Positions 1 through 64,000 of a stretch of DNA of 64,000 bases are shown piece by piece. Within the stretch, counting starts at the first letter, position 1, and every line of letters begins with the position of its first letter. This DNA comes from Ktedonobacteraceae bacterium (GTDB taxonomy: Bacteria; Chloroflexota; Ktedonobacteria; Ktedonobacterales; Ktedonobacteraceae). The notes beneath the pieces are model-generated. The model was not told where the DNA came from, searched no databases, and saw only the letters and a program-made list of their open reading frames with translations. The position numbers were made by a program, and so were the translations under genes. The stretch spans positions 1 through 64,000 of the forward strand of contig DASRBN010000039.1 of NCBI GenBank assembly GCA_035653615.1. The letters run 5' to 3'.

Positions 1-1164
1 GGGGAAGCTGTACTGGGTGTGATCGACATAATGGGGTTTGGCATAGGGCGAGATGATGATCAGCGGCGCCCGGAAAGCATATTCGATCTTCGCGTTGGGA
101 CCCTTTGGAGGAACGACATGATCGTAGAAGCCGCCGAAGTCATCCCACGTCAGGAAGATAGCGGTGCTGTTCCATACGGCTTTATTTTGCATAACGGCAT
201 TGATCTGCGAGACGGTAAAGTTTTCACCTATGCAGATACTAACGGGTGGATGATCGCTTACATTTCCGGGCTGCACCAGCCAGCTGACGGTAGGCAATGT
301 TCCGGCTGCGGCATCCTTTACGAACTGCTTATAATCGGAGAAATGCTGTTTCCATTGTTGTGTCTCGCGGATATCCTGAATAGCATCATAGGCATTCCAC
401 TCGAATCCATCGGTATTTACTGCGGGCGAGTAGGTTTTCCAGGAGAGGTTCTGGGCGCTGAGCAGGTCTCCCAGTGTTTGGAAATCGCTGAAGCAAGGAA
501 AGACATGCGTTACTTTGCCATCTGGAGCTCGCTCCTCAACGGTAGTGCCTTGCGAATCGTCGCACCCCCATTTGTTGATATCTCCCACGCCGTAAGGATT
601 ATCATCAACATTATCATTGCTAGCTGCTATGGAGAAGAGATGGTTCGGGAAACTCGGTCCCTGGATCGGATAAAAGAAGTGGTCGGGCAAGGCGAAGGTC
701 TGAGCATACTGCCAATAGTTGGGGATATCCGATTGGTAGAATTGCGAATCGGCCACATCCATTTTCTTCCCATTGATATTCTGAATTGCTCCGAGAATTT
801 TGGAGAAGCCATCCATCTTACCGTGATCATAGGCCGTCAGATAGGAAGCATGTTCATGATCGATATCGAATACAAGTTGATCGGGTTGATGATTTAAGGG
901 ATGGATTTTGCCTTTGGGATCTTTGTAGGTTGTCGCCCCATCAGCTCCTTGGAAAGTACCGAACATACTGTCGAAGGTGCGATTCTCCTTGACTATGATC
1001 ACAATATGTTTGATAGGATTGGATGCCAGAGGAGCGGCATCTGCGTTATGAGGAGTTGCCTGTGGGACAATACCTATCAATAGAAGCAGGATGGTGAAAA
1101 GGCTCCCGAGATAAGCCTTTCTTGATATCCTGAACCGTTCTGAAAGTGAGAACTGCTGGTTCAT
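1..1164 (-). CDS. Secreted phosphoesterase (acid phosphatase/phospholipase C family), 3' end cut by the window edge
   Basis: Exported hydrolase of the phosphoesterase family that includes AcpA-type acid phosphatases and bacterial phospholipases C. Translated on the minus strand, 388 residues run to position 1 without a stop; paralogues here are about 450 residues, so roughly 60 C-terminal residues lie outside. An N-terminal hydrophobic signal is followed by the metal-site motif ENRTFDSMFG, then DHGKMDGFS, PNHLFSIA, a DHPP stretch and WDDFGGFYDHV, which carries the Asp/His residues typical of the family. I chose the ATG at 1164 because GGAGAG lies about 7 nt upstream; an in-frame ATG at 1179 lacks a good site. 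It is the last visible gene of cluster 1, 48 nt after the preceding paralogue. The substrate (phosphate monoester or phospholipid) cannot be told from sequence. Confidence 0.88.
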   Translation of the reverse strand, partial: MNQQFSLSERFRISRKAYLGSLFTILLLLIGIVPQATPHNADAAPLASNPIKHIVIIVKENRTFDSMFGTFQGADGATTYKDPKGKIHPLNHQPDQLVFDIDHEHASYLTAYDHGKMDGFSKILGAIQNINGKKMDVADSQFYQSDIPNYWQYAQTFALPDHFFYPIQGPSFPNHLFSIAASNDNVDDNPYGVGDINKWGCDDSQGTTVEERAPDGKVTHVFPCFSDFQTLGDLLSAQNLSWKTYSPAVNTDGFEWNAYDAIQDIRETQQWKQHFSDYKQFVKDAAAGTLPTVSWLVQPGNVSDHPPVSICIGENFTVSQINAVMQNKAVWNSTAIFLTWDDFGGFYDHVVPPKGPNAKIEYAFRAPLIIISPYAKPHYVDHTQYSFP

Positions 1165-1212
1165 GCTCTGTCTCTCCATTTCAATAAATTCTCTCATGCT
1201 TTCTATGCTGTG

Positions 1213-2562
1213 CTATGACCAATCTATGTTCGATGGGCCGCTTTGCGTATATGAGGGACAGGTACGTTGTTGCAGGATCAATGGCGGCAAGGGCTGCTGT
1301 TTGAAGTTGAACGAGTTGAACATATCGCTGGCACCCTGATCAAGTCCTCCCAGAGATGGCAAACCCAGAATCTTCTCCGCGAATTTGAGCATCGAGGGGA
1401 AGCTATAGAACGTGTTGTCGACATAATGGGGTTTGGCATAGGGCGAGATGATGATCAGCGGAGCGCGAAAGCCATATTCAATCTTCTGATTGGGGCCGTT
1501 GGAGGGCTTGACGTGATCGTAGAAGCCGCCGAAGTCGTCCCAGGTCAGGAAGATGGCCGTGCTGTTCCATAACGATTGATTCTGCATGATGGCATTGATC
1601 TGCTGCACCGTCCAGTTCTCACCTGCGCAGACGCTCTCAGGTGGATGGTCGCTTACGCCGCTTGGCTGAACCAGCCAGCTCACTGTCGGAAGGTTGCCGG
1701 AGGCTGCATCTTTGACAAAATTCGTATAATCGGAGAAGTGCTGTTTCCATTGATTCGTATTGCGGATGCCTTGAATGGCATCGTAGGCATTCCATTCGTA
1801 CCCATCCTTATTGAAGCTGGGCGAGTAAGATTTCCAGGAGATATTTTGCGCGCTCAAGAGGTCGCCCAGGGTCTGAAACGTAAAGCATGGGAAGACGTTC
1901 TCTACCTTGCCATTTGAGTGTCGCTCTTCAACGGTTGTTCCTTTTGGATCGTCGCAGCCCCAGGTATTGATGTATTTCAGGTTAGAAATTTGGGGATTCT
2001 CATCGACATCATTATCGGTGGCGGCAATGGAGAAGAGATGGTTGGGGAAACTCTCCGAGCGTATCGTGTAGAAGAACTCATCGGGCAGAGCGAAGGTTTG
2101 TGCGTATTGCCAGTAATTGGGGATATCTGCCTGGTAGAACTGCGAATCGGCCACATCCATCTTCTTGCCGTTGATAATCTGAATTGCTCCGGCAATTTTG
2201 GAAAAGCCATCCATTTTTCCATGGTCGTAGGCCGTGAGAAACGCCGGATAATTATGAGCCAGGTCAAAGGTCAGATGATCAGGCTGGTGATTCAGAGGAT
2301 GTATCTTCCCTTTCTTATCCTTATAGGTCGTAGCCCCGTCGGCGCCTGGAAAGGTGCCGAACATGCTATCAAAACTGCGATTCTCCTTCACCATAATCAC
2401 GATGTGCTTAATAGGATTGGATGCCTGAGGAGCTGCTTTTGCCGCAGAAGCTGCTACCAGGGGTCGCATACCCACAAGCACAAGCAGAATTACAAAAGCG
2501 TTCCAGAGATAGACTTGTTTTGATGCCAGGTATCCCTTGAATCGAGAAACTTGTGGATTCAT
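1213..2562 (-). CDS. Secreted phosphoesterase (acid phosphatase/phospholipase C family)
   Basis: 449-residue member of the phosphoesterase family, very close in sequence to the neighbouring copies. A basic N-terminus and a hydrophobic segment at about residues 15-35 end near an Ala-rich cleavage-like site, so it should be exported. Family motifs appear in order: KENRSFDSMFG, DHGKMDGFSK, FPNHLFSIA, VSDHPPESVCAGENW, LTWDDFGGFYDHV and SPYAKPHY. Start at 2562 (MNPQV) is supported by GGAGAG about 6 nt upstream; a longer in-frame start 15 nt earlier overlaps that site. The gene is 42 nt downstream of the next paralogue with no terminator visible between them, so the three cluster-1 copies are probably co-transcribed. 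Likely role is phosphate scavenging from organic phosphates or phospholipids outside the cell; this is family inference. Confidence 0.9.
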   Translation of the reverse strand: MNPQVSRFKGYLASKQVYLWNAFVILLVLVGMRPLVAASAAKAAPQASNPIKHIVIMVKENRSFDSMFGTFPGADGATTYKDKKGKIHPLNHQPDHLTFDLAHNYPAFLTAYDHGKMDGFSKIAGAIQIINGKKMDVADSQFYQADIPNYWQYAQTFALPDEFFYTIRSESFPNHLFSIAATDNDVDENPQISNLKYINTWGCDDPKGTTVEERHSNGKVENVFPCFTFQTLGDLLSAQNISWKSYSPSFNKDGYEWNAYDAIQGIRNTNQWKQHFSDYTNFVKDAASGNLPTVSWLVQPSGVSDHPPESVCAGENWTVQQINAIMQNQSLWNSTAIFLTWDDFGGFYDHVKPSNGPNQKIEYGFRAPLIIISPYAKPHYVDNTFYSFPSMLKFAEKILGLPSLGGLDQGASDMFNSFNFKQQPLPPLILQQRTCPSYTQSGPSNIDWS

Positions 2563-2604
2563 TGTTTGTCTCTCCAATTCTCTCTTTGGACATGTTTTAC
2601 GTGT

Positions 2605-3978
2605 TCATGACCAATCACTTACCTGTGGAGTTGCGCCAGATAATAATTTGGGGCAAGTGCGAGTTTGCAAGATAAGCGGTGGCAAAGGATTCTGGGAGAA
2701 ATCAAAAGCATTGATCAAATTGTTGACTTGCTTATCCAATCCCCCCAGAGAGGGTAAGCCCAGAACTGTTTCCGCGAACTTCAGCATGGAAGGGAAAGTA
2801 TACTGGGTGTTATCGATGTAGTGCGGCTTCGCATAAGGAGAGATTACGATCAAGGGCGCGCGAAAGCCGTACTCAAGATATTTGTTTGGACCAACCGGTG
2901 GCACAACATGATCATAGAAGCCACCAAAGTCATCCCAGGTCAGGAAGATTGCAGTACTGTTCCACAACGACTTGTTACTCATGATGGCGTTGATCTGCTG
3001 TACCGTCCAGTTCTCACCAGCACAGACGCTTGTCCCTGGATGATCGCTTACATTCTCAGGTTGAACTAACCAGCTGACTGTAGGCAAGGAGCCTGATGCG
3101 GCATCCTTTACAAATTGATCGTAATTAGCAAAATGAATATTCCATTGTGATGTCTCACGAATATCCTTAATTGCGTCATATGCATTCCATTGATAGCCAT
3201 TTTGCTTTTGTGGAGGTGAGTAAGTCTTCCAGGAAATATTTTGGGCCGTCAGGAGATCACCCAGTGATTTAAAAGTAAAACATGGAAAGACATTTGATTT
3301 TTTGCCATTTGAGTGAATCTCTAATGCCGTTGTCTTCTTTGGAGCATCACATCCCCATGTATAGGGACTGATTCCCTGACCATGGAAGTTAGGAATTCCT
3401 GAAACATCATCATCGGTTCCGGCAATAGAGAAAAGATGGTTGGGGAAGCTATCCGATTGGATGGTATAAAAAAATTCATCCGGCAAAGCAAATGTTTGCG
3501 CATATTGCCAATAGTTGGGAATATCTGTTTGGTAGAACTGCGAATCGGCTTCATCAGTTTGTTTCCCGTGGACATTTTGAATAGCCCCAGGGATTTTCGA
3601 GAAGCCATCCATTTTGCCATGGTCATAGCCAAGGAGGAAGGAGTAATGGTCGTGACCTATATCCAAAATAAGTTGATCAGGTTGATGGTTCAGGGGATGG
3701 ATTTTGCCGTGAGGATCCTTGTAAGTAGTAGCGCCGTCAGCGCCAGGAAAGGTGCCGAACATACTATCGAAGGTACGGTTCTCTTTGACCATAAAGACAA
3801 TGTGTTTGATGGGATAAGTTGTTTTGGGAGCAGCATCAGCTATAGTTCGCGGGATCAAGATTGGACTAAAGCTAAGTACAAACGACAGAATTGTGATAGC
3901 GAATCCGACCCGCACAATTTTTGAGGTTCTCAGCCTGTCCCAAAGGAAATCATAATGATACTTCAGTTGCCGGTTCAT
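2605..3978 (-). CDS. Secreted phosphoesterase (acid phosphatase/phospholipase C family)
   Basis: 457-residue paralogue and the first phosphoesterase of cluster 1. The N-terminus (MNRQLKYHYDFLW) is basic and is followed by a hydrophobic span at about 20-45 (VGFAITILSFVLSF), consistent with a Sec-type signal or membrane anchor. Motifs KENRTFDSMFG, DHGKMDGFSK, FPNHLFSIAG and WDDFGGFYDHV are intact. The middle (GIPNFHGQGISPYTWGC) diverges most from the other copies. I set the start at 3978 behind a GAAAGG site; a longer open frame to 4041 runs into the upstream hairpin and carries no export signal. It follows a Cys-rich Tat protein gene by 89 nt containing a perfect palindrome, which may set a separate expression level for the enzymes. 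Confidence 0.9.
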   Translation of the reverse strand: MNRQLKYHYDFLWDRLRTSKIVRVGFAITILSFVLSFSPILIPRTIADAAPKTTYPIKHIVFMVKENRTFDSMFGTFPGADGATTYKDPHGKIHPLNHQPDQLILDIGHDHYSFLLGYDHGKMDGFSKIPGAIQNVHGKQTDEADSQFYQTDIPNYWQYAQTFALPDEFFYTIQSDSFPNHLFSIAGTDDDVSGIPNFHGQGISPYTWGCDAPKKTTALEIHSNGKKSNVFPCFTFKSLGDLLTAQNISWKTYSPPQKQNGYQWNAYDAIKDIRETSQWNIHFANYDQFVKDAASGSLPTVSWLVQPENVSDHPGTSVCAGENWTVQQINAIMSNKSLWNSTAIFLTWDDFGGFYDHVVPPVGPNKYLEYGFRAPLIVISPYAKPHYIDNTQYTFPSMLKFAETVLGLPSLGGLDKQVNNLINAFDFSQNPLPPLILQTRTCPKLLSGATPQVSDWS

Positions 3979-4026
3979 ACTGCAACCTTTCCCCAAATAG
4001 AAGTTTCTGAGGCAAAAACAAGGTGA

Positions 4027-4050
4027 CCTGGCATTTTGCAAAATGCCAGG
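4027..4050 (-). terminator. Perfect 12+12 palindrome between Cys-rich gene and phosphoesterase
   Basis: A 24-nt perfect inverted repeat (arm CCTGGCATTTTG) lies 18 nt after the stop of the Cys-rich gene and about 50 nt before the phosphoesterase start. Read on the minus strand it is followed by TCACCTTGTTTTTGCC, so a modest T-run lies downstream. It could be a partial terminator, an RNA-processing hairpin or an operator; the sequence does not decide. Confidence 0.5.
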
Positions 4051-4067
4051 CGCGACCTACACATAAA

Positions 4068-4472
4068 TTACTTGCATGTTTTTCCGCATTTCGGGAGGCA
4101 TACGTTCTTATGCGGGCAACAGGTTTTCATTGCGCAAAAAGAGCCACTGGGACAATCGGAGTCCGATTTACACGTCTTCTCTTTGTTGTTGCAGATATTG
4201 ACGATGCAGCCGCAGGTACCCGAACCTTTGCTGTTCAGAAAGCAGAAACAGTTTTTATTGTGTCCACAAGGGGAGAAAGTGCCGCCGCAGGTTGCAGGAT
4301 TGTGACAGGCGCCTGATTTTGCAGCGGAAGTGGACTTTGCCAGTGCCTGTCCAGGTATCCAGGAGGCCAGCGCCACTCCTGCCAGCGAACCGGCAACACG
4401 CCCCAACGCCTGGCGCCGGGAAAGTTTATCATCTGCCATTGTCCTGGTAATCTCATCGAACCAGTTAGCCAT
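4068..4472 (-). CDS. Tat-signal, 16-cysteine small secreted protein (copy A)
   Basis: 134-residue protein of no family I can name. The N-terminus begins MANWFDEITRT, then a twin-arginine motif LSRRQALGR at about residues 18-26, a hydrophobic stretch (VAGSLAGVALASW) and an AxA-like end near AKS. This predicts export through the Tat system after folding. The mature part of about 85 residues contains 16 cysteines in pairs such as CFC, CGC, DCPSGSFC and TCC, spaced like those of the two other copies in the window; the even number suggests eight disulfides or bound metal. Start at 4472 has AAGGAG with a 6-nt spacer; the TTG two codons earlier is too close to that site. The gene directly follows a MauE-thioredoxin fusion, a plausible disulfide-forming partner. 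It lacks the GSGHG C-terminal tail of the other copies. Confidence 0.85.
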   Translation of the reverse strand: MANWFDEITRTMADDKLSRRQALGRVAGSLAGVALASWIPGQALAKSTSAAKSGACHNPATCGGTFSPCGHNKNCFCFLNSKGSGTCGCIVNICNNKEKTCKSDSDCPSGSFCAMKTCCPHKNVCLPKCGKTCK

Positions 4473-4507
4473 TGTCAACTCCTTATCGATCTAAAGCAGA
4501 ACGAAAG

Positions 4508-4539
4508 CCACTACCTGAATTTGCCATTACAGGTAGTGG
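4508..4539 (-). terminator. Hairpin between MauE-thioredoxin gene and Cys-rich gene A
   Basis: 10-bp perfect stem (arm CCACTACCTG) with a 12-nt loop, located 20 nt after the stop of the MauE-thioredoxin gene and ahead of the next gene's ribosome binding site. The minus-strand read is followed by CTTTCGTT, a poor T-run, so attenuation or mRNA end protection is as likely as full termination. Confidence 0.45.
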
Positions 4540-4558
4540 TTTTCGTTACTGATTACTT

Positions 4559-6079
4559 CTATACTGTTGCCGGTTTGGGATTCCCTTTGGCGTATTTACG
4601 GGCGGTGCTGTTTGCCAGCTCGAAGATTTCTTCGGCACCGGTTGCCGGTTTAGTCATGAGCGTGCCATTTTCGTCGATGAGTACTGCCATTGGAGTGCCC
4701 GATGCTCCAAAGAGAGGAGCGATTGCGAAATCGTCGTCGATCACAACGGTAGATCGCAATCCTTGCTTCCTATTCTCAGTAGGAGTGCCGTTTGAAACGA
4801 TGAGCAGTTTTGGCGCACCCTTTGGCGGTCTCGCTTCCCATGCTTTCAACCGTGGCAGCATCTCCTGGCAATAGCCGCAGCTGGTACTCCAGAAGATCAT
4901 GAGCGTGGGACTACCCAGGAGGTCGGAAAGCTGGACCATATTTCCGTTCAGGTCCGGTAGCGTTACATTGGGAGCCGGTAAATCAACTGCTGCATATATA
5001 GTTTCGTTCGGCTGGCCCAGGACGTTCAGGGTCGGTAGATTTTTTGGCCTTTCTTCGAGGATGTTCCTGGTCTCGGACATGATCAGGTCACGAATCTCAT
5101 CCTCTCCAATGGCTACGGAACTATGTATCGAGCCATCACTACGAATTATTACCGCGGAGGGAGTAGCATTTACCAGGTAAGCGTCAGCGACCTCGCGGTT
5201 TTCCTGCAGCAGTACAGGAGCGACACCGTATTCGGCAGTCTTGGCACGATTATGTTCGGGACTGCCCTGGCTGATGACTGCGAACGTCATTCTATCGCTG
5301 TAATCGCGTATCCATTGGCCAAGTTCCGGCATCATCGCCTCGCAAGGACCGCAGGTGGGGCTTGTAAATACAAGCATAACCCCTTCTCCGCGGCTAAGCA
5401 GCGATTGGAGCGTAACAATCTCGCCGTTCAGGTCGGGAAGTGCAAAATCTGGGGCATCCTCTCCCTCAGGTAGGCCTACCCAATCAGGGGTATCAGACAC
5501 GGTCTTTCCTGATTCCACTGCCTCTAAGCGCATGGTCAATTTGCCAATCTGGCGCAGCATTTCCATCAGGAGCCAGCTTTCGGCGGCAAGCAGCGCAAGT
5601 ACGATGATGCCAAAAATCAATCCTATGCCTTCAGCGGGATTCAGTTTTCCGATCCAGGCCACCATGCTGAGTTCCTGGGTAGTCAGTCCAAACCCTACGA
5701 TGAGGGCCGCGATCACTGCCAGGACGAGGTTGCGGATAAGCGTACTCCTGCCTATAGCTGAGGAATAGAACACACCAAAACAGTGGCAGTCCGGTTTGCG
5801 CCCAAGCGTCAGATTGTAGGTTATCCCGGCAACAAAGAGCAGCAGCAAAACCAGTGCTCCCAGTGCTCCCCACCAGGCTGAAGCAGTAGGAATGAGGGCT
5901 ACTGTCACAGCGATTTCAGCAAACGGTAGAATAGTTCCGAGCGGGGCGGCAAGGAAATCTGGCAAGCTAAAATCCCGCATAGCCTGTCGCGACCCTTTGA
6001 GGTCGAGAAGTTTACCAACTCCGGCCACGAGGAACACTACAGCGAGTACCAGGCGTGCTAGAAGGAGCACAATACTCAT
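4559..6079 (-). CDS. MauE/DoxX-like membrane protein fused to two thioredoxin-like (TlpA/redoxin) domains
   Basis: 506-residue fusion likely to move disulfides or reducing equivalents across the membrane. Residues 1-170 form a four- to five-helix MauE/DoxX-like membrane domain with the paired cysteines PDCHCFG (Cys98, Cys100). A further membrane segment lies near 150-172. Two thioredoxin-fold domains follow: one at about 205-345 with CGPC at 243-246, one at about 365-495 with CGYC at 401-404. In methylamine dehydrogenase clusters, MauE and the thioredoxin-like MauD act together to mature a Tat-exported, disulfide-rich subunit; here both activities sit in one chain with a second thioredoxin added. 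Flanking genes on both sides encode 16-Cys Tat proteins, so these are the likely clients (inference). The start ATG at 6079 begins the first helix directly. Confidence 0.88.
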   Translation of the reverse strand: MSIVLLLARLVLAVVFLVAGVGKLLDLKGSRQAMRDFSLPDFLAAPLGTILPFAEIAVTVALIPTASAWWGALGALVLLLLFVAGITYNLTLGRKPDCHCFGVFYSSAIGRSTLIRNLVLAVIAALIVGFGLTTQELSMVAWIGKLNPAEGIGLIFGIIVLALLAAESWLLMEMLRQIGKLTMRLEAVESGKTVSDTPDWVGLPEGEDAPDFALPDLNGEIVTLQSLLSRGEGVMLVFTSPTCGPCEAMMPELGQWIRDYSDRMTFAVISQGSPEHNRAKTAEYGVAPVLLQENREVADAYLVNATPSAVIIRSDGSIHSSVAIGEDEIRDLIMSETRNILEERPKNLPTLNVLGQPNETIYAAVDLPAPNVTLPDLNGNMVQLSDLLGSPTLMIFWSTSCGYCQEMLPRLKAWEARPPKGAPKLLIVSNGTPTENRKQGLRSTVVIDDDFAIAPLFGASGTPMAVLIDENGTLMTKPATGAEEIFELANSTARKYAKGNPKPATV

Positions 6080-6233
6080 AACAAAACCTCCAGATTATGG
6101 CGATGAACTTCCCAGAAGCTAACCAACTAGATAGCAACAAATCGACGGGATGCACAAACGGACCCGTCAAATACAACCAGGGGAGATTATTCGACTTACC
6201 AGACAAGCTAAATATGGTTCTTACAAGCTATGC

Positions 6234-6262
6234 GGGGGTGCCATCCGGCACCCCCGCACCAA
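6234..6262 (-). terminator. GC-rich hairpin between Cys-rich gene B and MauE-thioredoxin gene
   Basis: Inverted repeat with an 11-bp GC-rich stem (arm GCGGGGGTGCC, 4-nt loop) about 30 nt after the Cys-rich gene B stop. No T-run follows on the minus strand. The same place in cluster 2 has a comparable GC-rich hairpin, so the position is conserved though the sequence is not. It probably lowers read-through or protects the short upstream mRNA, giving more Cys-rich protein than membrane protein. Confidence 0.5.
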
Positions 6263-6295
6263 GAACGTTAGCGGTTCTCGTGCTAGAACATAGAA

Positions 6296-6742
6296 CTAGC
6301 GAGCTGCAGTTGAGCCATGCCCGCTGCCAAGCTGGCAGTTCTTGTTCTTTTTCTTACAAGCCGGTACACAGACGCCCTGGGAGCTGGAGCAGTTACAGCC
6401 CGTCGATACGATACAAACGCTGCCCTTGGGACACTTCTGCGAGCTGGAGCAGGTTGGTACCTGCGAGCAGTAGGAATTACATCCACAAACAGCTTTGCCA
6501 CCCAACTCGGTGAAGCAGTAGCAGTTGGTGTTGGGGTTGCCCTGACAGTTGGTGAAGCGGGACGGGTTGCTGCAGGTGCCACCGCCTCCGGCGCAGGAGT
6601 TCTTCTTGGCCAGAGCCAGACCGGGGAGCGCAGAAGCGGCTGCTACACCGGCGACGGTGCCGCCAACGCGGCGGAGGGCTGTACGGCGGCTGATTTTGTC
6701 ATCGGCCAGGGTTTTGGTTACAGTTTCGAACCAGTTTGCCAT
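6296..6742 (-). CDS. Tat-signal, 16-cysteine small secreted protein (copy B), first gene of cluster 1
   Basis: 148-residue protein related to copies A and C. MANWFETVTKT leads into a twin-arginine motif ISRRTALRR and a hydrophobic Ala/Gly-rich stretch ending near LALAKK. The mature part has 16 cysteines (for example NTNCYCF, VCGCNSYC, KCPKGSVC, GCNC), then a basic run KKKNKNC and a tail ending GSGHGSTAAR that resembles the tail of copy C. Start at 6742 is fixed by AAGGAG six nt upstream; the ATG two codons earlier abuts that site. It is preceded by a leader of about 620 nt and a near-consensus promoter, so it should be the best-expressed gene of the cluster. Function is unknown; a structural, metal-binding or electron-carrying role are all possible. 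Confidence 0.85.
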   Translation of the reverse strand: MANWFETVTKTLADDKISRRTALRRVGGTVAGVAAASALPGLALAKKNSCAGGGGTCSNPSRFTNCQGNPNTNCYCFTELGGKAVCGCNSYCSQVPTCSSSQKCPKGSVCIVSTGCNCSSSQGVCVPACKKKNKNCQLGSGHGSTAAR

Positions 6743-7363
6743 CGTCATCTCCTTATGGATTGGATTGTGTTGGAGGCATACGTGCTGTCCTTCAGCACCT
6801 TGTCCCGCAATGTACGGAACTTGCCTCATCAATACAAAAACAACAGATCACTCGTGACCCCTAGAAACAGGAACTTGTAACAGGCAGATGAAGAGAATTG
6901 TCTCTCTTCCATATGAAAGGAATAAGGCAGCATCCCTGCCATTCAGAAATAGCTTCGTCTGCTACCAGTTTTCCCTCAGTAACCTTAAGCTCCTTGAATA
7001 TTAGAGGGCATGGGTCGCACTACAGGGACGACAGAACACAAACGAATAGAACTCAGGACTGCCCGCACAAAATAAGCTCATCCGTATGAAATGATACGAA
7101 TCGCATTGACCAGATTCCCTGGAAAAGTATCGGGCAATTTTCGTTCCACCTTTATACAAACAGCCCATAGAATGGCTGTTGTATACAAATGGTATGATTC
7201 ACAGAGATTCGTGTGTAACACCAGACAATCGTATTTGGGAACCCCAGGCACCAGATGAATGACGTTCCGTTCCCCCCAAACGTACGTATCAGCACGAACC
7301 AACTGTTTACCAGCCGCGTGACAAGCAACGCACTGAATTTTTCAGGTCATCAGTTTCTTCTAT
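6743..7363 (-). ncRNA. Long conserved 5' leader of cluster 1 (putative structured RNA)
   Basis: About 620 nt lie between the predicted transcription start near 7363 and the first start codon at 6742, with no convincing gene. Several blocks match the leader of cluster 2 in the same order: ACGTTCCGT with its G-rich neighbour (7262-7275), a hairpin at 7153-7185 with a 12-bp stem, and a block around 7001-7050 containing GGGCATGGGTCGCACTACA. Block conservation without a coding frame suggests an RNA element or binding sites for a regulator. I do not recognise it as a known riboswitch class. Confidence 0.5.
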
Positions 7364-7369
7364 TGAGAA

Positions 7370-7399
7370 ATTGTAGCATGTACAAGTGATTTTTGTCAA
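7370..7399 (-). promoter_or_regulatory. Sigma70-type promoter of cluster 1
   Basis: Minus-strand TTGACA at 7394-7399, an 18-bp spacer and TACAAT at 7370-7375. Both boxes are close to consensus and the position is matched in cluster 2 (TTGACA, 18 bp, TACACT). Transcription should start near 7363 and run into the conserved leader. Confidence 0.75.
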
Positions 7400-7688
7400 G
7401 CCTTTACAGGGTCTTAATATCAGTGAATCGCCATATGAAAGTACAATTGAGTCAGATTTCTTGTACCATCTGTATCAAATTGTTTCAAATCGTGTTATAC
7501 AAGTTTTCTCTTAATGCCATACAAATCCTCATGAGAAGCCATATCAAATTTGAGCCTGGAAATAAGCCTGGTTTGCATTAGCAGACGAGCAAGAGAGCGT
7601 ACGTAATCTTACCTAATTGCTTTTCTGGACCAGGGCACGCATACTGAGTTTGATGTCCAAAAGAGCTTTTCTTTCTAAGTAAGGATGC
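7400..7688. other. Spacer between clusters 1 and 2
   Basis: This stretch holds the 3' side of cluster 2 and the region upstream of the cluster-1 promoter. It is AT-rich near 7420-7560 with no coding frame I believe. No clear intrinsic terminator is visible after the phosphoesterase stop at 7689, so cluster 2 transcripts may continue into cluster 1 or end by another route. Confidence 0.4.
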
Positions 7689-9044
7689 CTAAGCTGGATC
7701 GTAAAAGGCGTCCGTAGGCGGATTGAAAGACGATTTCGGACACGTTCTTTGCTGCAGCACAAGTGGCGGCAATGGTTGCTGTTGAAAATTGAAGACATGT
7801 ATCAGGTTGTTGGCGTTCATATCCAGCCCACCTAATGAGGGAAGGTCCAGTATTGACTCGGTAAATTTCAGTATCGATGGGAAGGAGTAGAAGGTGTGGT
7901 CAATATAGTGTGGCTTCGTATATGGCGAAATGACCAGCAGCGGAGCGCGAAGGCCATATTCGATCTTGGGGTTAGGTCCTTTCGAGGGCTTGATGTGATC
8001 ATAGAAGCCGCCAAAATCATCCCAGGTCAGGAAGATGGCTGTACTATTCCATAACGCTGTATTCTGCATCACCGCGTTGATCTGTTGCACCGTCCAGTTT
8101 TCTCCAGCGCAAATGCTCTCAGGTGGATGATCGCTTACATTGCCCGGCTGCACCAACCAGCTTACTGTTGGCAGCGTTCCAGCCGCGGCATCCTTGACGA
8201 ACTGCGTGTAGTCGGCGGTATGCAACTTCCATTGAGATGTCTCGCGAATATCCTGAATCGCGTCGTATGTGTTCCATTCATAGCCATTCTGGTCCTGGCC
8301 GGGGGAGTAGACCTTCCAGGAGAGTCCATGAGCGTTCAGGAGGTCGCCAAGCGTCTGAAACGTAAAACATGGGAAGGCATAGGTGACTTTACCGTTGGGG
8401 TGGCGCTCTTCAACGGTGGTGCCTTTCGGATCATCGCATCCCCATCTGTCTATGTATTTGCCGAGACCCTGGGGGTTTAGATCCACATCATCGTTTGTGG
8501 CAGCGATGGAGAAGAGATGATTCGGGAAACTATCGGCGTCAACCGTGTAGAAAAAGTGATCGGGAAGAGCAAAAGTTTGAGCGTATTGCCAGTAATTGGG
8601 AATGTCCGACTGGTAGAACTGGGAGTCCGAAACATCGATAGACTTTCCCCCAATCTGCTGTACCGCGCCCGGAATCTTTGAGAAGCCATCCATTTTGCCG
8701 TGATCGTATCCAATCAGAAAGGCCAGGCGGCTGTGGGCAATATCGAAAGCAAGAGTATCGGGTTGATGATTTAAAGGGTGTATCTTGCCTTTCGGGTCCT
8801 TGTACGTCGTGGCTCCATCGGCGCCGGGGAAGGTGCCAAACATACTATCGAAGGTGCGGTTCTCTTTGACCATAATCACGATATGCTTGATTGGATAAGA
8901 AGCAGCGTGTGCTATCTCTGTCGATTGTGGACTCAACGGAGCATAAAAGATCAGGAGCAGCAGGAAGAGCGCGAAGAGACAGCCGGGGCAAATATAGCGG
9001 GTGAAGTAACTTGTTGATCGGCAATGCCGGTGTTTTCCACTCAT
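7689..9044 (-). CDS. Secreted phosphoesterase (acid phosphatase/phospholipase C family)
   Basis: 451-residue phosphoesterase, last gene of cluster 2. A long n-region (MSGKHRHCRSTSYFTRY) precedes a strong hydrophobic core at about 20-35 (CLFALFLLLLIFY) and an Ala-rich exit, as in a Sec signal. Motifs KENRTFDSMFG, DHGKMDGFSK, FPNHLFSIA, DHPPESICAGENW and WDDFGGFYDHI are complete. Start at 9044 has GGAGAG about 7 nt upstream. It follows its neighbour paralogue by 75 nt with no obvious terminator between, suggesting one mRNA. It is closest by eye to the copies with a KPSxGPNxKIEYG segment, pointing to duplication within the locus. The enzyme probably releases phosphate outside the cell. Confidence 0.9.
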   Translation of the reverse strand: MSGKHRHCRSTSYFTRYICPGCLFALFLLLLIFYAPLSPQSTEIAHAASYPIKHIVIMVKENRTFDSMFGTFPGADGATTYKDPKGKIHPLNHQPDTLAFDIAHSRLAFLIGYDHGKMDGFSKIPGAVQQIGGKSIDVSDSQFYQSDIPNYWQYAQTFALPDHFFYTVDADSFPNHLFSIAATNDDVDLNPQGLGKYIDRWGCDDPKGTTVEERHPNGKVTYAFPCFTFQTLGDLLNAHGLSWKVYSPGQDQNGYEWNTYDAIQDIRETSQWKLHTADYTQFVKDAAAGTLPTVSWLVQPGNVSDHPPESICAGENWTVQQINAVMQNTALWNSTAIFLTWDDFGGFYDHIKPSKGPNPKIEYGLRAPLLVISPYTKPHYIDHTFYSFPSILKFTESILDLPSLGGLDMNANNLIHVFNFQQQPLPPLVLQQRTCPKSSFNPPTDAFYDPA

Positions 9045-9119
9045 ACTCTGCTCTCCATGGCATAAGATATATCTGGGCGAGCTCCGCCCAGATGTTAACA
9101 GGTGTTAAAAAGAACAGAA

Positions 9120-10469
9120 TCACGATATATCGGTAATTGGATTCATCGGCCTGCCTGCCGGTGGAGGCGGACACTTGCGCTGCTTTAAGACGAGCGGCGG
9201 TAAAGCCTGCTGGCTAAAGTTGAATACATTGATCAGGTTATGGGCCTGCTTATCCATCTCACCAAGAGAAGGCAGGTCCAAAACTGTTTCCACGAACTTG
9301 AGCATCGACGCAAAATTGTACTGGGTAGAGTCAATGTAGTGGGGCCTGGCATAGGGAGAGATGACAATGAGGGGAGCGCGGAATCCAAACTCAATTTGAG
9401 GGTTAGGACCAACGGGTGGCACTACATGATCATAGAGTCCGCCAAAATCATCCCAGGTGAGGAAGATAGCGGTTGTATTCCACAGCGTTTTGTTTTGCAT
9501 AATAGCATTGATCTGTTGCACCGTCCAGTTCTCGCCGGCGCACATGCTCTCCCCCGGGTGGTCGCTCACACTGGTGGGCTGCACGAGCCAGCTTACGGTA
9601 GGTAAGGTTCCGGCTGTGGCATCCTTGACGAACTGGCTGTAATCGGCATTATGCTGTTTCCACTGGTTACTATCGCGGATATCTTGAATCGAGTCGAAGG
9701 CATCCCATTCGTATCCAGTCTGGTTGAAGCCGGGCGCGTAGGATTTCCAGGAAATGCCTCGCGCTGTTAAGAGATCTCCAAGCGTAGGAAAGGTGAAGCA
9801 GGGAAATACATGTGATACTTTGCCGTTGGAATGAAGCTCTTCTACTGTCGTACCTTTGCTTGAATCACATCCCCAGTTATTGACATATTTCCCTTTCAAT
9901 ATGGGATTGGCATCAACGTCATCGTCGGTTGCGGCGATTGAGAAGAGGTGGCCGGGGAAGCTGGGTCCCTGAATGGTGTAGAAGAAGTGGTCAGGCAGCG
10001 CAAAGGTCTGCGCGTATTGCCAGTAATTGGGAATATCCGATTGGTAGAATTGAGCATCGGCAACGTCGAGTTTAAGCACTCCGTAAATCTCAATTGCACC
10101 TGGGAGGAGGGAGAAGCCATCCATCTTGCCATGGTCGTAAGCGGTAAGAAATGCCGCGTGGTCATGGGCGACATCGAAAAACAGCATATCAGGTTCATGA
10201 TTGAGGGGATGAACCTTGCCATTTGGGTCTTTATAGGTTGTGGCTCCATCGGCTCCAGGGAAGGTGCCAAACAGATTGTCGAAGGTGTGGTTCTCTTTGA
10301 CCATAATCACGATATGCTGAATAGGATACGAATGGGAAGTAACGGCTGCCACTACCTGAGGCTTTGGTACCCGGTCAAAGCAAACCAGCAACAGCAGAAG
10401 TCCAAGAGTACCGGCAATACGAATGATGGTGGCTATAGTCAAACGTTGCCAGGCTGAGAACTGCTTCAT
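9120..10469 (-). CDS. Secreted phosphoesterase (acid phosphatase/phospholipase C family)
   Basis: 449-residue phosphoesterase, first enzyme gene of cluster 2. The N-terminus MKQFSAWQRLTIATIIR is followed by a hydrophobic core (IAGTLGLLLLLVCF), a typical export signal. It carries KENHTFDNLFG, so the usual Arg after Asn is His and Ser is Asn in this first motif, and WDDFGGLYDHV instead of GGFYDHV. These are the most divergent active-site surroundings of the five copies and may mean a shifted substrate range. Start at 10469 is preferred because the longer open frame upstream (to 10523) has no export signal and no better ribosome site. The gene is separated from the MauE-thioredoxin gene by about 255 nt that include a perfect GC-rich hairpin. 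Confidence 0.88.
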   Translation of the reverse strand: MKQFSAWQRLTIATIIRIAGTLGLLLLLVCFDRVPKPQVVAAVTSHSYPIQHIVIMVKENHTFDNLFGTFPGADGATTYKDPNGKVHPLNHEPDMLFFDVAHDHAAFLTAYDHGKMDGFSLLPGAIEIYGVLKLDVADAQFYQSDIPNYWQYAQTFALPDHFFYTIQGPSFPGHLFSIAATDDDVDANPILKGKYVNNWGCDSSKGTTVEELHSNGKVSHVFPCFTFPTLGDLLTARGISWKSYAPGFNQTGYEWDAFDSIQDIRDSNQWKQHNADYSQFVKDATAGTLPTVSWLVQPTSVSDHPGESMCAGENWTVQQINAIMQNKTLWNTTAIFLTWDDFGGLYDHVVPPVGPNPQIEFGFRAPLIVISPYARPHYIDSTQYNFASMLKFVETVLDLPSLGEMDKQAHNLINVFNFSQQALPPLVLKQRKCPPPPAGRPMNPITDIS

Positions 10470-10615
10470 ACTACACCTTCGATCTAGTGACACTCCGCTC
10501 AGGCTAAAGCCCTTTACTGTCAATGACGTTTGACAGGTATTCTATCAGCAAGCGGGAGCCAATGGGGCGGAGGGGCCAGATTATGCTCTTTGACCAAATA
10601 TTTCGGCCATCCAAC

Positions 10616-10635
10616 GGGGCCGATCAATCGGCCCC
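10616..10635 (-). terminator. Perfect GC-rich hairpin upstream of phosphoesterase
   Basis: GGGGCCGAT, two loop bases, ATCGGCCCC: a 9-bp perfect stem about 90 nt after the MauE-thioredoxin stop and about 150 nt before the next start codon. No T-run follows on the minus strand. It may be an RNA-processing or attenuation hairpin. The 255-nt spacer around it holds no gene I can support. Confidence 0.45.
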
Positions 10636-10724
10636 TACGGCACAGCTGTGGGGCTTGATTGACCGCATTTTTGCCGGGTTATTTTGTCAAAGGTCCATAA
10701 TCTAGCCTCGCATTGATTAGCCTG

Positions 10725-12245
10725 CTAGACTGCTGCCGGTTTAGGTTTAGCCTTGCTACGAATGGGTTTTTTAGCCAGGGCCAGAACCTCGTTTGCTCCA
10801 ACGGCCGGTTCGGAGATAACATAACCATTTTCATCAAGCAGTACTGCGATTGGAGTGCCATTTACCCCAAACATGCGCTGTGCGTAATGGCTATCATCAA
10901 GCATGATTGGAGCGCGGATACCCTGCGCCCTGTTTTCTTTTGGATTGCCACTGGAAATGACCAGCAACTGTGGCGCATCCTTTGGTGGCTTTGCTTCCCA
11001 GGCTTTCAGATCCCGCAACATGGCCTGACAGTAGCCGCAGCTTGTACTCCAGAAGAGAACCAGGGTCGGCTTCCCCAGGAAATCACCCAGATTGATCAGG
11101 TTTCCATCAAGGTCCGGCATGGTGATATCGGGAGCAAGTTCGCCAACTTTCGGAGGCTCAGGTGCGGAGGTATTGGGTATAGTAGGATGCAATATGGGCA
11201 ACTGTCCAGGTCTGGATGGGAGGATGACGGTCGCCTCTTCAACAAGTTCACGAATCTCGTCTTCACCCTCGGCAAGAGGACTGCTAATCCCTCCATCCGC
11301 TTTAACAATGACTCCTGTGGGGGTGCCTCGTATCAGGTAAGCCTGGGCCACCTCGGCGTCCTTCTGCAAAAGCACGGGATGAATGTCGTAATTTCCAATC
11401 TTGGCACGGTTGTCCTCGGCACTACCCTGGCTGATGACCGCAAAAGTGAGCCGGTCTGTGTGTTTACTTTGCCACTCCGCGAGATCTGGCAGCATAGCAG
11501 AGCAGGGCCCGCAAGTTGGAGAGATGAATACGAGCAGGACCGGTTTACCACGAGCGCAGAGGCTTTCAAGCGAGACAAGGTTCCCATCCAGGTCGGGGAG
11601 TTCAAATGTTGGAGCATCAGAGTCCACCTCTAATCCTGGTTTCTCGCTTGACATTTCAGGAACCTGCTCCAGACGTGTCTCTAACGCGTCTAGCCGTCCC
11701 AGTATGCGTCCAATCGAGCGCACTGCCTCAACGAGTACCCAACCCTCTGCCAGCAGCAAGATAGCGAAGATGATCGCAACCACCAGCTCGATGTCTTGCG
11801 CAATAGACAGAGCACCAATCCATGCTACCATGCCTGGTCCGGCATCCACTCGTCCGAGCGCAATAACGATACCGGCTACGACAGCAAGAATCACATTGCG
11901 GATCAGTGTCGCGCTGCTAATAGTAGAGGAGTAGAATACGCCAAAGCAGTGACAATCTGGCCTGCGACCGGAAGTGAGATTATAGCCGATGCCTGCGACA
12001 AACAGTAGTAGCAAGATTGCCGCGCCAATAGCTCCCCACCAGGCCGAGGCTGAAACTACAAGCGCTACTGCTACAGCAAGCTCCGCAAATGGCAGCAGGA
12101 CTCCGAGTGGGGCCGCGAGAAGATTGGGCAAACCGAAGTCTCGCATGGCCTGCTGCGAACCTTTGAGATCGAAGAGCTTGCCAACACCAGCCACGATGAA
12201 CACCACAACAAGCACCAGACGTGCCAGCAGGAGTAGGACACTCAT
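10725..12245 (-). CDS. MauE/DoxX-like membrane protein fused to two thioredoxin-like domains (cluster 2 copy)
   Basis: Same architecture and same length (506 residues) as the cluster 1 copy: MauE/DoxX-like helices with PDCHCFG at 96-102, then two redoxin domains with PTCGPC and TSCGYC. The N-terminus MSVLLLLARLVLVVVFIVAG goes straight into the first helix. Start at 12245 has GGGAGG upstream; a longer frame to 12332 would add a non-membrane stretch overlapping the upstream hairpin. Retention of all three cysteine pairs in both copies argues that each is needed. Predicted role is thiol-disulfide exchange for the adjacent Tat-exported Cys-rich protein, by analogy with MauD/MauE. Whether the chain oxidises or isomerises disulfides cannot be seen from sequence. 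Confidence 0.88.
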   Translation of the reverse strand: MSVLLLLARLVLVVVFIVAGVGKLFDLKGSQQAMRDFGLPNLLAAPLGVLLPFAELAVAVALVVSASAWWGAIGAAILLLLFVAGIGYNLTSGRRPDCHCFGVFYSSTISSATLIRNVILAVVAGIVIALGRVDAGPGMVAWIGALSIAQDIELVVAIIFAILLLAEGWVLVEAVRSIGRILGRLDALETRLEQVPEMSSEKPGLEVDSDAPTFELPDLDGNLVSLESLCARGKPVLLVFISPTCGPCSAMLPDLAEWQSKHTDRLTFAVISQGSAEDNRAKIGNYDIHPVLLQKDAEVAQAYLIRGTPTGVIVKADGGISSPLAEGEDEIRELVEEATVILPSRPGQLPILHPTIPNTSAPEPPKVGELAPDITMPDLDGNLINLGDFLGKPTLVLFWSTSCGYCQAMLRDLKAWEAKPPKDAPQLLVISSGNPKENRAQGIRAPIMLDDSHYAQRMFGVNGTPIAVLLDENGYVISEPAVGANEVLALAKKPIRSKAKPKPAAV

Positions 12246-12302
12246 AATACGAAGCCTCCCAACTGAAATAATGAAAAAAACTTGAAGTGATAACTGTAGA
12301 AG

Positions 12303-12332
12303 GTGCAGGGGCGATATAGCACGCCCCCACAC
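12303..12332 (-). terminator. GC-rich hairpin between Cys-rich gene C and MauE-thioredoxin gene
   Basis: Imperfect inverted repeat (GTGTGGGGGCG pairing with CGCCCCTGCAC, one mismatch, loop about 8 nt) about 40 nt after the Cys-rich gene stop. It occupies the same place as the cluster 1 hairpin at 6234-6262. No T-run follows. Likely controls relative expression inside the operon. Confidence 0.45.
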
Positions 12333-12370
12333 CCAAGAACTTAGCTCAGTGAGCTACATTCCGTGGGGAA

Positions 12371-12808
12371 TTAGCGATGAGCGCTGGTCGTGCCATGGCC
12401 GCTACCGAGCTGGCAGTTCTTGTTCTTGCCCTTACACTTCACGGTGCATACGTTGGGTGAAGGTGAGGCGCAGCAGGTGTTGATTGCGCAGAAGCTCCCC
12501 TTTGGGCAATCATGGTTGGAGCTACAGGCCTGCAACTGCGAACAGAACTGGGAGCATCCGCAGAACGCTTTGTTACTGGCGTTGGTAAAGCAGAAGCAGT
12601 TGGTGTTGGAGTTGTTGGCACAGTTCACATATGTGCCGCATACACCACCACCTCCGGGACAGGCCTTGCTTTTGGCCAGGGCTATGCCGGGAATGCCCGC
12701 GGCCACCGCTATGCCAGCTACACCGGCAGTAATGCGGCGGATCGCAGTACGGCGCCCGATCTTCTCATCTGCCACAGTCCTTGACAGATCTTCAAACCAG
12801 TTTGCCAT
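12371..12808 (-). CDS. Tat-signal, 16-cysteine small secreted protein (copy C), first gene of cluster 2
   Basis: 145-residue member of the same family as copies A and B. MANWFEDLSRT is followed by a twin-arginine motif IGRRTAIRR, a hydrophobic stretch (GVAGIAVAAGIPG) and a cleavage-like ALAKS. The mature part has 16 cysteines with the shared spacing: NTNCFCF, FCGCSQFC, DCPKGSFC, TCC and KNKNC, and a tail GSGHGTTSAHR. Start at 12808 follows AAGGAG by 6 nt; two earlier ATG codons are too near that site. It heads cluster 2 behind a leader of about 540 nt. The pattern of many short-spaced Cys pairs resembles secreted disulfide-stabilised mini-domains, but I recognise no named family. Confidence 0.85.
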   Translation of the reverse strand: MANWFEDLSRTVADEKIGRRTAIRRITAGVAGIAVAAGIPGIALAKSKACPGGGGVCGTYVNCANNSNTNCFCFTNASNKAFCGCSQFCSQLQACSSNHDCPKGSFCAINTCCASPSPNVCTVKCKGKNKNCQLGSGHGTTSAHR

Positions 12809-13345
12809 CATCATCTCCTTTTTGACGCAAGACCAGAATGCCTCGCGTCTGATGTTCCGCCTATGGCGGAAATCAACTCAACAATACAAATGGGACAATG
12901 ATCAACTGGTGGCCTCTATTCACAGGAACAGATAGCAGGCTCTTACTCCAGGTAGATATAGAGGTATGCTTCGCAGCTTATCTGCTTGTAGACAGTAGCA
13001 GCTCTGTTACCTCTAACCTCCAAACGAGCCTTAGCTCCTGGTATACTAGAGGACATGGGCCACACTACAAGGATTATCAAACGCAAACGAGTAGAATTTA
13101 CAAACCGCTCGCAAAGTAACTCTGGTTACACGGGAGAGTGCAAACCAAGCTGGTAAACCAGTTGATTAGGGAATCAGGAGCGCGTTTGTTTTCTACTGTT
13201 TATACAAACAAGCCATAAACATAGCTGTTGTACGAGCAACGGGTGAAATTAATAAATTTTGATGGGAATTCGCCAGCATCTGATGAATTAACGTTCCGTC
13301 CCTCCCTGACGTACGCTTCATTGTCGTATTTCAACGTGCCTTCAT
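12809..13345 (-). ncRNA. Long conserved 5' leader of cluster 2 (putative structured RNA)
   Basis: About 540 nt between the predicted transcription start near 13345 and the Cys-rich gene. Blocks shared with the cluster 1 leader keep their order: ACGTTCCGT plus G-rich flank (13291-13305), a partly kept hairpin (13201-13232, TATACAAACAAGCC with GCTGTTGTA), and a block around 13030-13100 including GACATGGGCCACACTACA. Sequence between the blocks has diverged, which points to selection on the blocks. Confidence 0.5.
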
Positions 13346-13351
13346 TGAAAA

Positions 13352-13381
13352 AGTGTAGCACATACTCTTCTTTTTTGTCAA
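13352..13381 (-). promoter_or_regulatory. Sigma70-type promoter of cluster 2
   Basis: Minus-strand TTGACA at 13376-13381, an 18-bp spacer and TACACT at 13352-13357. The arrangement equals that of the cluster 1 promoter. Upstream sequence is A/T-rich, as in an UP element. Confidence 0.72.
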
Positions 13382-13687
13382 GGATTCTTCATAGCCACAA
13401 TCTCATAAAGTAGTAATAATGGGAATAAAATAGAGGCAATTTTTGTTCTACAAGCCTATTAATTCATTGCACCCTAAACTCGCCAGATTCGATATGGAGG
13501 AAGATGAGAAGCCGTTCCATTAAACGAAGATGGTAATAAGGATATATTCGACTAACAAACGAACAGGCAGGCAAATTGTTTCCTTTAGGTAATTATACCT
13601 AAATATAACCGCTGTTTATTTTACGATCATCATCGCCTCTCCCTTTGATCGCTTTTGGCAAAGAGTAAGACGCTCAATAGTTTGCTA
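13382..13687. other. Spacer upstream of cluster 2 promoter
   Basis: A/T-rich, no gene supported. It contains an imperfect inverted repeat at 13584-13603 (TTTAGGT and ACCTAAA arms) that could be an operator or a weak terminator for the methyltransferase on the minus strand. Confidence 0.35.
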
Positions 13688-14503
13688 TTAGATCGGCTTT
13701 GTGGCTTTTAGCGAGAACATCAGCGGCAACAGCTTCCGCTTTTGTGGATCTTTGAAGCGCCAGAATTTATTCTCGTCCTCTTCCATTTCTGGGAAAGGAT
13801 CCCAGGCGCAAAACGGGTGTTCGTGTAGAAAATCAATGCGCAAGCCAGCTGCGAGCAGCGAGCTGAAAATCTCGCTAAAGGAATGATTCCATCCATAGGT
13901 CGTATGATGCTCCATCTCTGCTTCTTTCTCGGCATAGGTGCCTTGCGATTCATCTTTTATGGGTTCTGACGAAAAATAAGGGTACCCAACTTTCAGCTCC
14001 GGTCCCTTTTCGTCAATAGTCCACATAAAAGGATGCCCTTCGGCTATATAGAAAAATCCTCCCGGTTTGAGGTAGTCGGCGATAAGTTGTCCCCAGGCTT
14101 GCAGATCAGGGAGCCAACCGATAGCCCCGTAGGAAGTAAAGACGATATCGAATTGGGCAGCGGGAGGAAAGTTGCTGCGTAAATCGTAAATATTGGAGCA
14201 GATAAAATTTGCGCCTATTCCGACATCCCTGCTGATGGCCTTTGCCAGCTGAATGGCCTGGTCGGAAAAATCGACGCCTGTTACCGTTGCTCCCAATCTT
14301 GCCCATGATAGCGTATCGAGTCCAAAGTGGCATTGCAGGTGCAGCAGCGATTTGCCCGCTACGTCCCCAACTTCAGTCAGCTCGAGTGGTTTGAGCTTCG
14401 ATTTACCTGCCTTAAATGCTGCCAGTTCGTATGCATCTCCCCGGACATGTATCTGAGCAGCTTCGTTCCACCATTCCAGGTTGGACTGCATATATTCGTT
14501 CAT
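13688..14503 (-). CDS. Class I SAM-dependent methyltransferase
   Basis: 271-residue soluble enzyme expected to transfer a methyl group from S-adenosylmethionine to an unknown small acceptor. The Rossmann motif I region is altered (LLHLQCHFGLDTLSWA in place of the usual GxGxG), as in a subgroup of class I enzymes. Acidic motif II follows (VTGVDFSDQAI), then FDIVFTSYGAIGWL and LKPGGFFYIAEGHP. The start at 14503 has AGGAGA 7 nt upstream; an upstream extension to 14578 has no site. The gene stands alone and is divergent from the amino-acid permease. The C-terminal part (HSFSEIFSSLLAAGLRIDFLHEH) is typical of enzymes in this subgroup. Acceptor not predictable. Confidence 0.85.
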   Translation of the reverse strand: MNEYMQSNLEWWNEAAQIHVRGDAYELAAFKAGKSKLKPLELTEVGDVAGKSLLHLQCHFGLDTLSWARLGATVTGVDFSDQAIQLAKAISRDVGIGANFICSNIYDLRSNFPPAAQFDIVFTSYGAIGWLPDLQAWGQLIADYLKPGGFFYIAEGHPFMWTIDEKGPELKVGYPYFSSEPIKDESQGTYAEKEAEMEHHTTYGWNHSFSEIFSSLLAAGLRIDFLHEHPFCAWDPFPEMEEDENKFWRFKDPQKRKLLPLMFSLKATKPI

Positions 14504-14765
14504 GTTCAAATCTCCTGTTCTGTTTTTCTTTATATAGAATATCATAACAATTTGCTCCTGGTACTCAGCGCTCGTCATCTGAGGATTTCACTGGAACTGA
14601 TATCAGTTGCGACACGTGTAAACAACATGGCAAAAATCCTTGTATAATGCAACCAGGTAGATTCTTTTTGTCTTCTCCTCGTTTGTTCGCTGATCCTTTT
14701 GTAAGGTGGGTTTGTAGGCAGCGTTCCTTAGTAACTGGCGCGTAGAACAAGAACAGGAGTTATAC

Positions 14766-16214
14766 ATGGCAACGACACAAAAGAACTCATTGTGGCGAGT
14801 CAAACCGGTTGATCTTATTCTGAAACAAAGTGACGAGCATGAGCATGGACTCAAGCGGGTATTGGGTTCTTTCAGTATCACGCTGCTGGGTATTGGCGCT
14901 ATTGTCGGTACCGGTATTTTCGTATTAACCGGTGTTGCGGCAGCGAAGTATGCCGGGCCGGGACTGATCCTTTCATTTGTCCTGGCAGGCATTGTGAGCG
15001 GCCTGGCGGCAATCTGCTATGCTGAATTCGCAAGTACCGTACCCATAGCAGGCAGCGCCTACACCTACTCTTATGCGACGCTCGGTGAGCTGATTGCCTG
15101 GATTATTGGCTGGGACCTGATCCTGGAATATGCAGTGGGTGCAGCGGCTGTCAGTATTGGCTGGTCTGGGTACCTGGTTGACCTGCTTAAGGGTGCTTTC
15201 GGTGTAACCCTGCCCAGGGCGCTCACTGCATCTCCTTTTTCGGGCGGCATCATCAACCTGCCTGCCTTTCTCATCATTCTCGTTATCACAGGTCTGCTGA
15301 TTCTGGGTACGTCTGAAAGCACCAAAGTCAATAATACCATCGTGGTCATCAAGCTCGCGGTGATTTTGTTCTTTCTTGTGATAGGCTTTGGCCATATCAA
15401 TGCAGGAAATTGGAATCCATTCCTGCCTTTCGGCGTTGGGGGTATTTTCCGTGGCGCCAGCATCATCTTCTTCGCCTACATTGGCTTTGACCAGATTTCA
15501 ACCTCGGCGGAGGAGGCGCGCAATCCTGCTCGCGATTTGCCAATCGGTATCTTCATGAGTCTGTTGATCTGTACCGTTCTCTATATCCTGGTAACAGCGG
15601 TACTGACCGGGGTAGTGCGGTACACGCAGTTGAATGTGGCATCGCCTGTATCGCATGCGCTCATCTTGCTCGGTCTGAACGCTGCTGGATCAATCATCTC
15701 GGTGGGTGCCCTTTGTGGCTTGACGACGGTCTTGATCGTGCTGCTTTTTGGTCAGAGCCGCATCTTCTTCTCGATGGCGCGCGATGGCCTTCTGCCGCGT
15801 TTCTTCTCAATCATTCACCCGCGTTTCCGCACACCATACCTGTCGAGCCTGCTTGTTGGAATCGTCGTGGCGCTGGTTGCTGGTCTTACACCGATTGACG
15901 TGGTGGCTGAATTGACCAATATTGGGACATTGGCCGCATTCGTACTGGTTTCCATCGCCGTCCTGATCCTGCGGCGCACGCAGCCCAACCTGCGGCGTGG
16001 ATTCCGCGTGCCTCTAGTACCCTTGATTCCCATCCTCTCCGTCATTGGTTCGATTGTGCTGATTGTTAGCCTGCCGTGGGTAACGCTTGTGAGATTCGTT
16101 GTCTGGCTGGTAATCGGACTGGTCATTTACTTCCTCTATAGCAGGCGCAACAGCCGCTTGCAAGAGGGGGCAGGGAACTATGCAGGAGATAGTATGGTTG
16201 AAAAAGGGGCTTAG
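14766..16214 (+). CDS. APC-family amino acid permease
   Basis: 482-residue integral membrane protein of the amino acid-polyamine-organocation superfamily, close in layout to cationic amino acid transporters of the YfnA/CAT type. About twelve hydrophobic helices are visible. The first contains the substrate-binding signature GIGAIVGTGIFVLTG, and EFASTVPIAGSAYTYSY follows near helix 3. Helix 6 carries FFAYIGFDQISTSAEEARNP, a hallmark of the CAT-like subgroup. Start ATG has CAGGAG about 8 nt upstream. It is monocistronic in appearance: an inverted repeat follows the stop and the next gene uses its own weak start. Substrate is probably a basic or neutral amino acid; exact specificity is not readable. 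Confidence 0.92.
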   Translation: MATTQKNSLWRVKPVDLILKQSDEHEHGLKRVLGSFSITLLGIGAIVGTGIFVLTGVAAAKYAGPGLILSFVLAGIVSGLAAICYAEFASTVPIAGSAYTYSYATLGELIAWIIGWDLILEYAVGAAAVSIGWSGYLVDLLKGAFGVTLPRALTASPFSGGIINLPAFLIILVITGLLILGTSESTKVNNTIVVIKLAVILFFLVIGFGHINAGNWNPFLPFGVGGIFRGASIIFFAYIGFDQISTSAEEARNPARDLPIGIFMSLLICTVLYILVTAVLTGVVRYTQLNVASPVSHALILLGLNAAGSIISVGALCGLTTVLIVLLFGQSRIFFSMARDGLLPRFFSIIHPRFRTPYLSSLLVGIVVALVAGLTPIDVVAELTNIGTLAAFVLVSIAVLILRRTQPNLRRGFRVPLVPLIPILSVIGSIVLIVSLPWVTLVRFVVWLVIGLVIYFLYSRRNSRLQEGAGNYAGDSMVEKGA

Positions 16215-16259
16215 AGCAGACGCAAGCTTTGTGCTATACTGATCAGCGTAAGAGAAACG

Positions 16260-16303
16260 TGCCATTTGAGAAGGTTGAGAAGCCGATACCTTTTCAAATG
16301 GCA
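16260..16303 (+). terminator. Hairpin after the permease gene
   Basis: Stem TGCCATTTGA(G)AAGG pairs with CCTTTTCAAATGGCA around a 14-nt loop, 45 nt after the permease stop. There is no T-run, so it may end transcription weakly or protect the mRNA end. Confidence 0.45.
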
Positions 16304-16348
16304 TGGTAAAGTGGTGGGAAGAAAGATGAAAGGGGAGATCCAACCATC

Positions 16349-17248
16349 TTGCGCATTGTGATTTTTCGTATAGCCTACATCGGTGACACGATGATTGCTT
16401 TTCCTCTGCTGCGCGCGTTGCGCGCGAAATATCGCAACGATCATATCACGTATATAGGCAATCCGATTACATTACCGCTCGCTGACGCCTGGGGACTTGC
16501 TGATGAGGCCATGGCACAGGATGGGAACCTATCGATTGAACTGTACTCGAATGAGGGCCTTTCCGCTCCTCACTGGTTGCGTGTATTTCAACAGACCGAT
16601 CTGGCCATTTCCCTGATGCGCAATAAGACTGACGAACTGGTACAGAATTTGCGCAGGGCCGGTGCCAGAGAAGTCATCGCTGCTGATGAATTTCAGGCGG
16701 GCTCCTCCTCCAAACATGTGTTGCAGAAGCTAGCCGAATCAATTGGCATAAACAATCTCGATGCTAGCAATGTTCCCCCTTTTCGCTTGAAAGAGAATGA
16801 TTTCAATCCTGCCAGGCGCCCGATCACGATTCATCCAGGCCGGGGCAAAGAGGATGCGAGATGCTGGAAAGCCGCCTCCTATGCCACGTTGATAACGCGA
16901 CTTGTACGCGATGGGCAGTCTGTGATTGTGCTGGCCGGACCAGTTGATCAGGATCAACTCAAAGAAGTGCTGAAGCGCCTTCCATCTTCGCTGCCATCAG
17001 GCATGGTATCGGTTATGAAGAACGTGCCGCTTCTGGAGGTGGCGAAAGTGATGGAAAAGAGCAAATGCTATATAGGAACCGACTGCGGAATGACGCATAT
17101 GGCGGCATTGACCGGGGTGCCTGTCGTCGCGCTTTTCGGCCCGGTCTACCCTTTGCCCCCTTTAGGGCCACGGGTGGAGTTGATAAAGGAGCGGCTGGAG
17201 CGTTTATCTGTGGATAGAGTGCTTGCAAGCATACAGAAATACATGTGA
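16349..17248 (+). CDS. Glycosyltransferase family 9 (heptosyltransferase-like)
   Basis: 299-residue GT-B fold protein resembling ADP-heptose:LPS heptosyltransferases. The N-terminus MRIVIFRIAYIGDTMIAFPL is the classic donor-fold opening of GT9. The C-terminal half contains TIHPGRGKEDARCWKAASYA, VIVLAGPVDQ and CYIGTDCGMTHMAALTGVPVVALFGP, which match the nucleotide-sugar binding region with its conserved Asp and His. The start is a TTG at 16349 behind GGGGAGA; no ATG fits the conserved beginning. Gram-negative LPS is not expected in this lineage, so it more likely adds a sugar to another surface glycan (inference). Confidence 0.85.
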   Translation: MRIVIFRIAYIGDTMIAFPLLRALRAKYRNDHITYIGNPITLPLADAWGLADEAMAQDGNLSIELYSNEGLSAPHWLRVFQQTDLAISLMRNKTDELVQNLRRAGAREVIAADEFQAGSSSKHVLQKLAESIGINNLDASNVPPFRLKENDFNPARRPITIHPGRGKEDARCWKAASYATLITRLVRDGQSVIVLAGPVDQDQLKEVLKRLPSSLPSGMVSVMKNVPLLEVAKVMEKSKCYIGTDCGMTHMAALTGVPVVALFGPVYPLPPLGPRVELIKERLERLSVDRVLASIQKYM

Positions 17249-17314
17249 ATCAGCAGGTGCATTTCGATACTCTGGTAAACGCCATGCGCCTCCGTCGCAC
17301 CTTCATCGATGAAA

Positions 17315-17350
17315 ATCGCCTGGGGATTTTCAGAAGAATCCCCAGGCGAT
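17315..17350 (+). terminator. Strong hairpin after the glycosyltransferase gene
   Basis: 14-bp perfect stem (arm ATCGCCTGGGGATT) with an 8-nt loop, 67 nt after the stop codon. No T-run follows, but the stem is very stable. It separates the glycosyltransferase from the promoter at 17357. Confidence 0.55.
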
Positions 17351-17356
17351 AATGCC

Positions 17357-17385
17357 TTGACAAGTAACAAAGTTACAGGTATATT
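17357..17385 (+). promoter_or_regulatory. Sigma70-type promoter of the metG leader or small RNA
   Basis: TTGACA at 17357-17362, 17-bp spacer, TATATT at 17380-17385. Five of six -10 bases match consensus. Transcription would start near 17392, about 310 nt ahead of metG. Confidence 0.7.
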
Positions 17386-17391
17386 CGTGAG

Positions 17392-17670
17392 TACAGAATA
17401 GCTTCTGCGGAAATGCCGTGATGGGTGAAATTACCACACGCATTTCTCATCGCGAAAACAATAGAAAAAGGATTATTGGAGCAGATGGAACATCATTCGA
17501 CGACCTTCATTTTTGCAATGCCTATGTGCATGGTTTATGGGATGCTTACCGTATCCCACGGGTCGTCGCTGTCCTCTGCGAGCATAGACATAGTGCTTAC
17601 TTGACCGTAACAAAGTTCTTCAGGCGAAGGGGTGCAGGCGACAGACCTGCGCCCCTTTCTTTTTTGTATC
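17392..17670 (+). ncRNA. Structured leader or small RNA ending in an intrinsic terminator upstream of metG
   Basis: Between the promoter and metG is a 280-nt stretch without a credible gene. It contains a long-range stem (CGACGACC at 17498-17505 with GGTCGTCG at 17561-17568), an outer GCAGA/TCTGC pair (17481-17485 with 17575-17579) and an inner GGGAT/ATCCC hairpin. It ends at a canonical terminator. It could be an attenuator for metG or an independent small RNA. I found no T-box core or SAM-riboswitch core in it. Confidence 0.5.
17627..17666 (+). terminator. Intrinsic terminator just upstream of metG
   Basis: AAGGGGTGCAGG pairs with CCTGCGCCCCTT around a 7-nt loop, followed at once by TCTTTTTTG. 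This is the best intrinsic terminator in the window and lies only 37 nt before the metG start. Confidence 0.85.
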
Positions 17671-17703
17671 AAAATCCATTTATCGAAGGAAGAGAGGTAT
17701 CAA

Positions 17704-19284
17704 ATGACCAATTCTGAAGAGGCATCCCAGGAAGATGCAGGAGACGGCAAACGCTACTTTATCACGACCGCCATTGATTATCCGAACGCTCCGCCGCATA
17801 TCGGGCATTCGCTGGAGAAGGTGGCAGCTGATGTCCTTGCCCGCTATCATCGCCTGCAAGGACACGACACATTTTTCAGCATGGGGCTTGACGAGAATAG
17901 CCAGCATGTGGTGAAAGCATCCGAGGCTAACCATGTTGATATTCGCGCGTGGATCGAGCGTATGAATCAAGCTTTCCGCCTGGCATGGGCGAAGCTCGAT
18001 GTATCCTACGATGCCTGGATGCGCACAACAGACGAGCAGCATTTTCGGGCCTCGCAGGAACTGTTTCGCCGCGCGCAGGAACGAGGAGACATCTATAAGT
18101 CCATCTATTCCGGCTGGTACTGCCCGAACTGCAACAACTTTTATACTGACGAGGAACTGGTGAATGGCCGGTGCCCTGACCATCCATCAATCGTGCCTGA
18201 ATGGTTAGAGGAGGAGAATTACTTTTTCGCGCTCTCCAGATACAGTGACCGCTTGCTGGAGCATATTCAGACGCATCCAGAATTCATTGTACCGCCTGTG
18301 CGGCAGGCCGAGGTGCTAGGCATGATCCGGCAAGGGCTGCGCGATTTTTCTGTCTCGCGCGTAGTGAATCCGGCTCGGCAGCCCTGGGGCGTGCCGGTTC
18401 CAGGCGATCCTGGCCATGTCCTCTACGTCTGGTTCGATGCCTTAACCAATTACATTACCGTGGCCGGTTTTCCAGACGATAAAACGAGATTTAGGCATTA
18501 CTGGCCTGCCGATGCGCATGTCATCGGCAAGGATATCACGCGCTTCCACTGCCTGTACTGGCCCGCCATGTTGATGTCAGCAGGTCTGGCACTGCCGCGA
18601 CAGGTAGCAGTGCATGGTTTCATTACCCTGGAGGGGCAGCGCATCTCAAAGACGACCGGTAACATAGTCGAGCCGGTGGAACTTGTGGATGAGTTCGGGG
18701 TCGATGCAGTGCGTTACTACCTGCTGCGCAACCTGTCTTTCGCGTCCGATGGCGATTTCTCGCGCGCCGGGTTGATACGTCATTATAATGACGAGCTTGC
18801 TAATGACCTGGGCAACCTCTTGAACCGCGTCGTGACGATGACGCAGCGTTATCGGGATGGAGTCATTCCCGCGCCAGGACCGGCAGGGGTCCTTGAGGAA
18901 GACTTGCAACGTGTGGCGACGGAGACACGCATTGGAGCAGAAACGGCGTTGGAAGCATGGGAAATAGGAAATGCCCTGGGTATCATCTGGAGCCTGGTGA
19001 GGCGCGCCAATCAATACATCGAGCAAAGCGAGCCGTGGAAACTGGCTCGCCAGCCTGATAAACAGCAGCAACTTGATAATGTGCTGTATTCGGCGACAGA
19101 GGCGTTGCGCCTGCTGGCGATCTACCTGGCTCCCTTTATTCCCTCGGCATCTAACCGTATCCTGAGCCAGCTGGGATTGCTGCCTGTGAGGGGGTCAGCA
19201 TGGATTCAGGAGGGAATCTGGGGAAGTCGTGCTTTGTCGCATGTAGCGCCGGGATCACAATTATTCCCACGGATTGAGGGATAG
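17704..19284 (+). CDS. metG: Methionyl-tRNA synthetase
   Basis: 526-residue cytoplasmic class Ia synthetase that charges tRNA-Met with methionine at the cost of ATP. The start of the Rossmann fold carries TTAIDYPNAPPHIGHSLEK, containing the HIGH-type motif, and GQRISKTTGN near residue 310 is the KMSKS-type motif. A zinc-knuckle-like insert WYCPNCNNFYTDEE with a following GRCPDHP lies near residue 140. There is no C-terminal tRNA-binding (EMAP-like) domain, so this is the short form. The start at 17704 is chosen because an upstream open frame begins inside the terminator and lacks a ribosome site; GAAGAGAGG lies ahead of this ATG. Expression is probably governed by the preceding terminator unit. 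Confidence 0.95.
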   Translation: MTNSEEASQEDAGDGKRYFITTAIDYPNAPPHIGHSLEKVAADVLARYHRLQGHDTFFSMGLDENSQHVVKASEANHVDIRAWIERMNQAFRLAWAKLDVSYDAWMRTTDEQHFRASQELFRRAQERGDIYKSIYSGWYCPNCNNFYTDEELVNGRCPDHPSIVPEWLEEENYFFALSRYSDRLLEHIQTHPEFIVPPVRQAEVLGMIRQGLRDFSVSRVVNPARQPWGVPVPGDPGHVLYVWFDALTNYITVAGFPDDKTRFRHYWPADAHVIGKDITRFHCLYWPAMLMSAGLALPRQVAVHGFITLEGQRISKTTGNIVEPVELVDEFGVDAVRYYLLRNLSFASDGDFSRAGLIRHYNDELANDLGNLLNRVVTMTQRYRDGVIPAPGPAGVLEEDLQRVATETRIGAETALEAWEIGNALGIIWSLVRRANQYIEQSEPWKLARQPDKQQQLDNVLYSATEALRLLAIYLAPFIPSASNRILSQLGLLPVRGSAWIQEGIWGSRALSHVAPGSQLFPRIEG

Positions 19285-19318
19285 GGGCGTTATCACATCA
19301 CTGTAAAGGAGGAAACAG

Positions 19319-20536
19319 ATGCCCATCATCGAGGTTGAGGGATTAGCAAAAACGTTCAGAACGCGCCAGCGTGAAGCTGGTTTGGCAAGCAGCTTGCGGT
19401 CGTTTGTCGCGCCTAAATATCGCGAGCGTGAGGCCGTGAAGCCCACCAGTTTCTCGCTTGAGCAAGGAGAGGTGCTTGCCTTTATCGGGCCGAACGGTGC
19501 AGGCAAATCTACCACCATTAAAATGCTGACGGGCATCCTGTATCCTTCCGCGGGCAAGGCTCACGTCCTGGGCATGATACCCTGGCAACAGAGGCGCAAA
19601 CTGGCATTTCATATAGCCAGTGTATATGGGCAGAAATCTCAATTGTGGTATCATCTGCCGCCGCAGGATACTTTCAACCTGCTTGCGCGCATTTATGAAC
19701 TGGATATGGAGGAGTATCGAAAGCGCCGCGACTTCCTGGTCGATGTGTTCGATATCGCAGAATACATGCAGACTCCGGCGCGCAAGCTGAGCCTGGGAGA
19801 GCGGATGCGTTGCGAGCTGGCGGCGGCTCTGCTGCACAGGCCCTCGGTCGTCTTCTTAGACGAGCCGACTATCGGGTTGGATGTCATCGCCAAACAGCGC
19901 ATCCGCGACCTGATCGGTCATTTGAATACACAGGAGGGTGTCACCATTTTTCTGACTTCGCATGACGCGGGGGATATCGAGCAGGTCTGCCGGCGCGCGA
20001 TTGTCATCAATCACGGGGAGATCATCCTCGACGCGCCCGTTGCCAGGCTGAAACGTGACTACCTGAAGGTGAAAACGGTCGATCTGCTGCTGGAGGAGCC
20101 TGCCGCAACATTGTTAAAAATTGACGAGCGCAGTGGCAGGCAGCGCTTGAGCATACAACTGCCAGGATCAATCCATGAGGAGATACAGGATACAGTGAGT
20201 ATCCAGGTATTGAAGGCGAAGGAGCATGGTCTGAAGCTGGCAATCGATACGTCGCGCAGTCCGCTTGAACCGGTGATTGCCGCGATCATGCAGCATTGCC
20301 ATATCCTCGACATGACCATCTCCGACCCACCGATGGAGGAGATCATCGCGACCATTTACGGGCAGAAAGATGGGGAGACGCCATTCATGACCCCGCCATC
20401 TAATGCTGAAATAGAGCTTCTTCAAACCAACGAATCAGAATCACGAGAAAATGGCAGTACAGAATACATGGTATCAACGGATACAAAGCCCGAAATTGAG
20501 CCGGAGTCCTTGATACCATTCGCGGAAGGAGATTAA
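19319..20536 (+). CDS. ABC-2 type transporter ATP-binding protein (VdeA/COG4586-like)
   Basis: 405-residue ATPase that powers the two permeases encoded directly downstream. The N-terminal domain (1-240) has Walker A GPNGAGKSTT, signature LSLGERMRCELAAA and Walker B VVFLDEPTIGLD, with a switch His in TSHDAGD. The longer C-terminal extension contains a regulatory-like domain (about 240-345) and a low-complexity acidic tail. The ATPase-plus-two-permease set fits the viologen/daunorubicin-type exporters with ABC-2 permeases of the DUF990 group. A strong AAAGGAGG site precedes the ATG. It starts 34 nt after metG and may share its transcript. Substrate unknown. Confidence 0.9.
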   Translation: MPIIEVEGLAKTFRTRQREAGLASSLRSFVAPKYREREAVKPTSFSLEQGEVLAFIGPNGAGKSTTIKMLTGILYPSAGKAHVLGMIPWQQRRKLAFHIASVYGQKSQLWYHLPPQDTFNLLARIYELDMEEYRKRRDFLVDVFDIAEYMQTPARKLSLGERMRCELAAALLHRPSVVFLDEPTIGLDVIAKQRIRDLIGHLNTQEGVTIFLTSHDAGDIEQVCRRAIVINHGEIILDAPVARLKRDYLKVKTVDLLLEEPAATLLKIDERSGRQRLSIQLPGSIHEEIQDTVSIQVLKAKEHGLKLAIDTSRSPLEPVIAAIMQHCHILDMTISDPPMEEIIATIYGQKDGETPFMTPPSNAEIELLQTNESESRENGSTEYMVSTDTKPEIEPESLIPFAEGD

Positions 20537-20540
20537 GGAT

Positions 20541-21386
20541 ATGGGTGCATTGATACGTGTTCAAAAGCGCACTCCTGGCCAGAGGCTTGTACTCGTGCTG
20601 AGAAAGTACCTGGCTGTGATGCGCGTGAGCATTGCCAGCAACCTGGCCTATATGATGGAAGTCTTCTTTCGCGGGTTGTTCCTCGTTGTGCTGATCTTCG
20701 TGCTGGGACAGTTATGGAAAACGACGTATTCGGCGCGGGGAGCAACGCTGCTGAGCGGGTTCAGCATCAGCGATATGATCTGGTACCTGGCAGCTGCCGA
20801 GATGATCGCGACTTCCATGCCGGCATTGACGCGCCGTATCGACCAGGAGGTACGTTCGGGGCAACTCGCTTACCTGTTGGTACGGCCATGCAGTTATGTT
20901 TTCTATAACTTTGCGCAATACCTGGGCGAGCGGGTGGTACGCTTCATCATCAATGGCATCGTGGCCGCCTCGGTCGCGCTGATCTTCGTGGGGCCGCCGC
21001 ATCTCACCTGGATGGGAGTAGTTGTCTGGCCGTTCGTCACCTTGCTGGCGATGTGCATCGACTTCGTGGCCTACTTCAGCATCGGATTGCTGGCATTCTG
21101 GACTGAAGATACCAATTCGTTCAGTTTCGTGTTCAGTCGCCTGACGTTGGTGCTGGGCGGTGTGCTGGCGCCATTAGAGATTTTTCCACAGCCGCTGCGC
21201 AGCATTGCCCAGGCGCTGCCTTTCAGCGCCATCCTGTACGGCCCTGCCCGCACGCTGGTGCATTTTGAGTTCTATCCGTTCCTGGGATTACTAGAACAGC
21301 AATTGATCACCCTGGCGGTAGGCGGCGCGATTCTGTTTGCCATCTACTCGGTCGCAATTCGACGAGTGAGTATCAATGGAGGCTAG
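20541..21386 (+). CDS. ABC-2 type transporter permease (DUF990-like), first subunit
   Basis: 281-residue membrane protein with about six hydrophobic helices, starting 4 nt after the ATPase stop, so translation is probably coupled. It has the layout of the first permease in ATPase-permease-permease exporters (AVMRVSIASNLAYMMEVFFRGLF at the N-terminus, RLTLVLGGVLAPLEIFPQPL near residue 200). The conserved GGxxAPLExFP-like segment is typical of this family. It should dimerise with the downstream permease and export an amphipathic or toxic compound, but no residues indicate which one. Confidence 0.85.
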   Translation: MGALIRVQKRTPGQRLVLVLRKYLAVMRVSIASNLAYMMEVFFRGLFLVVLIFVLGQLWKTTYSARGATLLSGFSISDMIWYLAAAEMIATSMPALTRRIDQEVRSGQLAYLLVRPCSYVFYNFAQYLGERVVRFIINGIVAASVALIFVGPPHLTWMGVVVWPFVTLLAMCIDFVAYFSIGLLAFWTEDTNSFSFVFSRLTLVLGGVLAPLEIFPQPLRSIAQALPFSAILYGPARTLVHFEFYPFLGLLEQQLITLAVGGAILFAIYSVAIRRVSINGG

Positions 21387-21389
21387 AAA

Positions 21390-22196
21390 ATGATGGCCAT
21401 TGTCAAAATCGGTACGCGAACGCTGAGTTTTATGAAGGCGTACTTCGTCGCCAACCTGCAGGCGGCAATGGAGTATCGCGCGGCTTTCTGGACGCAGATT
21501 CTCACGATGGTAGCTAATGATAGTCTGTGGCTCTTTTTCTGGTGGACCTACTTCCGCCAGTTCCCACTGGTGCATGGCTGGCAGAACACAGATATCGTCA
21601 TACTCTGGGCCGTCTCTGCCTGCGCTTTCGGCATTGCGATGTGCGTCTTTGGCAACGCTCCCAAACTGGCTGCTCTGATTATGAACGGCGGGCTGGATGC
21701 ATACCTGGGCATGCCTCGCAATGTGCTGCTGCACGTCTGCATTTCGGCGACAGATCCATCGGCCTGGGGCGATGTCATTTTTAGTGTGGGAGCCTTTGTC
21801 CTGTTCCTGCATCCCGACGTATTGCATTTCGGGCTATTCGTATTGCTGGCCGTACAAAGCGCCCTGATCTTCGTGGCCTTTCTTGTGATTCTCGGCTCGA
21901 TGGCGTTCTTTGTCGGCAATACAGAGGGTATGACGCAGCAAGTTTTTGGGGCGCTGATCACATTCAGCACCTACCCTATGAACATCTTTACGGGAGTCGT
22001 GCGCCTGCTGCTCTTCACCATCGTTCCGGCGGGCTTCATCTCGTTTGTGCCTCTTCAGTTGCTGCACCAGTTCACCTGGCCGCTGTTGGGAGCGATGGCC
22101 GGATTTACCGCCTTGTTTGTAAGTGTGGCGATGATCGTGTTCCGGTTAGGGCTGCGCAGGTATGAGAGCGGGAATCTGTTAGGGATGCAGAATTGA
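21390..22196 (+). CDS. ABC-2 type transporter permease (DUF990-like), second subunit
   Basis: 268-residue membrane protein with about six helices, 3 nt downstream of the first permease, preceded by GGAGG. It contains MEYRAAFWTQILTMVANDSLW near the N-terminus and FSTYPMNIFTGVVRLLLF near residue 195; the latter is the second-permease version of the conserved YPxxIF-type segment. The operon ends here with a hairpin at 22211-22250. Start alternatives ATG 21390 and ATG 21393 are adjacent; spacing slightly favours the first. Confidence 0.85.
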   Translation: MMAIVKIGTRTLSFMKAYFVANLQAAMEYRAAFWTQILTMVANDSLWLFFWWTYFRQFPLVHGWQNTDIVILWAVSACAFGIAMCVFGNAPKLAALIMNGGLDAYLGMPRNVLLHVCISATDPSAWGDVIFSVGAFVLFLHPDVLHFGLFVLLAVQSALIFVAFLVILGSMAFFVGNTEGMTQQVFGALITFSTYPMNIFTGVVRLLLFTIVPAGFISFVPLQLLHQFTWPLLGAMAGFTALFVSVAMIVFRLGLRRYESGNLLGMQN

Positions 22197-22210
22197 TAGG
22201 CATTAGAGGC

Positions 22211-22250
22211 AAAATATGAGCGGGACAAAAATGCCGCTCATATTTTATTT
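22211..22250. terminator. Bidirectional terminator between the ABC operon and the Uma2 gene
   Basis: AAAATATGAGCGG pairs with CCGCTCATATTTT around a 10-nt loop and is followed by ATTT on the plus strand and A/T-rich sequence on the other side. It serves the plus-strand ABC operon and overlaps the end of the minus-strand Uma2 gene. Confidence 0.7.
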
Positions 22251-22835
22251 GAAAAGGCGCGCAAGAGGACAGGTAAAGCCTGGCACTACATCCAATCCGT
22301 CCAGGGAGTCATTGATATTCAGTATCGCTGTAGGAGTATCGCTGCCCTGCTGCCATACCTCAGCCTCTTTTGCCTGGGGCCAGATGATCCAGACCAGTCT
22401 TACTCCTGCGCTAAGCCACATTCTTGCTCGCTCGATCATCTCCGGTCGATACTGGCTGGGGGATACCACCTCTACTATCAGGTCTGGTGCCAGGCGCGGG
22501 AATGAAAGGCTCTCAGGCGTGTTTGGACGAGGAATACGGGCGGCAGCTACAAAAGCCAGGTCAGGGCTACGAACGGTATCGGGCTCACCTCGCTGGCTCA
22601 GGAGATAGCCTGCCTGTGAAAGTGTGCATTCTCCGAGGTTATGCTCCTCGACATAAGGTAAGAGACGAGCAGCCAGGCGCGCTGCAACTACATCATGGTT
22701 GTAGCCAGCCAGAGGCATCCTGACCAGTCTCCCTTCTGCCAATTCGTAGTGCCAACCGTCTTCCCTGGGCAGGCGGATAAACTCCTCTGCTGTCATGAGC
22801 GTACCAGGCTGTATTGTAATCGTGTAATAGGCCAT
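22245..22835 (-). CDS. Uma2-family (DUF820) putative endonuclease-fold protein
   Basis: 196-residue soluble protein of the Uma2/DUF820 family, which has a PD-(D/E)XK restriction-like fold. It opens with the family hallmark TAEEFIRLPREDGWHYELAEGRLVRM. The putative active site is RSPDLAFV followed by PDLIVEVVSPSQ, giving the Asp and ExV residues. Members occur in many paralogues in Chloroflexota and cyanobacteria and their role is not established. Start ATG at 22835 has GAGGT 7 nt upstream. The gene is isolated, convergent with the ABC operon and divergent from nothing close. DNA cleavage is a fold-based inference only. Confidence 0.88.
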   Translation of the reverse strand: MAYYTITIQPGTLMTAEEFIRLPREDGWHYELAEGRLVRMPLAGYNHDVVAARLAARLLPYVEEHNLGECTLSQAGYLLSQRGEPDTVRSPDLAFVAAARIPRPNTPESLSFPRLAPDLIVEVVSPSQYRPEMIERARMWLSAGVRLVWIIWPQAKEAEVWQQGSDTPTAILNINDSLDGLDVVPGFTCPLARLFK

Positions 22836-22920
22836 CAGGATACCTCAATCTGCCTGTGAAGAAGCCTCACTTACGTTTATCCTAGTATAGCAGCGTGTAG
22901 ATGATCTGGCAATAGCCCTG

Positions 22921-24921
22921 TTACAAATATTTCTCCAGCCATTTTAGTATCCGCTCCTCCTCATCACACCTGTGGTCATACTCAAGGTTGCCGTGGCCCT
23001 CACGTGGATAGATGACCAACTCCGTAGGAACGCCCCGTTCCTTCAAGGCGCGGTAGAATGCGTAGGCCTGGTTGACGGGAACAATGTAATCTTCTTCTCC
23101 ATGGACGATGAGGGTTGGAGTCTGCACGCGAGCAGCAAATGTGATGGCGGAACGGGCTCGATAAGCTTCGGGATGTTCAAGTGGATCAACGCCGATAAAG
23201 CGCGTATCCCAATCGAATATGATTGATTGGGCATGGAAACTGTGAAAGTCGGAGATACCGGATGCCATAACCGCCACCGAAAAGCGCGTCGTCTGTGTTA
23301 TTGCCCATGCTGCCATGAAACCGCCGTAGCTGCCACCGGCAATAGCAACGCGATTGCCATCGACCATACCGCGCTCGACCAGGTAGTCGATGCCACAGAG
23401 CAAATCCTGGAGATCCTTGCCGCCCATATCGCCCACGACCGCATCGGCGAAGGCTACCCCACGTCCCCAGCTTCCGCGTATATTGGCGCGCAACACAGCA
23501 TAACCGGCGGAGGCCAGTTCCTGGGCGCTAAAGTATGTATAGCCAAAATCATCAGTCCAGGCGAATGATGGGCCACCATGCACATCCACAACAAGCGGAG
23601 GGAGAGTGTTACCTTTGTGCGAAAGCGGCGGCGTAAAGAGCGCGTCGATGCGCCAGCCATCAATGCTTTCATACTTGATTGCCTGGCTGGGGGCAATGGC
23701 GAAGGTTTCCTCGGCAAGAGGGTTTAACTGTGAAAGGCGCTTCCAACGAATGCCGGTTGTTTTTGTTCCCTCTTTGCTAAGAGTGCCGAAATAGATATCG
23801 GGTGGATGTTGCTCGTTTGCGTGCGTGGTTACGAAAGATTGCATATCAGGGGTGAGCGAGAGATGGGGCCAGGCAGTGTCCATCACAAAATTTTCGTCGA
23901 GCAGCGTTATTGTGCCGGTGGCTTCATCCAACATGCCGATTTGCTGCGTAACTCCTTGCCACGCGGTAAAAAGCAGGCGCTGACCATCGGGAAACCAGCG
24001 GCACCAGGCCGGGCTACACTGAATGCCGGGCGTCAGATTACGTGGTTCATGCGCTCCATTTCCAGTCTCAATGACGAAAATGTCTCCGCCCCCCTTGCAA
24101 GGGTCGCTCCATTCACCTGAGATGTACGCAAGACGCGAGCCATCGGGCGACCAGCTAAGAGCGCTGGCCTGACGGGTTAAGTGTGTAATCTGCCGGATAG
24201 CCCCTCCCCCGGCAGAAACGATGCCAATCTGACCGCGGTACCAATCTGTCGCATCCGGTCCGCTCGAGTAGTAAATAGCGATTTGCTTGCCATCGGGCGA
24301 CCAGGCGTATTCCCAGATCGTGAGGTTATCGGGGGTGAGGGGTTCGGGAACATCGCCATGCACATGCACCTTCCAGAGCCGCTTATGGCGCCCCGGCATG
24401 ATGACACGCGGGTCGGTGCCGGGTTCCTTGCCCTCCAGGGAGAGGAAGGAAATATAGTGACCGTCGGGCGACCATTCCAGGTCGCTTACCCCATTTGGCA
24501 TCGTGCAGATTTGCTCAGGCTCACCTCCCGGGAATGACATGACATGAGGCTGGGCTTTGGACCTTTGTTTCTCCTGGCCCTTTTCATCTGCTTTACCCCC
24601 TTCGCCCATCTCTTTGGAGATAAATGCCAGTTGCTTGCCATCGGGCGACCAGCGCGGGCAACTATCATCGTGCTGGCTGCGTGTTATAGGGCGGGGCTCA
24701 TTACCGGCAATCTCAGCCAACCAGATGCGTCTTCGTTTTTTAGGCTGTTCAGGAATCCATTCTGAAACGACAAAGGCGACATGCCGGCCATCTGGAGAAA
24801 GGTTTGCGTCGCTGGCGAGGCGGAGCTTTTCCAACATTCCAGGAGTAATCGGAACTCGTGCGTTTGACTGGCTATTATCAGGAAATACAGCTTCAGGCGT
24901 GGTGTTGTGTGTCTCACTCAT
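22921..24921 (-). CDS. S9 family prolyl oligopeptidase-type serine peptidase
   Basis: 666-residue soluble peptidase of the acylaminoacyl-peptidase/dipeptidyl-peptidase group. Residues about 35-390 hold repeated WSPDGxxIAF-like blades of a beta-propeller that gates the active site. Residues about 410-666 form the alpha/beta-hydrolase domain with nucleophile elbow GGSYGGFMA (Ser531), the Asp region HGEEDYIVPVNQ and the His in YPREGHGN. No signal peptide is visible, so it should act in the cytoplasm on short peptides. Start ATG at 24921 follows a CTGGAG site. It is divergent from the XdhC gene, sharing a 140-bp promoter region. A Lys/Glu-rich insert at about 110-120 looks like a surface loop. 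Confidence 0.92.
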   Translation of the reverse strand: MSETHNTTPEAVFPDNSQSNARVPITPGMLEKLRLASDANLSPDGRHVAFVVSEWIPEQPKKRRRIWLAEIAGNEPRPITRSQHDDSCPRWSPDGKQLAFISKEMGEGGKADEKGQEKQRSKAQPHVMSFPGGEPEQICTMPNGVSDLEWSPDGHYISFLSLEGKEPGTDPRVIMPGRHKRLWKVHVHGDVPEPLTPDNLTIWEYAWSPDGKQIAIYYSSGPDATDWYRGQIGIVSAGGGAIRQITHLTRQASALSWSPDGSRLAYISGEWSDPCKGGGDIFVIETGNGAHEPRNLTPGIQCSPAWCRWFPDGQRLLFTAWQGVTQQIGMLDEATGTITLLDENFVMDTAWPHLSLTPDMQSFVTTHANEQHPPDIYFGTLSKEGTKTTGIRWKRLSQLNPLAEETFAIAPSQAIKYESIDGWRIDALFTPPLSHKGNTLPPLVVDVHGGPSFAWTDDFGYTYFSAQELASAGYAVLRANIRGSWGRGVAFADAVVGDMGGKDLQDLLCGIDYLVERGMVDGNRVAIAGGSYGGFMAAWAITQTTRFSVAVMASGISDFHSFHAQSIIFDWDTRFIGVDPLEHPEAYRARSAITFAARVQTPTLIVHGEEDYIVPVNQAYAFYRALKERGVPTELVIYPREGHGNLEYDHRCDEEERILKWLEKYL

Positions 24922-25062
24922 TACAAAATGCTCCAGACGAAATCATAATTGCTCTTCCGCTGAGTGGGAAAAGATTTATCGGCACGGTGATGTCTGCTAT
25001 TATACAATAGAGAACAGCGAAGGAACAAATAGTCGGGTTTAAGAAACAGGGAAAATACGAAC

Positions 25063-26256
25063 GTGCGAGAGCTTTTTCAAGAAATCTTCGATATTCTACA
25101 GTCCGGCGAAACGGCTGCCATGGCGACTATCGTCAAGCGTAAAGGCTCGGTGCCACGCGAGGTGGGAGCGAAAATGGTTGTGCGGCCTGGGGGCAAAATC
25201 AGCGGTACCGTCGGCGGAGGCTGTGGCGAGGCCGAAGTATGGCGCAGCGCGCTCAATGTCATTGACACATTGCGCCCAAATATGGTACAGGTTGATTTGA
25301 CCGAAGAGATTGCGATGGAAAGTCAGGGTGTCTGCGGGGGCATTTTCGACGTGTTCGTCCAGCCCTGGCATAACAACCCACTTCCTGGCCAGCCGGCAAT
25401 GCAAGAAATTGCTCGTATCATAAGCGATGCCTTAGAGGGTGAACATGCCATAGTGCTGGCCACCGTCATCGCTGCCGGCGGTTCGTGGCGTGCTTATATT
25501 GGCCGGCAGATGTTAGTGTATGAAAATGGCGAAACAAGTGGCAATTTGATAGCGGATGAGGCTCCTGCCGGATTGACGGCCCATCTGGTACAGGCGGCTC
25601 AAAATGCTATCGCGACAGGCAAACCCCACATGGAAAATATCGAGACTACCCTTGATGGCGGGCGGCATAAAATGACTCGTCAGGGAACCTGGGCAGAGAT
25701 TTTTATCGAACCATTCGTCCCGCGTCCGGTGCTGCTGATTGCCGGCGCGGGGCACATAGCGGTGCCGCTTGCTGCGCTTGCGCACCAGGTGAACTTCTCA
25801 GTCAGTGTGACTGACGATCGCGCGTCTTTCGTCAATCGCGAGCGTTTTCCCTCGGCCAAACAATTATTGCAGGGCGACATCGAGTCTATTCTGCGCAACT
25901 ATCCAATCACGCCGCGTACTCATATCGTCCTCGTTACGCGCGCGCATGCTCATGATGTGCAGGGACTGCGCGCCATCATCGATTCGCCCGCCGCCTATAT
26001 CGGCATGATCGGCAGCCAGCGCCGTGTCTGGGCGGTCTTCAAACTTCTGCACCAGGAAGGCGTGCCTGCCGGGAAACTTGCGCGCGTGCGCGCGCCAATC
26101 GGCCTCGACTTAGGTGGTGCCGCGCCCGAAGAAATTGCGCTCAGCATCATGGCTGAAATCATCATGCTGCGTCATGGTGGTTCTGGCCGTGCGATGTCCG
26201 AACCTTTGCGCGACCGCTTTATGGAGCGCTTGAGACGTCTGGACGAAGAGGAATGA
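25063..26256 (+). CDS. XdhC/CoxI family protein
   Basis: 397-residue protein of the XdhC/CoxI family, which helps insert or sulfurate the molybdenum cofactor of xanthine dehydrogenase-type enzymes. The N-terminal XdhC_CoxI domain (about 10-80) has ATIVKRKGSVPREVGAKM and TVGGGCGEAEV, with the conserved Cys. The C-terminal half (about 220-370) is the Rossmann-like domain with LLIAGAGHIAVPLA, VTRAHAHD and YIGMIGSQRR. The start is a GTG behind AGGGAAAA. No molybdenum hydroxylase subunits lie in the window, so this copy is an orphan or serves a distant operon. The protein continues to a normal C-terminus. Confidence 0.9.
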   Translation: MRELFQEIFDILQSGETAAMATIVKRKGSVPREVGAKMVVRPGGKISGTVGGGCGEAEVWRSALNVIDTLRPNMVQVDLTEEIAMESQGVCGGIFDVFVQPWHNNPLPGQPAMQEIARIISDALEGEHAIVLATVIAAGGSWRAYIGRQMLVYENGETSGNLIADEAPAGLTAHLVQAAQNAIATGKPHMENIETTLDGGRHKMTRQGTWAEIFIEPFVPRPVLLIAGAGHIAVPLAALAHQVNFSVSVTDDRASFVNRERFPSAKQLLQGDIESILRNYPITPRTHIVLVTRAHAHDVQGLRAIIDSPAAYIGMIGSQRRVWAVFKLLHQEGVPAGKLARVRAPIGLDLGGAAPEEIALSIMAEIIMLRHGGSGRAMSEPLRDRFMERLRRLDEEE

Positions 26257-26414
26257 GGAAAGCATACGAGAAGCCAGACAATTTTTTTCTATTTTGATGG
26301 CACATCCTTGCGGATAAAGATAGAGTAATTTAAAAGTATGATATTAGAACTGTTAAAAATACAAAAAATCACCATAAGAATGGAGAAAAATATCAAAGTT
26401 AGTCCCAAAACCCC

Positions 26415-26443
26415 TTGACAAATAGAAATTTATGCCGCATAAT
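26415..26443 (+). promoter_or_regulatory. padR promoter with -10 box inside a palindrome
   Basis: TTGACA at 26415-26420, 17-bp spacer, CATAAT at 26438-26443. The -10 box and the predicted start point fall inside the 48-nt palindrome, so a protein bound there would block RNA polymerase. Confidence 0.75.
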
Positions 26444-26481
26444 AGGTCACAGTGACATGTCACTGTGACCTATTATGCGGC
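26434..26481. promoter_or_regulatory. 48-nt perfect palindromic operator
   Basis: Two 24-nt arms are exact reverse complements, centred at 26457/26458. Each arm contains GTCACAGTGAC or GTCACTGTGAC, itself palindromic, so the site has four half-sites and could hold two dimers. It lies between the -35 box and the regulator gene, the classic place for autorepression by PadR. If transcribed it would also form a very stable hairpin in the mRNA leader. Confidence 0.75.
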
Positions 26482-26512
26482 TTTACGATACAAAACCAGG
26501 TGAAATGAAAGG

Positions 26513-27097
26513 ATGAAAATGTACGAACTGATCATTCTTTCGCTGCTGATGCGCTGGAATGCCCATGGCTATCTCATTGCCAGTGTCATAAATGATATCA
26601 TCGGCCCATACGCCAAGATGAGTAATGGGCGGCTTTATCCCTTACTGGCTAAACTGGAAGAGCAGGGACTGATCGAGGCGTTTGTAGAAAGCGAAAGGGC
26701 CTCTCATGGTGACCGGCAACATCGCAGCTATGCAATAACAGAGGCTGGACGCAAGCGCTTTCACGATTTGATGCTTGATACTACCTCGAATCCAGGTGAT
26801 TACCAGAAGTTGTTCTTGCAAAAGGTGACAGTGCTCGAATTGCTGAATCCTGCCGAGCGCCTGTACCTGATCGATCACTATATCAACTACTGCCAGGCCC
26901 ATGTGTTGCATCTCACAGCCGAAGCGGAGCACCTGGTGAGCGATGTGAATGACAGGGAATATATGAAGGCCTCTCAACTTGAGGCTATTGTGAACGTTAT
27001 GCATCATATGATTGAGCAGTGGAGGCTGGAGCTGGAATGGGCCAGAAACCTGCGCAAGAAAGAAGTCCTGCAGGCAGAAGGCCAGGAAGTTCTATAG
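26513..27097 (+). CDS. PadR-family transcriptional regulator
   Basis: 194-residue DNA-binding repressor that probably senses a drug or phenolic compound. The N-terminal winged helix (1-90) has YELIILSLLMRWNAHGYLIAS, the recognition region MSNGRLYPLLAKLEEQGLIEA and the wing HRSYAITEAGRKRF. A C-terminal helical part (about 100-190) is the usual dimerisation region. The start may be the ATG at 26513 or the one at 26519, which is better spaced from GAAAGG; the family begins MYEL, favouring the latter. It heads an operon with an MFS efflux pump and an ABC-2 exporter and should repress it by binding the palindrome at 26434-26481. Confidence 0.9.
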   Translation: MKMYELIILSLLMRWNAHGYLIASVINDIIGPYAKMSNGRLYPLLAKLEEQGLIEAFVESERASHGDRQHRSYAITEAGRKRFHDLMLDTTSNPGDYQKLFLQKVTVLELLNPAERLYLIDHYINYCQAHVLHLTAEAEHLVSDVNDREYMKASQLEAIVNVMHHMIEQWRLELEWARNLRKKEVLQAEGQEVL

Positions 27098-27120
27098 GGA
27101 CGGCACCTGCTGCCTGTCCT
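27095..27120 (+). repeat. 26-nt dispersed hairpin repeat, copy 1
   Basis: Begins TAGGGACGG and ends GCCTGTCCT, with complementary ends (GGACGG/CTGTCC, allowing a G-T pair). Related copies of equal length and orientation occur at 53764 and 56499. It lies right at the padR stop, 56 nt before the MFS gene. Confidence 0.55.
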
Positions 27121-27176
27121 CATCGCCTTGATTTGTATTGATAAACAAAAACGTATGTTCAGGAGGAATATAAAAC

Positions 27177-28991
27177 ATGGCTAAAGAAAAACCCTCGACG
27201 CTGCAATTCGCGCCGGCAACTGGAGGCGGGCGGCGTATACATGGCTTCGCGCTTGTCAGTATTCTGGTTGCGCTGATGCTCACCCTCTTGCTTGAGGCGC
27301 TGGATCAGACTGTCGTTGGCACGGCACTGCCCAGAATCGTTGCTTCTTTGCAGGGCTTCGACCGCTATACCTGGGTCGTCACGGCTTATCTGCTTGGTTC
27401 TACTACCATGGTGCCGATTGTTGGCAAGCTCTCTGACCAGTTTGGGCGCAAGTGGTTCTTCATCGCCGGAGTGGTGGTCTTCTTGCTGGGTTCCGCGCTC
27501 TCCGGCGCTTCGCAGACGATGAACCAGCTCATCGCTTTCCGCGCTTTGCAAGGGTTAGGCGCGGGCACCGGCATCGCGCTGGTCTTCACCGTGGTTGGCG
27601 ACATCTTCCCGCCTGCCGAGCGTGCCAGGTGGCAGGGCATTTTTTCGGCAGTCTACGGCTTTTCTAGCGTCGTTGGTCCCACCGTTGGTGGATGGCTGAC
27701 AGATCATGGTCCCTTGCTCGGTAGCCTTATCACTGATGCCACACGCTGGCGCTGGGTGTTTTATATCAACATTCCAATAGGAATCATTGCGTTAGTAGCG
27801 CTGCTCATCTATCTGCCCAACAACATTTCCGAGCGCAGCAGTCGCTATAGCGGCTGGGCAGCTGTGCGGCGCATCGACTTCCTGGGCGCTGCTCTGGCCT
27901 CGGCTGCCACCATCTGCTTGCTGCTGGGGCTCACCTGGGGGGGCGACCAGACCTATGATTGGGGTTCCGCGCAGGTCGTTGGTATGCTCGTGGGCGCCGG
28001 TATCCTGTATATCGCCTTCTTCGCCGTCGAACGTTTCGCAGCGGAACCCGTCCTGCCGCTCAGCCTGTTCCGCAACCAGATTTTCTCGGCAGGCACGACC
28101 CTTTCGCTCTTGCAAGGCATGATATTGCTCGGCCTGGTCATTTACCTGCCGCTCTACCTGCAAGGCGTGCTTGGGCAATCGGCCACCAATTCTGGTGTGG
28201 TAATCACCCCGCTCACGGTGAGCCTGGTAGTCGGCGCGGGCCTGTCTGGATTTGTCGTGGCTATGCTCAAACGTTATCAGGCAATCACCATCGCGGGAGC
28301 AGTTATTATGACCATTGGCGTCTACCTGATGACGCGGATGACGGCCACGACCGGTATTGGGACTGCTGCCATCTATATGGTTGTAACAGGCGTCGGAATC
28401 GGCATCTTTTTCTCGATCTTAACGCTTGCGGTACAAAATGCCTTGCCGCGCACGCAGCTCGGCGTTGGCACCGGCGCCGTTCGCTATGTCAGCCAGCTTG
28501 GCTCGACGTTAGGTGTGGCCATTGTCGGTACCGTCGTGAACAATACCATTGCCAGCGATATTCTCACGCGCATTCCTGCCAGCACTGTGAAGCAGCTTAC
28601 CCCGCAAGGATTGAAGTTCGCGACCAATCCGCAAATCCTGGTCGATCCCACCTATCGCGATACAGTGGTGCAGACGGCTCAGAAGTACGCGGTAGCGCAG
28701 GCCACGGCGCATATTCCTCCTGGTCCAGGCCATAATCAGGCAGTGGCAGCGGTGGCGGCTCAGGCAATGCAGCAAGTTCAGCACCTGCTCAACCAGGTCT
28801 TCGAAGCCCTCAAGCTCTCGCTTGCCGTGGCTGTCCAGCATGGTTTTGTGACCATCCTTTTCTTTTGCTTTGCCACCGTTATTGCCGCATTCTTCCTGAA
28901 AGATGTGCCGCTGGCCAAAGAGTTTCGCCAGGCAGCACCGGAGGCAGGCGCTCCATCGCAAGAGAAGAAAGACGTTCCGGTGACGCATTGA
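27177..28991 (+). CDS. DHA2-family (EmrB/QacA) MFS multidrug transporter
   Basis: 604-residue proton-coupled drug exporter with about 14 helices. Motif A (GKLSDQFGRKW) lies between helices 2 and 3, and motif C-like VVGPTVGGWLTDH appears in helix 5; the first helix has LLLEALDQTVVGTALPRI, containing the DQTxVxxALP signature of the DHA2 group. A large loop near 455-540 (about 85 residues with QAMQQVQ) sits before the last helix. CAGGAGG precedes the ATG with good spacing. It follows padR and precedes the ABC exporter, forming a two-pump resistance operon. Drug specificity is unknown. Confidence 0.92.
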   Translation: MAKEKPSTLQFAPATGGGRRIHGFALVSILVALMLTLLLEALDQTVVGTALPRIVASLQGFDRYTWVVTAYLLGSTTMVPIVGKLSDQFGRKWFFIAGVVVFLLGSALSGASQTMNQLIAFRALQGLGAGTGIALVFTVVGDIFPPAERARWQGIFSAVYGFSSVVGPTVGGWLTDHGPLLGSLITDATRWRWVFYINIPIGIIALVALLIYLPNNISERSSRYSGWAAVRRIDFLGAALASAATICLLLGLTWGGDQTYDWGSAQVVGMLVGAGILYIAFFAVERFAAEPVLPLSLFRNQIFSAGTTLSLLQGMILLGLVIYLPLYLQGVLGQSATNSGVVITPLTVSLVVGAGLSGFVVAMLKRYQAITIAGAVIMTIGVYLMTRMTATTGIGTAAIYMVVTGVGIGIFFSILTLAVQNALPRTQLGVGTGAVRYVSQLGSTLGVAIVGTVVNNTIASDILTRIPASTVKQLTPQGLKFATNPQILVDPTYRDTVVQTAQKYAVAQATAHIPPGPGHNQAVAAVAAQAMQQVQHLLNQVFEALKLSLAVAVQHGFVTILFFCFATVIAAFFLKDVPLAKEFRQAAPEAGAPSQEKKDVPVTH

Positions 28992-29027
28992 TAGCAGGTA
29001 AAGCCGGTAAGCCAGAGGAGCACTATC

Positions 29028-30032
29028 ATGAGCGAACGTAACATTAGAGGTACGCAGTCCATTACGTCCGGCCAGAGCGAAAGATCGCTGGAACATTCCG
29101 AGAATGTTCCAGCGATCGAAATGATAGACCTTTGCAAGACTTTCGGCTCGCTGAAAGCTGTTGATCATCTCTCGCTCACGGTACAGCAGGGCGAGATATT
29201 TGGCTTGCTCGGACCGAATGGATCGGGAAAGACAACCACTATCAATATGATCAGCGGGCTGAGTACGCCGACCAGCGGGCAGGTCAAAGTGATGGGCTAT
29301 AATGTACGCCACGATGCAAGGCGCGTTCATCAACTCCTCGGCTCGGTTCCGCAGGAGACAGCGCTCTACGAGGAATTGAGCGCGTGGAGCAATATGGATT
29401 TTCACGCGGACCTCTTCGGCATTCCACGCAAAGAAAAGCGGGAGCGCATCACGAAGATGCTGGAACTGGTGCAACTCCTGGATCGCAAGAACTCCCGCGT
29501 GAGTACGTTCTCTGGTGGAATGAAGCGTCGTCTTGCGCTTGCGCGTGCCCTGCTACAAGACCCGCAGCTGATCTATCTCGACGAGCCAACGCTGGGCGTA
29601 GACGTGCAATCACGACGCGCTATCTGGGACTATATCCTCTCCTTGCGTGAACAGGGCAAGACTGTATTGATTACGACGAACTACCTGGAAGAGGCGCAGG
29701 TACTATGCGACCGGCTGGCAATTATCGATCACGGCAAGCTCATCGCCGTAGATACACCTGAAGACCTCAAACGAAACTACGGTGGCAGCGTTATCGAGCT
29801 GGAAACGACGCAGCCGGGCAACGTCGTTGCAGAGCTACGTGCTTTGCCAGGAGTACAGGAAGTAATCCAGGATGGCACGCATCTCAAGATAAGCACGCGG
29901 GGAGCCAGTAATATCGTGCCTCAGATCATCAATGTAATCTCGCGTGATGGAGAGTTAAAGGATATCGCGGTGCGCGAACCGAATCTCGACGAAATATTCC
30001 TACGCCTGACCGGTACAGCGCTGCGTGATTAG
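29028..30032 (+). CDS. ABC-2 type multidrug exporter ATP-binding protein
   Basis: 334-residue ATPase of the DrrA/CcmA group, third gene of the efflux operon, 36 nt after the MFS stop. Walker A GPNGSGKTTT, signature FSGGMKRRLALARA, Walker B LIYLDEPTLGVD and the switch region TTNYLEEA are all intact. C-terminal residues about 245-334 form the extra domain common to drug exporters. The first 30 residues are unusual: they are rich in Ser/Glu and encoded by an inverted repeat at 29083-29117. I keep the ATG at 29028 because AGAGGAG is well spaced before it; the in-frame ATG at 29121 has no site. Confidence 0.92.
   Translation: MSERNIRGTQSITSGQSERSLEHSENVPAIEMIDLCKTFGSLKAVDHLSLTVQQGEIFGLLGPNGSGKTTTINMISGLSTPTSGQVKVMGYNVRHDARRVHQLLGSVPQETALYEELSAWSNMDFHADLFGIPRKEKRERITKMLELVQLLDRKNSRVSTFSGGMKRRLALARALLQDPQLIYLDEPTLGVDVQSRRAIWDYILSLREQGKTVLITTNYLEEAQVLCDRLAIIDHGKLIAVDTPEDLKRNYGGSVIELETTQPGNVVAELRALPGVQEVIQDGTHLKISTRGASNIVPQIINVISRDGELKDIAVREPNLDEIFLRLTGTALRD
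29083..29117 (+). promoter_or_regulatory. Perfect 16-bp hairpin inside the start of the ABC ATPase gene
   Basis: Arm GATCGCTGGAACATTC, loop CGA, then the exact complement. It begins 55 nt after the start codon and encodes residues about 19-30, before the conserved ATPase fold. It may slow translation, be a processing site or be an operator for an internal promoter. Confidence 0.5.
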
Positions 30033-30046
30033 GAAGCAAGGTTATT

Positions 30047-31162
30047 ATGCTGCAAGAACCCTGGTACACCCTGCGCGTTATCTGGGCTTGTGCGAAGAAA
30101 GATGTCAAGAGTGCATTGACGGAGCGCGTCTTTACCATAATCAGCGTATTTGTGCCTGTGAATGTTCTCATTTTGCTGAGCCTGTTTGTTCTGGCCGGCA
30201 GCCATGCGCCTACAGCCGTAGTTATGAATGATACTGGCCCGTATGCGCAGCAGTTTTACAATGCCATGAACAACGCGCATTCGTTCCAGCTACAAAAGTC
30301 CAGCGCGAGTGAGGCCAATAATCTGATTGCCGCCGGCCGCATAGTGGCAGTTGTCACGATACCATCTGATTTTGACACTCGAGTTGCTCACAATCAGCCC
30401 GTGCAGGTAAGCGTAAAAATCAACAACCTCAATACCGATTTCACCAACGATATCCGGCGAGCAGTGCCGCTCTCCATTACCGCTTTTTATGCTAGAGCAT
30501 TTCCTGATGTGGTCACGATTACACCGAAGGAACAGGACTTGCAGCCGCAGGATACTGATTACATCCCATATCTCACCGTCTCCATTATCGTCATTGGATT
30601 GATGATCGGTGGATTGTTGCAAGCGGGAACCGCCTCGGCCCGTGAGTGGGAGAACGAGACAATGAAAGAACTATTGCTTTCTCCCGCTGCTCGTTGGGCG
30701 ATGATCCTCGGCAAGCTATTGGGCGCAACGCTGCTCAGCCTCATGTCGGTAGTTGTACTACTCGTGGTGCTTATCTTCGGAATTGGCATTCGACCCGACA
30801 ACTGGGCTGAAGTAGCAGGTTTTTCGCTGCTGACGCTCGTCATCTTCATCGCTTTCGGGACATTGCTTGGCACTTTGCTGAAGCACCGCCAGCCGGTCGT
30901 CGCACTCTCCTTCGGCGTGGCAATCCCTTTGTTCTTTTTGAGTGGAGCATTTGGGCCGATAACCTTTAATACACAGGCTATCCAGGTTATCGCCCAGATT
31001 TTCCCCGTCTACTACGCCATTGTATTGATGCAGCATGCCTTCCATAATTTCACACTGAACACGCTGGGGACAGGCGTCAATGTGTTGATTCTCTGTGCCT
31101 ATGCGCTGGTCCTGTTGCTACTGACGACACTGGCGTTGCGGCGCAATACTATAGCGCATTAA
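30047..31162 (+). CDS. ABC-2 type permease, first subunit of the efflux pump
   Basis: 371-residue membrane protein of the ABC-2 (DrrB/YhgE-like) family. One N-terminal helix (about 25-50) is followed by a large extracytoplasmic domain (about 55-170), then five helices to the end. The segment ASAREWENETMKELLLSPAARW before the helix bundle is the conserved coupling motif (EREKxTxExLLxSP type). It starts 14 nt after the ATPase stop with AAGG upstream. It shares its plan, and several motifs such as NLNTDFTNDIRRAVP, with the next gene, so the two permeases are paralogues that probably pair as a heterodimer. Confidence 0.88.
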   Translation: MLQEPWYTLRVIWACAKKDVKSALTERVFTIISVFVPVNVLILLSLFVLAGSHAPTAVVMNDTGPYAQQFYNAMNNAHSFQLQKSSASEANNLIAAGRIVAVVTIPSDFDTRVAHNQPVQVSVKINNLNTDFTNDIRRAVPLSITAFYARAFPDVVTITPKEQDLQPQDTDYIPYLTVSIIVIGLMIGGLLQAGTASAREWENETMKELLLSPAARWAMILGKLLGATLLSLMSVVVLLVVLIFGIGIRPDNWAEVAGFSLLTLVIFIAFGTLLGTLLKHRQPVVALSFGVAIPLFFLSGAFGPITFNTQAIQVIAQIFPVYYAIVLMQHAFHNFTLNTLGTGVNVLILCAYALVLLLLTTLALRRNTIAH

Positions 31163-31178
31163 ATGAAAGAGGGAAGCC

Positions 31179-32285
31179 ATGTTATTCATATTTTGCAGAA
31201 CCACGCTGGCAATATTCAGAAAAGATCTTGCTATCTGGCTGCATCGTCCCGCCAATATCGCGGCTACTGTGATACCGCCGCTGGCATTTTTGCTGGTTCA
31301 GGCCCTGGGAGCAGCAGCTGTTGGACGCAGCCCGGTAGCGCTTGTCGTGCAGGATAGCGGCCCAAAGGCGGTACAGATGGCGAGTATCATTCATCAGGCC
31401 GATATATTCCGCGTTACCGATGCCAGTGCTCAGCAGGCCCAGGTGCTACTGAAAAACCTGACCGTGGTAGCAATCATAACCATTCCACCCGATTTTACCC
31501 GGCGAGTCGACGCGCATGAAAACGCAAATGTCGATGTGACGGTAAATAATCTAAACCTCGACTTTACTAACGATATTCGCCGTTCTGTACCCGACGCAAT
31601 TACGCAGTTTTACGCTGCTCAGGGAAGCGCGAGCCCGATAAAAGTGACTATGCAGGAGCAAGATTTACGCGCCCAGGACGTGCAATTGTTCCAATTCAGC
31701 GTATTGCCCACCATCGTCCTGCTGCTGATGATTGGCGGCCTGGTTACCGGTGGTCTCTCAACGGCAGGCGAGTGGGAGACCCGCACCGTCAAGGAATTGC
31801 TGCTCTCTCCTGCGACGGGCAGCGCTATAATTACAGGGAAAGTCCTGGCAGGCTTTATCACTACCTTTACACTGGGGATTCTGGTGCTATGCCTGGGCTA
31901 TGTCCTTGGGTGGACGCAGCCCGAAGGAATCTACTGGCTCAGTACCCTGCTCGTGATTGCGCTGGTTGCGCTGTTGAGTTCAGGGTTAGGAGTCGCAATT
32001 GGAGCCTTGACCCAGCGCGTCCAGGCTGTAATTGCTATCTCCATCAATATGGCGCTTTACCTCTTCTTCCTGGCAGGAGGAACGGGGGTGCTTGCCTTCG
32101 AGCCGAACTGGCTTCAGAACATCGCCGCCTTTGTCCCTCTTACCTACGGCGACCATGCTCTGCAGATGGCAGTGTTCTATAACTCTGCCGACCAGCTAGG
32201 GCGCGATATTACCATTCTCGGTTTTTCGGCTCTAGCAGCAGTAATTCTGGGCATTCTTGCAATACGAAGAGGGATTGCGCGCTAA
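31179..32285 (+). CDS. ABC-2 type permease, second subunit of the efflux pump
   Basis: 368-residue paralogue of the preceding permease with the same layout: helix at about 20-45, extracytoplasmic domain with NLNLDFTNDIRRSVPD, coupling segment TAGEWETRTVKELLLSP, then about five helices. A GAGGGAAG site precedes the ATG. The gene ends the operon; its TAA overlaps by 3-4 nt the stop codon of the convergent kinase gene, leaving no room for a dedicated terminator. Any termination must lie inside the opposing coding region. Confidence 0.88.
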   Translation: MLFIFCRTTLAIFRKDLAIWLHRPANIAATVIPPLAFLLVQALGAAAVGRSPVALVVQDSGPKAVQMASIIHQADIFRVTDASAQQAQVLLKNLTVVAIITIPPDFTRRVDAHENANVDVTVNNLNLDFTNDIRRSVPDAITQFYAAQGSASPIKVTMQEQDLRAQDVQLFQFSVLPTIVLLLMIGGLVTGGLSTAGEWETRTVKELLLSPATGSAIITGKVLAGFITTFTLGILVLCLGYVLGWTQPEGIYWLSTLLVIALVALLSSGLGVAIGALTQRVQAVIAISINMALYLFFLAGGTGVLAFEPNWLQNIAAFVPLTYGDHALQMAVFYNSADQLGRDITILGFSALAAVILGILAIRRGIAR

Positions 32286-34039
32286 TTCATCAAGCCCCAG
32301 GGCTTAGCACGTTTACGAGCCTTCTGCGCTTCCTGGTAGTTGCCCAGCGCGTCGTAGACATCTGCTTTGAGCGTCCAGGCGCGCGCGTAACTGCGGTCCA
32401 GCTCTGTGGCCTCGTTGAGGGCATCAAGGGCAGCGCGGTTATGCCCCTGGCGAATGAGCGCTTCAGCCTTGTTGCACCAGGCCACCGCGCTGCGCGGATT
32501 TATCAACAGTGCGCGGCTATATGCCTCTACTGCCCCGGCGAAGTCGCGCATGAACGAGCGGGCGTTGCCAAGGCCATTCCAGGCCTGAAAGCTATTTGCA
32601 TCATAGGTAAGCGCCTGTACATAGGAATCAATCGCTTCGTCCGGCATATTCATGTCGAGTTGCGCGTCGGCTTTGCCATTCCAGGCAGGAACGTAGGCCG
32701 GGTCGATAGCCAGCGCCCGCTCGAAGTGTACCAGCGCCTGCGAATAGCGCTGCAAGCGGTTTAAGGCCAGCCCCGCGCTCACCCAGACTACCGGGTTATC
32801 CGGTTGTATCTCCGTTGCCCGCTGGTAGGCTTCGTAGGCCTTGCGATAATTTCCCTGGCTATAGAGCGCCGTCCCCTTGCCGTTCCAGGCATGGAAATTT
32901 CGCGGTTCCATCCGTAACGCTTCCTCATAGGCATGCAGGGCCTGCGAGTAATGCTGCTGCTTGAGCAGCGTGTCACCCTCCATGCATTTCTCGCGCACGC
33001 TGCCACTGGTATTTGGTCTCACTGCCTGCTGGCGCGCCGATGAATCGTTCTTTTCCGCATCTAAAGCAATGGCGGGAGTAGATGGGTTGGTGGCGCCGCG
33101 TACAGCCGGTGCTTTGTGGGAGTCGAGCGATCCTTGAGGAGTATAGGCGCGAAGCGGAGCGCTCGGACGACAGGCCGCGTCGAACATGTGCATGAACTCC
33201 AGCATACTGTCATAGCGGTCTTCCGGCCGCGTCGAGAGCGCGCGTAGCACGACTGTATCCAGTGCCGCGGGAAGCTCCTGGTTGAGCGCCGAGGGAGGAT
33301 GTATCAGATTGCCCACTGCATCGAAAGGATGGTAGCCGGTCAGCATCTCGTACAATACTACGGCGCAGCCGAACTGGTCGCTACGCGGGTCTACCACTCC
33401 ACTCGTCTGTTCGGGAGCCATATATCCAACGGTACCGCGTACCGTAATCGTTTTACCGATACGCGCACCTGGTTCCAGGGCGCGCGCAATGCCGAAATCG
33501 GTAATCACCAGGCGGTGATCTTCCTGGTGAATCAGAATATTTTCCGGCTTGATGTCGCGGTGAATAACCGGGCGCGGGCGCGTATGCGCGTAGTAGAGGG
33601 CGCTGACCAGTTGGTGAAAGCTGGTCATAGCCTCAGACGCGGGCAATGGCCCGTTCACGACAGCCATGCGCGTGCGCAGCGAGCCTGCTGTATAGAGCGG
33701 CATGATCAGGAAAACGCTAGGCCCATGCTTGCCATAGTCCAGGATAGGGGCAATATTGGGATGATCGAGCGTAGCGGCAATGCGAGCCTCGCGCAAAAAG
33801 TGCTCCTGTTCCGCGGGAGTTGTCTTGCTGGGCAGCAATACCTTGATGGCGATGCGACGCGAGAGATTCTGGTCAACTCCGCGAAATACTGCCGCATATC
33901 CCCCTTTGCTAATCAGTGCCTCAACGACATAGCGCCCCGCCAGTGCGGTATTGAGCAAAGGCAATGCACATCCTCTGCAAAACAAATCGCTGTCCCGATT
34001 TTCATATCCACAGTCAGCTTTATCGGCGCAGCGTCGCAT
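32282..34039 (-). CDS. Ser/Thr protein kinase with N-terminal zinc ribbon and seven TPR repeats
   Basis: 585-residue cytoplasmic signalling kinase. A four-Cys zinc-ribbon-like motif (Cys4, 10, 21, 24) opens the chain. The Hanks-type kinase domain spans about 35-290 with catalytic Lys66 in AIKVLLP, HRDIKPEN at 160-167, DFGIA at 181-185 and APE at 208-210, so it should be active. A Pro/Ser-rich linker leads into seven TPR units (about 355-580; HAWNGKGTALYSQGNYRKA style) that likely bind partner proteins. There is no membrane helix. Start ATG follows GAGGAGAAGGA. It lies 87 nt downstream of a TPR paralogue with a broken kinase region, and the two are probably co-transcribed. Confidence 0.93.
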   Translation of the reverse strand: MRRCADKADCGYENRDSDLFCRGCALPLLNTALAGRYVVEALISKGGYAAVFRGVDQNLSRRIAIKVLLPSKTTPAEQEHFLREARIAATLDHPNIAPILDYGKHGPSVFLIMPLYTAGSLRTRMAVVNGPLPASEAMTSFHQLVSALYYAHTRPRPVIHRDIKPENILIHQEDHRLVITDFGIARALEPGARIGKTITVRGTVGYMAPEQTSGVVDPRSDQFGCAVVLYEMLTGYHPFDAVGNLIHPPSALNQELPAALDTVVLRALSTRPEDRYDSMLEFMHMFDAACRPSAPLRAYTPQGSLDSHKAPAVRGATNPSTPAIALDAEKNDSSARQQAVRPNTSGSVREKCMEGDTLLKQQHYSQALHAYEEALRMEPRNFHAWNGKGTALYSQGNYRKAYEAYQRATEIQPDNPVVWVSAGLALNRLQRYSQALVHFERALAIDPAYVPAWNGKADAQLDMNMPDEAIDSYVQALTYDANSFQAWNGLGNARSFMRDFAGAVEAYSRALLINPRSAVAWCNKAEALIRQGHNRAALDALNEATELDRSYARAWTLKADVYDALGNYQEAQKARKRAKPWGLMN

Positions 34040-34126
34040 TCCTTCTCCTCTTCTTCAGGGGCGAGATCTATCGTTCCCGACTCCATTGTGCCCAAATGGA
34101 AGCGGGTAGGGCTTCTAACTGTCTAT

Positions 34127-35842
34127 CTACCTGGCAGACAGTTGTTCTAAGGAACGTGCTCGTTCCTGGCAGGCGATAGCCTCGTCTCTCCGGCCCAGCC
34201 TTTCAAGCGCGATAGCTTTATTATACCAGGCATCAGGTTCATCTGGCGCCAATTGTGTAGCCCTATCAAAAGCGGCGTATGCCTCATTCAGATACCCTGA
34301 CGCGTAGAGTGCCAGTCCCTTGTTATTCCAGGCAGCAGTATAGCCTGCATCCAGAGCGAGCGCGCGATCAAAAGCGGTGATCGCCTCTTCATCACGTCTC
34401 AATTCGTGCAGCAGACTACCTTTATTGTACCAGGCCGAAATCAGTCCGTTATCATAGCGCAAAGCGGAATTGTAGGACTCCAGCGCGTCCTCGTACATGC
34501 GCATGGCGGCCAGCACGTTCCCTCGATTATACCATGCGCCGGCCAGTGTTGGGTCAAGTTCGAGCGCCCGGTCGTAATCTGCCAGGGCCTCGGCATAACG
34601 TTTCATATCGCGTAGATCATTGGCCTTGTCAAACCATGCTGTGGCATTGTTGGGGTTGAGGTGTGTAGCGCGTTCGTGCAGTATGAAAGCCTGCTCAGGA
34701 TTTTTCATGCGGCGTAAAATATTGCCCTTTGTATCCCATAGGGCAGCATTGTCCGGTGCCAGTTGAATGGCATGGTCAATGGCAATCAGCGCTTCATCGT
34801 AGCGCTGCAGGCTGTACAGTGTGTCACCCATGGCTTGCCAGATTACGCTCTGAGTTGGATCGAGAACAAGCGCGTGGTCAAATGCCAGTAATGCCTCTTC
34901 GGGCCGGTTGAGTTCAACCAGGGTCATACCGCGCCCGCTCCATGCGAAAACATAGTTTTGATCATAAGCGAGGGCCTGCTCGTAACAATACATCTCTTCA
35001 TCAAAACGACGCAGTTCGTGCAGCACGTTTGCGCGCGAGCACCACAGATCAGGATCATTTGGACGCAGTGAAAGCGCATGATCGTAGGCGAGGAGTGCCT
35101 CTTCGAACTGCCCCAGGTAAAGCAACGCCGCCCCTTTGCCGCTCCATGCCTCTACGGAAACTGGATCGAGGCTCAATGCTGCCTCGTATGCTGCGAGCGC
35201 GTCGTTGTAGTTGCTCAGTTCATAGGCTCGATCAGCTTCTGCCAGCCAGTTACGTGGTTGCTCAGGCGGTACGGGTCGTTTTGAGATGGTTGCTTTCGAA
35301 ATTGCCGGGCGTACCTGGGTGAGCATACTATCATCGAAATCGAAGTCCTGGACAGGAGCAACACTGGGAGAGGATTGAGGTACACCGTTGCTTACGCGCA
35401 CAGTCATGCGGGGCCGTGATACCGGTGCTTCGCTCTTGTTTCCAGGTATCTCAGACTTTACAAGAAATACCAGCGGCCCATCCTTCCCAAAATCAGTCAC
35501 ACGGATGCTACCTGGCTCATGAACATTGCGGGAGAACGCCACCGCCATCTCCGCATCCTGCAAGAAGTCTTCGCGCTCCCTGGCAGTCGTTTTATTCGGA
35601 ATAAGGGCGCGTATAGTCACAAGGTTGCCCTCATGACGATCAATGGCACTTAAAGTGACAGTATTGCGATCTTTTCCTGCTAATGTTTGTATTTCATAGC
35701 GTCCTTGCAAGAGCGTTCCAGGAAGGGGAATGCCACAGTTTGCGCAGAAGCGAGCTTTATCGCGATTTTGAAAATGACACTCATCCGCATTCAGACATAG
35801 CACCTTAAAGTATCTCCCCATGGCATTCATAAGGAATACCAC
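34127..35842 (-). CDS. Zinc-ribbon, kinase N-lobe remnant and eleven TPR repeats (pseudokinase-like)
   Basis: 571-residue paralogue of the downstream kinase. A zinc-ribbon-like motif (Cys16, 22, 33, 36) is followed by a segment at about 47-130 (GRYEIQTLAGKDRNTVTLSA, VTIRALIPNKTT, VTDFGKDGPLVFLV) that aligns with the N-lobe of the neighbouring kinase. The ATP-binding Lys is Arg here (VTIR), the Gly-rich loop is lost, and the whole C-lobe with HRD and DFG is missing. A linker with PRMTVRVSNGV leads to about eleven TPR units. It may act as a scaffold or decoy partner of the active kinase. The start is a GTG with AGG 6 nt upstream; an ATG lies 12 nt later. Confidence 0.85.
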   Translation of the reverse strand: MVFLMNAMGRYFKVLCLNADECHFQNRDKARFCANCGIPLPGTLLQGRYEIQTLAGKDRNTVTLSAIDRHEGNLVTIRALIPNKTTAREREDFLQDAEMAVAFSRNVHEPGSIRVTDFGKDGPLVFLVKSEIPGNKSEAPVSRPRMTVRVSNGVPQSSPSVAPVQDFDFDDSMLTQVRPAISKATISKRPVPPEQPRNWLAEADRAYELSNYNDALAAYEAALSLDPVSVEAWSGKGAALLYLGQFEEALLAYDHALSLRPNDPDLWCSRANVLHELRRFDEEMYCYEQALAYDQNYVFAWSGRGMTLVELNRPEEALLAFDHALVLDPTQSVIWQAMGDTLYSLQRYDEALIAIDHAIQLAPDNAALWDTKGNILRRMKNPEQAFILHERATHLNPNNATAWFDKANDLRDMKRYAEALADYDRALELDPTLAGAWYNRGNVLAAMRMYEDALESYNSALRYDNGLISAWYNKGSLLHELRRDEEAITAFDRALALDAGYTAAWNNKGLALYASGYLNEAYAAFDRATQLAPDEPDAWYNKAIALERLGRRDEAIACQERARSLEQLSAR

Positions 35843-35867
35843 TACTAACCTGCCATCATTGCCTGTA

Positions 35868-35896
35868 CTTTAACGAAAACATAGTTAGTTTGTCAA
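35868..35896 (-). promoter_or_regulatory. Promoter of the TPR/kinase pair
   Basis: Minus-strand TTGACA at 35891-35896, 17-bp spacer and TTAAAG at 35868-35873. The -35 box is perfect, the -10 box is weak. Transcription would begin about 20 nt before the GTG start. Confidence 0.5.
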
Positions 35897-35996
35897 TACA
35901 AAACTTTACTCTCTCTACTGATTTCAGTGTGCTAAACGTTTGTAAGAAATGATATCAAGTGTTGGCGAACGTGTACAGATGTGCTATATTTTCTGT

Positions 35997-36218
35997 ATGA
36001 AGTTAAGTCAGTACGCCAAACAACAAGGCGTCAGTTATCGCACGGCCCTGGACTGGTTTCGCAATGGAACGATCAAGGGCTATCAAGCTCCTTCCGGTAC
36101 GATTATCGTCTATTCTTTCACTGCACGGCTCTACGGAGAGAGACGCGCTAAACGAAAAACCGAGGCAGTTGTGAGCAGCTACCACGTGAGGACACGTAGA
36201 TGCAATACTGTAGCATAA
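35997..36218 (+). pseudogene. Fragment of an IS607-family serine recombinase (TnpA)
   Basis: The first 37 residues (MKLSQYAKQQGVSYRTALDW, then FRNGTIKGYQAPSGTIIV) match the MerR-like DNA-binding start of IS607 transposases. After that the frame leaves the family: the catalytic serine recombinase domain is absent and the remaining 36 residues look random. No tnpB is nearby. This is the remains of an insertion, sitting between the TPR gene and the response regulator. The upstream TGTACAGATGTGCTATATTT resembles a promoter-proximal left end, but no right end can be assigned. Confidence 0.7.
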
Positions 36219-36254
36219 TAGATAGGCAGAAATACCGTAGTAGTAGTTGCCTTA

Positions 36255-37124
36255 ATGGATTATAGTAGAATCCTGAAGGACTTATTCCATGATGGTAAAG
36301 GCGTTCCGGGTAGCCGTTTGTTTGAAAGAAATCCAGAAAGCAATAAAATGTTAAATAAACAGCAGTTGAATGATACAGAGAATGGTGGCAATGTAGCCGG
36401 TAGCGCCCTGGATGTGACCCAGGGTATGGCCGGTACTGAGCAGGAGAACGAACCGGGGCAGCTCATTCGCGTTCTACTTGCGGACGATCATGCGCTTGTA
36501 CGTGAAGGAACGCGCCGTTTGTTGGAGACCGAAAGCGACGTTGAAGTCGTGGCGGAGGCGGCTAGCGGAGAGGAGGCCATCGCTGCTGCCCAGGAACTGC
36601 ATCCTGATGTCGCGATTATGGATATTGCTATGCCGGGAATGGGTGGCATCGAAGCCACACGCGCGATTAAAAAGTGCTGCCCAGAAACAGCCGTGCTGGT
36701 GTTGTCGGCTTATGACGACGAGCCGTATCTGATAGCGCTGCTTGAGGCAGGAGCGGCAGGATTCCTACTCAAGAATGTGCATGGGCAGGAGCTGGTGAAT
36801 GCTATTCGATCTGTCTCGCGCGGCGAAGCCGTTTTAAAGCCCATCCTGGCCGAAAAAATGATGCGCCGCTTATCTTCGCACGCTGAACCTGTCCAACGTC
36901 AGACCGATCTATTAAGCGAACGCGAGTTTGATGTGCTGCGCCTGGCGGCCCGTGGACTGCCGAACAAGGAAATCGCGCGCCGGATGGGTCTGAGCATTCG
37001 TACTGTGCATAGTCACCTGGCCAATATTTTTACCAAAATGCAGGTAGGCTCGCGCACAGAGGCTGTCTTGCTGGCCCTGCGCCTGGGCATCATTTCTTTG
37101 CAGGATACCTATGATTCACAGTAA
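36255..37124 (+). CDS. NarL/LuxR-family response regulator
   Basis: Response regulator of up to 289 residues. The receiver domain (about 70-190) has acidic pocket ADDHALVREG, the phosphoacceptor Asp in DVAIMDIAMPGMGG, and the conserved Lys in FLLKNVHG. The C-terminal LuxR helix-turn-helix (about 220-280) has LSEREFDVLRLAARGLPNKE and GLSIRTVHSHLANIF. The first 65 residues are not part of either domain; no start has a clear ribosome site, and an ATG at 36348 would shorten the protein by 31 residues. The stop overlaps the start of the histidine kinase by 14 nt, so the pair is translationally coupled. Confidence 0.9.
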   Translation: MDYSRILKDLFHDGKGVPGSRLFERNPESNKMLNKQQLNDTENGGNVAGSALDVTQGMAGTEQENEPGQLIRVLLADDHALVREGTRRLLETESDVEVVAEAASGEEAIAAAQELHPDVAIMDIAMPGMGGIEATRAIKKCCPETAVLVLSAYDDEPYLIALLEAGAAGFLLKNVHGQELVNAIRSVSRGEAVLKPILAEKMMRRLSSHAEPVQRQTDLLSEREFDVLRLAARGLPNKEIARRMGLSIRTVHSHLANIFTKMQVGSRTEAVLLALRLGIISLQDTYDSQ

Positions 37125-38727
37125 TGATCGAAGATCAGGTATATTGGAGTACCTGAAACCTCTCATAGCTTTATTCTCACTCTGCGTAACGGTTGGACTA
37201 ACTGCCTGGGCTCTGACCAACTACCGGCCGGTTCCTAATCTGTATGGCCCTCGTGCTATCTATAGCCTGATATTCCTCTCGGTATTCTTGTCCTTGATGG
37301 GGCGCATCTTGCTACTGCGCCTTTTAAGGCAGGAGTCCGCAAATCGGGAGATCGTACCCAATCGTATGCGAATCGCGTGGAGGTCTCTTTTTCTGATTGA
37401 TGTTACCGCGCCGTGTTATCTGGCAGCCGGAGTGCTGATTGGCGTCCCGGCTGCCGTATTAACAGCGGTCGTGACGCAGGTCTTTTTACAAGGATTTACG
37501 CTCTGGCGTGGATTTGTCTCCTGGCAGGAGGCCAGCTATCGTATCGGTACCACAGCTCTGCTGGTTTTGATCGCGGATAGCATCTACAACGCCATTGGAG
37601 GCCCGCCGCATAATTATACCTCGATCTATCACTTCTTGCCCCTCACTGAATCGAGAGAATTTCTTGGTTCAATTCTGGGTGCTCTTGTCATGATGGCATT
37701 GATCTTAGTGGTTTCCTTTCCAATACTCGCGCAAATACATGGTTCAAGTAAGAAAGTCGATCTTATTTCCCGCTGGCAAGACTATTTACGATCACCCATC
37801 TGGGGTTTTCAATTGCTGGTGTTGAGTGTAGGCCCGCTGCTGCCGGTTGTCGATATCTTTGATGACAAGGCTGGAGAATTAGCCTGGATCTTCTTTCTTG
37901 TGCCCCTGTTCGCCATCTATTCTCTTGCGTTGAACACGACTCGCTTGAGCGTTCGCACAAGTGAGTTGCAGCGGACCTTAGAGGATTTGAGCAGCGCCCG
38001 GCGCAGGCAGGATGAATTGCGTGGCTACGCCTCGTTAATCACACGCGTGCAGGAAGAGGAACGTCGTCGCCTCGCCCGTGAGCTCCACGATGATACGGCC
38101 CAGGCCTTGATTGCCCTCTCGCTTGGATTGGATGGCTTGAATCGCGCTATGTCCAGACAGGATGTGCCGAAGAAGGATCGCGATTGGCTGGCGAGCTTAC
38201 AAAATCTGGCAGATCATACGCTGGAGGGTGTGCGTCGTGCCTGCCGTGACCTGCGTCCTTCGGTCCTCGATGATCTTGGATTGCGCGCCGCCTTAGAATG
38301 GTTATGTGATACCTCGGCTTCTCGCGGAGTACCCTGCACATTTGCCTGCCTGGGTGTATCACAATCTACAACGCCTGAGGCTGAAATCGCCATTTTTCGT
38401 ATTGTCCAGGAGGCATTATCAAATATCTGGCGACACTCGGAGGCGACGCAGGCGCATGTAGAACTGCGCTATCTGCCTGATGCTTTGCAGCTTACCGTCC
38501 ATGACAATGGAAAAGGCTTTACTCCGAGTAGTTACCTCAACGCCAAACTCGTTTCGCAGCGTGGCCTCGGGTTAGTTGGTATGCGCGAACGGGCTATGCT
38601 GGTAGGGGCAACGTTAACATTTACATCTTCACCGGGCGCCGGTTGCTCGGTCGAGTTGCATTTGCCATTGCCGGATACCGGTAGAACTTCCTCTCTCTCG
38701 ATGGATTACGCAAACGAAAAGAGCTGA
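37111..38727 (+). CDS. NarL-type sensor histidine kinase (HisKA_3)
   Basis: 538-residue membrane sensor kinase, partner of the preceding regulator. Residues about 15-270 contain seven or so hydrophobic segments with little periplasmic loop, suggesting an intramembrane sensor. A coiled linker (280-320) leads to the HisKA_3 dimerisation helix with LARELHDDTAQALIALSLGL (His326). The HATPase domain (about 400-525) carries the N-box EALSNIWRH, the G1 box DNGKGF and GLGLVGMRERA. Start ATG at 37111 is inside the upstream gene, behind CAGGA. The membrane input is not recognisable, so the stimulus is unknown. Confidence 0.92.
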   Translation: MIHSNDRRSGILEYLKPLIALFSLCVTVGLTAWALTNYRPVPNLYGPRAIYSLIFLSVFLSLMGRILLLRLLRQESANREIVPNRMRIAWRSLFLIDVTAPCYLAAGVLIGVPAAVLTAVVTQVFLQGFTLWRGFVSWQEASYRIGTTALLVLIADSIYNAIGGPPHNYTSIYHFLPLTESREFLGSILGALVMMALILVVSFPILAQIHGSSKKVDLISRWQDYLRSPIWGFQLLVLSVGPLLPVVDIFDDKAGELAWIFFLVPLFAIYSLALNTTRLSVRTSELQRTLEDLSSARRRQDELRGYASLITRVQEEERRRLARELHDDTAQALIALSLGLDGLNRAMSRQDVPKKDRDWLASLQNLADHTLEGVRRACRDLRPSVLDDLGLRAALEWLCDTSASRGVPCTFACLGVSQSTTPEAEIAIFRIVQEALSNIWRHSEATQAHVELRYLPDALQLTVHDNGKGFTPSSYLNAKLVSQRGLGLVGMRERAMLVGATLTFTSSPGAGCSVELHLPLPDTGRTSSLSMDYANEKS

Positions 38728-39217
38728 AGACAGTAGAATTACCGATTGTCTTTTCGGCACAGGTGGCGCATAGTATAGTGGGCAGGGCTCAAAGAGGTTG
38801 GATTTGGTTGGCGTTTGCCTGAAACGATGATGAATCGGTATATTCACGGAATGGAACCGGGACCTGACTGTGAGAATTACATATATCGAGGAGCCATTGC
38901 TTTCGGCCTGAGAGGAAAGCATCTTTGTCTCTCCGTGCGGTGTGTACTCTCTTGAAACGTAAGCGACTATCAAATGCCTTCTGTTGATGAGACCTGCCCA
39001 CAACATTTTCCCTTTCCTGCCACTTCCTGCGCGATGTCCTGATCTGGTTGTGAAAAACCATACATCCTCTCGTCATATCACTCTGCCAGGTTCTGTTATA
39101 TAATGAATGAGTACTCTATTTTCTATTGAGGGACCTGGCGCAGGGGCACATTCCCCTCTAGAAAACCACAAGCAGCCTCGCCAGGAAATACAACTACTTT
39201 CATTCGAGGATACAAAC
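38728..39217. other. Gap upstream of the aconitase gene
   Basis: About 490 nt with no credible gene. A TATAAT at 39099-39104 sits 114 nt before the chosen aconitase start, with no good -35 box, so its promoter may need an activator. No terminator is obvious after the histidine kinase. Confidence 0.35.
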
Positions 39218-42200
39218 ATGACAACTTCCAACGACGTATTTGGCGCGCGTCAAACGCTTGAAGTCGCAGGCGGCCCCGTTATCTACTACCGGTTAGATTC
39301 ACTTACGAAGAGAGGTGTGCAGGGACTTGACCGGTTGCCCTATACCGTCAAAATTTTGCTGGAGAATGCGTTAAGGCACGTGGATGGAGAAATCGTTACC
39401 GAAAAAGAGGTCTTAGCGCTGGCAAATTGGGTGCCCGGCCAATCGGCTCAGTCCGATGCTGAATATCCATTCATGCCTGCCCGCGTGCTTTTGCAGGACT
39501 TCACGGGCGTACCAGCTGTTGCCGATCTCGCGGCCATGCGCTCCGCTATGGCACGTATGGGAGGCGATCCACAAAAGGTCAATCCCCTGGTGCCTGCCGA
39601 CCTGGTAATCGACCACTCGGTGCAGGTGGATATGTTCGGCACCACGCTGGCATTTGCTCGCAACGTCGAGCGCGAGTACGAGCGCAATAGCGAACGCTAT
39701 GGACTGCTGCGTTGGGGACAGCAGGCATTTAGCAACTTCCGAGTTGTGCCACCCGGCACCGGCATCGTCCACCAGGTTAATCTGGAATACCTGGCATCGG
39801 TCGTGATGACGAAAGAGGAAAACGGCGAGACGCTAGCATTCCCCGATACCCTGGTTGGCACCGATTCGCACACGACGATGATCAATGGCCTTGGCGTACT
39901 CGGCTGGGGTGTGGGCGGAATCGAAGCGGAGGCAGTACTGCTGGGACAACCGCTGTACCTGCTCACCCCGGAGGTCATAGGTGTGCGCCTCACCGGGTCA
40001 TTGCCCAGCGGCTCAACTGCTACCGACCTGGTACTGACAGTAACACAGATGCTGCGCAAGCGCGGCGTAGTCGGCAAATTCGTCGAATTTACCGGCTCCG
40101 GCCTGAGCTACCTGTCCCTGGCAGACCGTGCCACCATTTCTAATATGTCGCCCGAATTTGGCGCGACCGCTACGCTCTTCCCCGTCGATGACGAGACCCT
40201 GCGCTATCTACGCAGTACCGGGCGCGACCCAAAACTGGTTGAACTGGTCGAGCGCTATACAAAAGCCCAGGGGCTCTTCCGCACCGACGAGGCGCCGGAG
40301 CCACAGTTCGATGATCTGCTCGAACTCGATCTCGGCACCATCGAACCCAGCCTGGCAGGCCCACGCCGTCCGCAGGATCGTGTAGCTATGCAAAATCTCA
40401 GCAAGGTCTTCCGCGAGGCCTACGCAGACCGCTTCAAAGACCTTGAAGAAAACGTCACAACCGAGAATGCGGTCAATCGCTATATTGGCGAAGGCGGTGG
40501 GCGTCCCAATCCTGACCCTGTCGCTCAGGCAGAAAACGGTGAGAAACAACTGGCCGAGATGAAGCAGCAGGGCGATGGTAAGGGTAGTATAAGCCACAAC
40601 GGGCATCGTAAGGGAGTGGCAGTCACCGTGGGCAATTCCCAGGAATATATGACGCACGGTTCCGTTGCCATCGCAGCGATTACAAGCTGTACCAACACCT
40701 CTAATCCCTCGGTGATGGTCGCGGCAGGCTTGCTGGCGAAGCATGCTGTCGAACGCGGCCTCACCGTTAGCCCAACCGTGAAAACGAGTCTCGCTCCCGG
40801 TTCGCGCGCCGTTATTGACTACCTGAACAATGCCGATTTGCTGCCTTACCTTGAGGCGTTGCGTTTCCACCTGGTCGGTTTTGGTTGTACAACGTGTATT
40901 GCCGAAGGAACACCGGTGTTGCTTGCTAACGGGACTGCGCAGCGCATCGAACAGATGCCATATACCGGTGGAACAGAACTTCTTGCTCCCACAACTAACG
41001 GTCGGCTGGGTAGAGCAACACAGGCTGAGATGATGGTTCAGGGCGAACGGGAGTGCATCTCGCTCACTCTGCAAGATGGGCGTACTCTGGTCTGCACTCC
41101 TGATCATCAAATCCTTTGCGCAGACGGGCGCTGGGTACGTGCCGACCAACTTCTACTAGGCCAGGATCGCGTCGTGGTTGGCCTTGAAGCTCCCCTGGAT
41201 GAGCCAGGTATTGACGAGGCCAGTTATCTGTTGCATGTGGGCAATCTGGTGTTCACAATGGACACGCCATATGAGCGCCAGCGCACGTTGGCGTTCGCTC
41301 GCCTACTGGGACATCTACTGAGCGATGGTTCGATCAGCGTTTCGGGGCAGGGCCGAATGCATGTCGGGCAGGCGATGGACCGCGAGGCCGTTCTCGCCGA
41401 TATCGAGCTGCTTACCGGCTCTCGTCTCGCGGCAGCGCGCTACGACGAGAGGAAATGGACTATCGTATTGCCTAAGCCGCTCACGGATGCCATCAGTTCA
41501 CTATCCGGTGTACGCACCGGACGGCGCATTCAGCAAGTGCCAGCACTCCCGGCATTCGTGTTGGACGAGAAGTGTCCTGTAGCGGTAGTACGCGAATTCC
41601 TGGGTGGCCTGTTTGGAGCAGACGGACATGCACCTGCCTTGCATCGCTGGGGCAAGCGCGAAGAGGATGCGTCGCTTAATCCGCCCGCTTACTCCCAAAG
41701 CACCATACCAGAACATGTGGAGACCCTCAAGCAGATCATGTACGATTTGATAAGTCTGCTGGCGCGATGTGGTGTGAAGACCGATGGTGCGAATGTCTAT
41801 GAATATCCTACGCGCCGCGCTGCTTCCTCGTATCCGGCGGCACAGGATGGTCTCCCACGTGTAGAGGTACGTCTGGAACTTCCTGACGGTCTCTCGTTTG
41901 TGGAGCGTGTGGGATTCCGCTATTGCGTAGACAAAGCCCTACGAGCTAGCGCCGCGGCTGTGTACTGGCGTTTGGTAAGCCAGATTCACCAGCAACGCCT
42001 CTGGATGTCGGCTCGCCTGGAGGAACTGCACCAGGAAAATTATAAGCTCTCGTTCTCCCATGCTCGTAAGAAAGCGGCAGTGGAGCTATTGGAGCGCGAG
42101 CCGGTAATCACACCCCACTATGCACTATTGGAAGGCTACGACCGCTTTTCTCGATTGCCAGACATGATGACGCGCAAGTTCCAGCCGTTGCATAGAGATG

Positions 42201-43621
42201 CCAGCAACTTTCCGTCTCCGGTTGAACTATTCAACCAGATTGGCGCGCGTGAGTGGTTTGCGCCATTGCGTTCGCGCGCGGATATGGAGACTTCAAAGCG
42301 TTACTGTATCGAGAAGGATGCACTCTCGATGCCGGCGCTGGCACTTCAGGTCGTGGACCGACGCCCGATTGGTAGACGAGCCGTGTTTGATCTGGCAGTA
42401 AACGATCTCCATGCTTTCGTCGCAGGTACCGTCGCAGTCCATAATTGCATCGGCAATAGTGGCCCCCTCATCGAGCCGGTTGCCGAGGCAGTGCAGGACA
42501 ATGACCTCGTAGTCGCGGCGGTTCTCAGCGGCAACCGCAACTTCGAGGGGCGTATTCATCCACAGGTGCGGGCCAGCTTCCTGGCTTCCCCACCACTGGT
42601 TGTGGCCTATGCGCTGGCCGGAACCGTGGATATCGACCTGACAACAGAGCCAATCGGTGAGGATATCAATGGCGAAAAGGTCTACCTGCGCGATATCTGG
42701 CCATCACCGGATGAAGTGCGCGATGTGGTGTCGAAGTCGGTAACACCGGAGTTATTCTCACGGAACTATTCGCACGTGTTCGAGGGCGATGAGCACTGGC
42801 GCTCCCTGCCGAATACAGAGGGCGAGCTCTTCAATTGGGACCCCAATTCAACCTATATCCAGGAGCCGCCGTTCTTCCAGAATATGCCCATCGAGCCTGA
42901 GCCGGTGAAGGATATTCATGGCGCGCGCGTGTTGGCTATGCTTGATGACTCGATCACGACCGACCATATCTCGCCTGCCGGTAGCTTCTCTGCCAACAGC
43001 CCTGCCGGAAAATACCTGCTCGAGCGCGGCGTAGACAAGCGCGATTTCAACACCTATGGCGCGCGACGTGGCAACCACGAGGTGATGGTGCGCGGCACGT
43101 TCGGCAACATTCGCCTGCGCAACCGCCTGACACCTGACAAGGAGGGGTATTACACCGTTCACCTGCCCGACGGCGAACAGACGACCATTTTCGAGGCTTC
43201 GATGCGCTACCAGCAAGAGGGCGTGCCACTGCTGGTAATCGCGGGCAAAGAGTATGGTTCCGGCAGTTCGCGCGACTGGGCCGCGAAGGGGCCATTGCTG
43301 TTAGGTGTGCGCGCGGTCATCGCCGAGAGTTTCGAGCGCATTCATCGCAGCAACCTTGTCGGCATGGGCATTCTTCCACTACAATTCAAGCCCGGCGAGA
43401 ATAAAGAATCGCTTGGCCTGACAGGACGCGAGGTCTACGAAATCGAGGGCATCGAAAAAGACCTGAAGCCCCACCAGGAAGTGACAGTGAAGGTAACTCG
43501 CGAAGATGGCTCGACATTCTCCTTCTCGACCATTGCCCGCCTGGATAGCCCTATTGACGTGACGTACTACAAAAATGGGGGGATTTTGCTGGCAGTGTTG
43601 AGGAGGTTGATGCGCGGATAG
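39218..43621 (+). CDS. acnA: Aconitate hydratase with an intein
   Basis: Precursor of 1467 residues; after removal of the 517-residue intein, a 950-residue AcnA-type aconitase that interconverts citrate and isocitrate in the TCA cycle. The N-terminal extein covers the first three domains with the first cluster ligand in TSCTNTSNPSVM (Cys491 of the precursor), and GFGCTT brings the second. The third ligand, in CIGNSGPL, follows the intein. The C-terminal extein has the swivel domain with YGSGSSRDWAAKGP. I chose the ATG at 39218 (MTTSND) because GAGG lies about 9 nt upstream and the 37-residue extension from 39107 is not family-like. A hairpin at 43668-43700 terminates the gene. Activity requires splicing, because the intein separates two cluster ligands. 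Confidence 0.95.
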   Translation: MTTSNDVFGARQTLEVAGGPVIYYRLDSLTKRGVQGLDRLPYTVKILLENALRHVDGEIVTEKEVLALANWVPGQSAQSDAEYPFMPARVLLQDFTGVPAVADLAAMRSAMARMGGDPQKVNPLVPADLVIDHSVQVDMFGTTLAFARNVEREYERNSERYGLLRWGQQAFSNFRVVPPGTGIVHQVNLEYLASVVMTKEENGETLAFPDTLVGTDSHTTMINGLGVLGWGVGGIEAEAVLLGQPLYLLTPEVIGVRLTGSLPSGSTATDLVLTVTQMLRKRGVVGKFVEFTGSGLSYLSLADRATISNMSPEFGATATLFPVDDETLRYLRSTGRDPKLVELVERYTKAQGLFRTDEAPEPQFDDLLELDLGTIEPSLAGPRRPQDRVAMQNLSKVFREAYADRFKDLEENVTTENAVNRYIGEGGGRPNPDPVAQAENGEKQLAEMKQQGDGKGSISHNGHRKGVAVTVGNSQEYMTHGSVAIAAITSCTNTSNPSVMVAAGLLAKHAVERGLTVSPTVKTSLAPGSRAVIDYLNNADLLPYLEALRFHLVGFGCTTCIAEGTPVLLANGTAQRIEQMPYTGGTELLAPTTNGRLGRATQAEMMVQGERECISLTLQDGRTLVCTPDHQILCADGRWVRADQLLLGQDRVVVGLEAPLDEPGIDEASYLLHVGNLVFTMDTPYERQRTLAFARLLGHLLSDGSISVSGQGRMHVGQAMDREAVLADIELLTGSRLAAARYDERKWTIVLPKPLTDAISSLSGVRTGRRIQQVPALPAFVLDEKCPVAVVREFLGGLFGADGHAPALHRWGKREEDASLNPPAYSQSTIPEHVETLKQIMYDLISLLARCGVKTDGANVYEYPTRRAASSYPAAQDGLPRVEVRLELPDGLSFVERVGFRYCVDKALRASAAAVYWRLVSQIHQQRLWMSARLEELHQENYKLSFSHARKKAAVELLEREPVITPHYALLEGYDRFSRLPDMMTRKFQPLHRDASNFPSPVELFNQIGAREWFAPLRSRADMETSKRYCIEKDALSMPALALQVVDRRPIGRRAVFDLAVNDLHAFVAGTVAVHNCIGNSGPLIEPVAEAVQDNDLVVAAVLSGNRNFEGRIHPQVRASFLASPPLVVAYALAGTVDIDLTTEPIGEDINGEKVYLRDIWPSPDEVRDVVSKSVTPELFSRNYSHVFEGDEHWRSLPNTEGELFNWDPNSTYIQEPPFFQNMPIEPEPVKDIHGARVLAMLDDSITTDHISPAGSFSANSPAGKYLLERGVDKRDFNTYGARRGNHEVMVRGTFGNIRLRNRLTPDKEGYYTVHLPDGEQTTIFEASMRYQQEGVPLLVIAGKEYGSGSSRDWAAKGPLLLGVRAVIAESFERIHRSNLVGMGILPLQFKPGENKESLGLTGREVYEIEGIEKDLKPHQEVTVKVTREDGSTFSFSTIARLDSPIDVTYYKNGGILLAVLRRLMRG
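40895..42445 (+). other. Intein with LAGLIDADG homing endonuclease, inside acnA
   Basis: 517 codons in frame with the host gene. It begins with Cys (CIAEGTPVLLANG, block A), has block B with the TxxH element in TLVCTPDHQILCADG, and ends AFVAGTVAVHN followed by Cys as the +1 residue (blocks F and G). All four splice-reaction residues are therefore present: Cys1, the block B His, and the terminal His-Asn before Cys+1. Two LAGLIDADG-like motifs, LLGHLLSDGSIS at about intein residue 138 and FLGGLFGADGHAP at about 232, each keep an acidic residue, so a homing endonuclease may still be active. The insertion point lies between Thr and Cys of the GCTTC cluster motif. Confidence 0.93.
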
Positions 43622-43667
43622 AGGCTGGCTTAGCAGTTAAGCGTTTTATAAAAGTCGGTGTTTTGTA

Positions 43668-43700
43668 ATGAGCGGAAGTAACTTCTACTTCCGCTCATTT
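43668..43700. terminator. Terminator between acnA and the maleylacetate reductase-like gene
   Basis: AATGAGCGGAAGTA pairs with TACTTCCGCTCATT around a 5-nt loop and ends in TTT. The surrounding bases are suitable for both strands, and the two flanking genes converge on it. Confidence 0.75.
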
Positions 43701-43718
43701 GACTACTCCATGATATCA

Positions 43719-44783
43719 TCACTCCAACTCAGGCCCTGAACCTCGATAAGCTGCCTGCAAAAGATGCTCTAAATCAGGTAGTGTGACCGGCTGTGGATTC
43801 CAGATAGGCGACTGCACCACCAACCCTGCAGCCTCTGCCACATCGCTCTCTGCCAACCCCAATTCAGCTAGAGAGCGCGGCGCATGTAAACGAGCGGCCA
43901 GGTCAAAGCTGCCTTTCACGGCATCTTCGACGGCTAAAGCGCGTGCCAGGCGAGTCATCGCTTCGGGCGCTGCTTTGGAGTTATACCAGATGACGTAGGG
44001 AAGCATGACCGCGTGGGTCTCGGCATGTGGCAGGCCAAAACTTCCCCCAAGTACGTGACAGATGCGATGGTGCAGTCCCGATCCTACAACCGCGAACACC
44101 GATCCGGCCAGGTAAGCGCCATAGAGCGCGAGATCATAGTTCTCATGATTACCTGGATTCTGGACGATGCCTGGAAGACCCTGCGCGAGGGCGCGACTCC
44201 CTTCTTCCGCCAGCAGACTGGTGATGGGACTGGCGAGCCGACCATACAGGGCCTCGACACAGTGAGCAAGAGCATTCATACCGCTGATCGCGGCCAGAAA
44301 AGGTGGCATGCTGTAAACAAGCTCAGGATCGTAGAGAACTGTCCGGGGCAGTACGCGCAGATCGCGCCCGGTTTGCTTGCGTCCTGCATCAGTCATGCCG
44401 TAAATGGGAGTCATTTCGGAGCCGGAAAAGGTTGTTGGAATAGCGATAATCGGCGCATCGAATTTCAGCGCAAGCCCCTTGCCGAGACCGGTTGCCGAAC
44501 CCCCGCCTAATGTCACGATACAATCTGCATCGTTTTGGCGAGCAAAAGCCAGCCCTTTCTCAATCAAAGCAGTTGGGACGTGCTGAGCTACCTCGTTGAA
44601 GACCCCTGCCAGGCGATTTCCTAACTGTTTAGTCAACGCCGGTATCAGGCGAGCTGCCGAGCCGGTTACGATGAAGATAGCGCGCTGCTTATGCAGGCGG
44701 TCGATTTCTTCTGCCACTTGCGAGATAACTCCTCTGCCGAAGACAACTCTTCCGGGCAGCGACTCGTAGGTAAAAGATTCCAT
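43719..44783 (-). CDS. Iron-containing alcohol dehydrogenase, maleylacetate reductase-like
   Basis: 354-residue NAD(P)H-dependent oxidoreductase. The N-terminal nucleotide-binding part has VTLGGGSATGLGKGLAL and IAIPTTFSGSEMTPIYGMT, the latter typical of maleylacetate reductases in aromatic ring-cleavage pathways. The C-terminal metal region keeps NALAHCVEALY, GLHHRICHVLGG and LPHAETHAVMLPY; the usual His-metal ligands are partly replaced, as in that subgroup. Start at 44783 follows GAGGA; a 15-codon upstream extension is unlikely. There is no ring-cleavage dioxygenase next to it, so its pathway is not shown by context. It is divergent from the D-threonine aldolase-like gene. Confidence 0.85.
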   Translation of the reverse strand: MESFTYESLPGRVVFGRGVISQVAEEIDRLHKQRAIFIVTGSAARLIPALTKQLGNRLAGVFNEVAQHVPTALIEKGLAFARQNDADCIVTLGGGSATGLGKGLALKFDAPIIAIPTTFSGSEMTPIYGMTDAGRKQTGRDLRVLPRTVLYDPELVYSMPPFLAAISGMNALAHCVEALYGRLASPITSLLAEEGSRALAQGLPGIVQNPGNHENYDLALYGAYLAGSVFAVVGSGLHHRICHVLGGSFGLPHAETHAVMLPYVIWYNSKAAPEAMTRLARALAVEDAVKGSFDLAARLHAPRSLAELGLAESDVAEAAGLVVQSPIWNPQPVTLPDLEHLLQAAYRGSGPELE

Positions 44784-44923
44784 CTGCTCTGTCCTCTTAT
44801 TCGCAGGTGATACAATGCTCTCAAGCACTGATTATATCACTCCAGGGTTCGGCATCTTATGCCAAAAAACTTTATGCCTGGATTGCAACGACTTAAACTT
44901 AAAGACGAAGGAGGAGGCGGCAC

Positions 44924-46036
44924 ATGTATCATCCGCAGGTGGGAGATACGGTGGATGCGCTCGATACACCCTCTATGATTGTTGACCTGACCTTGATGGA
45001 GGAGAATATCGCCAGGTTGATGGGAAAATTCCGGGGGAAAAAGGTAAGGGTCAGGCCGCATTTGAAAACGGTGAAAAGCCCTGAACTGGCACGCAAGTTG
45101 CTGGAGGCAGGAGCCATTGGTGGTTGCGTTGCCAAAGTCAGTGAGGCCGAAGTGATGGCCGCCGGCGGCATTGAAGATTTGCTGATCACCACCGAAATTG
45201 TGGGCAGGCCAAAGCTGGCGCGACTGGTAGAACTCGCCCGCCTGCATCCTAGCATCAAAGTAGTGGTGGACAGCGTGCCCGGCGCCTCACAATTGAACGA
45301 GGCGATGCAAGAGGCGCGATTGAATATCAATGTGCTGATCGACCTGAATGTCGGTCAAAACCGCTGTGGGGTATTGCCCGGCGAAGAGGCTCTCCAATTA
45401 GCGCATTACGTCGCTCAATTGAGCAATCTACACCTCATTGGAGTACAGGGATACGAGGGACATTTGCAGCATATCCATGATCCAGAGGAGCGCAGGCGGC
45501 TCTGCCTCCAATCGATGCAATTGCTTACCGGCACTGCTGAACAATTAAGGGCTGCCGGTTTTCGTATCGAAATTGTGACTACCGGAGGAACGGGAACTGC
45601 TGAAATATGCGCCAGCCGCGATGGCGTTACCGAGGTCCAGCCGGGTTCTTTCGTTTTCATGGATACTGATTACCGCAATGCCATCGGTCCCGTTTACTCC
45701 AACGCTCTCACTATTCTCTCGACAGTGATCAGCCGTCCAACTTCTAATAGAGCAGTGGTGGATGCCGGCCTCAAGTCGCTGTCGATTGATAGTGGTATGC
45801 CCGAACCCAGAGGCTTACCAGGCGTAATGTATCATCCAGGAGGAGATGAACACGGTATTCTGACCTGGAATAGTAACACCACTCCGGCCAATCAGCAACC
45901 ACAGGTAGGCGACCGCATCGCCTTCATCCCCAGCCATATTGATACGACCATCAATCTGCACGACTATTATTATGCCTTTCGGGATGGCAGATTGGAAGCT
46001 ATCTGGCCGGTCGCAGCGCGAGGGAAAGTACAATGA
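44924..46036 (+). CDS. D-threonine aldolase/D-serine dehydratase-like PLP enzyme
   Basis: 370-residue fold type III PLP enzyme (alanine racemase-like barrel plus C-terminal domain). The Schiff-base lysine lies in RPHLKTVKSPELARK near residue 48. The metal-binding end PSHIDTTINLHDYYYAFRDG has the His-x-Asp pair seen in D-threonine aldolase, where D-serine dehydratase has His-Cys. That favours aldolase activity (D-threonine to glycine and acetaldehyde), but related enzymes act on other D-3-hydroxy amino acids. AAGGAGGAGG precedes the ATG. It ends 7 nt before the convergent stop of the next gene. Confidence 0.87.
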   Translation: MYHPQVGDTVDALDTPSMIVDLTLMEENIARLMGKFRGKKVRVRPHLKTVKSPELARKLLEAGAIGGCVAKVSEAEVMAAGGIEDLLITTEIVGRPKLARLVELARLHPSIKVVVDSVPGASQLNEAMQEARLNINVLIDLNVGQNRCGVLPGEEALQLAHYVAQLSNLHLIGVQGYEGHLQHIHDPEERRRLCLQSMQLLTGTAEQLRAAGFRIEIVTTGGTGTAEICASRDGVTEVQPGSFVFMDTDYRNAIGPVYSNALTILSTVISRPTSNRAVVDAGLKSLSIDSGMPEPRGLPGVMYHPGGDEHGILTWNSNTTPANQQPQVGDRIAFIPSHIDTTINLHDYYYAFRDGRLEAIWPVAARGKVQ

Positions 46037-46043
46037 GCCTGCA

Positions 46044-46820
46044 TTAATCCACGTTGGAGAGGAAAAGGAATTTTGCGTGGATAGTCTTTAACTTTTCCAG
46101 GTCGAATGGTAGCAGCAGATCGAAGCCCTCGCTCCGGCTTTCTCCGTGGTCCGCATTACTATGAGAGCCGGTAGCATACGCACCTGTTATTCTTGGCACT
46201 GGTGATGTTATGGCACCCACATTAGGTAGGGGGCCTGTATCGGACGGGAAAAATGTTCGGAATAGCAGCATGTGCTGGCGTGTATCGAAAAAAGCGCGTG
46301 CGGTAAAAGACGACCCGGTTGGAAACTTGAGCGTCAGAAACAGGTGACGGAAGAGAGAAATGGGATCATTTTCGGACAAGACTGCATTTTCCTGCAACAG
46401 CGCCTGCATCCTGCCGTTCAAGGACAGATCTTCTTCCGAGGCGAAGACGAAGAGATAGAGGCCCTGTATTGACTCCGCAGACTCACGTTTGATCTTCTGA
46501 AATTTCGCAATCCGGCTGGGAAGCGCAAGATCGTCTGCATCGATGGGATATCCCTGGTCGCGTTCAAAAGGATTGACCATGGCATATCTCCCTTTAATAT
46601 AGGGAGCTGCGGAAATCGAGATGTTGAGCTTCCCCAGTCGACCAGCCTCCAACCGTATGCTGGACTTCAATCCGCCAAAAGCGCCGCCGTCCGAATAGCG
46701 AATCTGGGTGCGATTCCTTGTCATGTCGAATAACAAGAAATCTTCCTCAAGCTGTACGGTCTGAATAGTGCGCCAATACTGCTCCTTTTCACTGCTCTGC
46801 AACTTACCTTCATCTGACAT
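46044..46820 (-). CDS. Uncharacterised soluble protein
   Basis: 258-residue protein with no family I recognise. It has no signal peptide or membrane segment. The sequence has alternating beta-like segments (IQTVQLEEDFLLFDMTRNRT, GGLKSSIRLEAGRLGKLNIS) and a mixed C-terminal half with PTGSSFTARAFFDTRQHMLL. It ends in a hydrophobic motif KFLFLSNVD. The start ATG at 46820 has GGAG 12 nt upstream, slightly long. The gene is convergent with the D-threonine aldolase-like gene (7-nt gap) and divergent from OsmC. Codon use is similar to its neighbours, so I believe it is real. Confidence 0.7.
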   Translation of the reverse strand: MSDEGKLQSSEKEQYWRTIQTVQLEEDFLLFDMTRNRTQIRYSDGGAFGGLKSSIRLEAGRLGKLNISISAAPYIKGRYAMVNPFERDQGYPIDADDLALPSRIAKFQKIKRESAESIQGLYLFVFASEEDLSLNGRMQALLQENAVLSENDPISLFRHLFLTLKFPTGSSFTARAFFDTRQHMLLFRTFFPSDTGPLPNVGAITSPVPRITGAYATGSHSNADHGESRSEGFDLLLPFDLEKLKTIHAKFLFLSNVD

Positions 46821-47066
46821 GCGCGTTTTACTCCGCTCCAGGGGGATTTCAAAATGCTGTTCTGGTGTTTATTATACCAAAAAATATGAAGCGCGCGTGC
46901 CGTTCCTGCCATTTTCTGAAGTCACTCTAAGACTCTATGGATTCCCTTTGCAAGGCATCGAGTAGCGTTTTCAAGCCTTCCTGGAAGACCTGAGCCGTGC
47001 TACCAGCCATTTTCATCTGTTACAATAGGGTCAATGACGCTGTTTTCACATGAGAGGTAGGAAGTT

Positions 47067-47567
47067 ATGGACCTTCGATCAATACAAAAACCCTTCAAAG
47101 AGAGATATCGTAGTGAGCCGGATAGCGCGCGAATAACGCTCAGAGCACAGGGCAGCCAGACGGAGACTCCCATTGCCTGTTCAGTCGATATCGGGCGGGC
47201 GCTCTATCAAGCCCAGGCTCATAGCGGAGTGGGAGGAGCGGGCACTGCCGCTTGTTCAGGCGATCTGCTTCTGGGAGCCCTTGCCGCCTGCGCACAGATC
47301 ACCTGCCAGATGGTTGCTACAGCGATGGGGATAGCAACGAATCGCATTGAAGTGAATGTAGAAGGAGACCTGGACCTTCGCGGTACTCTTGGCATCTCGA
47401 AAGAGGCGCCGGTTGGTTTTGAGACAATCCGTGTTCGCTTTGAGATTGACGCGCCTCAGGCAACGGCGGAGCAACTGCAGGCGTTACGCGAGAAGACCGA
47501 GCAATATTGTGTGGTGATGCAGACACTAACCAAACCACCAAAAATCGAAGTGGATTGGCCTCAGTAG
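47067..47567 (+). CDS. OsmC/Ohr-family protein
   Basis: 166-residue member of the OsmC family of thiol peroxidases that reduce organic hydroperoxides. The first redox Cys is in LGALAACAQITCQMVATAMG, and the second in KTEQYCVVMQTL, at the expected distance near the C-terminus. An additional Cys follows the first by four residues. The central part IEVNVEGDLDLRG is typical beta-strand core. It is followed 11 nt later by an SDR gene with its own strong ribosome site, forming a two-gene operon. The role is probably peroxide or thiol stress, but several OsmC members have no known substrate. Confidence 0.88.
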   Translation: MDLRSIQKPFKERYRSEPDSARITLRAQGSQTETPIACSVDIGRALYQAQAHSGVGGAGTAACSGDLLLGALAACAQITCQMVATAMGIATNRIEVNVEGDLDLRGTLGISKEAPVGFETIRVRFEIDAPQATAEQLQALREKTEQYCVVMQTLTKPPKIEVDWPQ

Positions 47568-47578
47568 GAGGGGATTAT

Positions 47579-48421
47579 ATGCCTATTCGTTTTGATGACC
47601 AGGTGGCCATTGTTACCGGCAGCGGGCGAGGCCTGGGTAAAGCCTATGTCACGTTGCTTGCCGGGCGAGGTGCCAGTGTTGTGGTGCATGATGCAGGAGT
47701 TGCGCTGGATGGGGCAGGCTCTGATCCCGGTATTGCGGACGCCGTGGTACAGGAGATTACCGCTGCGGGTGGAAAGGCCGTACCGTGTTATGAAAATATT
47801 GAAACGCTGGATGGCTGCCAGCGTTTGATCGATACAGCGCTCAGTCATTTTGGACGCCTGAATATTCTGATTCATAATGCCGGGTGGATCTCCTTTACAC
47901 CGTTGGAGGAGATGACGCCCGAGTTGTTGCAGCGCATCCTCAACATTCAGGTGATCGCGCCATTTTTGCTATCGCAAACCGCTTTTCCCATCATGCAGCG
48001 CCAGCATTATGGACGTATCATTTTTACAACATCAGGCAGAGCCATGTTCATGGAGGATGCCTTGCCTGATCTCAGCGGTTATGCCATTGGCAAAATGGCG
48101 CAGCTGGGCTTGATGAATTCGCTGGCGGTAGCAGGTGAAGCGTATGGAATCCACGTGAACGCGATCTCACCCGTAGCCGCCACGCGCATGTTTAGCCGTT
48201 CTGTCGCGCCTGGAACTTTGCGGCCAGAACAGGTCGCGCCAGGAGTAGCATTCCTCGCCTCTTCCCAATGCGATTTCTCAGGCGTTATTTTGCAGGCCGG
48301 CAATGGGCATTTCGCCATTGCAAGCTGGCAGCGAAGCGCAGGGGTTGATTTTGGTGAAGCGGATATTACGGCGGAAGATATTGCTGAGCGGTGGAATAAA
48401 ATTATGGGAAAGGCGTTGTGA
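47579..48421 (+). CDS. Short-chain dehydrogenase/reductase
   Basis: 280-residue NAD(P)-dependent SDR. The Rossmann start is VAIVTGSGRGLGKAY (TGxxxGxG), NAG lies in LIHNAGW, and the active site is TTSGRAM followed by YAIGK (Tyr and Lys four apart). The N-terminal insertion with HDAGVALDGAGSDPGIAD is like that of the hydroxyacyl-CoA dehydrogenase part of multifunctional beta-oxidation enzymes, so a 3-hydroxyacyl or ketoacyl substrate is possible. A GGAGGGG site precedes the ATG at 47579; an earlier in-frame start would overlap osmC by 60 nt. Confidence 0.9.
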   Translation: MPIRFDDQVAIVTGSGRGLGKAYVTLLAGRGASVVVHDAGVALDGAGSDPGIADAVVQEITAAGGKAVPCYENIETLDGCQRLIDTALSHFGRLNILIHNAGWISFTPLEEMTPELLQRILNIQVIAPFLLSQTAFPIMQRQHYGRIIFTTSGRAMFMEDALPDLSGYAIGKMAQLGLMNSLAVAGEAYGIHVNAISPVAATRMFSRSVAPGTLRPEQVAPGVAFLASSQCDFSGVILQAGNGHFAIASWQRSAGVDFGEADITAEDIAERWNKIMGKAL

Positions 48422-48431
48422 TTTCGTTTCC

Positions 48432-49121
48432 CTACCCATACTGCTCCCCATCCACCTGCTCTTCATTTTTCGGTTGTTGGGGCTGGAATGTGGATGGCTG
48501 CAACCAGAACGGTTGAGGTGCCCAGCCCATTGCGTGTATGCGCGGGCGATGGTTGGTTTGGAGTTCAATGATGCTCACAGAAGCATTTTCGATCACTAGT
48601 CTACGTGCCAGCCTGACTTCCAGCCCTTCGTAGTGAGCAATAAGCAATTTTATCACATCGGAATGTGTGACGAAGGCAGGGCAGGAGCCGGTTGATTCTT
48701 GTCGCAGCCAGTGTTCTACCGCCGCCACCGCACGATGCTCGACGTCGGGGAATGTCTCTACACCCTCCGGCCCCACCAGTGGATTGCGTAAAAAGGCCTG
48801 CCAGACCGGGTCATGTTGCGTGAGTTCATCGCGGTTCTGTCCCGTCCACCGCCCTAGCTCAATATCCATCAGCCCTGGCTCGTGTTGAATGACCAGGTCG
48901 CGTCCCTCCGCAATGAATCGAGCCGTCTCAAGTGCGCGTTCCAATGGGCTGCTGATAATAGCGGTCAATGGGACGGATTTTAATGCTTCTGCCAGGCATT
49001 TTGCCTGTTCGCGGCCAGCATCAGTCAATTCGACGCCGGGAAGTTGACCGGGAAGCCTATGTTCGACATTCCAGGTTGTTTGTCCATGCCGGATAAGAAA
49101 TAGCCAGTGTCTCATGCCCAT
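48432..49121 (-). CDS. Histidine phosphatase (phosphoglycerate mutase-like)
   Basis: 229-residue enzyme of the histidine phosphatase superfamily. The phosphohistidine is in FLIRHGQTTWN, and the second catalytic His in PAFVTHSDVI; an acidic donor is in LMDIELGRWTG. The length and the TDAGREQAKCLA segment fit broad-specificity phosphatases rather than glycolytic mutase. The last 30 residues (Gln/Pro-rich, QPQQPKNEEQ) extend beyond the fold and look disordered. GAGGAG is spaced well for the ATG at 49121. The gene converges with the SDR, 10 nt apart, and is followed on the same strand by nothing close. Confidence 0.87.
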   Translation of the reverse strand: MGMRHWLFLIRHGQTTWNVEHRLPGQLPGVELTDAGREQAKCLAEALKSVPLTAIISSPLERALETARFIAEGRDLVIQHEPGLMDIELGRWTGQNRDELTQHDPVWQAFLRNPLVGPEGVETFPDVEHRAVAAVEHWLRQESTGSCPAFVTHSDVIKLLIAHYEGLEVRLARRLVIENASVSIIELQTNHRPRIHAMGWAPQPFWLQPSTFQPQQPKNEEQVDGEQYG

Positions 49122-49171
49122 TGATACTCCTCGCCCCTATTGTACCACCTATGAGGAATAGCCCTGAAAAT

Positions 49172-51055
49172 TTACCGATAAGCCTCGGCTTGCAGGTTGA
49201 ACAATTCGGCATAGTGCCTGTCTAGCGTCATCAGCTCTTCATGCGAGCCGCTCTCGATAATGTGTCCATTTTCCAGTACGAAGATGCGATCCGCCAGCCG
49301 GACTGTGCTGAAACGGTGGCTGATGAAGATGGCCGTCTTGCCTCCGGTCAGCGTGCGAAAGTGCGTGAATACCTCGTATTCTGCCCGCGCATCGAGAGAA
49401 CTGGTTGGCTCATCCAGGATCAAAATGCCGGCATCGCGCATAAAAGCCCGCGCCAATGCAACTTTTTGCCATTCACCGCCACTTAGCTGCGTTCCCTTAT
49501 TGAACCAGCGGCCTAGCATTGTATCATAGCCATCCGGCAGGCGCTCGATCACATTGTCGGCCCCGCTCTTACGTGCCGCGCTGCTGACCAGGTCTTGATT
49601 CTCGATGTCGTTGATGCGTCCCACGCCTATATTCTCGCGTGCGGTCAGGAAGTAGGTCACGTAATCCTGAAAGATAACACCTACCTGCTCGCGCAGCTCT
49701 TGCAGGTCGTATTCTTTGATATTGCGGCCGCCGATCAGGATTTCGCCCTCGTCAGGGTCATAGAGGCGTGTCAGCAACTTGACGATGGTCGTCTTCCCCG
49801 CGCCATTGCGTCCCACAAGCGCGATAGCCTCACCTGCATGGATTGCGAAGCTCACATTCTTCAGGGCGGCTTGCGTCTCCGGGTCTTTGCCTGGGTAAGT
49901 AAAGCTGACATTGCGAAATTCGATGTCCAATCCTCTATTGCCAGCGGGCATCTCGAGTGGCCGCGGTCGAGGTGGCGAGACAATTTCGGGCTTATATGCA
50001 AGGAACTCGAAAAGCATGTTTATGTACAGATTGTTCTCGTAGGTAGAAGATATACCTCCAAGCAAACCCTGGAAACTTTGTCCAGCCTGTACTGCCGCCT
50101 GAGTAAATCGCGATAAACTGCCCAACGAAATGCGGCCCAGGCTCAATACGACCTGTAAAGCGACATACAGGTAGATGGCGCTGTTCGCTACTGCCGTCAG
50201 GGCCGTCCAGATGAAATTCACCAGGTAGCGGCGCACCAGTATCTCTTTGTCCTCCTCGTATAATTTGTCTGCCAGGCGCTTGAACTGCCGGATGAAATAC
50301 CCTCCAAGCGTGAAGAGCTTGACCTCCTTATTGTAGGTATCGGTTGTCATCAAGCGGTTAAAATAGTCCATCACGCGGCGCTCCGGTGATTGCCAGCGTC
50401 TCCGCTGGAAGCCGCGCCAGCCATAATGGATACTGGAGAAGAAAGCAGGGATGGGTATCACCAGTGCCACAATTGCCAGCCACCAGGAAAGTTGCAGCAA
50501 AAGGAAGATCATCGAGAACATCGTCACTGTTGTTTGAAAGAGGCCGAAGGTCTGTGAGATCATCGTAACAGGCTGGTAGGTCGATTGATCCGCCGCCTGC
50601 CGCATTTTGTCATAGAATTCTGGATTCTCAAAAAAAGCCAGGTCAAGCGTGTTAGACTTTTCCAGAATCAGCAACTGGACGCGGTTTGAGACTTTTTCCT
50701 GCAGGAGTTGCTGTACGATATTGCTCAGCGTACTCAACAGGTTGCTAAAGAGCAGAACCGCCAGTTGTAGGCCGATGGGGAACCAGATCGGATTTGGGCT
50801 GTGCAATCGAATACCCGCTACGACGCTATCAATAACCAATCCTGTAATCCAGACGCTCAGGGCCGGGGTAAACCCTTGCAGCAGGCTCAAGATGCCCAGT
50901 AGTAGCGTGAAAAGCGCGCTGGTAGACCAGACGAGGCGCATCACCCGGGGCAGACTGGCAAATGCCCCGGAGATTTGTTTGATGCTGAACTTCTCTTTTT
51001 GCTCGCTTTCTGCTCGCGCCCTGGCGCCTGGATGTATGGGTATGTTTTGACGCAT
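49172..51055 (-). CDS. ABC exporter, fused membrane and ATPase domains
   Basis: 627-residue half-transporter of the MsbA/LmrA-type exporter superfamily. A cytoplasmic N-terminus precedes six helices in about 45-345. The ATPase domain (about 385-620) has Walker A GRNGAGKTTIVKLL, Q-loop region GVIFQDYVTYFLTA, signature LSGGEWQKVALARA, Walker B ILILDEPTSSLD and His-switch FISHRF. The EWQK variant of the signature is common in peptide or lipid exporters of Firmicutes and Chloroflexota. AGGAG precedes the ATG. No second half-transporter is adjacent, so it probably works as a homodimer. Substrate unknown. Confidence 0.92.
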   Translation of the reverse strand: MRQNIPIHPGARARAESEQKEKFSIKQISGAFASLPRVMRLVWSTSALFTLLLGILSLLQGFTPALSVWITGLVIDSVVAGIRLHSPNPIWFPIGLQLAVLLFSNLLSTLSNIVQQLLQEKVSNRVQLLILEKSNTLDLAFFENPEFYDKMRQAADQSTYQPVTMISQTFGLFQTTVTMFSMIFLLLQLSWWLAIVALVIPIPAFFSSIHYGWRGFQRRRWQSPERRVMDYFNRLMTTDTYNKEVKLFTLGGYFIRQFKRLADKLYEEDKEILVRRYLVNFIWTALTAVANSAIYLYVALQVVLSLGRISLGSLSRFTQAAVQAGQSFQGLLGGISSTYENNLYINMLFEFLAYKPEIVSPPRPRPLEMPAGNRGLDIEFRNVSFTYPGKDPETQAALKNVSFAIHAGEAIALVGRNGAGKTTIVKLLTRLYDPDEGEILIGGRNIKEYDLQELREQVGVIFQDYVTYFLTARENIGVGRINDIENQDLVSSAARKSGADNVIERLPDGYDTMLGRWFNKGTQLSGGEWQKVALARAFMRDAGILILDEPTSSLDARAEYEVFTHFRTLTGGKTAIFISHRFSTVRLADRIFVLENGHIIESGSHEELMTLDRHYAELFNLQAEAYR

Positions 51056-51211
51056 AGATGCTCCTGCCTTCCTGTTCTGTCAGAACCTTCTGAGTGTACC
51101 GCTCTATTATGGACAGCACACCAGTCATTTGACCAGTTTTTAAACAGGTAAAATGGACAGGAGAAATTCTTGCCGCGGCGAGAAAACTTCTATTCCCTAC
51201 CAGTAGGGGCA

Positions 51212-52108
51212 TCATTGTATGTGCATGCGCACAAATTTGCCAATGTGGTCAATTGACCGTTTGGCCTCTGGGAGCAGCCAACCCCAGGCCTGCCAGGTAT
51301 GAAACATCCCATCCCAGACTTCTAAGGTCACATCGACTCCTGCTGCGCGAGCGCGTTCAGCAAGCCGCGTCGCATCATCATAGAGAACTTCGTCAGTTCC
51401 CACCTGTATCAGTAATGGTGGCAGACCATGTAAATCGGCGTACAGAGGTGAAGCGAGAGGTGTCAGAGGATCAGCTTTCCCAAGATATGCCTCGACTGCA
51501 TAGGGCATCAGGTTTGCCTGTACCATTACATCCACTCTGGCCTTCGTCTTTATCGACTCGCCTGCCAGAGCCAGGTCTACAAATGGCGAGAGGCAAATAG
51601 CCGCGGCAGGCATCGGTAGGCCCGTATCTCGCGCGGCTAAGAGTAGTGCAACGGTCAAACCACCGCCGGCGGAGTCTCCTGCAACAGCCACGTGACGGTG
51701 CGAGATTCCCCGCGCCAACAGCCAGCGATATGCGCACATGGCATCTTCTAATGCGGCCGGAAAAGGATATTCGGGGGCCAGGCGATAATCGAACAGCAAA
51801 ACGCGCGCGTGCGATACTCGCGACAGGTCGACGGCCAGTGAGCGATGTGTATTGACAGAACCAAGGACGAAAGCGCCGCCATGCAGGTACAGGATCACGT
51901 GTTCTTGTATTGCTCCGGAGACCGTGACCCACTCAGCACGCATCTCTTCTATCTTGCATGGCTCATATTTGGCAAGTCGCTTTTTAGGAACATGTGCTAC
52001 TCTGGCCTCAAGTGCTGCCCGCTCCTTCTGGATTGAAGTAGGTTTGCGCCCGTAGCGTTGTATAGAACGGAGGACAAATTTGATAGCATGGCTTTGCCAG
52101 CTCGCCAT
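51212..52108 (-). CDS. Alpha/beta hydrolase, hormone-sensitive lipase-type esterase
   Basis: 298-residue serine esterase of the HSL family (family IV). It has the oxyanion motif LYLHGGAFVLGS, nucleophile elbow AGDSAGGGLTVA, a catalytic Asp in the QVGTDEVLYDD region and His in GMFHTWQ. The N-terminal cap (about 1-60) is basic and has no clear export signal. Acts on short-chain esters by family analogy. The start ATG at 52108 has GAGA 7 nt upstream. It lies downstream of an AT-rich gap and upstream of the ABC exporter with 150 nt between; co-transcription is possible but unproven. Confidence 0.9.
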   Translation of the reverse strand: MASWQSHAIKFVLRSIQRYGRKPTSIQKERAALEARVAHVPKKRLAKYEPCKIEEMRAEWVTVSGAIQEHVILYLHGGAFVLGSVNTHRSLAVDLSRVSHARVLLFDYRLAPEYPFPAALEDAMCAYRWLLARGISHRHVAVAGDSAGGGLTVALLLAARDTGLPMPAAAICLSPFVDLALAGESIKTKARVDVMVQANLMPYAVEAYLGKADPLTPLASPLYADLHGLPPLLIQVGTDEVLYDDATRLAERARAAGVDVTLEVWDGMFHTWQAWGWLLPEAKRSIDHIGKFVRMHIQ

Positions 52109-52456
52109 GGAACATCTCTTTCTAGTTTTTAAAGGACATCAATACATCTCTTGCTCTGCTTTTTACCTCTAGCATGGCTACATACCCTGATCATCTTTGG
52201 CAACCGAATCGGGTAATATCCCTCGCCCTATAGGCCTTCACGATTTGGCTTAGTGAAAGCCGCTCAGGAATAATTATGATATTCAATATATCATATTATA
52301 CCTTTTTTTGCTCGACAAACATCTAGATTGGCTTCCTATTCTACTTATTTTTAATAATTGCGAGAGGAGCTTGCTGAGGTGATATATACTGATTTCTGCC
52401 GCGCGTATGGGATACAATAGAGGGAGTATGATACATCCCTTGTAAGGAAAGCGCGC
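52109..52456. other. AT-rich divergent promoter region
   Basis: 348 nt without a gene. A TACAAT at about 52413-52418 with a poor -35 box (TGATTT, 17-bp spacer) may drive the phosphatidyltransferase gene. A run around 52275-52310 is very A/T-rich. Confidence 0.35.
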
Positions 52457-53062
52457 ATGAAGAAACTTCCGTTGGAGAGTATTTATAGCGATGTCGAAGA
52501 ATGGTTCCTGGGTCCGTGGCAAAAAATACGCCAGCGACTCCTTACCCCTATCGCAATTGTCCTCTTACGCCTGGGAATAAGCGCGGATATGCTCTCTTTC
52601 GCGTCTGTTTTCTTTGGCCTCGGTTTTTTTCTCCTTGCCCCATTTCAATTTGAGATCGCTTTCTGGCTGTTGATTGCCTCTGTCATTTGTGATGGGCTGG
52701 ATGGCGTTGAGGCCAGGATGAAAGGCGCAACAACGATGCGTGGCGCAGTTACTGATATGTTCTGCGATCAACTGGTAGTCGCGCTCAGCGTCGCAGGGAT
52801 GGCCTGGAAAGGGCTTGTGCATCCTGTGCTGGCGATCATCTTTGTCTATATCTATACTGCCCTTGTCATTTTCCTACTCTTGCATCGTCTCCTGGCAATC
52901 TCTTCTTTCGGTATCGTGCGGCCCAGCCGCTTCTTGCTTTATGCTGCGATAGCCCTCTATTTTTTCTTTCACATCGACGTGCTGAACTATTTGCTGGTCT
53001 TTTATCTCCTGGCATTACCTCTACTGGGTATCAGTTTCTGGAGAATAAGGCGCGCTTTATGA
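52457..53062 (+). CDS. CDP-alcohol phosphatidyltransferase
   Basis: 201-residue integral membrane enzyme that transfers a phosphatidyl group from CDP-diacylglycerol to an alcohol, or a related reaction. The signature DG(x)2DG(x)2AR(x)8G(x)3D(x)3D is present as CDGLDGVEARMKG followed by GAVTDMFCDQ, giving all four Asp residues that bind metal. About six helices are visible. The acceptor (glycerol phosphate, inositol phosphate or another alcohol) cannot be told. AAGGAAAG lies upstream of the ATG. It converges with the receiver-domain gene, 7 nt apart. Confidence 0.9.
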   Translation: MKKLPLESIYSDVEEWFLGPWQKIRQRLLTPIAIVLLRLGISADMLSFASVFFGLGFFLLAPFQFEIAFWLLIASVICDGLDGVEARMKGATTMRGAVTDMFCDQLVVALSVAGMAWKGLVHPVLAIIFVYIYTALVIFLLLHRLLAISSFGIVRPSRFLLYAAIALYFFFHIDVLNYLLVFYLLALPLLGISFWRIRRAL

Positions 53063-53069
53063 GTACCGG

Positions 53070-53450
53070 CTATACGTTTACTCTGGAAGTAACTTTATCG
53101 ACGAGGGAAAGAAGCGTCCGCATGCTGAAAGGTTTCTGCATGATCGGCACAACAGGATAACGTTGCCTGATCGGGGTAAGGGTTGTTTCTTCAGCAGCTG
53201 AAATCAAGATCGTGGGTATCAATTGTGAGCGTTGCGCCTGCAAGACCTCGATAATATCGATGCCCGAAAGGTGATCCAGGAAGAGATCAACAATTACTAC
53301 ATCATACGGTGGCTCGCGTCGGGCGACGTGCAGAGCATAGAGAAAAGATGATGAGTTACTAAACGTCTCGCTGCTATGCCCATGCAGCTTCAGTGCCGCT
53401 TCGATCATTGCCAGAACCGACGGGTTGTCATCGACAATACCTATGTGCAT
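53070..53450 (-). CDS. Stand-alone receiver-domain response regulator
   Basis: 126-residue CheY/FixJ-type receiver with no output domain. The acidic pair is in IGIVDDNPSV, the phosphoacceptor Asp in DVVIVDLFLDHLSG, and the Lys in PIMQKPFSM, so all key residues are kept. The start at 53450 sits at the fold's first strand; a longer open frame upstream (to 53588) encodes unrelated residues. It probably relays phosphate from a histidine kinase elsewhere to a partner protein. It is divergent from the STAND regulator across a 366-nt region that contains tandem repeats. Confidence 0.85.
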   Translation of the reverse strand: MHIGIVDDNPSVLAMIEAALKLHGHSSETFSNSSSFLYALHVARREPPYDVVIVDLFLDHLSGIDIIEVLQAQRSQLIPTILISAAEETTLTPIRQRYPVVPIMQKPFSMRTLLSLVDKVTSRVNV

Positions 53451-53632
53451 AGTCCCATGCCCTCTCACTACGTAACCTGCATCAGTAAAACATCTTGTTG
53501 GTAAAGATTGCCGCAACAGGCAGCTATTTCGACACTGACTATCATATCGAACATAGTGCTTCCCCCTACCTGCTTTGGCATTCTTCACCGCCGGCAGTAT
53601 ATAGGCAATAGTAGAGAAGGAGAAGACGAAAG

Positions 53633-53654
53633 ATGATTCAAAAATGATTCAAAA
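53633..53654 (+). repeat. Two tandem 11-nt repeats upstream of the STAND regulator
   Basis: ATGATTCAAAA occurs twice in direct succession, followed by a third partial copy ATGATGAAAA. The set lies about 50-70 nt upstream of the TATAAT at 53702-53707, which lacks a -35 box. This is where an activator would bind. Confidence 0.5.
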
Positions 53655-53763
53655 ATGATGAAAACATGCCAAATTCTCCCAAAGGGTCTGGACGGATGAT
53701 TTATAATGCTACCGGTAACCAGATTGATAAAGAGAAACAAACACGCCCACTAAAATATAGCTG

Positions 53764-53789
53764 TAGGGACAGTATCTTGTGCCTGTCCC
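53764..53789 (+). repeat. 26-nt dispersed hairpin repeat, copy 2
   Basis: Starts TAGGGACAG and ends GCCTGTCCC; ends pair as GGGACAG/CTGTCCC. Same length and orientation as the copies at 27095 and 56499. It lies 27 nt before the STAND regulator start. Confidence 0.6.
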
Positions 53790-53816
53790 GGCGCCCCAAC
53801 GAGGAGAAGGATATAT

Positions 53817-56384
53817 ATGGCTACCAGAGAAGGCGCTCAGCGGTCCACTCATCTGAGTCTCTTTCGAGAGAAGGTGAACTCTGCCCGGCGCAGGGCCGGG
53901 CGATTGCAAAAGGAGCTGGCCGGAGCGCTAGGAATTGATGCAGAGGTACTCAGTCGCAAACTACATGGTCAACAGAACACCTTTCCAACGCATAGAGAAG
54001 TGAAGCAAATCGTCAAGGAACTGGCGGCCTGGGATGCTATTACCACCCAAAGCGAGGCTATTGAGCTTCTTTCTTTGATGGGCTTGAAAAGGGAGAGTTT
54101 CTCAGAGGAGGAATGGAACTCCGCTCCACTGAATCGCCTGGAGTCAGTCCCTCAAGACAATAGAGCCAGTTCTATTGCTCCTTCGCCTTCACCGGTACAA
54201 TTGGCAAATCTTCCATTACCCGTACCGTCTACTTCGTTTATTGGACGGATGCATGACGTGGAATTGTTGCTTGACCGGTTACGACAGCCTTCGGTGCGTC
54301 TCCTGACGTTGTTTGGGACTGGGGGCGTTGGTAAGACGCGCCTGGCGTTGGAGGTAGCGCATGCTGTACAACAAGAGTTTGCCGGTGGCGCGTTTTTTGT
54401 GTACCTGGCGACTATCAGCGATATTGCTCTTGTTCCTTCAACCATTGCGCAGGCGCTGCGCCTGGCAGAGCCGATTGCCGGAGGTGATTCAGGCAGGCAG
54501 AGTACCGCATCGCATACGGATATGCTCAAAAATTTCTTGCGTGAAAAAGAATGCTTGCTTGTGCTGGATAATGTAGAGCAAATACCGAATATTGGGCTTT
54601 TCATTGGCGACCTGCTGGGTGCCGCCGCGAGGCTGAAGATCATAGCCACCAGCCGTGCTGTCCTGCACCTGTATGGAGAGTATGAATTCGACGTTCCACC
54701 TCTCGAGGTCTGCACACCTGGGCAAGCAGTAGATATTGACTACCTCTCCCACCTTCCTGCAACTCGCCTCTTTGTTGAACGCGCGCAGGCAGTCAATTCC
54801 GCATTCCAGATAACCGAAAACAATGCGGCTATGATTGCCGATATTTGCGCGCGCCTGGATGGCCTACCTCTAGCAATCGAGCTGGCCGCCGCGCGCACCA
54901 AAGTGCTATCGCTACCTGCAATCTGGCAGCGCCTGGTAGATAGTAGGGGAGGGCGCCTGGCATTCCTGCACGCTACTACTTACAACACGCTCCAGCGGCA
55001 TCAGACTTTGCAGGAAACTCTGGATTGGAGCTATGACCTGCTGAACGAGCGACAACAGCGATTATTTCGTCGCCTGGCGGTTTTTCTCGGCGGCTGGTCA
55101 TTGCATGCTGCTCTGGCTATTGCCGTGAGCGATAACGAAAAAACTACCCTCGATGATGCGCTCCTGCAGATGGAAGCCTTGATCGACCACAGCATTGTGA
55201 AGCGCGCGCTGCCTGAATCAATGGCTTCTCCTCTCGCCTCGCCGGACCAATTCGCAGAAATATTTGAGGAGGCGAATCCTGAGCCGCGCTTCTATTTTTT
55301 AGAAACCATCCGCGAATATGCGCTGAAACAACTGGCCGCCAGTGGCGAACTGGAAGAAATGCAGCGCTCGCACGCCACCTACTATCTGGCATTAGCGGAA
55401 CGTGTTGAACCGGGTCTGTACAGTAACAAGCAGGCTATCGCCGTATCCATATTGGCTCGCGAGCAGGATAACTTGCGTGCAGCATTAACATGGGCTATTG
55501 AACGAAATGAGGCTGAAATTGCGCAGCGCTTGTGTGGTGCGCTGGGAATGTTCTGGGAGGCCCGCACGCAATTTCAGGAGGCCCATCACTGGATTGATAG
55601 CGCGCTGCAGATGACGCGGGAGACTTCGCCTGCCATACGTGCCAAATTGTTGATGGCGGCTTCGCGCATCGCTTTGTGGGAGATAGAATGCCAGCGTTCG
55701 AGAGAACTGGCCCGGCAAGCTCTGGCGCTCTATGAAATCGTGGATGACGTTGTTGGAAAAACCGGAGCAATTTTCCAGATAGGTGATACCTGGCATATGC
55801 AAGGGGAATATGCGCTGGCCACCCGGTACTTTCAAGAAAGCCTGGAGCCTCAACGCCAGCAGGAAAACTGGCGCGGCTATGCCTTTACGCTCAGCAGACT
55901 GGGAGCGATGGCAATCCTCCAGGGCAATTTTCAACAGGCGTGGACATGGCTGAGCGAGGCTGTGATTCTACAGCGTGAGTATAGCGAGCCGGGTCTGCTC
56001 AATGTAACGCTTGTGTACCTGGGTGTGCTGGCGCTGATCCAGGGTGACTTACAACAGAGCCTCAACTACCTGCGCGAAGGCTTATTGTTGGCCCAGCAGA
56101 CCGGCAATCGTTACATGCTCGGTATCGATTTGATTGCATTTGGCTGTTTGCTAGGGACAATCCAGGGGCCATACTTCGCTGCTCGAGTGTGCAGCGGCGC
56201 TGAAGCGGTGCTGGAGAGTTTGAATACCGCGCTGCCTGCCGCATATCGCCCGCTCTATATTGCCTATATCAGCGGTATCAAGTCACAGATCGATGAGACT
56301 ACATGGGAAACATGGTGGGCCGAGGGCAAACGGCTCTCTCAAGAAGAGATCAGTAGGATTGCGCTCGATGCAAATTTGCCATAA
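53817..56384 (+). CDS. STAND-family (AfsR/MalT-like) NTPase regulator with N-terminal HTH and C-terminal TPR
   Basis: 855-residue signal-transduction ATPase. An XRE-like helix-turn-helix lies at about 20-60 (RLQKELAGALGIDAEVLSRK). The NTPase domain (about 140-420) has a P-loop FGTGGVGKTRLAL, Walker B CLLVLDNVE, sensor TSRAVLHLYGEYEFDVPPL and the GLPLAIELAAAR motif of this class. A winged-helix region (LQETLDWSYDLLNERQQRLFRRLAVF) and TPR-like helices fill the rest (about 520-830). Such proteins oligomerise on ligand binding and control nearby genes. The start follows GAGAAGG. The neighbouring small stress-type protein and MFS transporter could be targets, but no site shows this. Confidence 0.9.
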   Translation: MATREGAQRSTHLSLFREKVNSARRRAGRLQKELAGALGIDAEVLSRKLHGQQNTFPTHREVKQIVKELAAWDAITTQSEAIELLSLMGLKRESFSEEEWNSAPLNRLESVPQDNRASSIAPSPSPVQLANLPLPVPSTSFIGRMHDVELLLDRLRQPSVRLLTLFGTGGVGKTRLALEVAHAVQQEFAGGAFFVYLATISDIALVPSTIAQALRLAEPIAGGDSGRQSTASHTDMLKNFLREKECLLVLDNVEQIPNIGLFIGDLLGAAARLKIIATSRAVLHLYGEYEFDVPPLEVCTPGQAVDIDYLSHLPATRLFVERAQAVNSAFQITENNAAMIADICARLDGLPLAIELAAARTKVLSLPAIWQRLVDSRGGRLAFLHATTYNTLQRHQTLQETLDWSYDLLNERQQRLFRRLAVFLGGWSLHAALAIAVSDNEKTTLDDALLQMEALIDHSIVKRALPESMASPLASPDQFAEIFEEANPEPRFYFLETIREYALKQLAASGELEEMQRSHATYYLALAERVEPGLYSNKQAIAVSILAREQDNLRAALTWAIERNEAEIAQRLCGALGMFWEARTQFQEAHHWIDSALQMTRETSPAIRAKLLMAASRIALWEIECQRSRELARQALALYEIVDDVVGKTGAIFQIGDTWHMQGEYALATRYFQESLEPQRQQENWRGYAFTLSRLGAMAILQGNFQQAWTWLSEAVILQREYSEPGLLNVTLVYLGVLALIQGDLQQSLNYLREGLLLAQQTGNRYMLGIDLIAFGCLLGTIQGPYFAARVCSGAEAVLESLNTALPAAYRPLYIAYISGIKSQIDETTWETWWAEGKRLSQEEISRIALDANLP

Positions 56385-56498
56385 TGCTTTCGGATTGACA
56401 TGGTGGCGAGATATGCTCGCTGAGCGCAATTTCACAACCATTTTTTAACCTCGAACGTGTAAGAAATATTGAAATTGATCGTTCATGTGTTTCTCGGG

Positions 56499-56524
56499 TA
56501 GGGACAGTGCCGGGCGCCTGTCCT
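56499..56524 (+). repeat. 26-nt dispersed hairpin repeat, copy 3
   Basis: Starts TAGGGACAG and ends GCCTGTCCT; ends pair as GGACAG/CTGTCC. It is 30 nt upstream of the TTG start at 56555. Confidence 0.6.
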
Positions 56525-56554
56525 CTCAGCACTCAAGATTGGAGGTTACTGGTT

Positions 56555-57022
56555 TTGAACGATAGCAATAGGCAAAGTAAAGACGAGCAGCTGGATGTAT
56601 CCCCACAGCAGGAGTTTCCGGGAGATTCTTATCCTCACAAGTATGTGCATAGTGTATTCGTAAACGAGCAAGATGCTACGCAAGCGATTCAAGCATTAAG
56701 GGCGGCTGGTTACACTCCAGACGATATCCACTTCATGGCCGGCCAGGACTTCGTGCAGGCAGCTGCGCAGGGTGACCGGCAGGAGAATAATCTCTCCCAA
56801 TCGCTCTTTCACTTCATCTCATCATTGCAATATGATGTTACTGATGCGTATCTGAAGGAGGCGCGCCGGGGACACTATATTCTCTCCGTGCGAATTTCCA
56901 GGCACGATCAGATAGCCGAGGTGCGTGATATTCTGGCTCTTCATCATGGGGAGCTCTTGCAATATGTCGACGCCTGGACACGGGCTGACCTCTCAGATTC
57001 ATCGAGTCATGGAGATTGGTAG
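56555..57022 (+). CDS. Small general-stress-like protein (GSP17M-like domain)
   Basis: 155-residue soluble protein. The core HSVFVNEQDATQAIQALRAA with GYTPDDIHFMAG resembles the start of the general stress protein 17M (YflT-like) domain; the second half (RRGHYILSVRISRHDQIAEV) completes an alpha-beta sandwich of about 100 residues. Ends are hydrophilic and probably disordered. The start is a TTG at 56555 because GGAGG lies 9 nt upstream and the frame before it overlaps the repeat at 56499. It ends before a strong hairpin terminator. Function unknown; stress relation is inferred only from weak similarity. Confidence 0.7.
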   Translation: MNDSNRQSKDEQLDVSPQQEFPGDSYPHKYVHSVFVNEQDATQAIQALRAAGYTPDDIHFMAGQDFVQAAAQGDRQENNLSQSLFHFISSLQYDVTDAYLKEARRGHYILSVRISRHDQIAEVRDILALHHGELLQYVDAWTRADLSDSSSHGDW

Positions 57023-57045
57023 GTTTCTTAGCCTAAAGGTAGATG

Positions 57046-57079
57046 CCTGGCACCTGCAAGGGGTGCCAGGTTGTTTATT
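57046..57079 (+). terminator. Terminator after the stress-like gene
   Basis: CCTGGCACC pairs with GGTGCCAGG around a 7-nt loop, followed by TTGTTTATT. A good intrinsic terminator 24 nt after the stop. Confidence 0.75.
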
Positions 57080-57430
57080 ATTAGAACAAGATCAGGAATG
57101 GGATCATTTTTTCAGAAGCATACCACTTCCATCGCTTCTAGAGACATGATATAGTTGAGAACGTCCTGGCTATTTCTGAATTTCATCCATCATGGGTAGG
57201 CAGTGGTTGAGCCATCGGAAACGGGATGAGATAAAAGTAGTACTTTTATCTCGACGACAGTAGCAGACGCGAGGCCATAAAATCCCTTGTAGCCTCACTT
57301 CCCGGAAGATTCATGTTGCTCATGGTAGTCCTGGTATATGGTGTAATAAAATTCGCGTCGATAAGGTGAGTATGACGTGTTCGTTGCCGGAGAAAATACT
57401 GAGTATTCCTCTAGAGGATGGTGTTAGCGA
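57080..57430. other. Gap with a perfect 25-nt palindrome upstream of the MFS gene
   Basis: No gene supported in about 350 nt. A perfect inverted repeat (arm GAGATAAAAGTA, one central base) lies at 57228-57252. It could be an operator for the transporter. I see no consensus promoter. Confidence 0.4.
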
Positions 57431-58774
57431 GTGAAAGCTATTCGACTCTCTGTTCGTAAACAATTAACTTTAAACATACTATGGTTTGGTCTGAATGCAC
57501 AAACGGCGGCTCTGTTGCCCATAGTTATTCCGACCCAGATTGTACTCTTTATCTCCTCAAGCCAGGTAGGAAGTGCCCAGCAAGTATTATTCCTCAGCTG
57601 GCTCATGGGAGGAGCGGCGGTCATCTCGTTATTTATGCCGCCCGCCATCGGAACGCTTTCCGATCGCACTCGCGGCGGCTTTGGACGGCGCCGTCCCTAT
57701 ATCGCTGTGGGCGGCCTGCTTTTACTGATGAGTACCCCCCTGCTGGTGAACTCCGGCAGCATTATCATTTTTCTGATAGGTCTTAGCCTGCTGCTGATAG
57801 GGAAGAATGTGCTACAGCCTGCCTATCAAAGCCTGGTGCCCGATCATGTTTCAGAGAACCAGCGCGGTGAGACGGCAGGGTATGTCGGCGGTATGACGAT
57901 CCTGGGCAATGTGGTAGGTCTTGGCCTGGCAGCCTGGCTGCTTGGCGGGGTCAGCCAGCATGCCTATAGCGCCAGCCTGGTTCGTACCAATGCTGGCATT
58001 TATTATGTGGTAACTGCCGTCCTGGTGCTGGTGGGTCTGTTAATAACCGTGTTTGGCGTGCGTGAAATCCCCCTGCTTGTGCATAAACATGAAACGACCA
58101 CAGGCCAGCAGGAGCTTACATGCGCGAGCCGGCAGGAGTGGATGCGCAGGTTCGCTCACCATTTCGTCCATGATTGGATTGAGCCCTGGCACGACTTCAA
58201 TTTCACCATGGTCTTCCTGACACGAGCCTCTTTGATGTTGGGGTTGGCGCTGTTCATGACCTATATCGAGTACTATTTCGCCCGCGTACAGCATGTCGCC
58301 AATTTCGTGCAGGTGACAGGCATTGTAGCGATGCTGGCTCTGGGGGGCGCGGTAGTGAGCGGGGTGATCGCGGGCTTCCTCTCAGATCGCATCAAGCGAC
58401 GCGCCCCGGTTGTATGTGTCGCGACACTGCTCATGGCTATCGCAGCCCTCTCGTTTGTGATTTTCCCGGATACACTGATGGCGTATCTCTTTCCATTAGG
58501 CATCTTCTTCGGCCTTGGCTACGGGGCCTATTCAAGCGTTGACTGGGCATTGTCCATCGATGTGTTGCCGAATATGGAGAAAGCCGGCAAGGACCTGGGG
58601 GTATGGAGCGCTTCAGGAACGCTGCCAGGAGTGGCCGCGCCTATCATCGGCAGTATGATTATTAGCATAGCCGCCGGATCGGGTAACACAGGGCTGGGCT
58701 ACCAGCTCGTCTTTGGCGCGGCGACGCTCTTCTTCGTGCTTGCCGCGGTTGGTATTCTCTTCGTGAAGAAATAA
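57431..58774 (+). CDS. MFS transporter (GPH/sugar-type)
   Basis: 447-residue transporter with about twelve helices. Motif A-like TLSDRTRGGFGRRRPYIAVGG follows helix 2 and is the form seen in glycoside-pentoside-hexuronide and sucrose/H+ symporter-like proteins. A second copy, AGFLSDRIKRRAPVVCV, lies in the second half, and FFGLGYGAYSSVDWALSIDVLP is typical of this group. The middle cytoplasmic loop (about 215-255) is polar. The start is a GTG with a GAGG site 13 nt upstream, longer than ideal. The stop abuts the next gene's first ATG, so they form an operon with the methyltransferase. Confidence 0.87.
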   Translation: MKAIRLSVRKQLTLNILWFGLNAQTAALLPIVIPTQIVLFISSSQVGSAQQVLFLSWLMGGAAVISLFMPPAIGTLSDRTRGGFGRRRPYIAVGGLLLLMSTPLLVNSGSIIIFLIGLSLLLIGKNVLQPAYQSLVPDHVSENQRGETAGYVGGMTILGNVVGLGLAAWLLGGVSQHAYSASLVRTNAGIYYVVTAVLVLVGLLITVFGVREIPLLVHKHETTTGQQELTCASRQEWMRRFAHHFVHDWIEPWHDFNFTMVFLTRASLMLGLALFMTYIEYYFARVQHVANFVQVTGIVAMLALGGAVVSGVIAGFLSDRIKRRAPVVCVATLLMAIAALSFVIFPDTLMAYLFPLGIFFGLGYGAYSSVDWALSIDVLPNMEKAGKDLGVWSASGTLPGVAAPIIGSMIISIAAGSGNTGLGYQLVFGAATLFFVLAAVGILFVKK

Positions 58775-59590
58775 ATGCTATGGCGCGTAGATGCATCAGG
58801 ATGCACAAGTATGGACGACAGTACAGAATCGGATAATCCGCTAACGGATCATGCGCATAAGAACAGGTTGCTGTGGGAGGCAAACAGCGATAGCTACGAT
58901 CAAGCACACGAGGAAGCCCTTTCAGGGAGCAATGCCATGTCCTGGGGCTTGTGGCGGATTCCTGAAGCTGAATTACACGTGCTGGGTGAAGTTGCCGGTA
59001 AGGATATATTAGAGTTTGGCTGTGGCGGGGCGCGCTGGTCGATTGCCCTCGCTAAATGCGGAGCACGGCCGGTTGGCCTCGACCTCTCCCCGCGGCAACT
59101 CCACCATGCGCGCCTTCATATGGCAGAGGAGGGCGTTGACTTCCCACTGGTCGAGTCCAGCGCTGAGGATGTGCCGCTGCCAGACGCCAGTTTCGATATC
59201 GTTTTCTGTGATTGGGGCGCGATGACTTTCTGCGATCCACAGCGCACAGTTCCCGAGGCGACTCGTTTGCTCCGGCGGGGAGGGCTCTTCGTCTTCTCTA
59301 ATGCTGCCCCAATCCAGTCCATTTGCCACAACATGACGACCGATAAGACTGAGCAAGCTCTCATCAATGACTACTTCGGCATGACCCGCCTGGAATGGGA
59401 AGACGAGGTGAATTTTCAATTACCCTACGGTGAGTGGATTCGCCTCTTCCGTCGCTGCGGTTTCGTGATTGAGGATCTGATCGAAACACGGCCACCGCGG
59501 GGAGCAACTACCGCCTATCGCTCTGAGGAAGAGAATGAGTGGGCGAGACACTGGCCCATGGAAAATATCTGGAAACTGCGCAAAGTGTGA
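58775..59590 (+). CDS. Class I SAM-dependent methyltransferase
   Basis: 271 residues from the first ATG, 259 from the alternative at 58811 (MDDSTE), which has a better site (AGGATG 9 nt upstream); either is plausible. Motif I DILEFGCGGARWSIALAK, motif II VGLDLSPRQL and FDIVFCDWGAMTFCD identify a class I enzyme with a UbiE/Coq5-like core. The first 40 residues contain WEANSDSYDQAHEEAL, common in small-molecule methyltransferases. It starts right after the MFS stop. Linked transport and methylation of one compound is possible. Acceptor unknown. Confidence 0.87.
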   Translation: MLWRVDASGCTSMDDSTESDNPLTDHAHKNRLLWEANSDSYDQAHEEALSGSNAMSWGLWRIPEAELHVLGEVAGKDILEFGCGGARWSIALAKCGARPVGLDLSPRQLHHARLHMAEEGVDFPLVESSAEDVPLPDASFDIVFCDWGAMTFCDPQRTVPEATRLLRRGGLFVFSNAAPIQSICHNMTTDKTEQALINDYFGMTRLEWEDEVNFQLPYGEWIRLFRRCGFVIEDLIETRPPRGATTAYRSEEENEWARHWPMENIWKLRKV

Positions 59591-59747
59591 AACCAGTTCG
59601 TCATTTATAAGGCGGCGTAAATATCTACTAAATGCCCATCACTTCCGTAATCTATAGAGATAGCTAGCGCTATCACCGGAGCCTGTTGATCGAGAATAAT
59701 CAAACAGGAATAGCCCCATAAAAATTCTTCAAGAAAGGCGAAATACG

Positions 59748-59870
59748 ATGTGTGAGGCATGCGGGCAGCCGCTTTGTGAGAACTGCGGTGGTTGTCACAA
59801 CGAAGGCTGTGGAAACTATGTCGAACCAGGTCCTGAATGCGAGGCCACGGACGGCGAAGCTGAAAAATGA
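59748..59870 (+). CDS. 40-residue CxxC-rich protein (putative zinc ribbon)
   Basis: Small open frame of 40 residues, MCEACGQPLCENCGGC to a C-terminal ATDGEAEK. Seven cysteines and one His are spaced as CxxC, CxxC, CHNEGC and a late Cys, as in a zinc ribbon. AAAGGCG lies 7 nt upstream of the ATG. Its 3' end overlaps the 3' end of the convergent hydrolase by 55 nt. Codon use and the Cys pattern favour a real protein. The minus-strand open frame through the same stretch has no such pattern. Similar small CxxC proteins are frequent in this lineage but I cannot name a family. Confidence 0.6.
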   Translation: MCEACGQPLCENCGGCHNEGCGNYVEPGPECEATDGEAEK

Positions 59871-60523
59871 TCCGTAAACCAATCTCTGGCCAGCTCGGCC
59901 GCTCTCTCCAGTGTGCCTGGTTCCTCAAACAGGTGTGATGCGCCTGGAATAATTTCCAGGCGCTTTTCGCATTGCAACAGCGAATATGCCAGGCGATTCA
60001 ACTCTATCACCTGCGTGTCTTTTGATCCAACGAGCAGCAAGGTCGGCGCTCGCACCTCAGATAGAGCTGAACTGGCGAGATCTGGCCTGCCGCCTCTTGA
60101 GACAACAGCGCCAATTTCAAAAGTGTGTTCCGCAGCCGCTACCAGCGCAGCTGCCGCCCCCGTGCTGGCGCCAAAGTAGCCGATCTTGAGGTTTTTGATG
60201 CCGGGTTGTAGCAAGAGCCAGTTTGTCGCGCCAACAACGCGCCTGCTGAGCAACTGGATATCGAAACGTAAGTGGCCGGTATAACGATCCTCTTGTTCTT
60301 CATTGGCTGTGAGCAGATCCATTAAGAACGTAGCCAGTCCGGCCTGATACAATTGCTGAGCAACAAACTGATTGCGCGGGCTAAATCTGCTGCTTCCACT
60401 CCCATGCACGAATACTACGACGCCGCGTGGATTGTCCGGTATATTGAGGTTGCCTTCAAGCGTAATCTGTCCTTCAAGAGGCACCTGGTATGTTCTTGTG
60501 TTCCACTCCTGTATTGTGCCCAT
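59816..60523 (-). CDS. Dienelactone hydrolase-like alpha/beta hydrolase
   Basis: 235-residue soluble hydrolase of the dienelactone hydrolase group. The first beta strands carry VVVFVHGSGSSRFSPRN (oxyanion region). The nucleophile elbow is IGYFGASTGAAAAL, which has Ser in GxSTG, and the family His lies in PGASHLF near residue 205. Length and the ending FTDHF fit the family. The start at 60523 is supported by GGGAG 7 nt upstream; a 15-residue longer frame exists. Such enzymes hydrolyse lactones or esters; this one has no catabolic genes beside it. The final 20 residues (SASPSVASHSGPGST) are probably disordered. Confidence 0.85.
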   Translation of the reverse strand: MGTIQEWNTRTYQVPLEGQITLEGNLNIPDNPRGVVVFVHGSGSSRFSPRNQFVAQQLYQAGLATFLMDLLTANEEQEDRYTGHLRFDIQLLSRRVVGATNWLLLQPGIKNLKIGYFGASTGAAAALVAAAEHTFEIGAVVSRGGRPDLASSALSEVRAPTLLLVGSKDTQVIELNRLAYSLLQCEKRLEIIPGASHLFEEPGTLERAAELARDWFTDHFSASPSVASHSGPGST

Positions 60524-60838
60524 AGCTGACTCCCTGTCTTTTTCGCTGATGAAACTTGTAGGTAGCACGCGTGAAATAGAAAAAATGTGACACGCGTCTT
60601 GAGATACAGAAGGATGCCTGTCCCTTTTTTCAGTCTATCTTGTGATGAGATTGTGATATGATGGCCGTTTCCGTGATGCAAATGTGAATGCTTTTCCCTT
60701 ATAATAAATCACAAGCATGAAGCTGGCAAGCTGTTACATTCTAGGGCGTTCTCCCTCGTCCAGACCTGGAAGCGCCCATATTACGTTGTCAGGAGCAAAA
60801 GAGGCCCGGCAAGAAAGTCTCTGAGCGGCAGGAAGCAT
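60524..60838. other. Divergent promoter region, hydrolase/histidine kinase
   Basis: 315 nt without a gene. TATAAT at 60700-60705 is a candidate -10 for the histidine kinase, with no good -35 box. A half copy of the 26-nt repeat end (GCCTGTCCC) lies near 60617-60625, followed by a T-run. Confidence 0.35.
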
Positions 60839-62299
60839 ATGGGAATACAAGATATAACGCGGTTGAGTTCTGAGGCATCAGAGTTGGCGACGATATTGCA
60901 AGATCTGACCCGGTTAGGACAAAGAACCGGAATGGTAGCAGATGGACAGGGTACAGGCTCCATTGCTAGCGCTCTGCTTGAGTGCCTGGCCTGCTTCTTT
61001 GGCGCCGGGCATGGCGCCTTACTGCTCGATACACAGGGAAACCTGGAGTTCGGTCGCTCATACTCACCTGCTTCATTATATGAAAATGATGTAAGAGTTT
61101 TAGCTCTGCACCGTATGGGTGAGAACGATTCGTCTATTCTCCTGGATGCCTCTGCTTCACATTATGAGAAAGAACAGCCTGGATCAGCTTTATTATGTAG
61201 CATCACCTACCGGCTCCCGGTAGGCTATGCAGCATCCGAGAGCAGGCGCCTGCAAGCGAGTCAAATAGAGCTTTTGCCGTGCATATCCTCGAATGCTGCT
61301 CCTCAACCTTTGGAGGCTTTGTTACTCTTGAGTTGGGACGATGCTGAGGAAATGGACTGTAGTATGACTATCGAGCGCGCACACCGGTTGCTGCCACAGA
61401 TTGCTGATGCAGCGGGAGCCGTCATCGGGAATATATTGCTGGCCGAACGTGTGCAGGAGTTGGAACATACCGCTATGCGGGAGGCGCTTGCGGGCATGGA
61501 ACTCCTCAAAGCCGAGTTGCTAGGCACAGTTAGCCATGAATTACGCAGCCCACTTGCTTCCATCAAGGGCTACGCGGCAACGCTCTTGCGTCACGAACGC
61601 CGCCTTGCGAAGGAGGAGCGGCATCAGTTTTTGCTGGCTATCAATGAAGGATGTGACCGCCTGGAAATCATTATTGAGCGCCTGCTGGAGATGTCGCAGT
61701 TAGATACAAAGGCGATACGACTTGTCTATTCCACGGTTGATGTGGCGCGTCTTGCTCAAGAGGCCATTGGCGCCGCTGAAGAACGCATAGTAGCTCGATT
61801 CCCGAATCGATTTCACTTCAGCTTGCGTATCGAAAAGTTCGAAGGTATACCCGTTTCCACCGTTCCTCTAATTATGGGTGATCAACGGCGGTTACGAGAA
61901 GTGTTAGATAACTTACTGGAAAATGCTATCAAGTATTCGCCCGCAGGCGGTACGATTACCATACTCATTCGCCCGGCAGCGCAGGATAAGGTAGCGAGTA
62001 GCCTGAACATCGACAACAAGGAAGACACCCACGGGTCAAAAAATGAGCTGTCTCCTATGCTAGAAATCTGTGTCATCGATACTGGGATCGGCATTCCCGC
62101 CGAGCATATCGAGCGCATCTTCGATCGTTTCCATCGCGTCGATATGCGTCTCACACGTGAAGTCAACGGTCTCGGATTGGGTCTGGCGATCAGCAAACGT
62201 ATTGTCGAAATGCATGGCGGAGTGATCTGGGCCGAAAGCTCTGGGCCTGGAGGCAGCATTTTCCATGTGCTGCTTCCATTGCAGGAAAAAGAAGGATGA
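60839..62299 (+). CDS. Sensor histidine kinase (GAF-like input)
   Basis: 486-residue cytoplasmic kinase without membrane helices. Residues about 40-200 look like a GAF-type sensory domain (LLECLACFFGAGHGALLLDT). The HisKA box is LLGTVSHELRSPLASIKGYA with His233. The HATPase domain (about 345-480) has NLLENAIKYSPAGG, DTGIGIP, the F-box IFDRFHRVD and GLGLGLAISKRIVEMHGG. AGGAA lies 6 nt upstream of the ATG. The OmpR-type regulator begins 6 nt after the stop, so the two form a coupled pair. The signal is intracellular, and its nature is not visible. Confidence 0.93.
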   Translation: MGIQDITRLSSEASELATILQDLTRLGQRTGMVADGQGTGSIASALLECLACFFGAGHGALLLDTQGNLEFGRSYSPASLYENDVRVLALHRMGENDSSILLDASASHYEKEQPGSALLCSITYRLPVGYAASESRRLQASQIELLPCISSNAAPQPLEALLLLSWDDAEEMDCSMTIERAHRLLPQIADAAGAVIGNILLAERVQELEHTAMREALAGMELLKAELLGTVSHELRSPLASIKGYAATLLRHERRLAKEERHQFLLAINEGCDRLEIIIERLLEMSQLDTKAIRLVYSTVDVARLAQEAIGAAEERIVARFPNRFHFSLRIEKFEGIPVSTVPLIMGDQRRLREVLDNLLENAIKYSPAGGTITILIRPAAQDKVASSLNIDNKEDTHGSKNELSPMLEICVIDTGIGIPAEHIERIFDRFHRVDMRLTREVNGLGLGLAISKRIVEMHGGVIWAESSGPGGSIFHVLLPLQEKEG

Positions 62300-62305
62300 T
62301 CAACA

Positions 62306-63028
62306 ATGTCTGCTAAAACAACAATTCTTACCGCGGATGATGATCCACAGTTGCTGCGACTGGTGATGCGCAATCTACAGTTGGAGGGGTACGAGGTGAT
62401 TGCGGTCAGCGATGGTCAGCAGGCTCTGACTCAGATTGAGCAACAGGCCCCTGACCTTGTGCTGCTCGATGTAATGATGCCTAAAATGGATGGCTTCACG
62501 GTCTGCCAGCGTGTTCGTGAATTCTCGACCGTTCCAATTATCATTGTGACTGCACGCGGGCAGGATCAGGACAAAGTTCGAGGGCTTGACCTGGGGGCGG
62601 ACGACTATCTCACCAAGCCATTCAGTATAGATGAGCTTCTGGCCCGCGTGCGTGCCGTGTTGAGGCGTACACAGTTTAGCGCCAGGGAGCATGCACAAGG
62701 TCTACAAACAACCGCAACCATTGGTGAACTGGAAATTGACTATTCCCAACACCTGGTAAAGATAGCGGGCCGCGAGATCACACTCACACCAACTGAGTAC
62801 AATATCCTTGCCTACCTTGCTAAAAATGCCGGACGCGTCCTGACCCAGGATTTGTTGCTTGAACATGTATGGGGCAGTGAGTACCTGGGTGAGAGCCATA
62901 TGCTCCAGGTGAATATCAATCGACTACGGCGCAAGCTCGAAGCCGATCCTGCTCACCCCCGTTATATTCTTACTAAAGTGGGTGTTGGCTATTATCTTGC
63001 TTCCCAACTTGATGCTGTCGCGAAGTGA
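62306..63028 (+). CDS. OmpR/PhoB-family response regulator
   Basis: 240-residue transcription factor. The receiver domain (about 1-120) keeps ADDDPQ, phosphoacceptor Asp in LVLLDVMMPKMDG, and Lys in DDYLTKPFSIDELL. The C-terminal winged helix (about 135-235) has LTPTEYNILAYLAKNAGRVL and LQVNINRLRRKLEADP, typical of the Trans_reg_C domain. It is the partner of the kinase just upstream and ends before a hairpin at 63075. Target genes are unknown. Confidence 0.94.
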   Translation: MSAKTTILTADDDPQLLRLVMRNLQLEGYEVIAVSDGQQALTQIEQQAPDLVLLDVMMPKMDGFTVCQRVREFSTVPIIIVTARGQDQDKVRGLDLGADDYLTKPFSIDELLARVRAVLRRTQFSAREHAQGLQTTATIGELEIDYSQHLVKIAGREITLTPTEYNILAYLAKNAGRVLTQDLLLEHVWGSEYLGESHMLQVNINRLRRKLEADPAHPRYILTKVGVGYYLASQLDAVAK

Positions 63029-63074
63029 GCCAGAAAAGACCTGAGCCATCCCGAATGTTGACGAATGGGCTTGT

Positions 63075-63108
63075 AGAGGGCGTACCTTTGCGGTCGCCCT
63101 CTTCCCTT
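63075..63108 (+). terminator. Terminator after the OmpR-type regulator
   Basis: AGAGGGCG pairs with CGCCCTCT around a 12-nt region that can pair further (ACC/GGT), followed by TCCCTT. It lies 47 nt after the stop codon. Confidence 0.6.
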
Positions 63109-63148
63109 ACCTGTTCCTCATATGCGAGTTGACTTATGTTTCTGTGGA

Positions 63149-63826
63149 TTATCCTTGCTTGCGTTTCCATCTCCTGTACATCACCTCGTCGCCCAGGCTC
63201 AGGAAGCCCCAGGTAGTCAATCCATGCACGATAACGACTGCCAGCAGCGAGCGTGGCTCAGGTTGCGCCACGTATAGAAGGCTAAATACCAGACCCGCTA
63301 GCCCAACACCCGCCACACTGCGCCAGTTCCACTTACCCAGCCGGTGATAGAGCGTGTAAACAACGGTACTTACCAGCCATCCCCAGCCAATCCAACCTGT
63401 CCACTGAGTCACCGCTGCCAGCAAGAAACCGCGAAAAAATAGTTCTTCGACGGGACCATTGATGACGAGGTAATAAAAGCCCTGGAGAGTGTGATCATTC
63501 AAAGTGGGTCGGCGGAACCAGGGACTAACTATCCAGATGCGATACGTTATCGCAAAGACGCACATCGGGATGCCTATTGCGATACCAAGCAAGAGTTGTT
63601 GAGGCCAGTTATTGAGCGTCAGCCCCAGAAAAGAGAGTGACAGGTGAAGAATAGCAATATAAAGAAAAGGCACGATAGCCATAGGAAGGATACGCATGAA
63701 TATATCTGGCCAGAGCCAGCGCCATGTATCGACAACCGTTGACCGGGCGACCTCTTGAGACTTTACAGATGACACGTTTTTACCTCTACGAGGCAGAAAG
63801 ACTTTCCGCGAGTGGGTAGCAGACAT
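63149..63826 (-). CDS. CPBP intramembrane metalloprotease
   Basis: 225-residue membrane protein with about six helices of the CPBP/CAAX protease (Abi) family. The first motif is PVEELFFRGFLLA, with the EExxxR zinc-site residues. A His lies in TLYHRLGK and a third motif appears as VVIVHGLTTWG. All metal-binding residues expected for an active enzyme are present. It probably cleaves membrane proteins or prenylated substrates; partners are unknown. The start at 63826 is the first ATG of the frame but has no strong ribosome site. It converges with the regulator, about 120 nt away. Confidence 0.87.
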   Translation of the reverse strand: MSATHSRKVFLPRRGKNVSSVKSQEVARSTVVDTWRWLWPDIFMRILPMAIVPFLYIAILHLSLSFLGLTLNNWPQQLLLGIAIGIPMCVFAITYRIWIVSPWFRRPTLNDHTLQGFYYLVINGPVEELFFRGFLLAAVTQWTGWIGWGWLVSTVVYTLYHRLGKWNWRSVAGVGLAGLVFSLLYVAQPEPRSLLAVVIVHGLTTWGFLSLGDEVMYRRWKRKQG

Positions 63827-63844
63827 TGATTAGACAATACTTTA

Positions 63845-64000
63845 TCACCCTGAAGGATGCAAACCCATCTCCTTCAGTTTCGCCAGGCCCTCTTCTACCT
63901 CAACGCGGGAAAGGTTACCCGCGCTCAGTGTGGCATCGCTCTTCTTGCGCAGTCGTGTATAAAAAGCGATGCCGCGTTGAAGAATCGCTTTGTCGGGCAT
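63845..64000 (-). CDS. Small or partial protein at the right edge
   Basis: An open frame of at least 51 residues ends at 63845 and reaches the window edge, where an ATG lies exactly at 63998-64000. It reads MPDKAILQRGIAFYTRLRKK and ends LKEMGLHPSG. It is basic, probably helical, and has no motif I recognise. The true start may be here or beyond the edge. Codon use is consistent with real coding. Confidence 0.5.
   Translation of the reverse strand: MPDKAILQRGIAFYTRLRKKSDATLSAGNLSRVEVEEGLAKLKEMGLHPSG

Follow-up and report, generated by a model that had tools for sequence, protein, structure and literature searches.

Genes for Cys-rich proteins with a Tat signal are strongly paired with genes for a membrane protein that joins MauE to MauD-like thioredoxin domains, and this pairing recurs in many genomes and phyla independently of methylamine dehydrogenase, which partly supports the original prediction. 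Judged by homology, the fusion probably has a disulfide-making role. We propose that the two proteins form a client/maturase pair, in which a quinone-linked enzyme would make disulfides in Cys-rich Tat clients on the cytoplasmic side of the membrane, before export, and we give this statement, taken as a whole, an even chance of being correct. The sequences themselves show the pairing and how widely it occurs, the domains of the fusion, the exact numbers of Cys, a leader motif common to the clients and MauA, and a bias in charge; the redox direction, the quinone acceptor, the identity of the client, the cytoplasmic location and the order of events are what we infer.

Two modules in the 64-kb window

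The window, that is, the whole 64-kb stretch of DNA analysed, contains two modules, A and B, both on the minus strand, with the following features:

13352..13381, minus: promoter A, TTGACA-18-TACACT with TG before the -10 (sigma-70-type match)
12809..13351, minus: long 5' leader A, sharing 71% identity with leader B
12371..12808, minus: Tat-signal protein, module A, 16 Cys in the mature part
10725..12245, minus: MauE-MauD-MauD' fusion, module A, 506 aa, 5 predicted TM, Trx1 CGPC, Trx2 CGYC
11946..11954, minus: CxC (PDCHCFG) in the MauE part of the module A fusion, residues 98-100, unchanged throughout an alignment of 52 MauE domains
9120..10469, minus: PF04185 phosphoesterase, module A, incidental, no RR signal
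7689..9044, minus: PF04185 phosphoesterase, module A, incidental
7370..7399, minus: promoter B, TTGACA-18-TACAAT with TG before the -10 (sigma-70-type match)
6743..7369, minus: long 5' leader B, aligned to leader A
6296..6742, minus: first Tat-signal protein, module B, 16 Cys in the mature part
4559..6079, minus: MauE-MauD-MauD' fusion, module B, 506 aa, MauE and MauD profile matches
4068..4472, minus: second Tat-signal protein, module B, 16 Cys in the mature part
4026..4051, minus: hairpin, 11-bp stem and poor T tail, between the second Cys-rich gene and the first phosphoesterase gene
2605..3978, minus: PF04185 phosphoesterase, module B, incidental
1213..2562, minus: PF04185 phosphoesterase, module B, incidental
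1..1197, minus: PF04185 phosphoesterase, module B, truncated where the contig begins, incidental

Of all sigma-70-type matches within 13.8 kb, those of the two promoters score highest (11/12 and 10/12), and the identity between the leaders extends over 545 nt, with an alignment score of +67 against -80 (sd 6.5) for shuffles; an Rfam scan of the long leader matched no family. The promoter and leader proposed as common to both clusters are thus borne out, as are the 16-Cys Tat-signal protein and the equal-length MauE-thioredoxin-thioredoxin protein in each, and the reported absence of mau dehydrogenase genes from this region. The term duplicated module fits only in part: the fusions are 56% identical and the Cys-rich proteins 46-56% identical, whereas the five phosphoesterases do not pair module by module. 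Module B holds a second 16-Cys Tat-signal protein (4068-4472) beyond those named in the original prediction, and a third Cys-rich/fusion pair lies farther along the same contig (G000:C39:102332-104415), with a similar promoter and no phosphoesterase.

The phosphoesterases had also been considered part of the system. One functional unit including them, for example for secreted phosphorus scavenging with the enzymes as disulfide clients, would agree with the PF04185 genes downstream in both modules and with an Eremiobacterota locus in which Cys-rich gene, fusion and PF04185 follow each other in the same order. However, the third local pair lacks PF04185, and only one of the 74 other loci has it. 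In this genome 10 of its 15 copies lie away from MauE, and the enzymes have no RR signal and only a handful of Cys. In addition, the hairpin of module B separates the second Cys-rich gene from the first phosphoesterase gene and may keep their transcripts apart. For these reasons the phosphoesterases were rejected as core members, and we consider the unit that includes them very improbable.

Both fusions contain a MauE domain (Pfam PF07291, curated cut-off 27 bits; scores of 93.9 and 98.5 bits, E=1e-26), with a CxC after its third helix that corresponds to DCGCF in Paracoccus MauE. The NCBIfam MauD profile TIGR02661 matches them in two stretches at 83.5 and 79.9 bits (E=1e-23), below its equivalog cut-off of 188.6 bits, which makes the domains MauD-like rather than MauD proper. 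Residues 160-320 of the fusion match residues 10-161 of MauD, with the same succession of anchor helix, RQxG and thioredoxin fold (LRQIGKL..RLE in the fusion and MRQVGLLHER in MauD). The fusion, composed of a MauE domain and two MauD-like ones, was modelled by AlphaFold with a pLDDT of 88, and in the predicted structure Trx1 resembles ResA/DsbE (Z 19). Elsewhere, fusions with three or four MauD-type thioredoxin domains occur.

Because the CGPC of Trx1 is the motif of reducing thioredoxins, a reductase or isomerase role is conceivable, in which the fusion would keep the Cys-rich protein reduced or reshuffled, for example for metallothionein-like metal loading. The similarity of Trx1 to the reductants ResA and DsbE is in line with such a role, and two to four thioredoxin domains would suit shuffling. 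Against it, genetic work, cited in PMC7794033, links MauE/MauD with a subunit rich in disulfides, and the number of Cys counted in the sequences is even, 16, in all four clients of this genome; we regard this role as improbable.

The mature parts of the three Cys-rich proteins of the window have exactly 16 Cys each and their signals have none. No other ORF segment in the 64 kb reaches 15 Cys per 100 aa, the background being 1.2% Cys. All carry an RR motif (SRRxAL), a hydrophobic h-region and an AxA site (ALA-K), as Tat substrates do, and the genome has a TatC gene (at C37); export by Tat is predicted from these sequence features. Scans of the module A protein against Pfam and NCBIfam found no family. 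Two further Tat-signal proteins of this genome, with the leader motif described below, run counter to the proposed client type: one (L044) is Cys-free and one adjoining a MauE (L041) has few Cys.

Pairing across genomes

A scan of GTDB gave 74 loci related to the fusion, in several phyla. At these loci Tat-signal Cys-rich genes occur at 0.99 per 10 kb within 2 kb and at 0.15 farther out, a 6.7-fold difference, and 24 of the 33 matches fall within 2 kb, although this zone makes up just 28% of the sequence searched (p=1.6e-7, binomial test). They are mostly on the strand of the fusion and frequently less than 300 bp from it. In the tree, the 17 Thermomicrobiales-type rows stand alone, and of the 31 fusions outside that one Thermomicrobiales clade, 22 adjoin a gene of this kind. 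In the genome of the window all three fusions adjoin a 16-Cys Tat-signal protein, and nine of ten strong MauE loci have a Cys-rich neighbour. The automated comparison of MauE with DoxX-like controls reached significance only once two MauE above the Pfam cut-off were removed from the controls (p=0.007, compared with p=0.13 earlier). In the nearest relatives the co-occurrence suggested as a check is mixed: in Ktedonobacter racemifer the fusion forms a consecutive series with three genes for Cys-rich Tat proteins, TatA and TatC, but the other three genomes of the class with a full fusion have no Cys-rich Tat neighbour. The organisms in which the pairing occurs are soil bacteria of several phyla.

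Without their signals, the Cys-rich partners measure between 41 and about 840 aa and contain 6 to 84 Cys, so what is constant is the Cys-richness and the Tat leader, and not the fold. Nine partners were scanned against Pfam, with seven giving no match, one a weak Tat-signal match and one a Stig1-like match. As the profile of the 16-Cys protein finds few relatives and the partners mostly lack a Pfam family, a single conserved client family was rejected. Likewise rejected was the idea that the fusion supplies most of the disulfides in the cell, since VKOR is near-universal (43/47 genomes of the class) and the fusion sporadic (10/400 genomes of the phylum), which points to an accessory function.

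The original prediction knew of no described system of this composition, which is not quite right: decRiPPter had already noted, in Streptomyces, that mauE (in one family also mauD) adjoins genes for precursors containing 8 or more Cys (PMC7794033). Following that proposal, the Cys-rich proteins could be precursors of secreted disulfide-rich peptides, bacteriocin- or RiPP-like, that the fusion modifies, with either topology. MauE, thioredoxin and leader-type Cys peptides are found together in the same genome and its relatives, and several such loci have S26 peptidase and ABC exporter genes. However, the clusters of the window have no gene for an exporter, a peptidase or immunity nearby, although other loci of the genome have exporters or peptidases, and the partners of 600-840 aa with 65-84 Cys found elsewhere are too large for a peptide. 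This makes peptide precursors an unlikely explanation.

Predicted topology and order of events

MauD and MauE are usually presumed to act outside, in the periplasm, after Tat export. The same client/maturase pair with its thioredoxin domains facing outward, forming disulfides in exported proteins, would fit the pairing and the homology equally well, and a thioredoxin with the TlpA/ResA fold normally works outside the cytoplasm. The distribution of charge is contrary to this orientation. K+R are richer in the loops on the CxC side than on the opposite side in 87 of 88 MauE (means 5.8-8.0 vs 0.5-1.2), and richer after the helix than before it in 23 of 25 anchored MauD-like thioredoxins adjoining MauE, with the same pattern in Paracoccus MauE and MauD. 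The controls, taken from the same class, conform to expectation: all 29 ResA-like proteins show the reverse pattern, and in VKOR, opposite to MauE, the Cys loop lies on the side with little charge. The CxC-side loops of MauE also contain acidic residues. An outward orientation would, furthermore, leave unexplained the use of Tat, and not Sec, by the clients, and we find it rather unlikely, if slightly less so than the peptide precursors.

By the positive-inside rule, itself a predictor, both the CxC of MauE and the MauD-like thioredoxin domains are predicted to lie on the cytoplasmic side, in which case disulfides would form at the inner face of the membrane. Tat transports folded proteins and the cytoplasm is reducing, so proteins with 16-84 Cys are puzzling as Tat clients. 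Formation of disulfides before export would explain the presence of Cys-rich cargo on a route for folded proteins. The core unit we propose would consist of a Cys-rich Tat-signal client and a maturase, in which MauE is linked to two MauD-type thioredoxin domains (three or four in other cases). Electrons would pass from the conserved CxC of the MauE helix bundle most likely to quinone in the membrane, while the MauD domains on the same chain would transfer the new disulfides to the client and reshuffle them. The client would be oxidised at the inner face with its Tat signal still attached, and Tat would then export it folded and oxidised.

Many otherwise differing Cys-rich partners have a common leader, FDxLxRxLA...RR, which real MauA also carries. 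Defined post hoc from the inspected sequences, this motif is present in 18 of the 33 Tat proteins rich in Cys, among them each of the four MauA, and in none of 52 other Tat-like N-termini. The suggestion of an export and disulfide-maturation system is supported in part, by the pairing, the MauD-like domains and the MauA-type leader, and refined as to its predicted side, the cytoplasmic one, and its timing, before Tat export. More tentatively, with a chance slightly below even, MauE/MauD in general, Paracoccus included, could be cytoplasm-facing makers of disulfides that oxidise Cys-rich proteins with this leader before export by Tat or, in sister clusters, by ABC exporters.

Relation to known systems

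The widespread gene pair makes the question of Cys-rich Tat export testable in tractable hosts, Paracoccus denitrificans or E. coli. If the general reading of MauE/MauD is true, bacteria would fold proteins oxidatively at a station on the inside of their membrane, the reverse of the Dsb/VKOR paradigm. Our proposal would also mean that MauE/MauD do not act in the periplasm, as has been presumed, and a membrane-tethered tool could be obtained for the production of disulfide-rich proteins in the cytoplasm.

The closest precedents are MauE/MauD-MauA of Paracoccus and the decRiPPter mauE clusters with Cys-rich precursors. The Paracoccus mau cluster (L248) was taken from a P. denitrificans plasmid; a plasmid search for mau clusters with the MauE of the window gave two weak Streptomyces matches only. 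The Paracoccus system and the pair described here both have MauE and MauD domains with the same charge pattern, and MauA is, like the clients, a small Tat-signal protein, with 12 Cys and the same leader type. Here, however, MauE and two MauD-like domains are in one chain, the clients have 16 Cys, belong to no recognisable family and vary between genomes, and the MauA (PF02975) and MauB (PF06433) families gave no match in the genome, in searches that lacked a positive control. In the decRiPPter families mauE likewise adjoins a small Cys-rich protein without other mau genes, and the Mau proteins were also inferred to modify it; the passages of that account concerning these families mention neither fusions, Tat clients nor topology (PMC7794033). 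The pairing described here differs in spanning several phyla, with clients of up to about 840 aa.

Among other redox systems, VKOR/DsbB-DsbA similarly uses a membrane helix-bundle protein to supply a thioredoxin-fold donor, but VKOR is outward-facing and housekeeping in this class, and its fold is a weak match to MauE (Z about 6). The predicted MauE domain fits NACHO (TMEM35A) of the DoxX family, with Z 13.1 over 115 residues at 2.2 A; this family lacks fused thioredoxins and has another role. The fused domains have the fold of the ResA/TlpA/CcmG/DsbE thioredoxins (Z up to 19), whereas the anchors of ResA-like proteins in the same bacterial class show the opposite charge pattern.

Modules A and B and the fusion protein

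The window lies at the start of contig C39 in a Ktedonobacter-group genome of 6.6 Mb; relatives in the class Ktedonobacteria include Ktedonobacter racemifer and Dictyobacter vulcani. Two clusters, modules A and B, combine Cys-rich proteins, a fusion of MauE with two MauD-like thioredoxin domains (MauE-DTrx) and PF04185 phosphoesterases.

Features of modules A and B
13381-13352, minus, promoter, module A
12371-12808, minus, 16-Cys protein, module A
10725-12245, minus, MauE-DTrx, module A
7689-10469, minus, two PF04185 phosphoesterases, module A, after MauE-DTrx
7399-7370, minus, promoter, module B
6296-6742, minus, first 16-Cys protein, module B
4559-6079, minus, MauE-DTrx, module B
4068-4472, minus, second 16-Cys protein, module B
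1-3978, minus, three PF04185 phosphoesterases, module B, the last truncated at the contig end

The promoters are the top two sigma-70 matches of the region, and the leaders of A and B are 71% identical. In each Cys-rich protein, a cysteine-free Tat-type signal (FE/FD...RRxAL...ALA-K) precedes a mature part with exactly 16 cysteines; among the ORF segments of the window, only these proteins have 15 or more Cys per 100 residues. In mature form they may be structural proteins of the surface or secreted peptides rich in disulfides. Elsewhere in the genome, an orphan 16-Cys domain without recognisable start or Tat signal (L043:7732-8175, contig C15) is possibly a decayed copy, and a Tat-signal protein (L044:6838-7581, contig C27) has the leader of the 16-Cys proteins and a mature part without Cys.

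MauE (PF07291) occupies residues 1-128 of the fusion. The next helix and first thioredoxin domain (Trx1) match MauD (TIGR02661) at 83.5 bits, short of the 188.6 set as equivalog cut-off, and are followed by another MauD-like domain. The fifth helix aligns with the MauD anchor and is followed by an RQxG common to Paracoccus MauD. In the AlphaFold model, which has a pLDDT of 88, Z scores are 19.2 for Trx1 against ResA/DsbE and 13.1 for the MauE bundle against DoxX-type NACHO, the next row for the bundle scoring 8.2. Across 52 aligned MauE domains, K23, F37, E55, G93, C98, C100, F101, G102 and R116 are invariant; the Trx1 motif is mostly CGPC, and later thioredoxin domains have CGFC or CGYC. Relatives carry two, three or four thioredoxin domains: at L076:9959-12478 MauE is fused to four, and many Thermomicrobiales relatives have three and stand alone.

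The phosphoesterases, possible clients in the original prediction, are treated here as incidental to the clusters. A third pair on contig C39 (Cys-rich protein 102332-102748, fusion 102877-104415) has a promoter similar to those of A and B and no phosphoesterase, 10 of the 15 PF04185 genes of the genome lie away from MauE, and the five in the window lack RR signals and show no module-by-module pairing between A and B. These five paralogues (1-3978, 7689-10469), mutually 66-74% identical, are a local expansion. The sole observation favouring membership comes from Eremiobacterota, the only one of 74 related loci elsewhere with a PF04185 gene after the fusion; there (L088:8220-12926) a 70-Cys Tat-signal protein, MauE-DTrx and a PF04185 phosphoesterase follow a window-like order.

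Pairing with Cys-rich partners

Screening 84,980 species genomes yielded these 74 loci, some of them fragments, with record labels including Chloroflexota, Thermomicrobiales, Acidobacteria, Actinobacteria, Eremiobacterota, Deltaproteobacteria and Nitrospira. Tat-Cys-rich genes, defined automatically by RR, a hydrophobic stretch and then at least 6 Cys and at least 6% Cys, numbered 24 within 2 kb of the match and nine beyond (0.99 vs 0.15 per 10 kb, p=1.6e-7). Of the distant genes, four or more resemble genuine Cys-rich Tat proteins, and therefore dispersed clients also exist. A tree of 48 rows contains one Thermomicrobiales-type clade made up of 17 stand-alone rows; of the remaining 31, 22 have a Tat-Cys-rich neighbour, among them L046 and L085, two loci that had escaped the automatic filter and were included manually. 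The 22 are scattered across the tree, with seven label changes for neighbour presence, and none of 500 shuffles needed as few. The partners, with 6 to 84 Cys and 41 to about 840 residues past the signal, do not form one family; most of those scanned had no Pfam match, and one is Stig1-like. The fusion of Ktedonobacter racemifer lies in a row of genes with three that encode Cys-rich Tat proteins and with TatA and TatC.

For MauE in general, a Cys-rich neighbour occurs at nine of the ten strong loci of the window's genome. Class-wide, Tat-Cys-rich genes occur at 10/33 strong MauE loci vs 4/32 DoxX-like controls (p=0.13), two of these four control loci being MauE over the Pfam cut-off; regrouping after seeing this result gave 12/35 vs 2/30 (one-sided p=0.007). 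At L020:6480-9285 (contig C33 of the same genome), MauE is flanked by two anchored thioredoxins, then come two related Tat-signal proteins with 16 and 18 Cys, of a family other than the window's. Leader-type peptides are a second kind of partner, present at eight MauE loci (12 peptides aligned). These precursors of 76-99 aa have a conserved leader ending in APQA.A, then a Cys core, and adjoin MauE and an anchored thioredoxin; several of the loci also hold genes for an S26 signal peptidase and an ABC exporter. The precursors appear to mark RiPP- or bacteriocin-like clusters of Ktedonobacteria.

Leader-type precursors
L014:5655-5918, window's genome, contig C44
L016:5312-5611, window's genome, contig C42
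L139, L142 (four copies), L143, L149, L151, L155, further loci

Shared leader, membrane sidedness and proposed mechanism

A motif upstream of RR, [F/L/V/I/W][D/E]x[L/V/M/A/I/F]x[R/K/E/T/S/Q]x[L/I/M/F/V/A][A/S/G/V/N/T], is present in 18 of the 33 Cys-rich Tat proteins, all four MauA among them, vs 0 of 52 other Tat-like N-termini; it was set after inspecting the sequences, and many of the control N-termini are unproven Tat substrates. The leader of Paracoccus MauA reads MLGNFRFDDMVEKLSRRVAGQTSRRSVIG and that of the window Cys-rich protein MANWFETVTKTLADDKISRRTALRR.

Loops on the side of the MauE cysteine pair (CxC) are richer in K+R than the opposite side in 87 of 88 proteins, with means of 5.8 vs 0.9 in 52 fused, 7.0 vs 1.2 in 32 single and 8.0 vs 0.5 in four Paracoccus/Methylobacterium MauE. 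Among anchored thioredoxin-like proteins near MauE (25, after two S26 peptidases were removed by hand from 27), K/R is more abundant after than before the helix in 23; the exceptions are a ResA-like protein and one with equal counts, a result that hinges on which start is chosen. ResA/DsbE-like proteins of the same class show the reverse in 29/29 (means 5.0 before, 0.6 after). In four MauD of mau clusters, too, K/R is absent ahead of the helix and present behind it. As reference points, the Cys loop of class VKOR falls on the K/R-poor side, where it is known to sit, and TatA from the K. racemifer row, which is known to be N-out/C-in, has the charge pattern of MauD anchors. From the bias of MauE and the MauD-like anchors, the positive-inside rule therefore predicts that CxC and the thioredoxin domains face the cytoplasm.

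By the general understanding of Tat export, folded cargo is preferred and proteins with disulfides pass only once oxidised. With the pairing, domains, Cys counts, leader motif and charge bias established at the level of sequence, a mechanism can be proposed in which MauE/MauD would act in disulfide formation, as family knowledge of MauA suggests, the client would, going by the charge bias, be oxidised before export, and quinone might, by analogy with DoxX/DsbB, accept the electrons. VKOR was found in 43 of 47 class genomes, so general oxidation is already covered and the fusion is therefore a dedicated device.

Relation to known systems

Disulfide-rich MauA requires MauE/MauD (van der Palen et al. 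1997, cited by PMC7794033). The decRiPPter study (PMC7794033) reports mauE beside precursors with at least 8 Cys in three Streptomyces candidate families, one also with mauD, and suggests a part for the Mau proteins in precursor modification. Within an incomplete coverage of the literature, we found no paper describing MauE-MauD fusions with Tat clients, the leader or the topology. Compared with the mauE families of decRiPPter, the loci described here comprise MauE-MauD fusions, Tat clients of any size and several phyla, and to that account they add the shared-leader and topology arguments.
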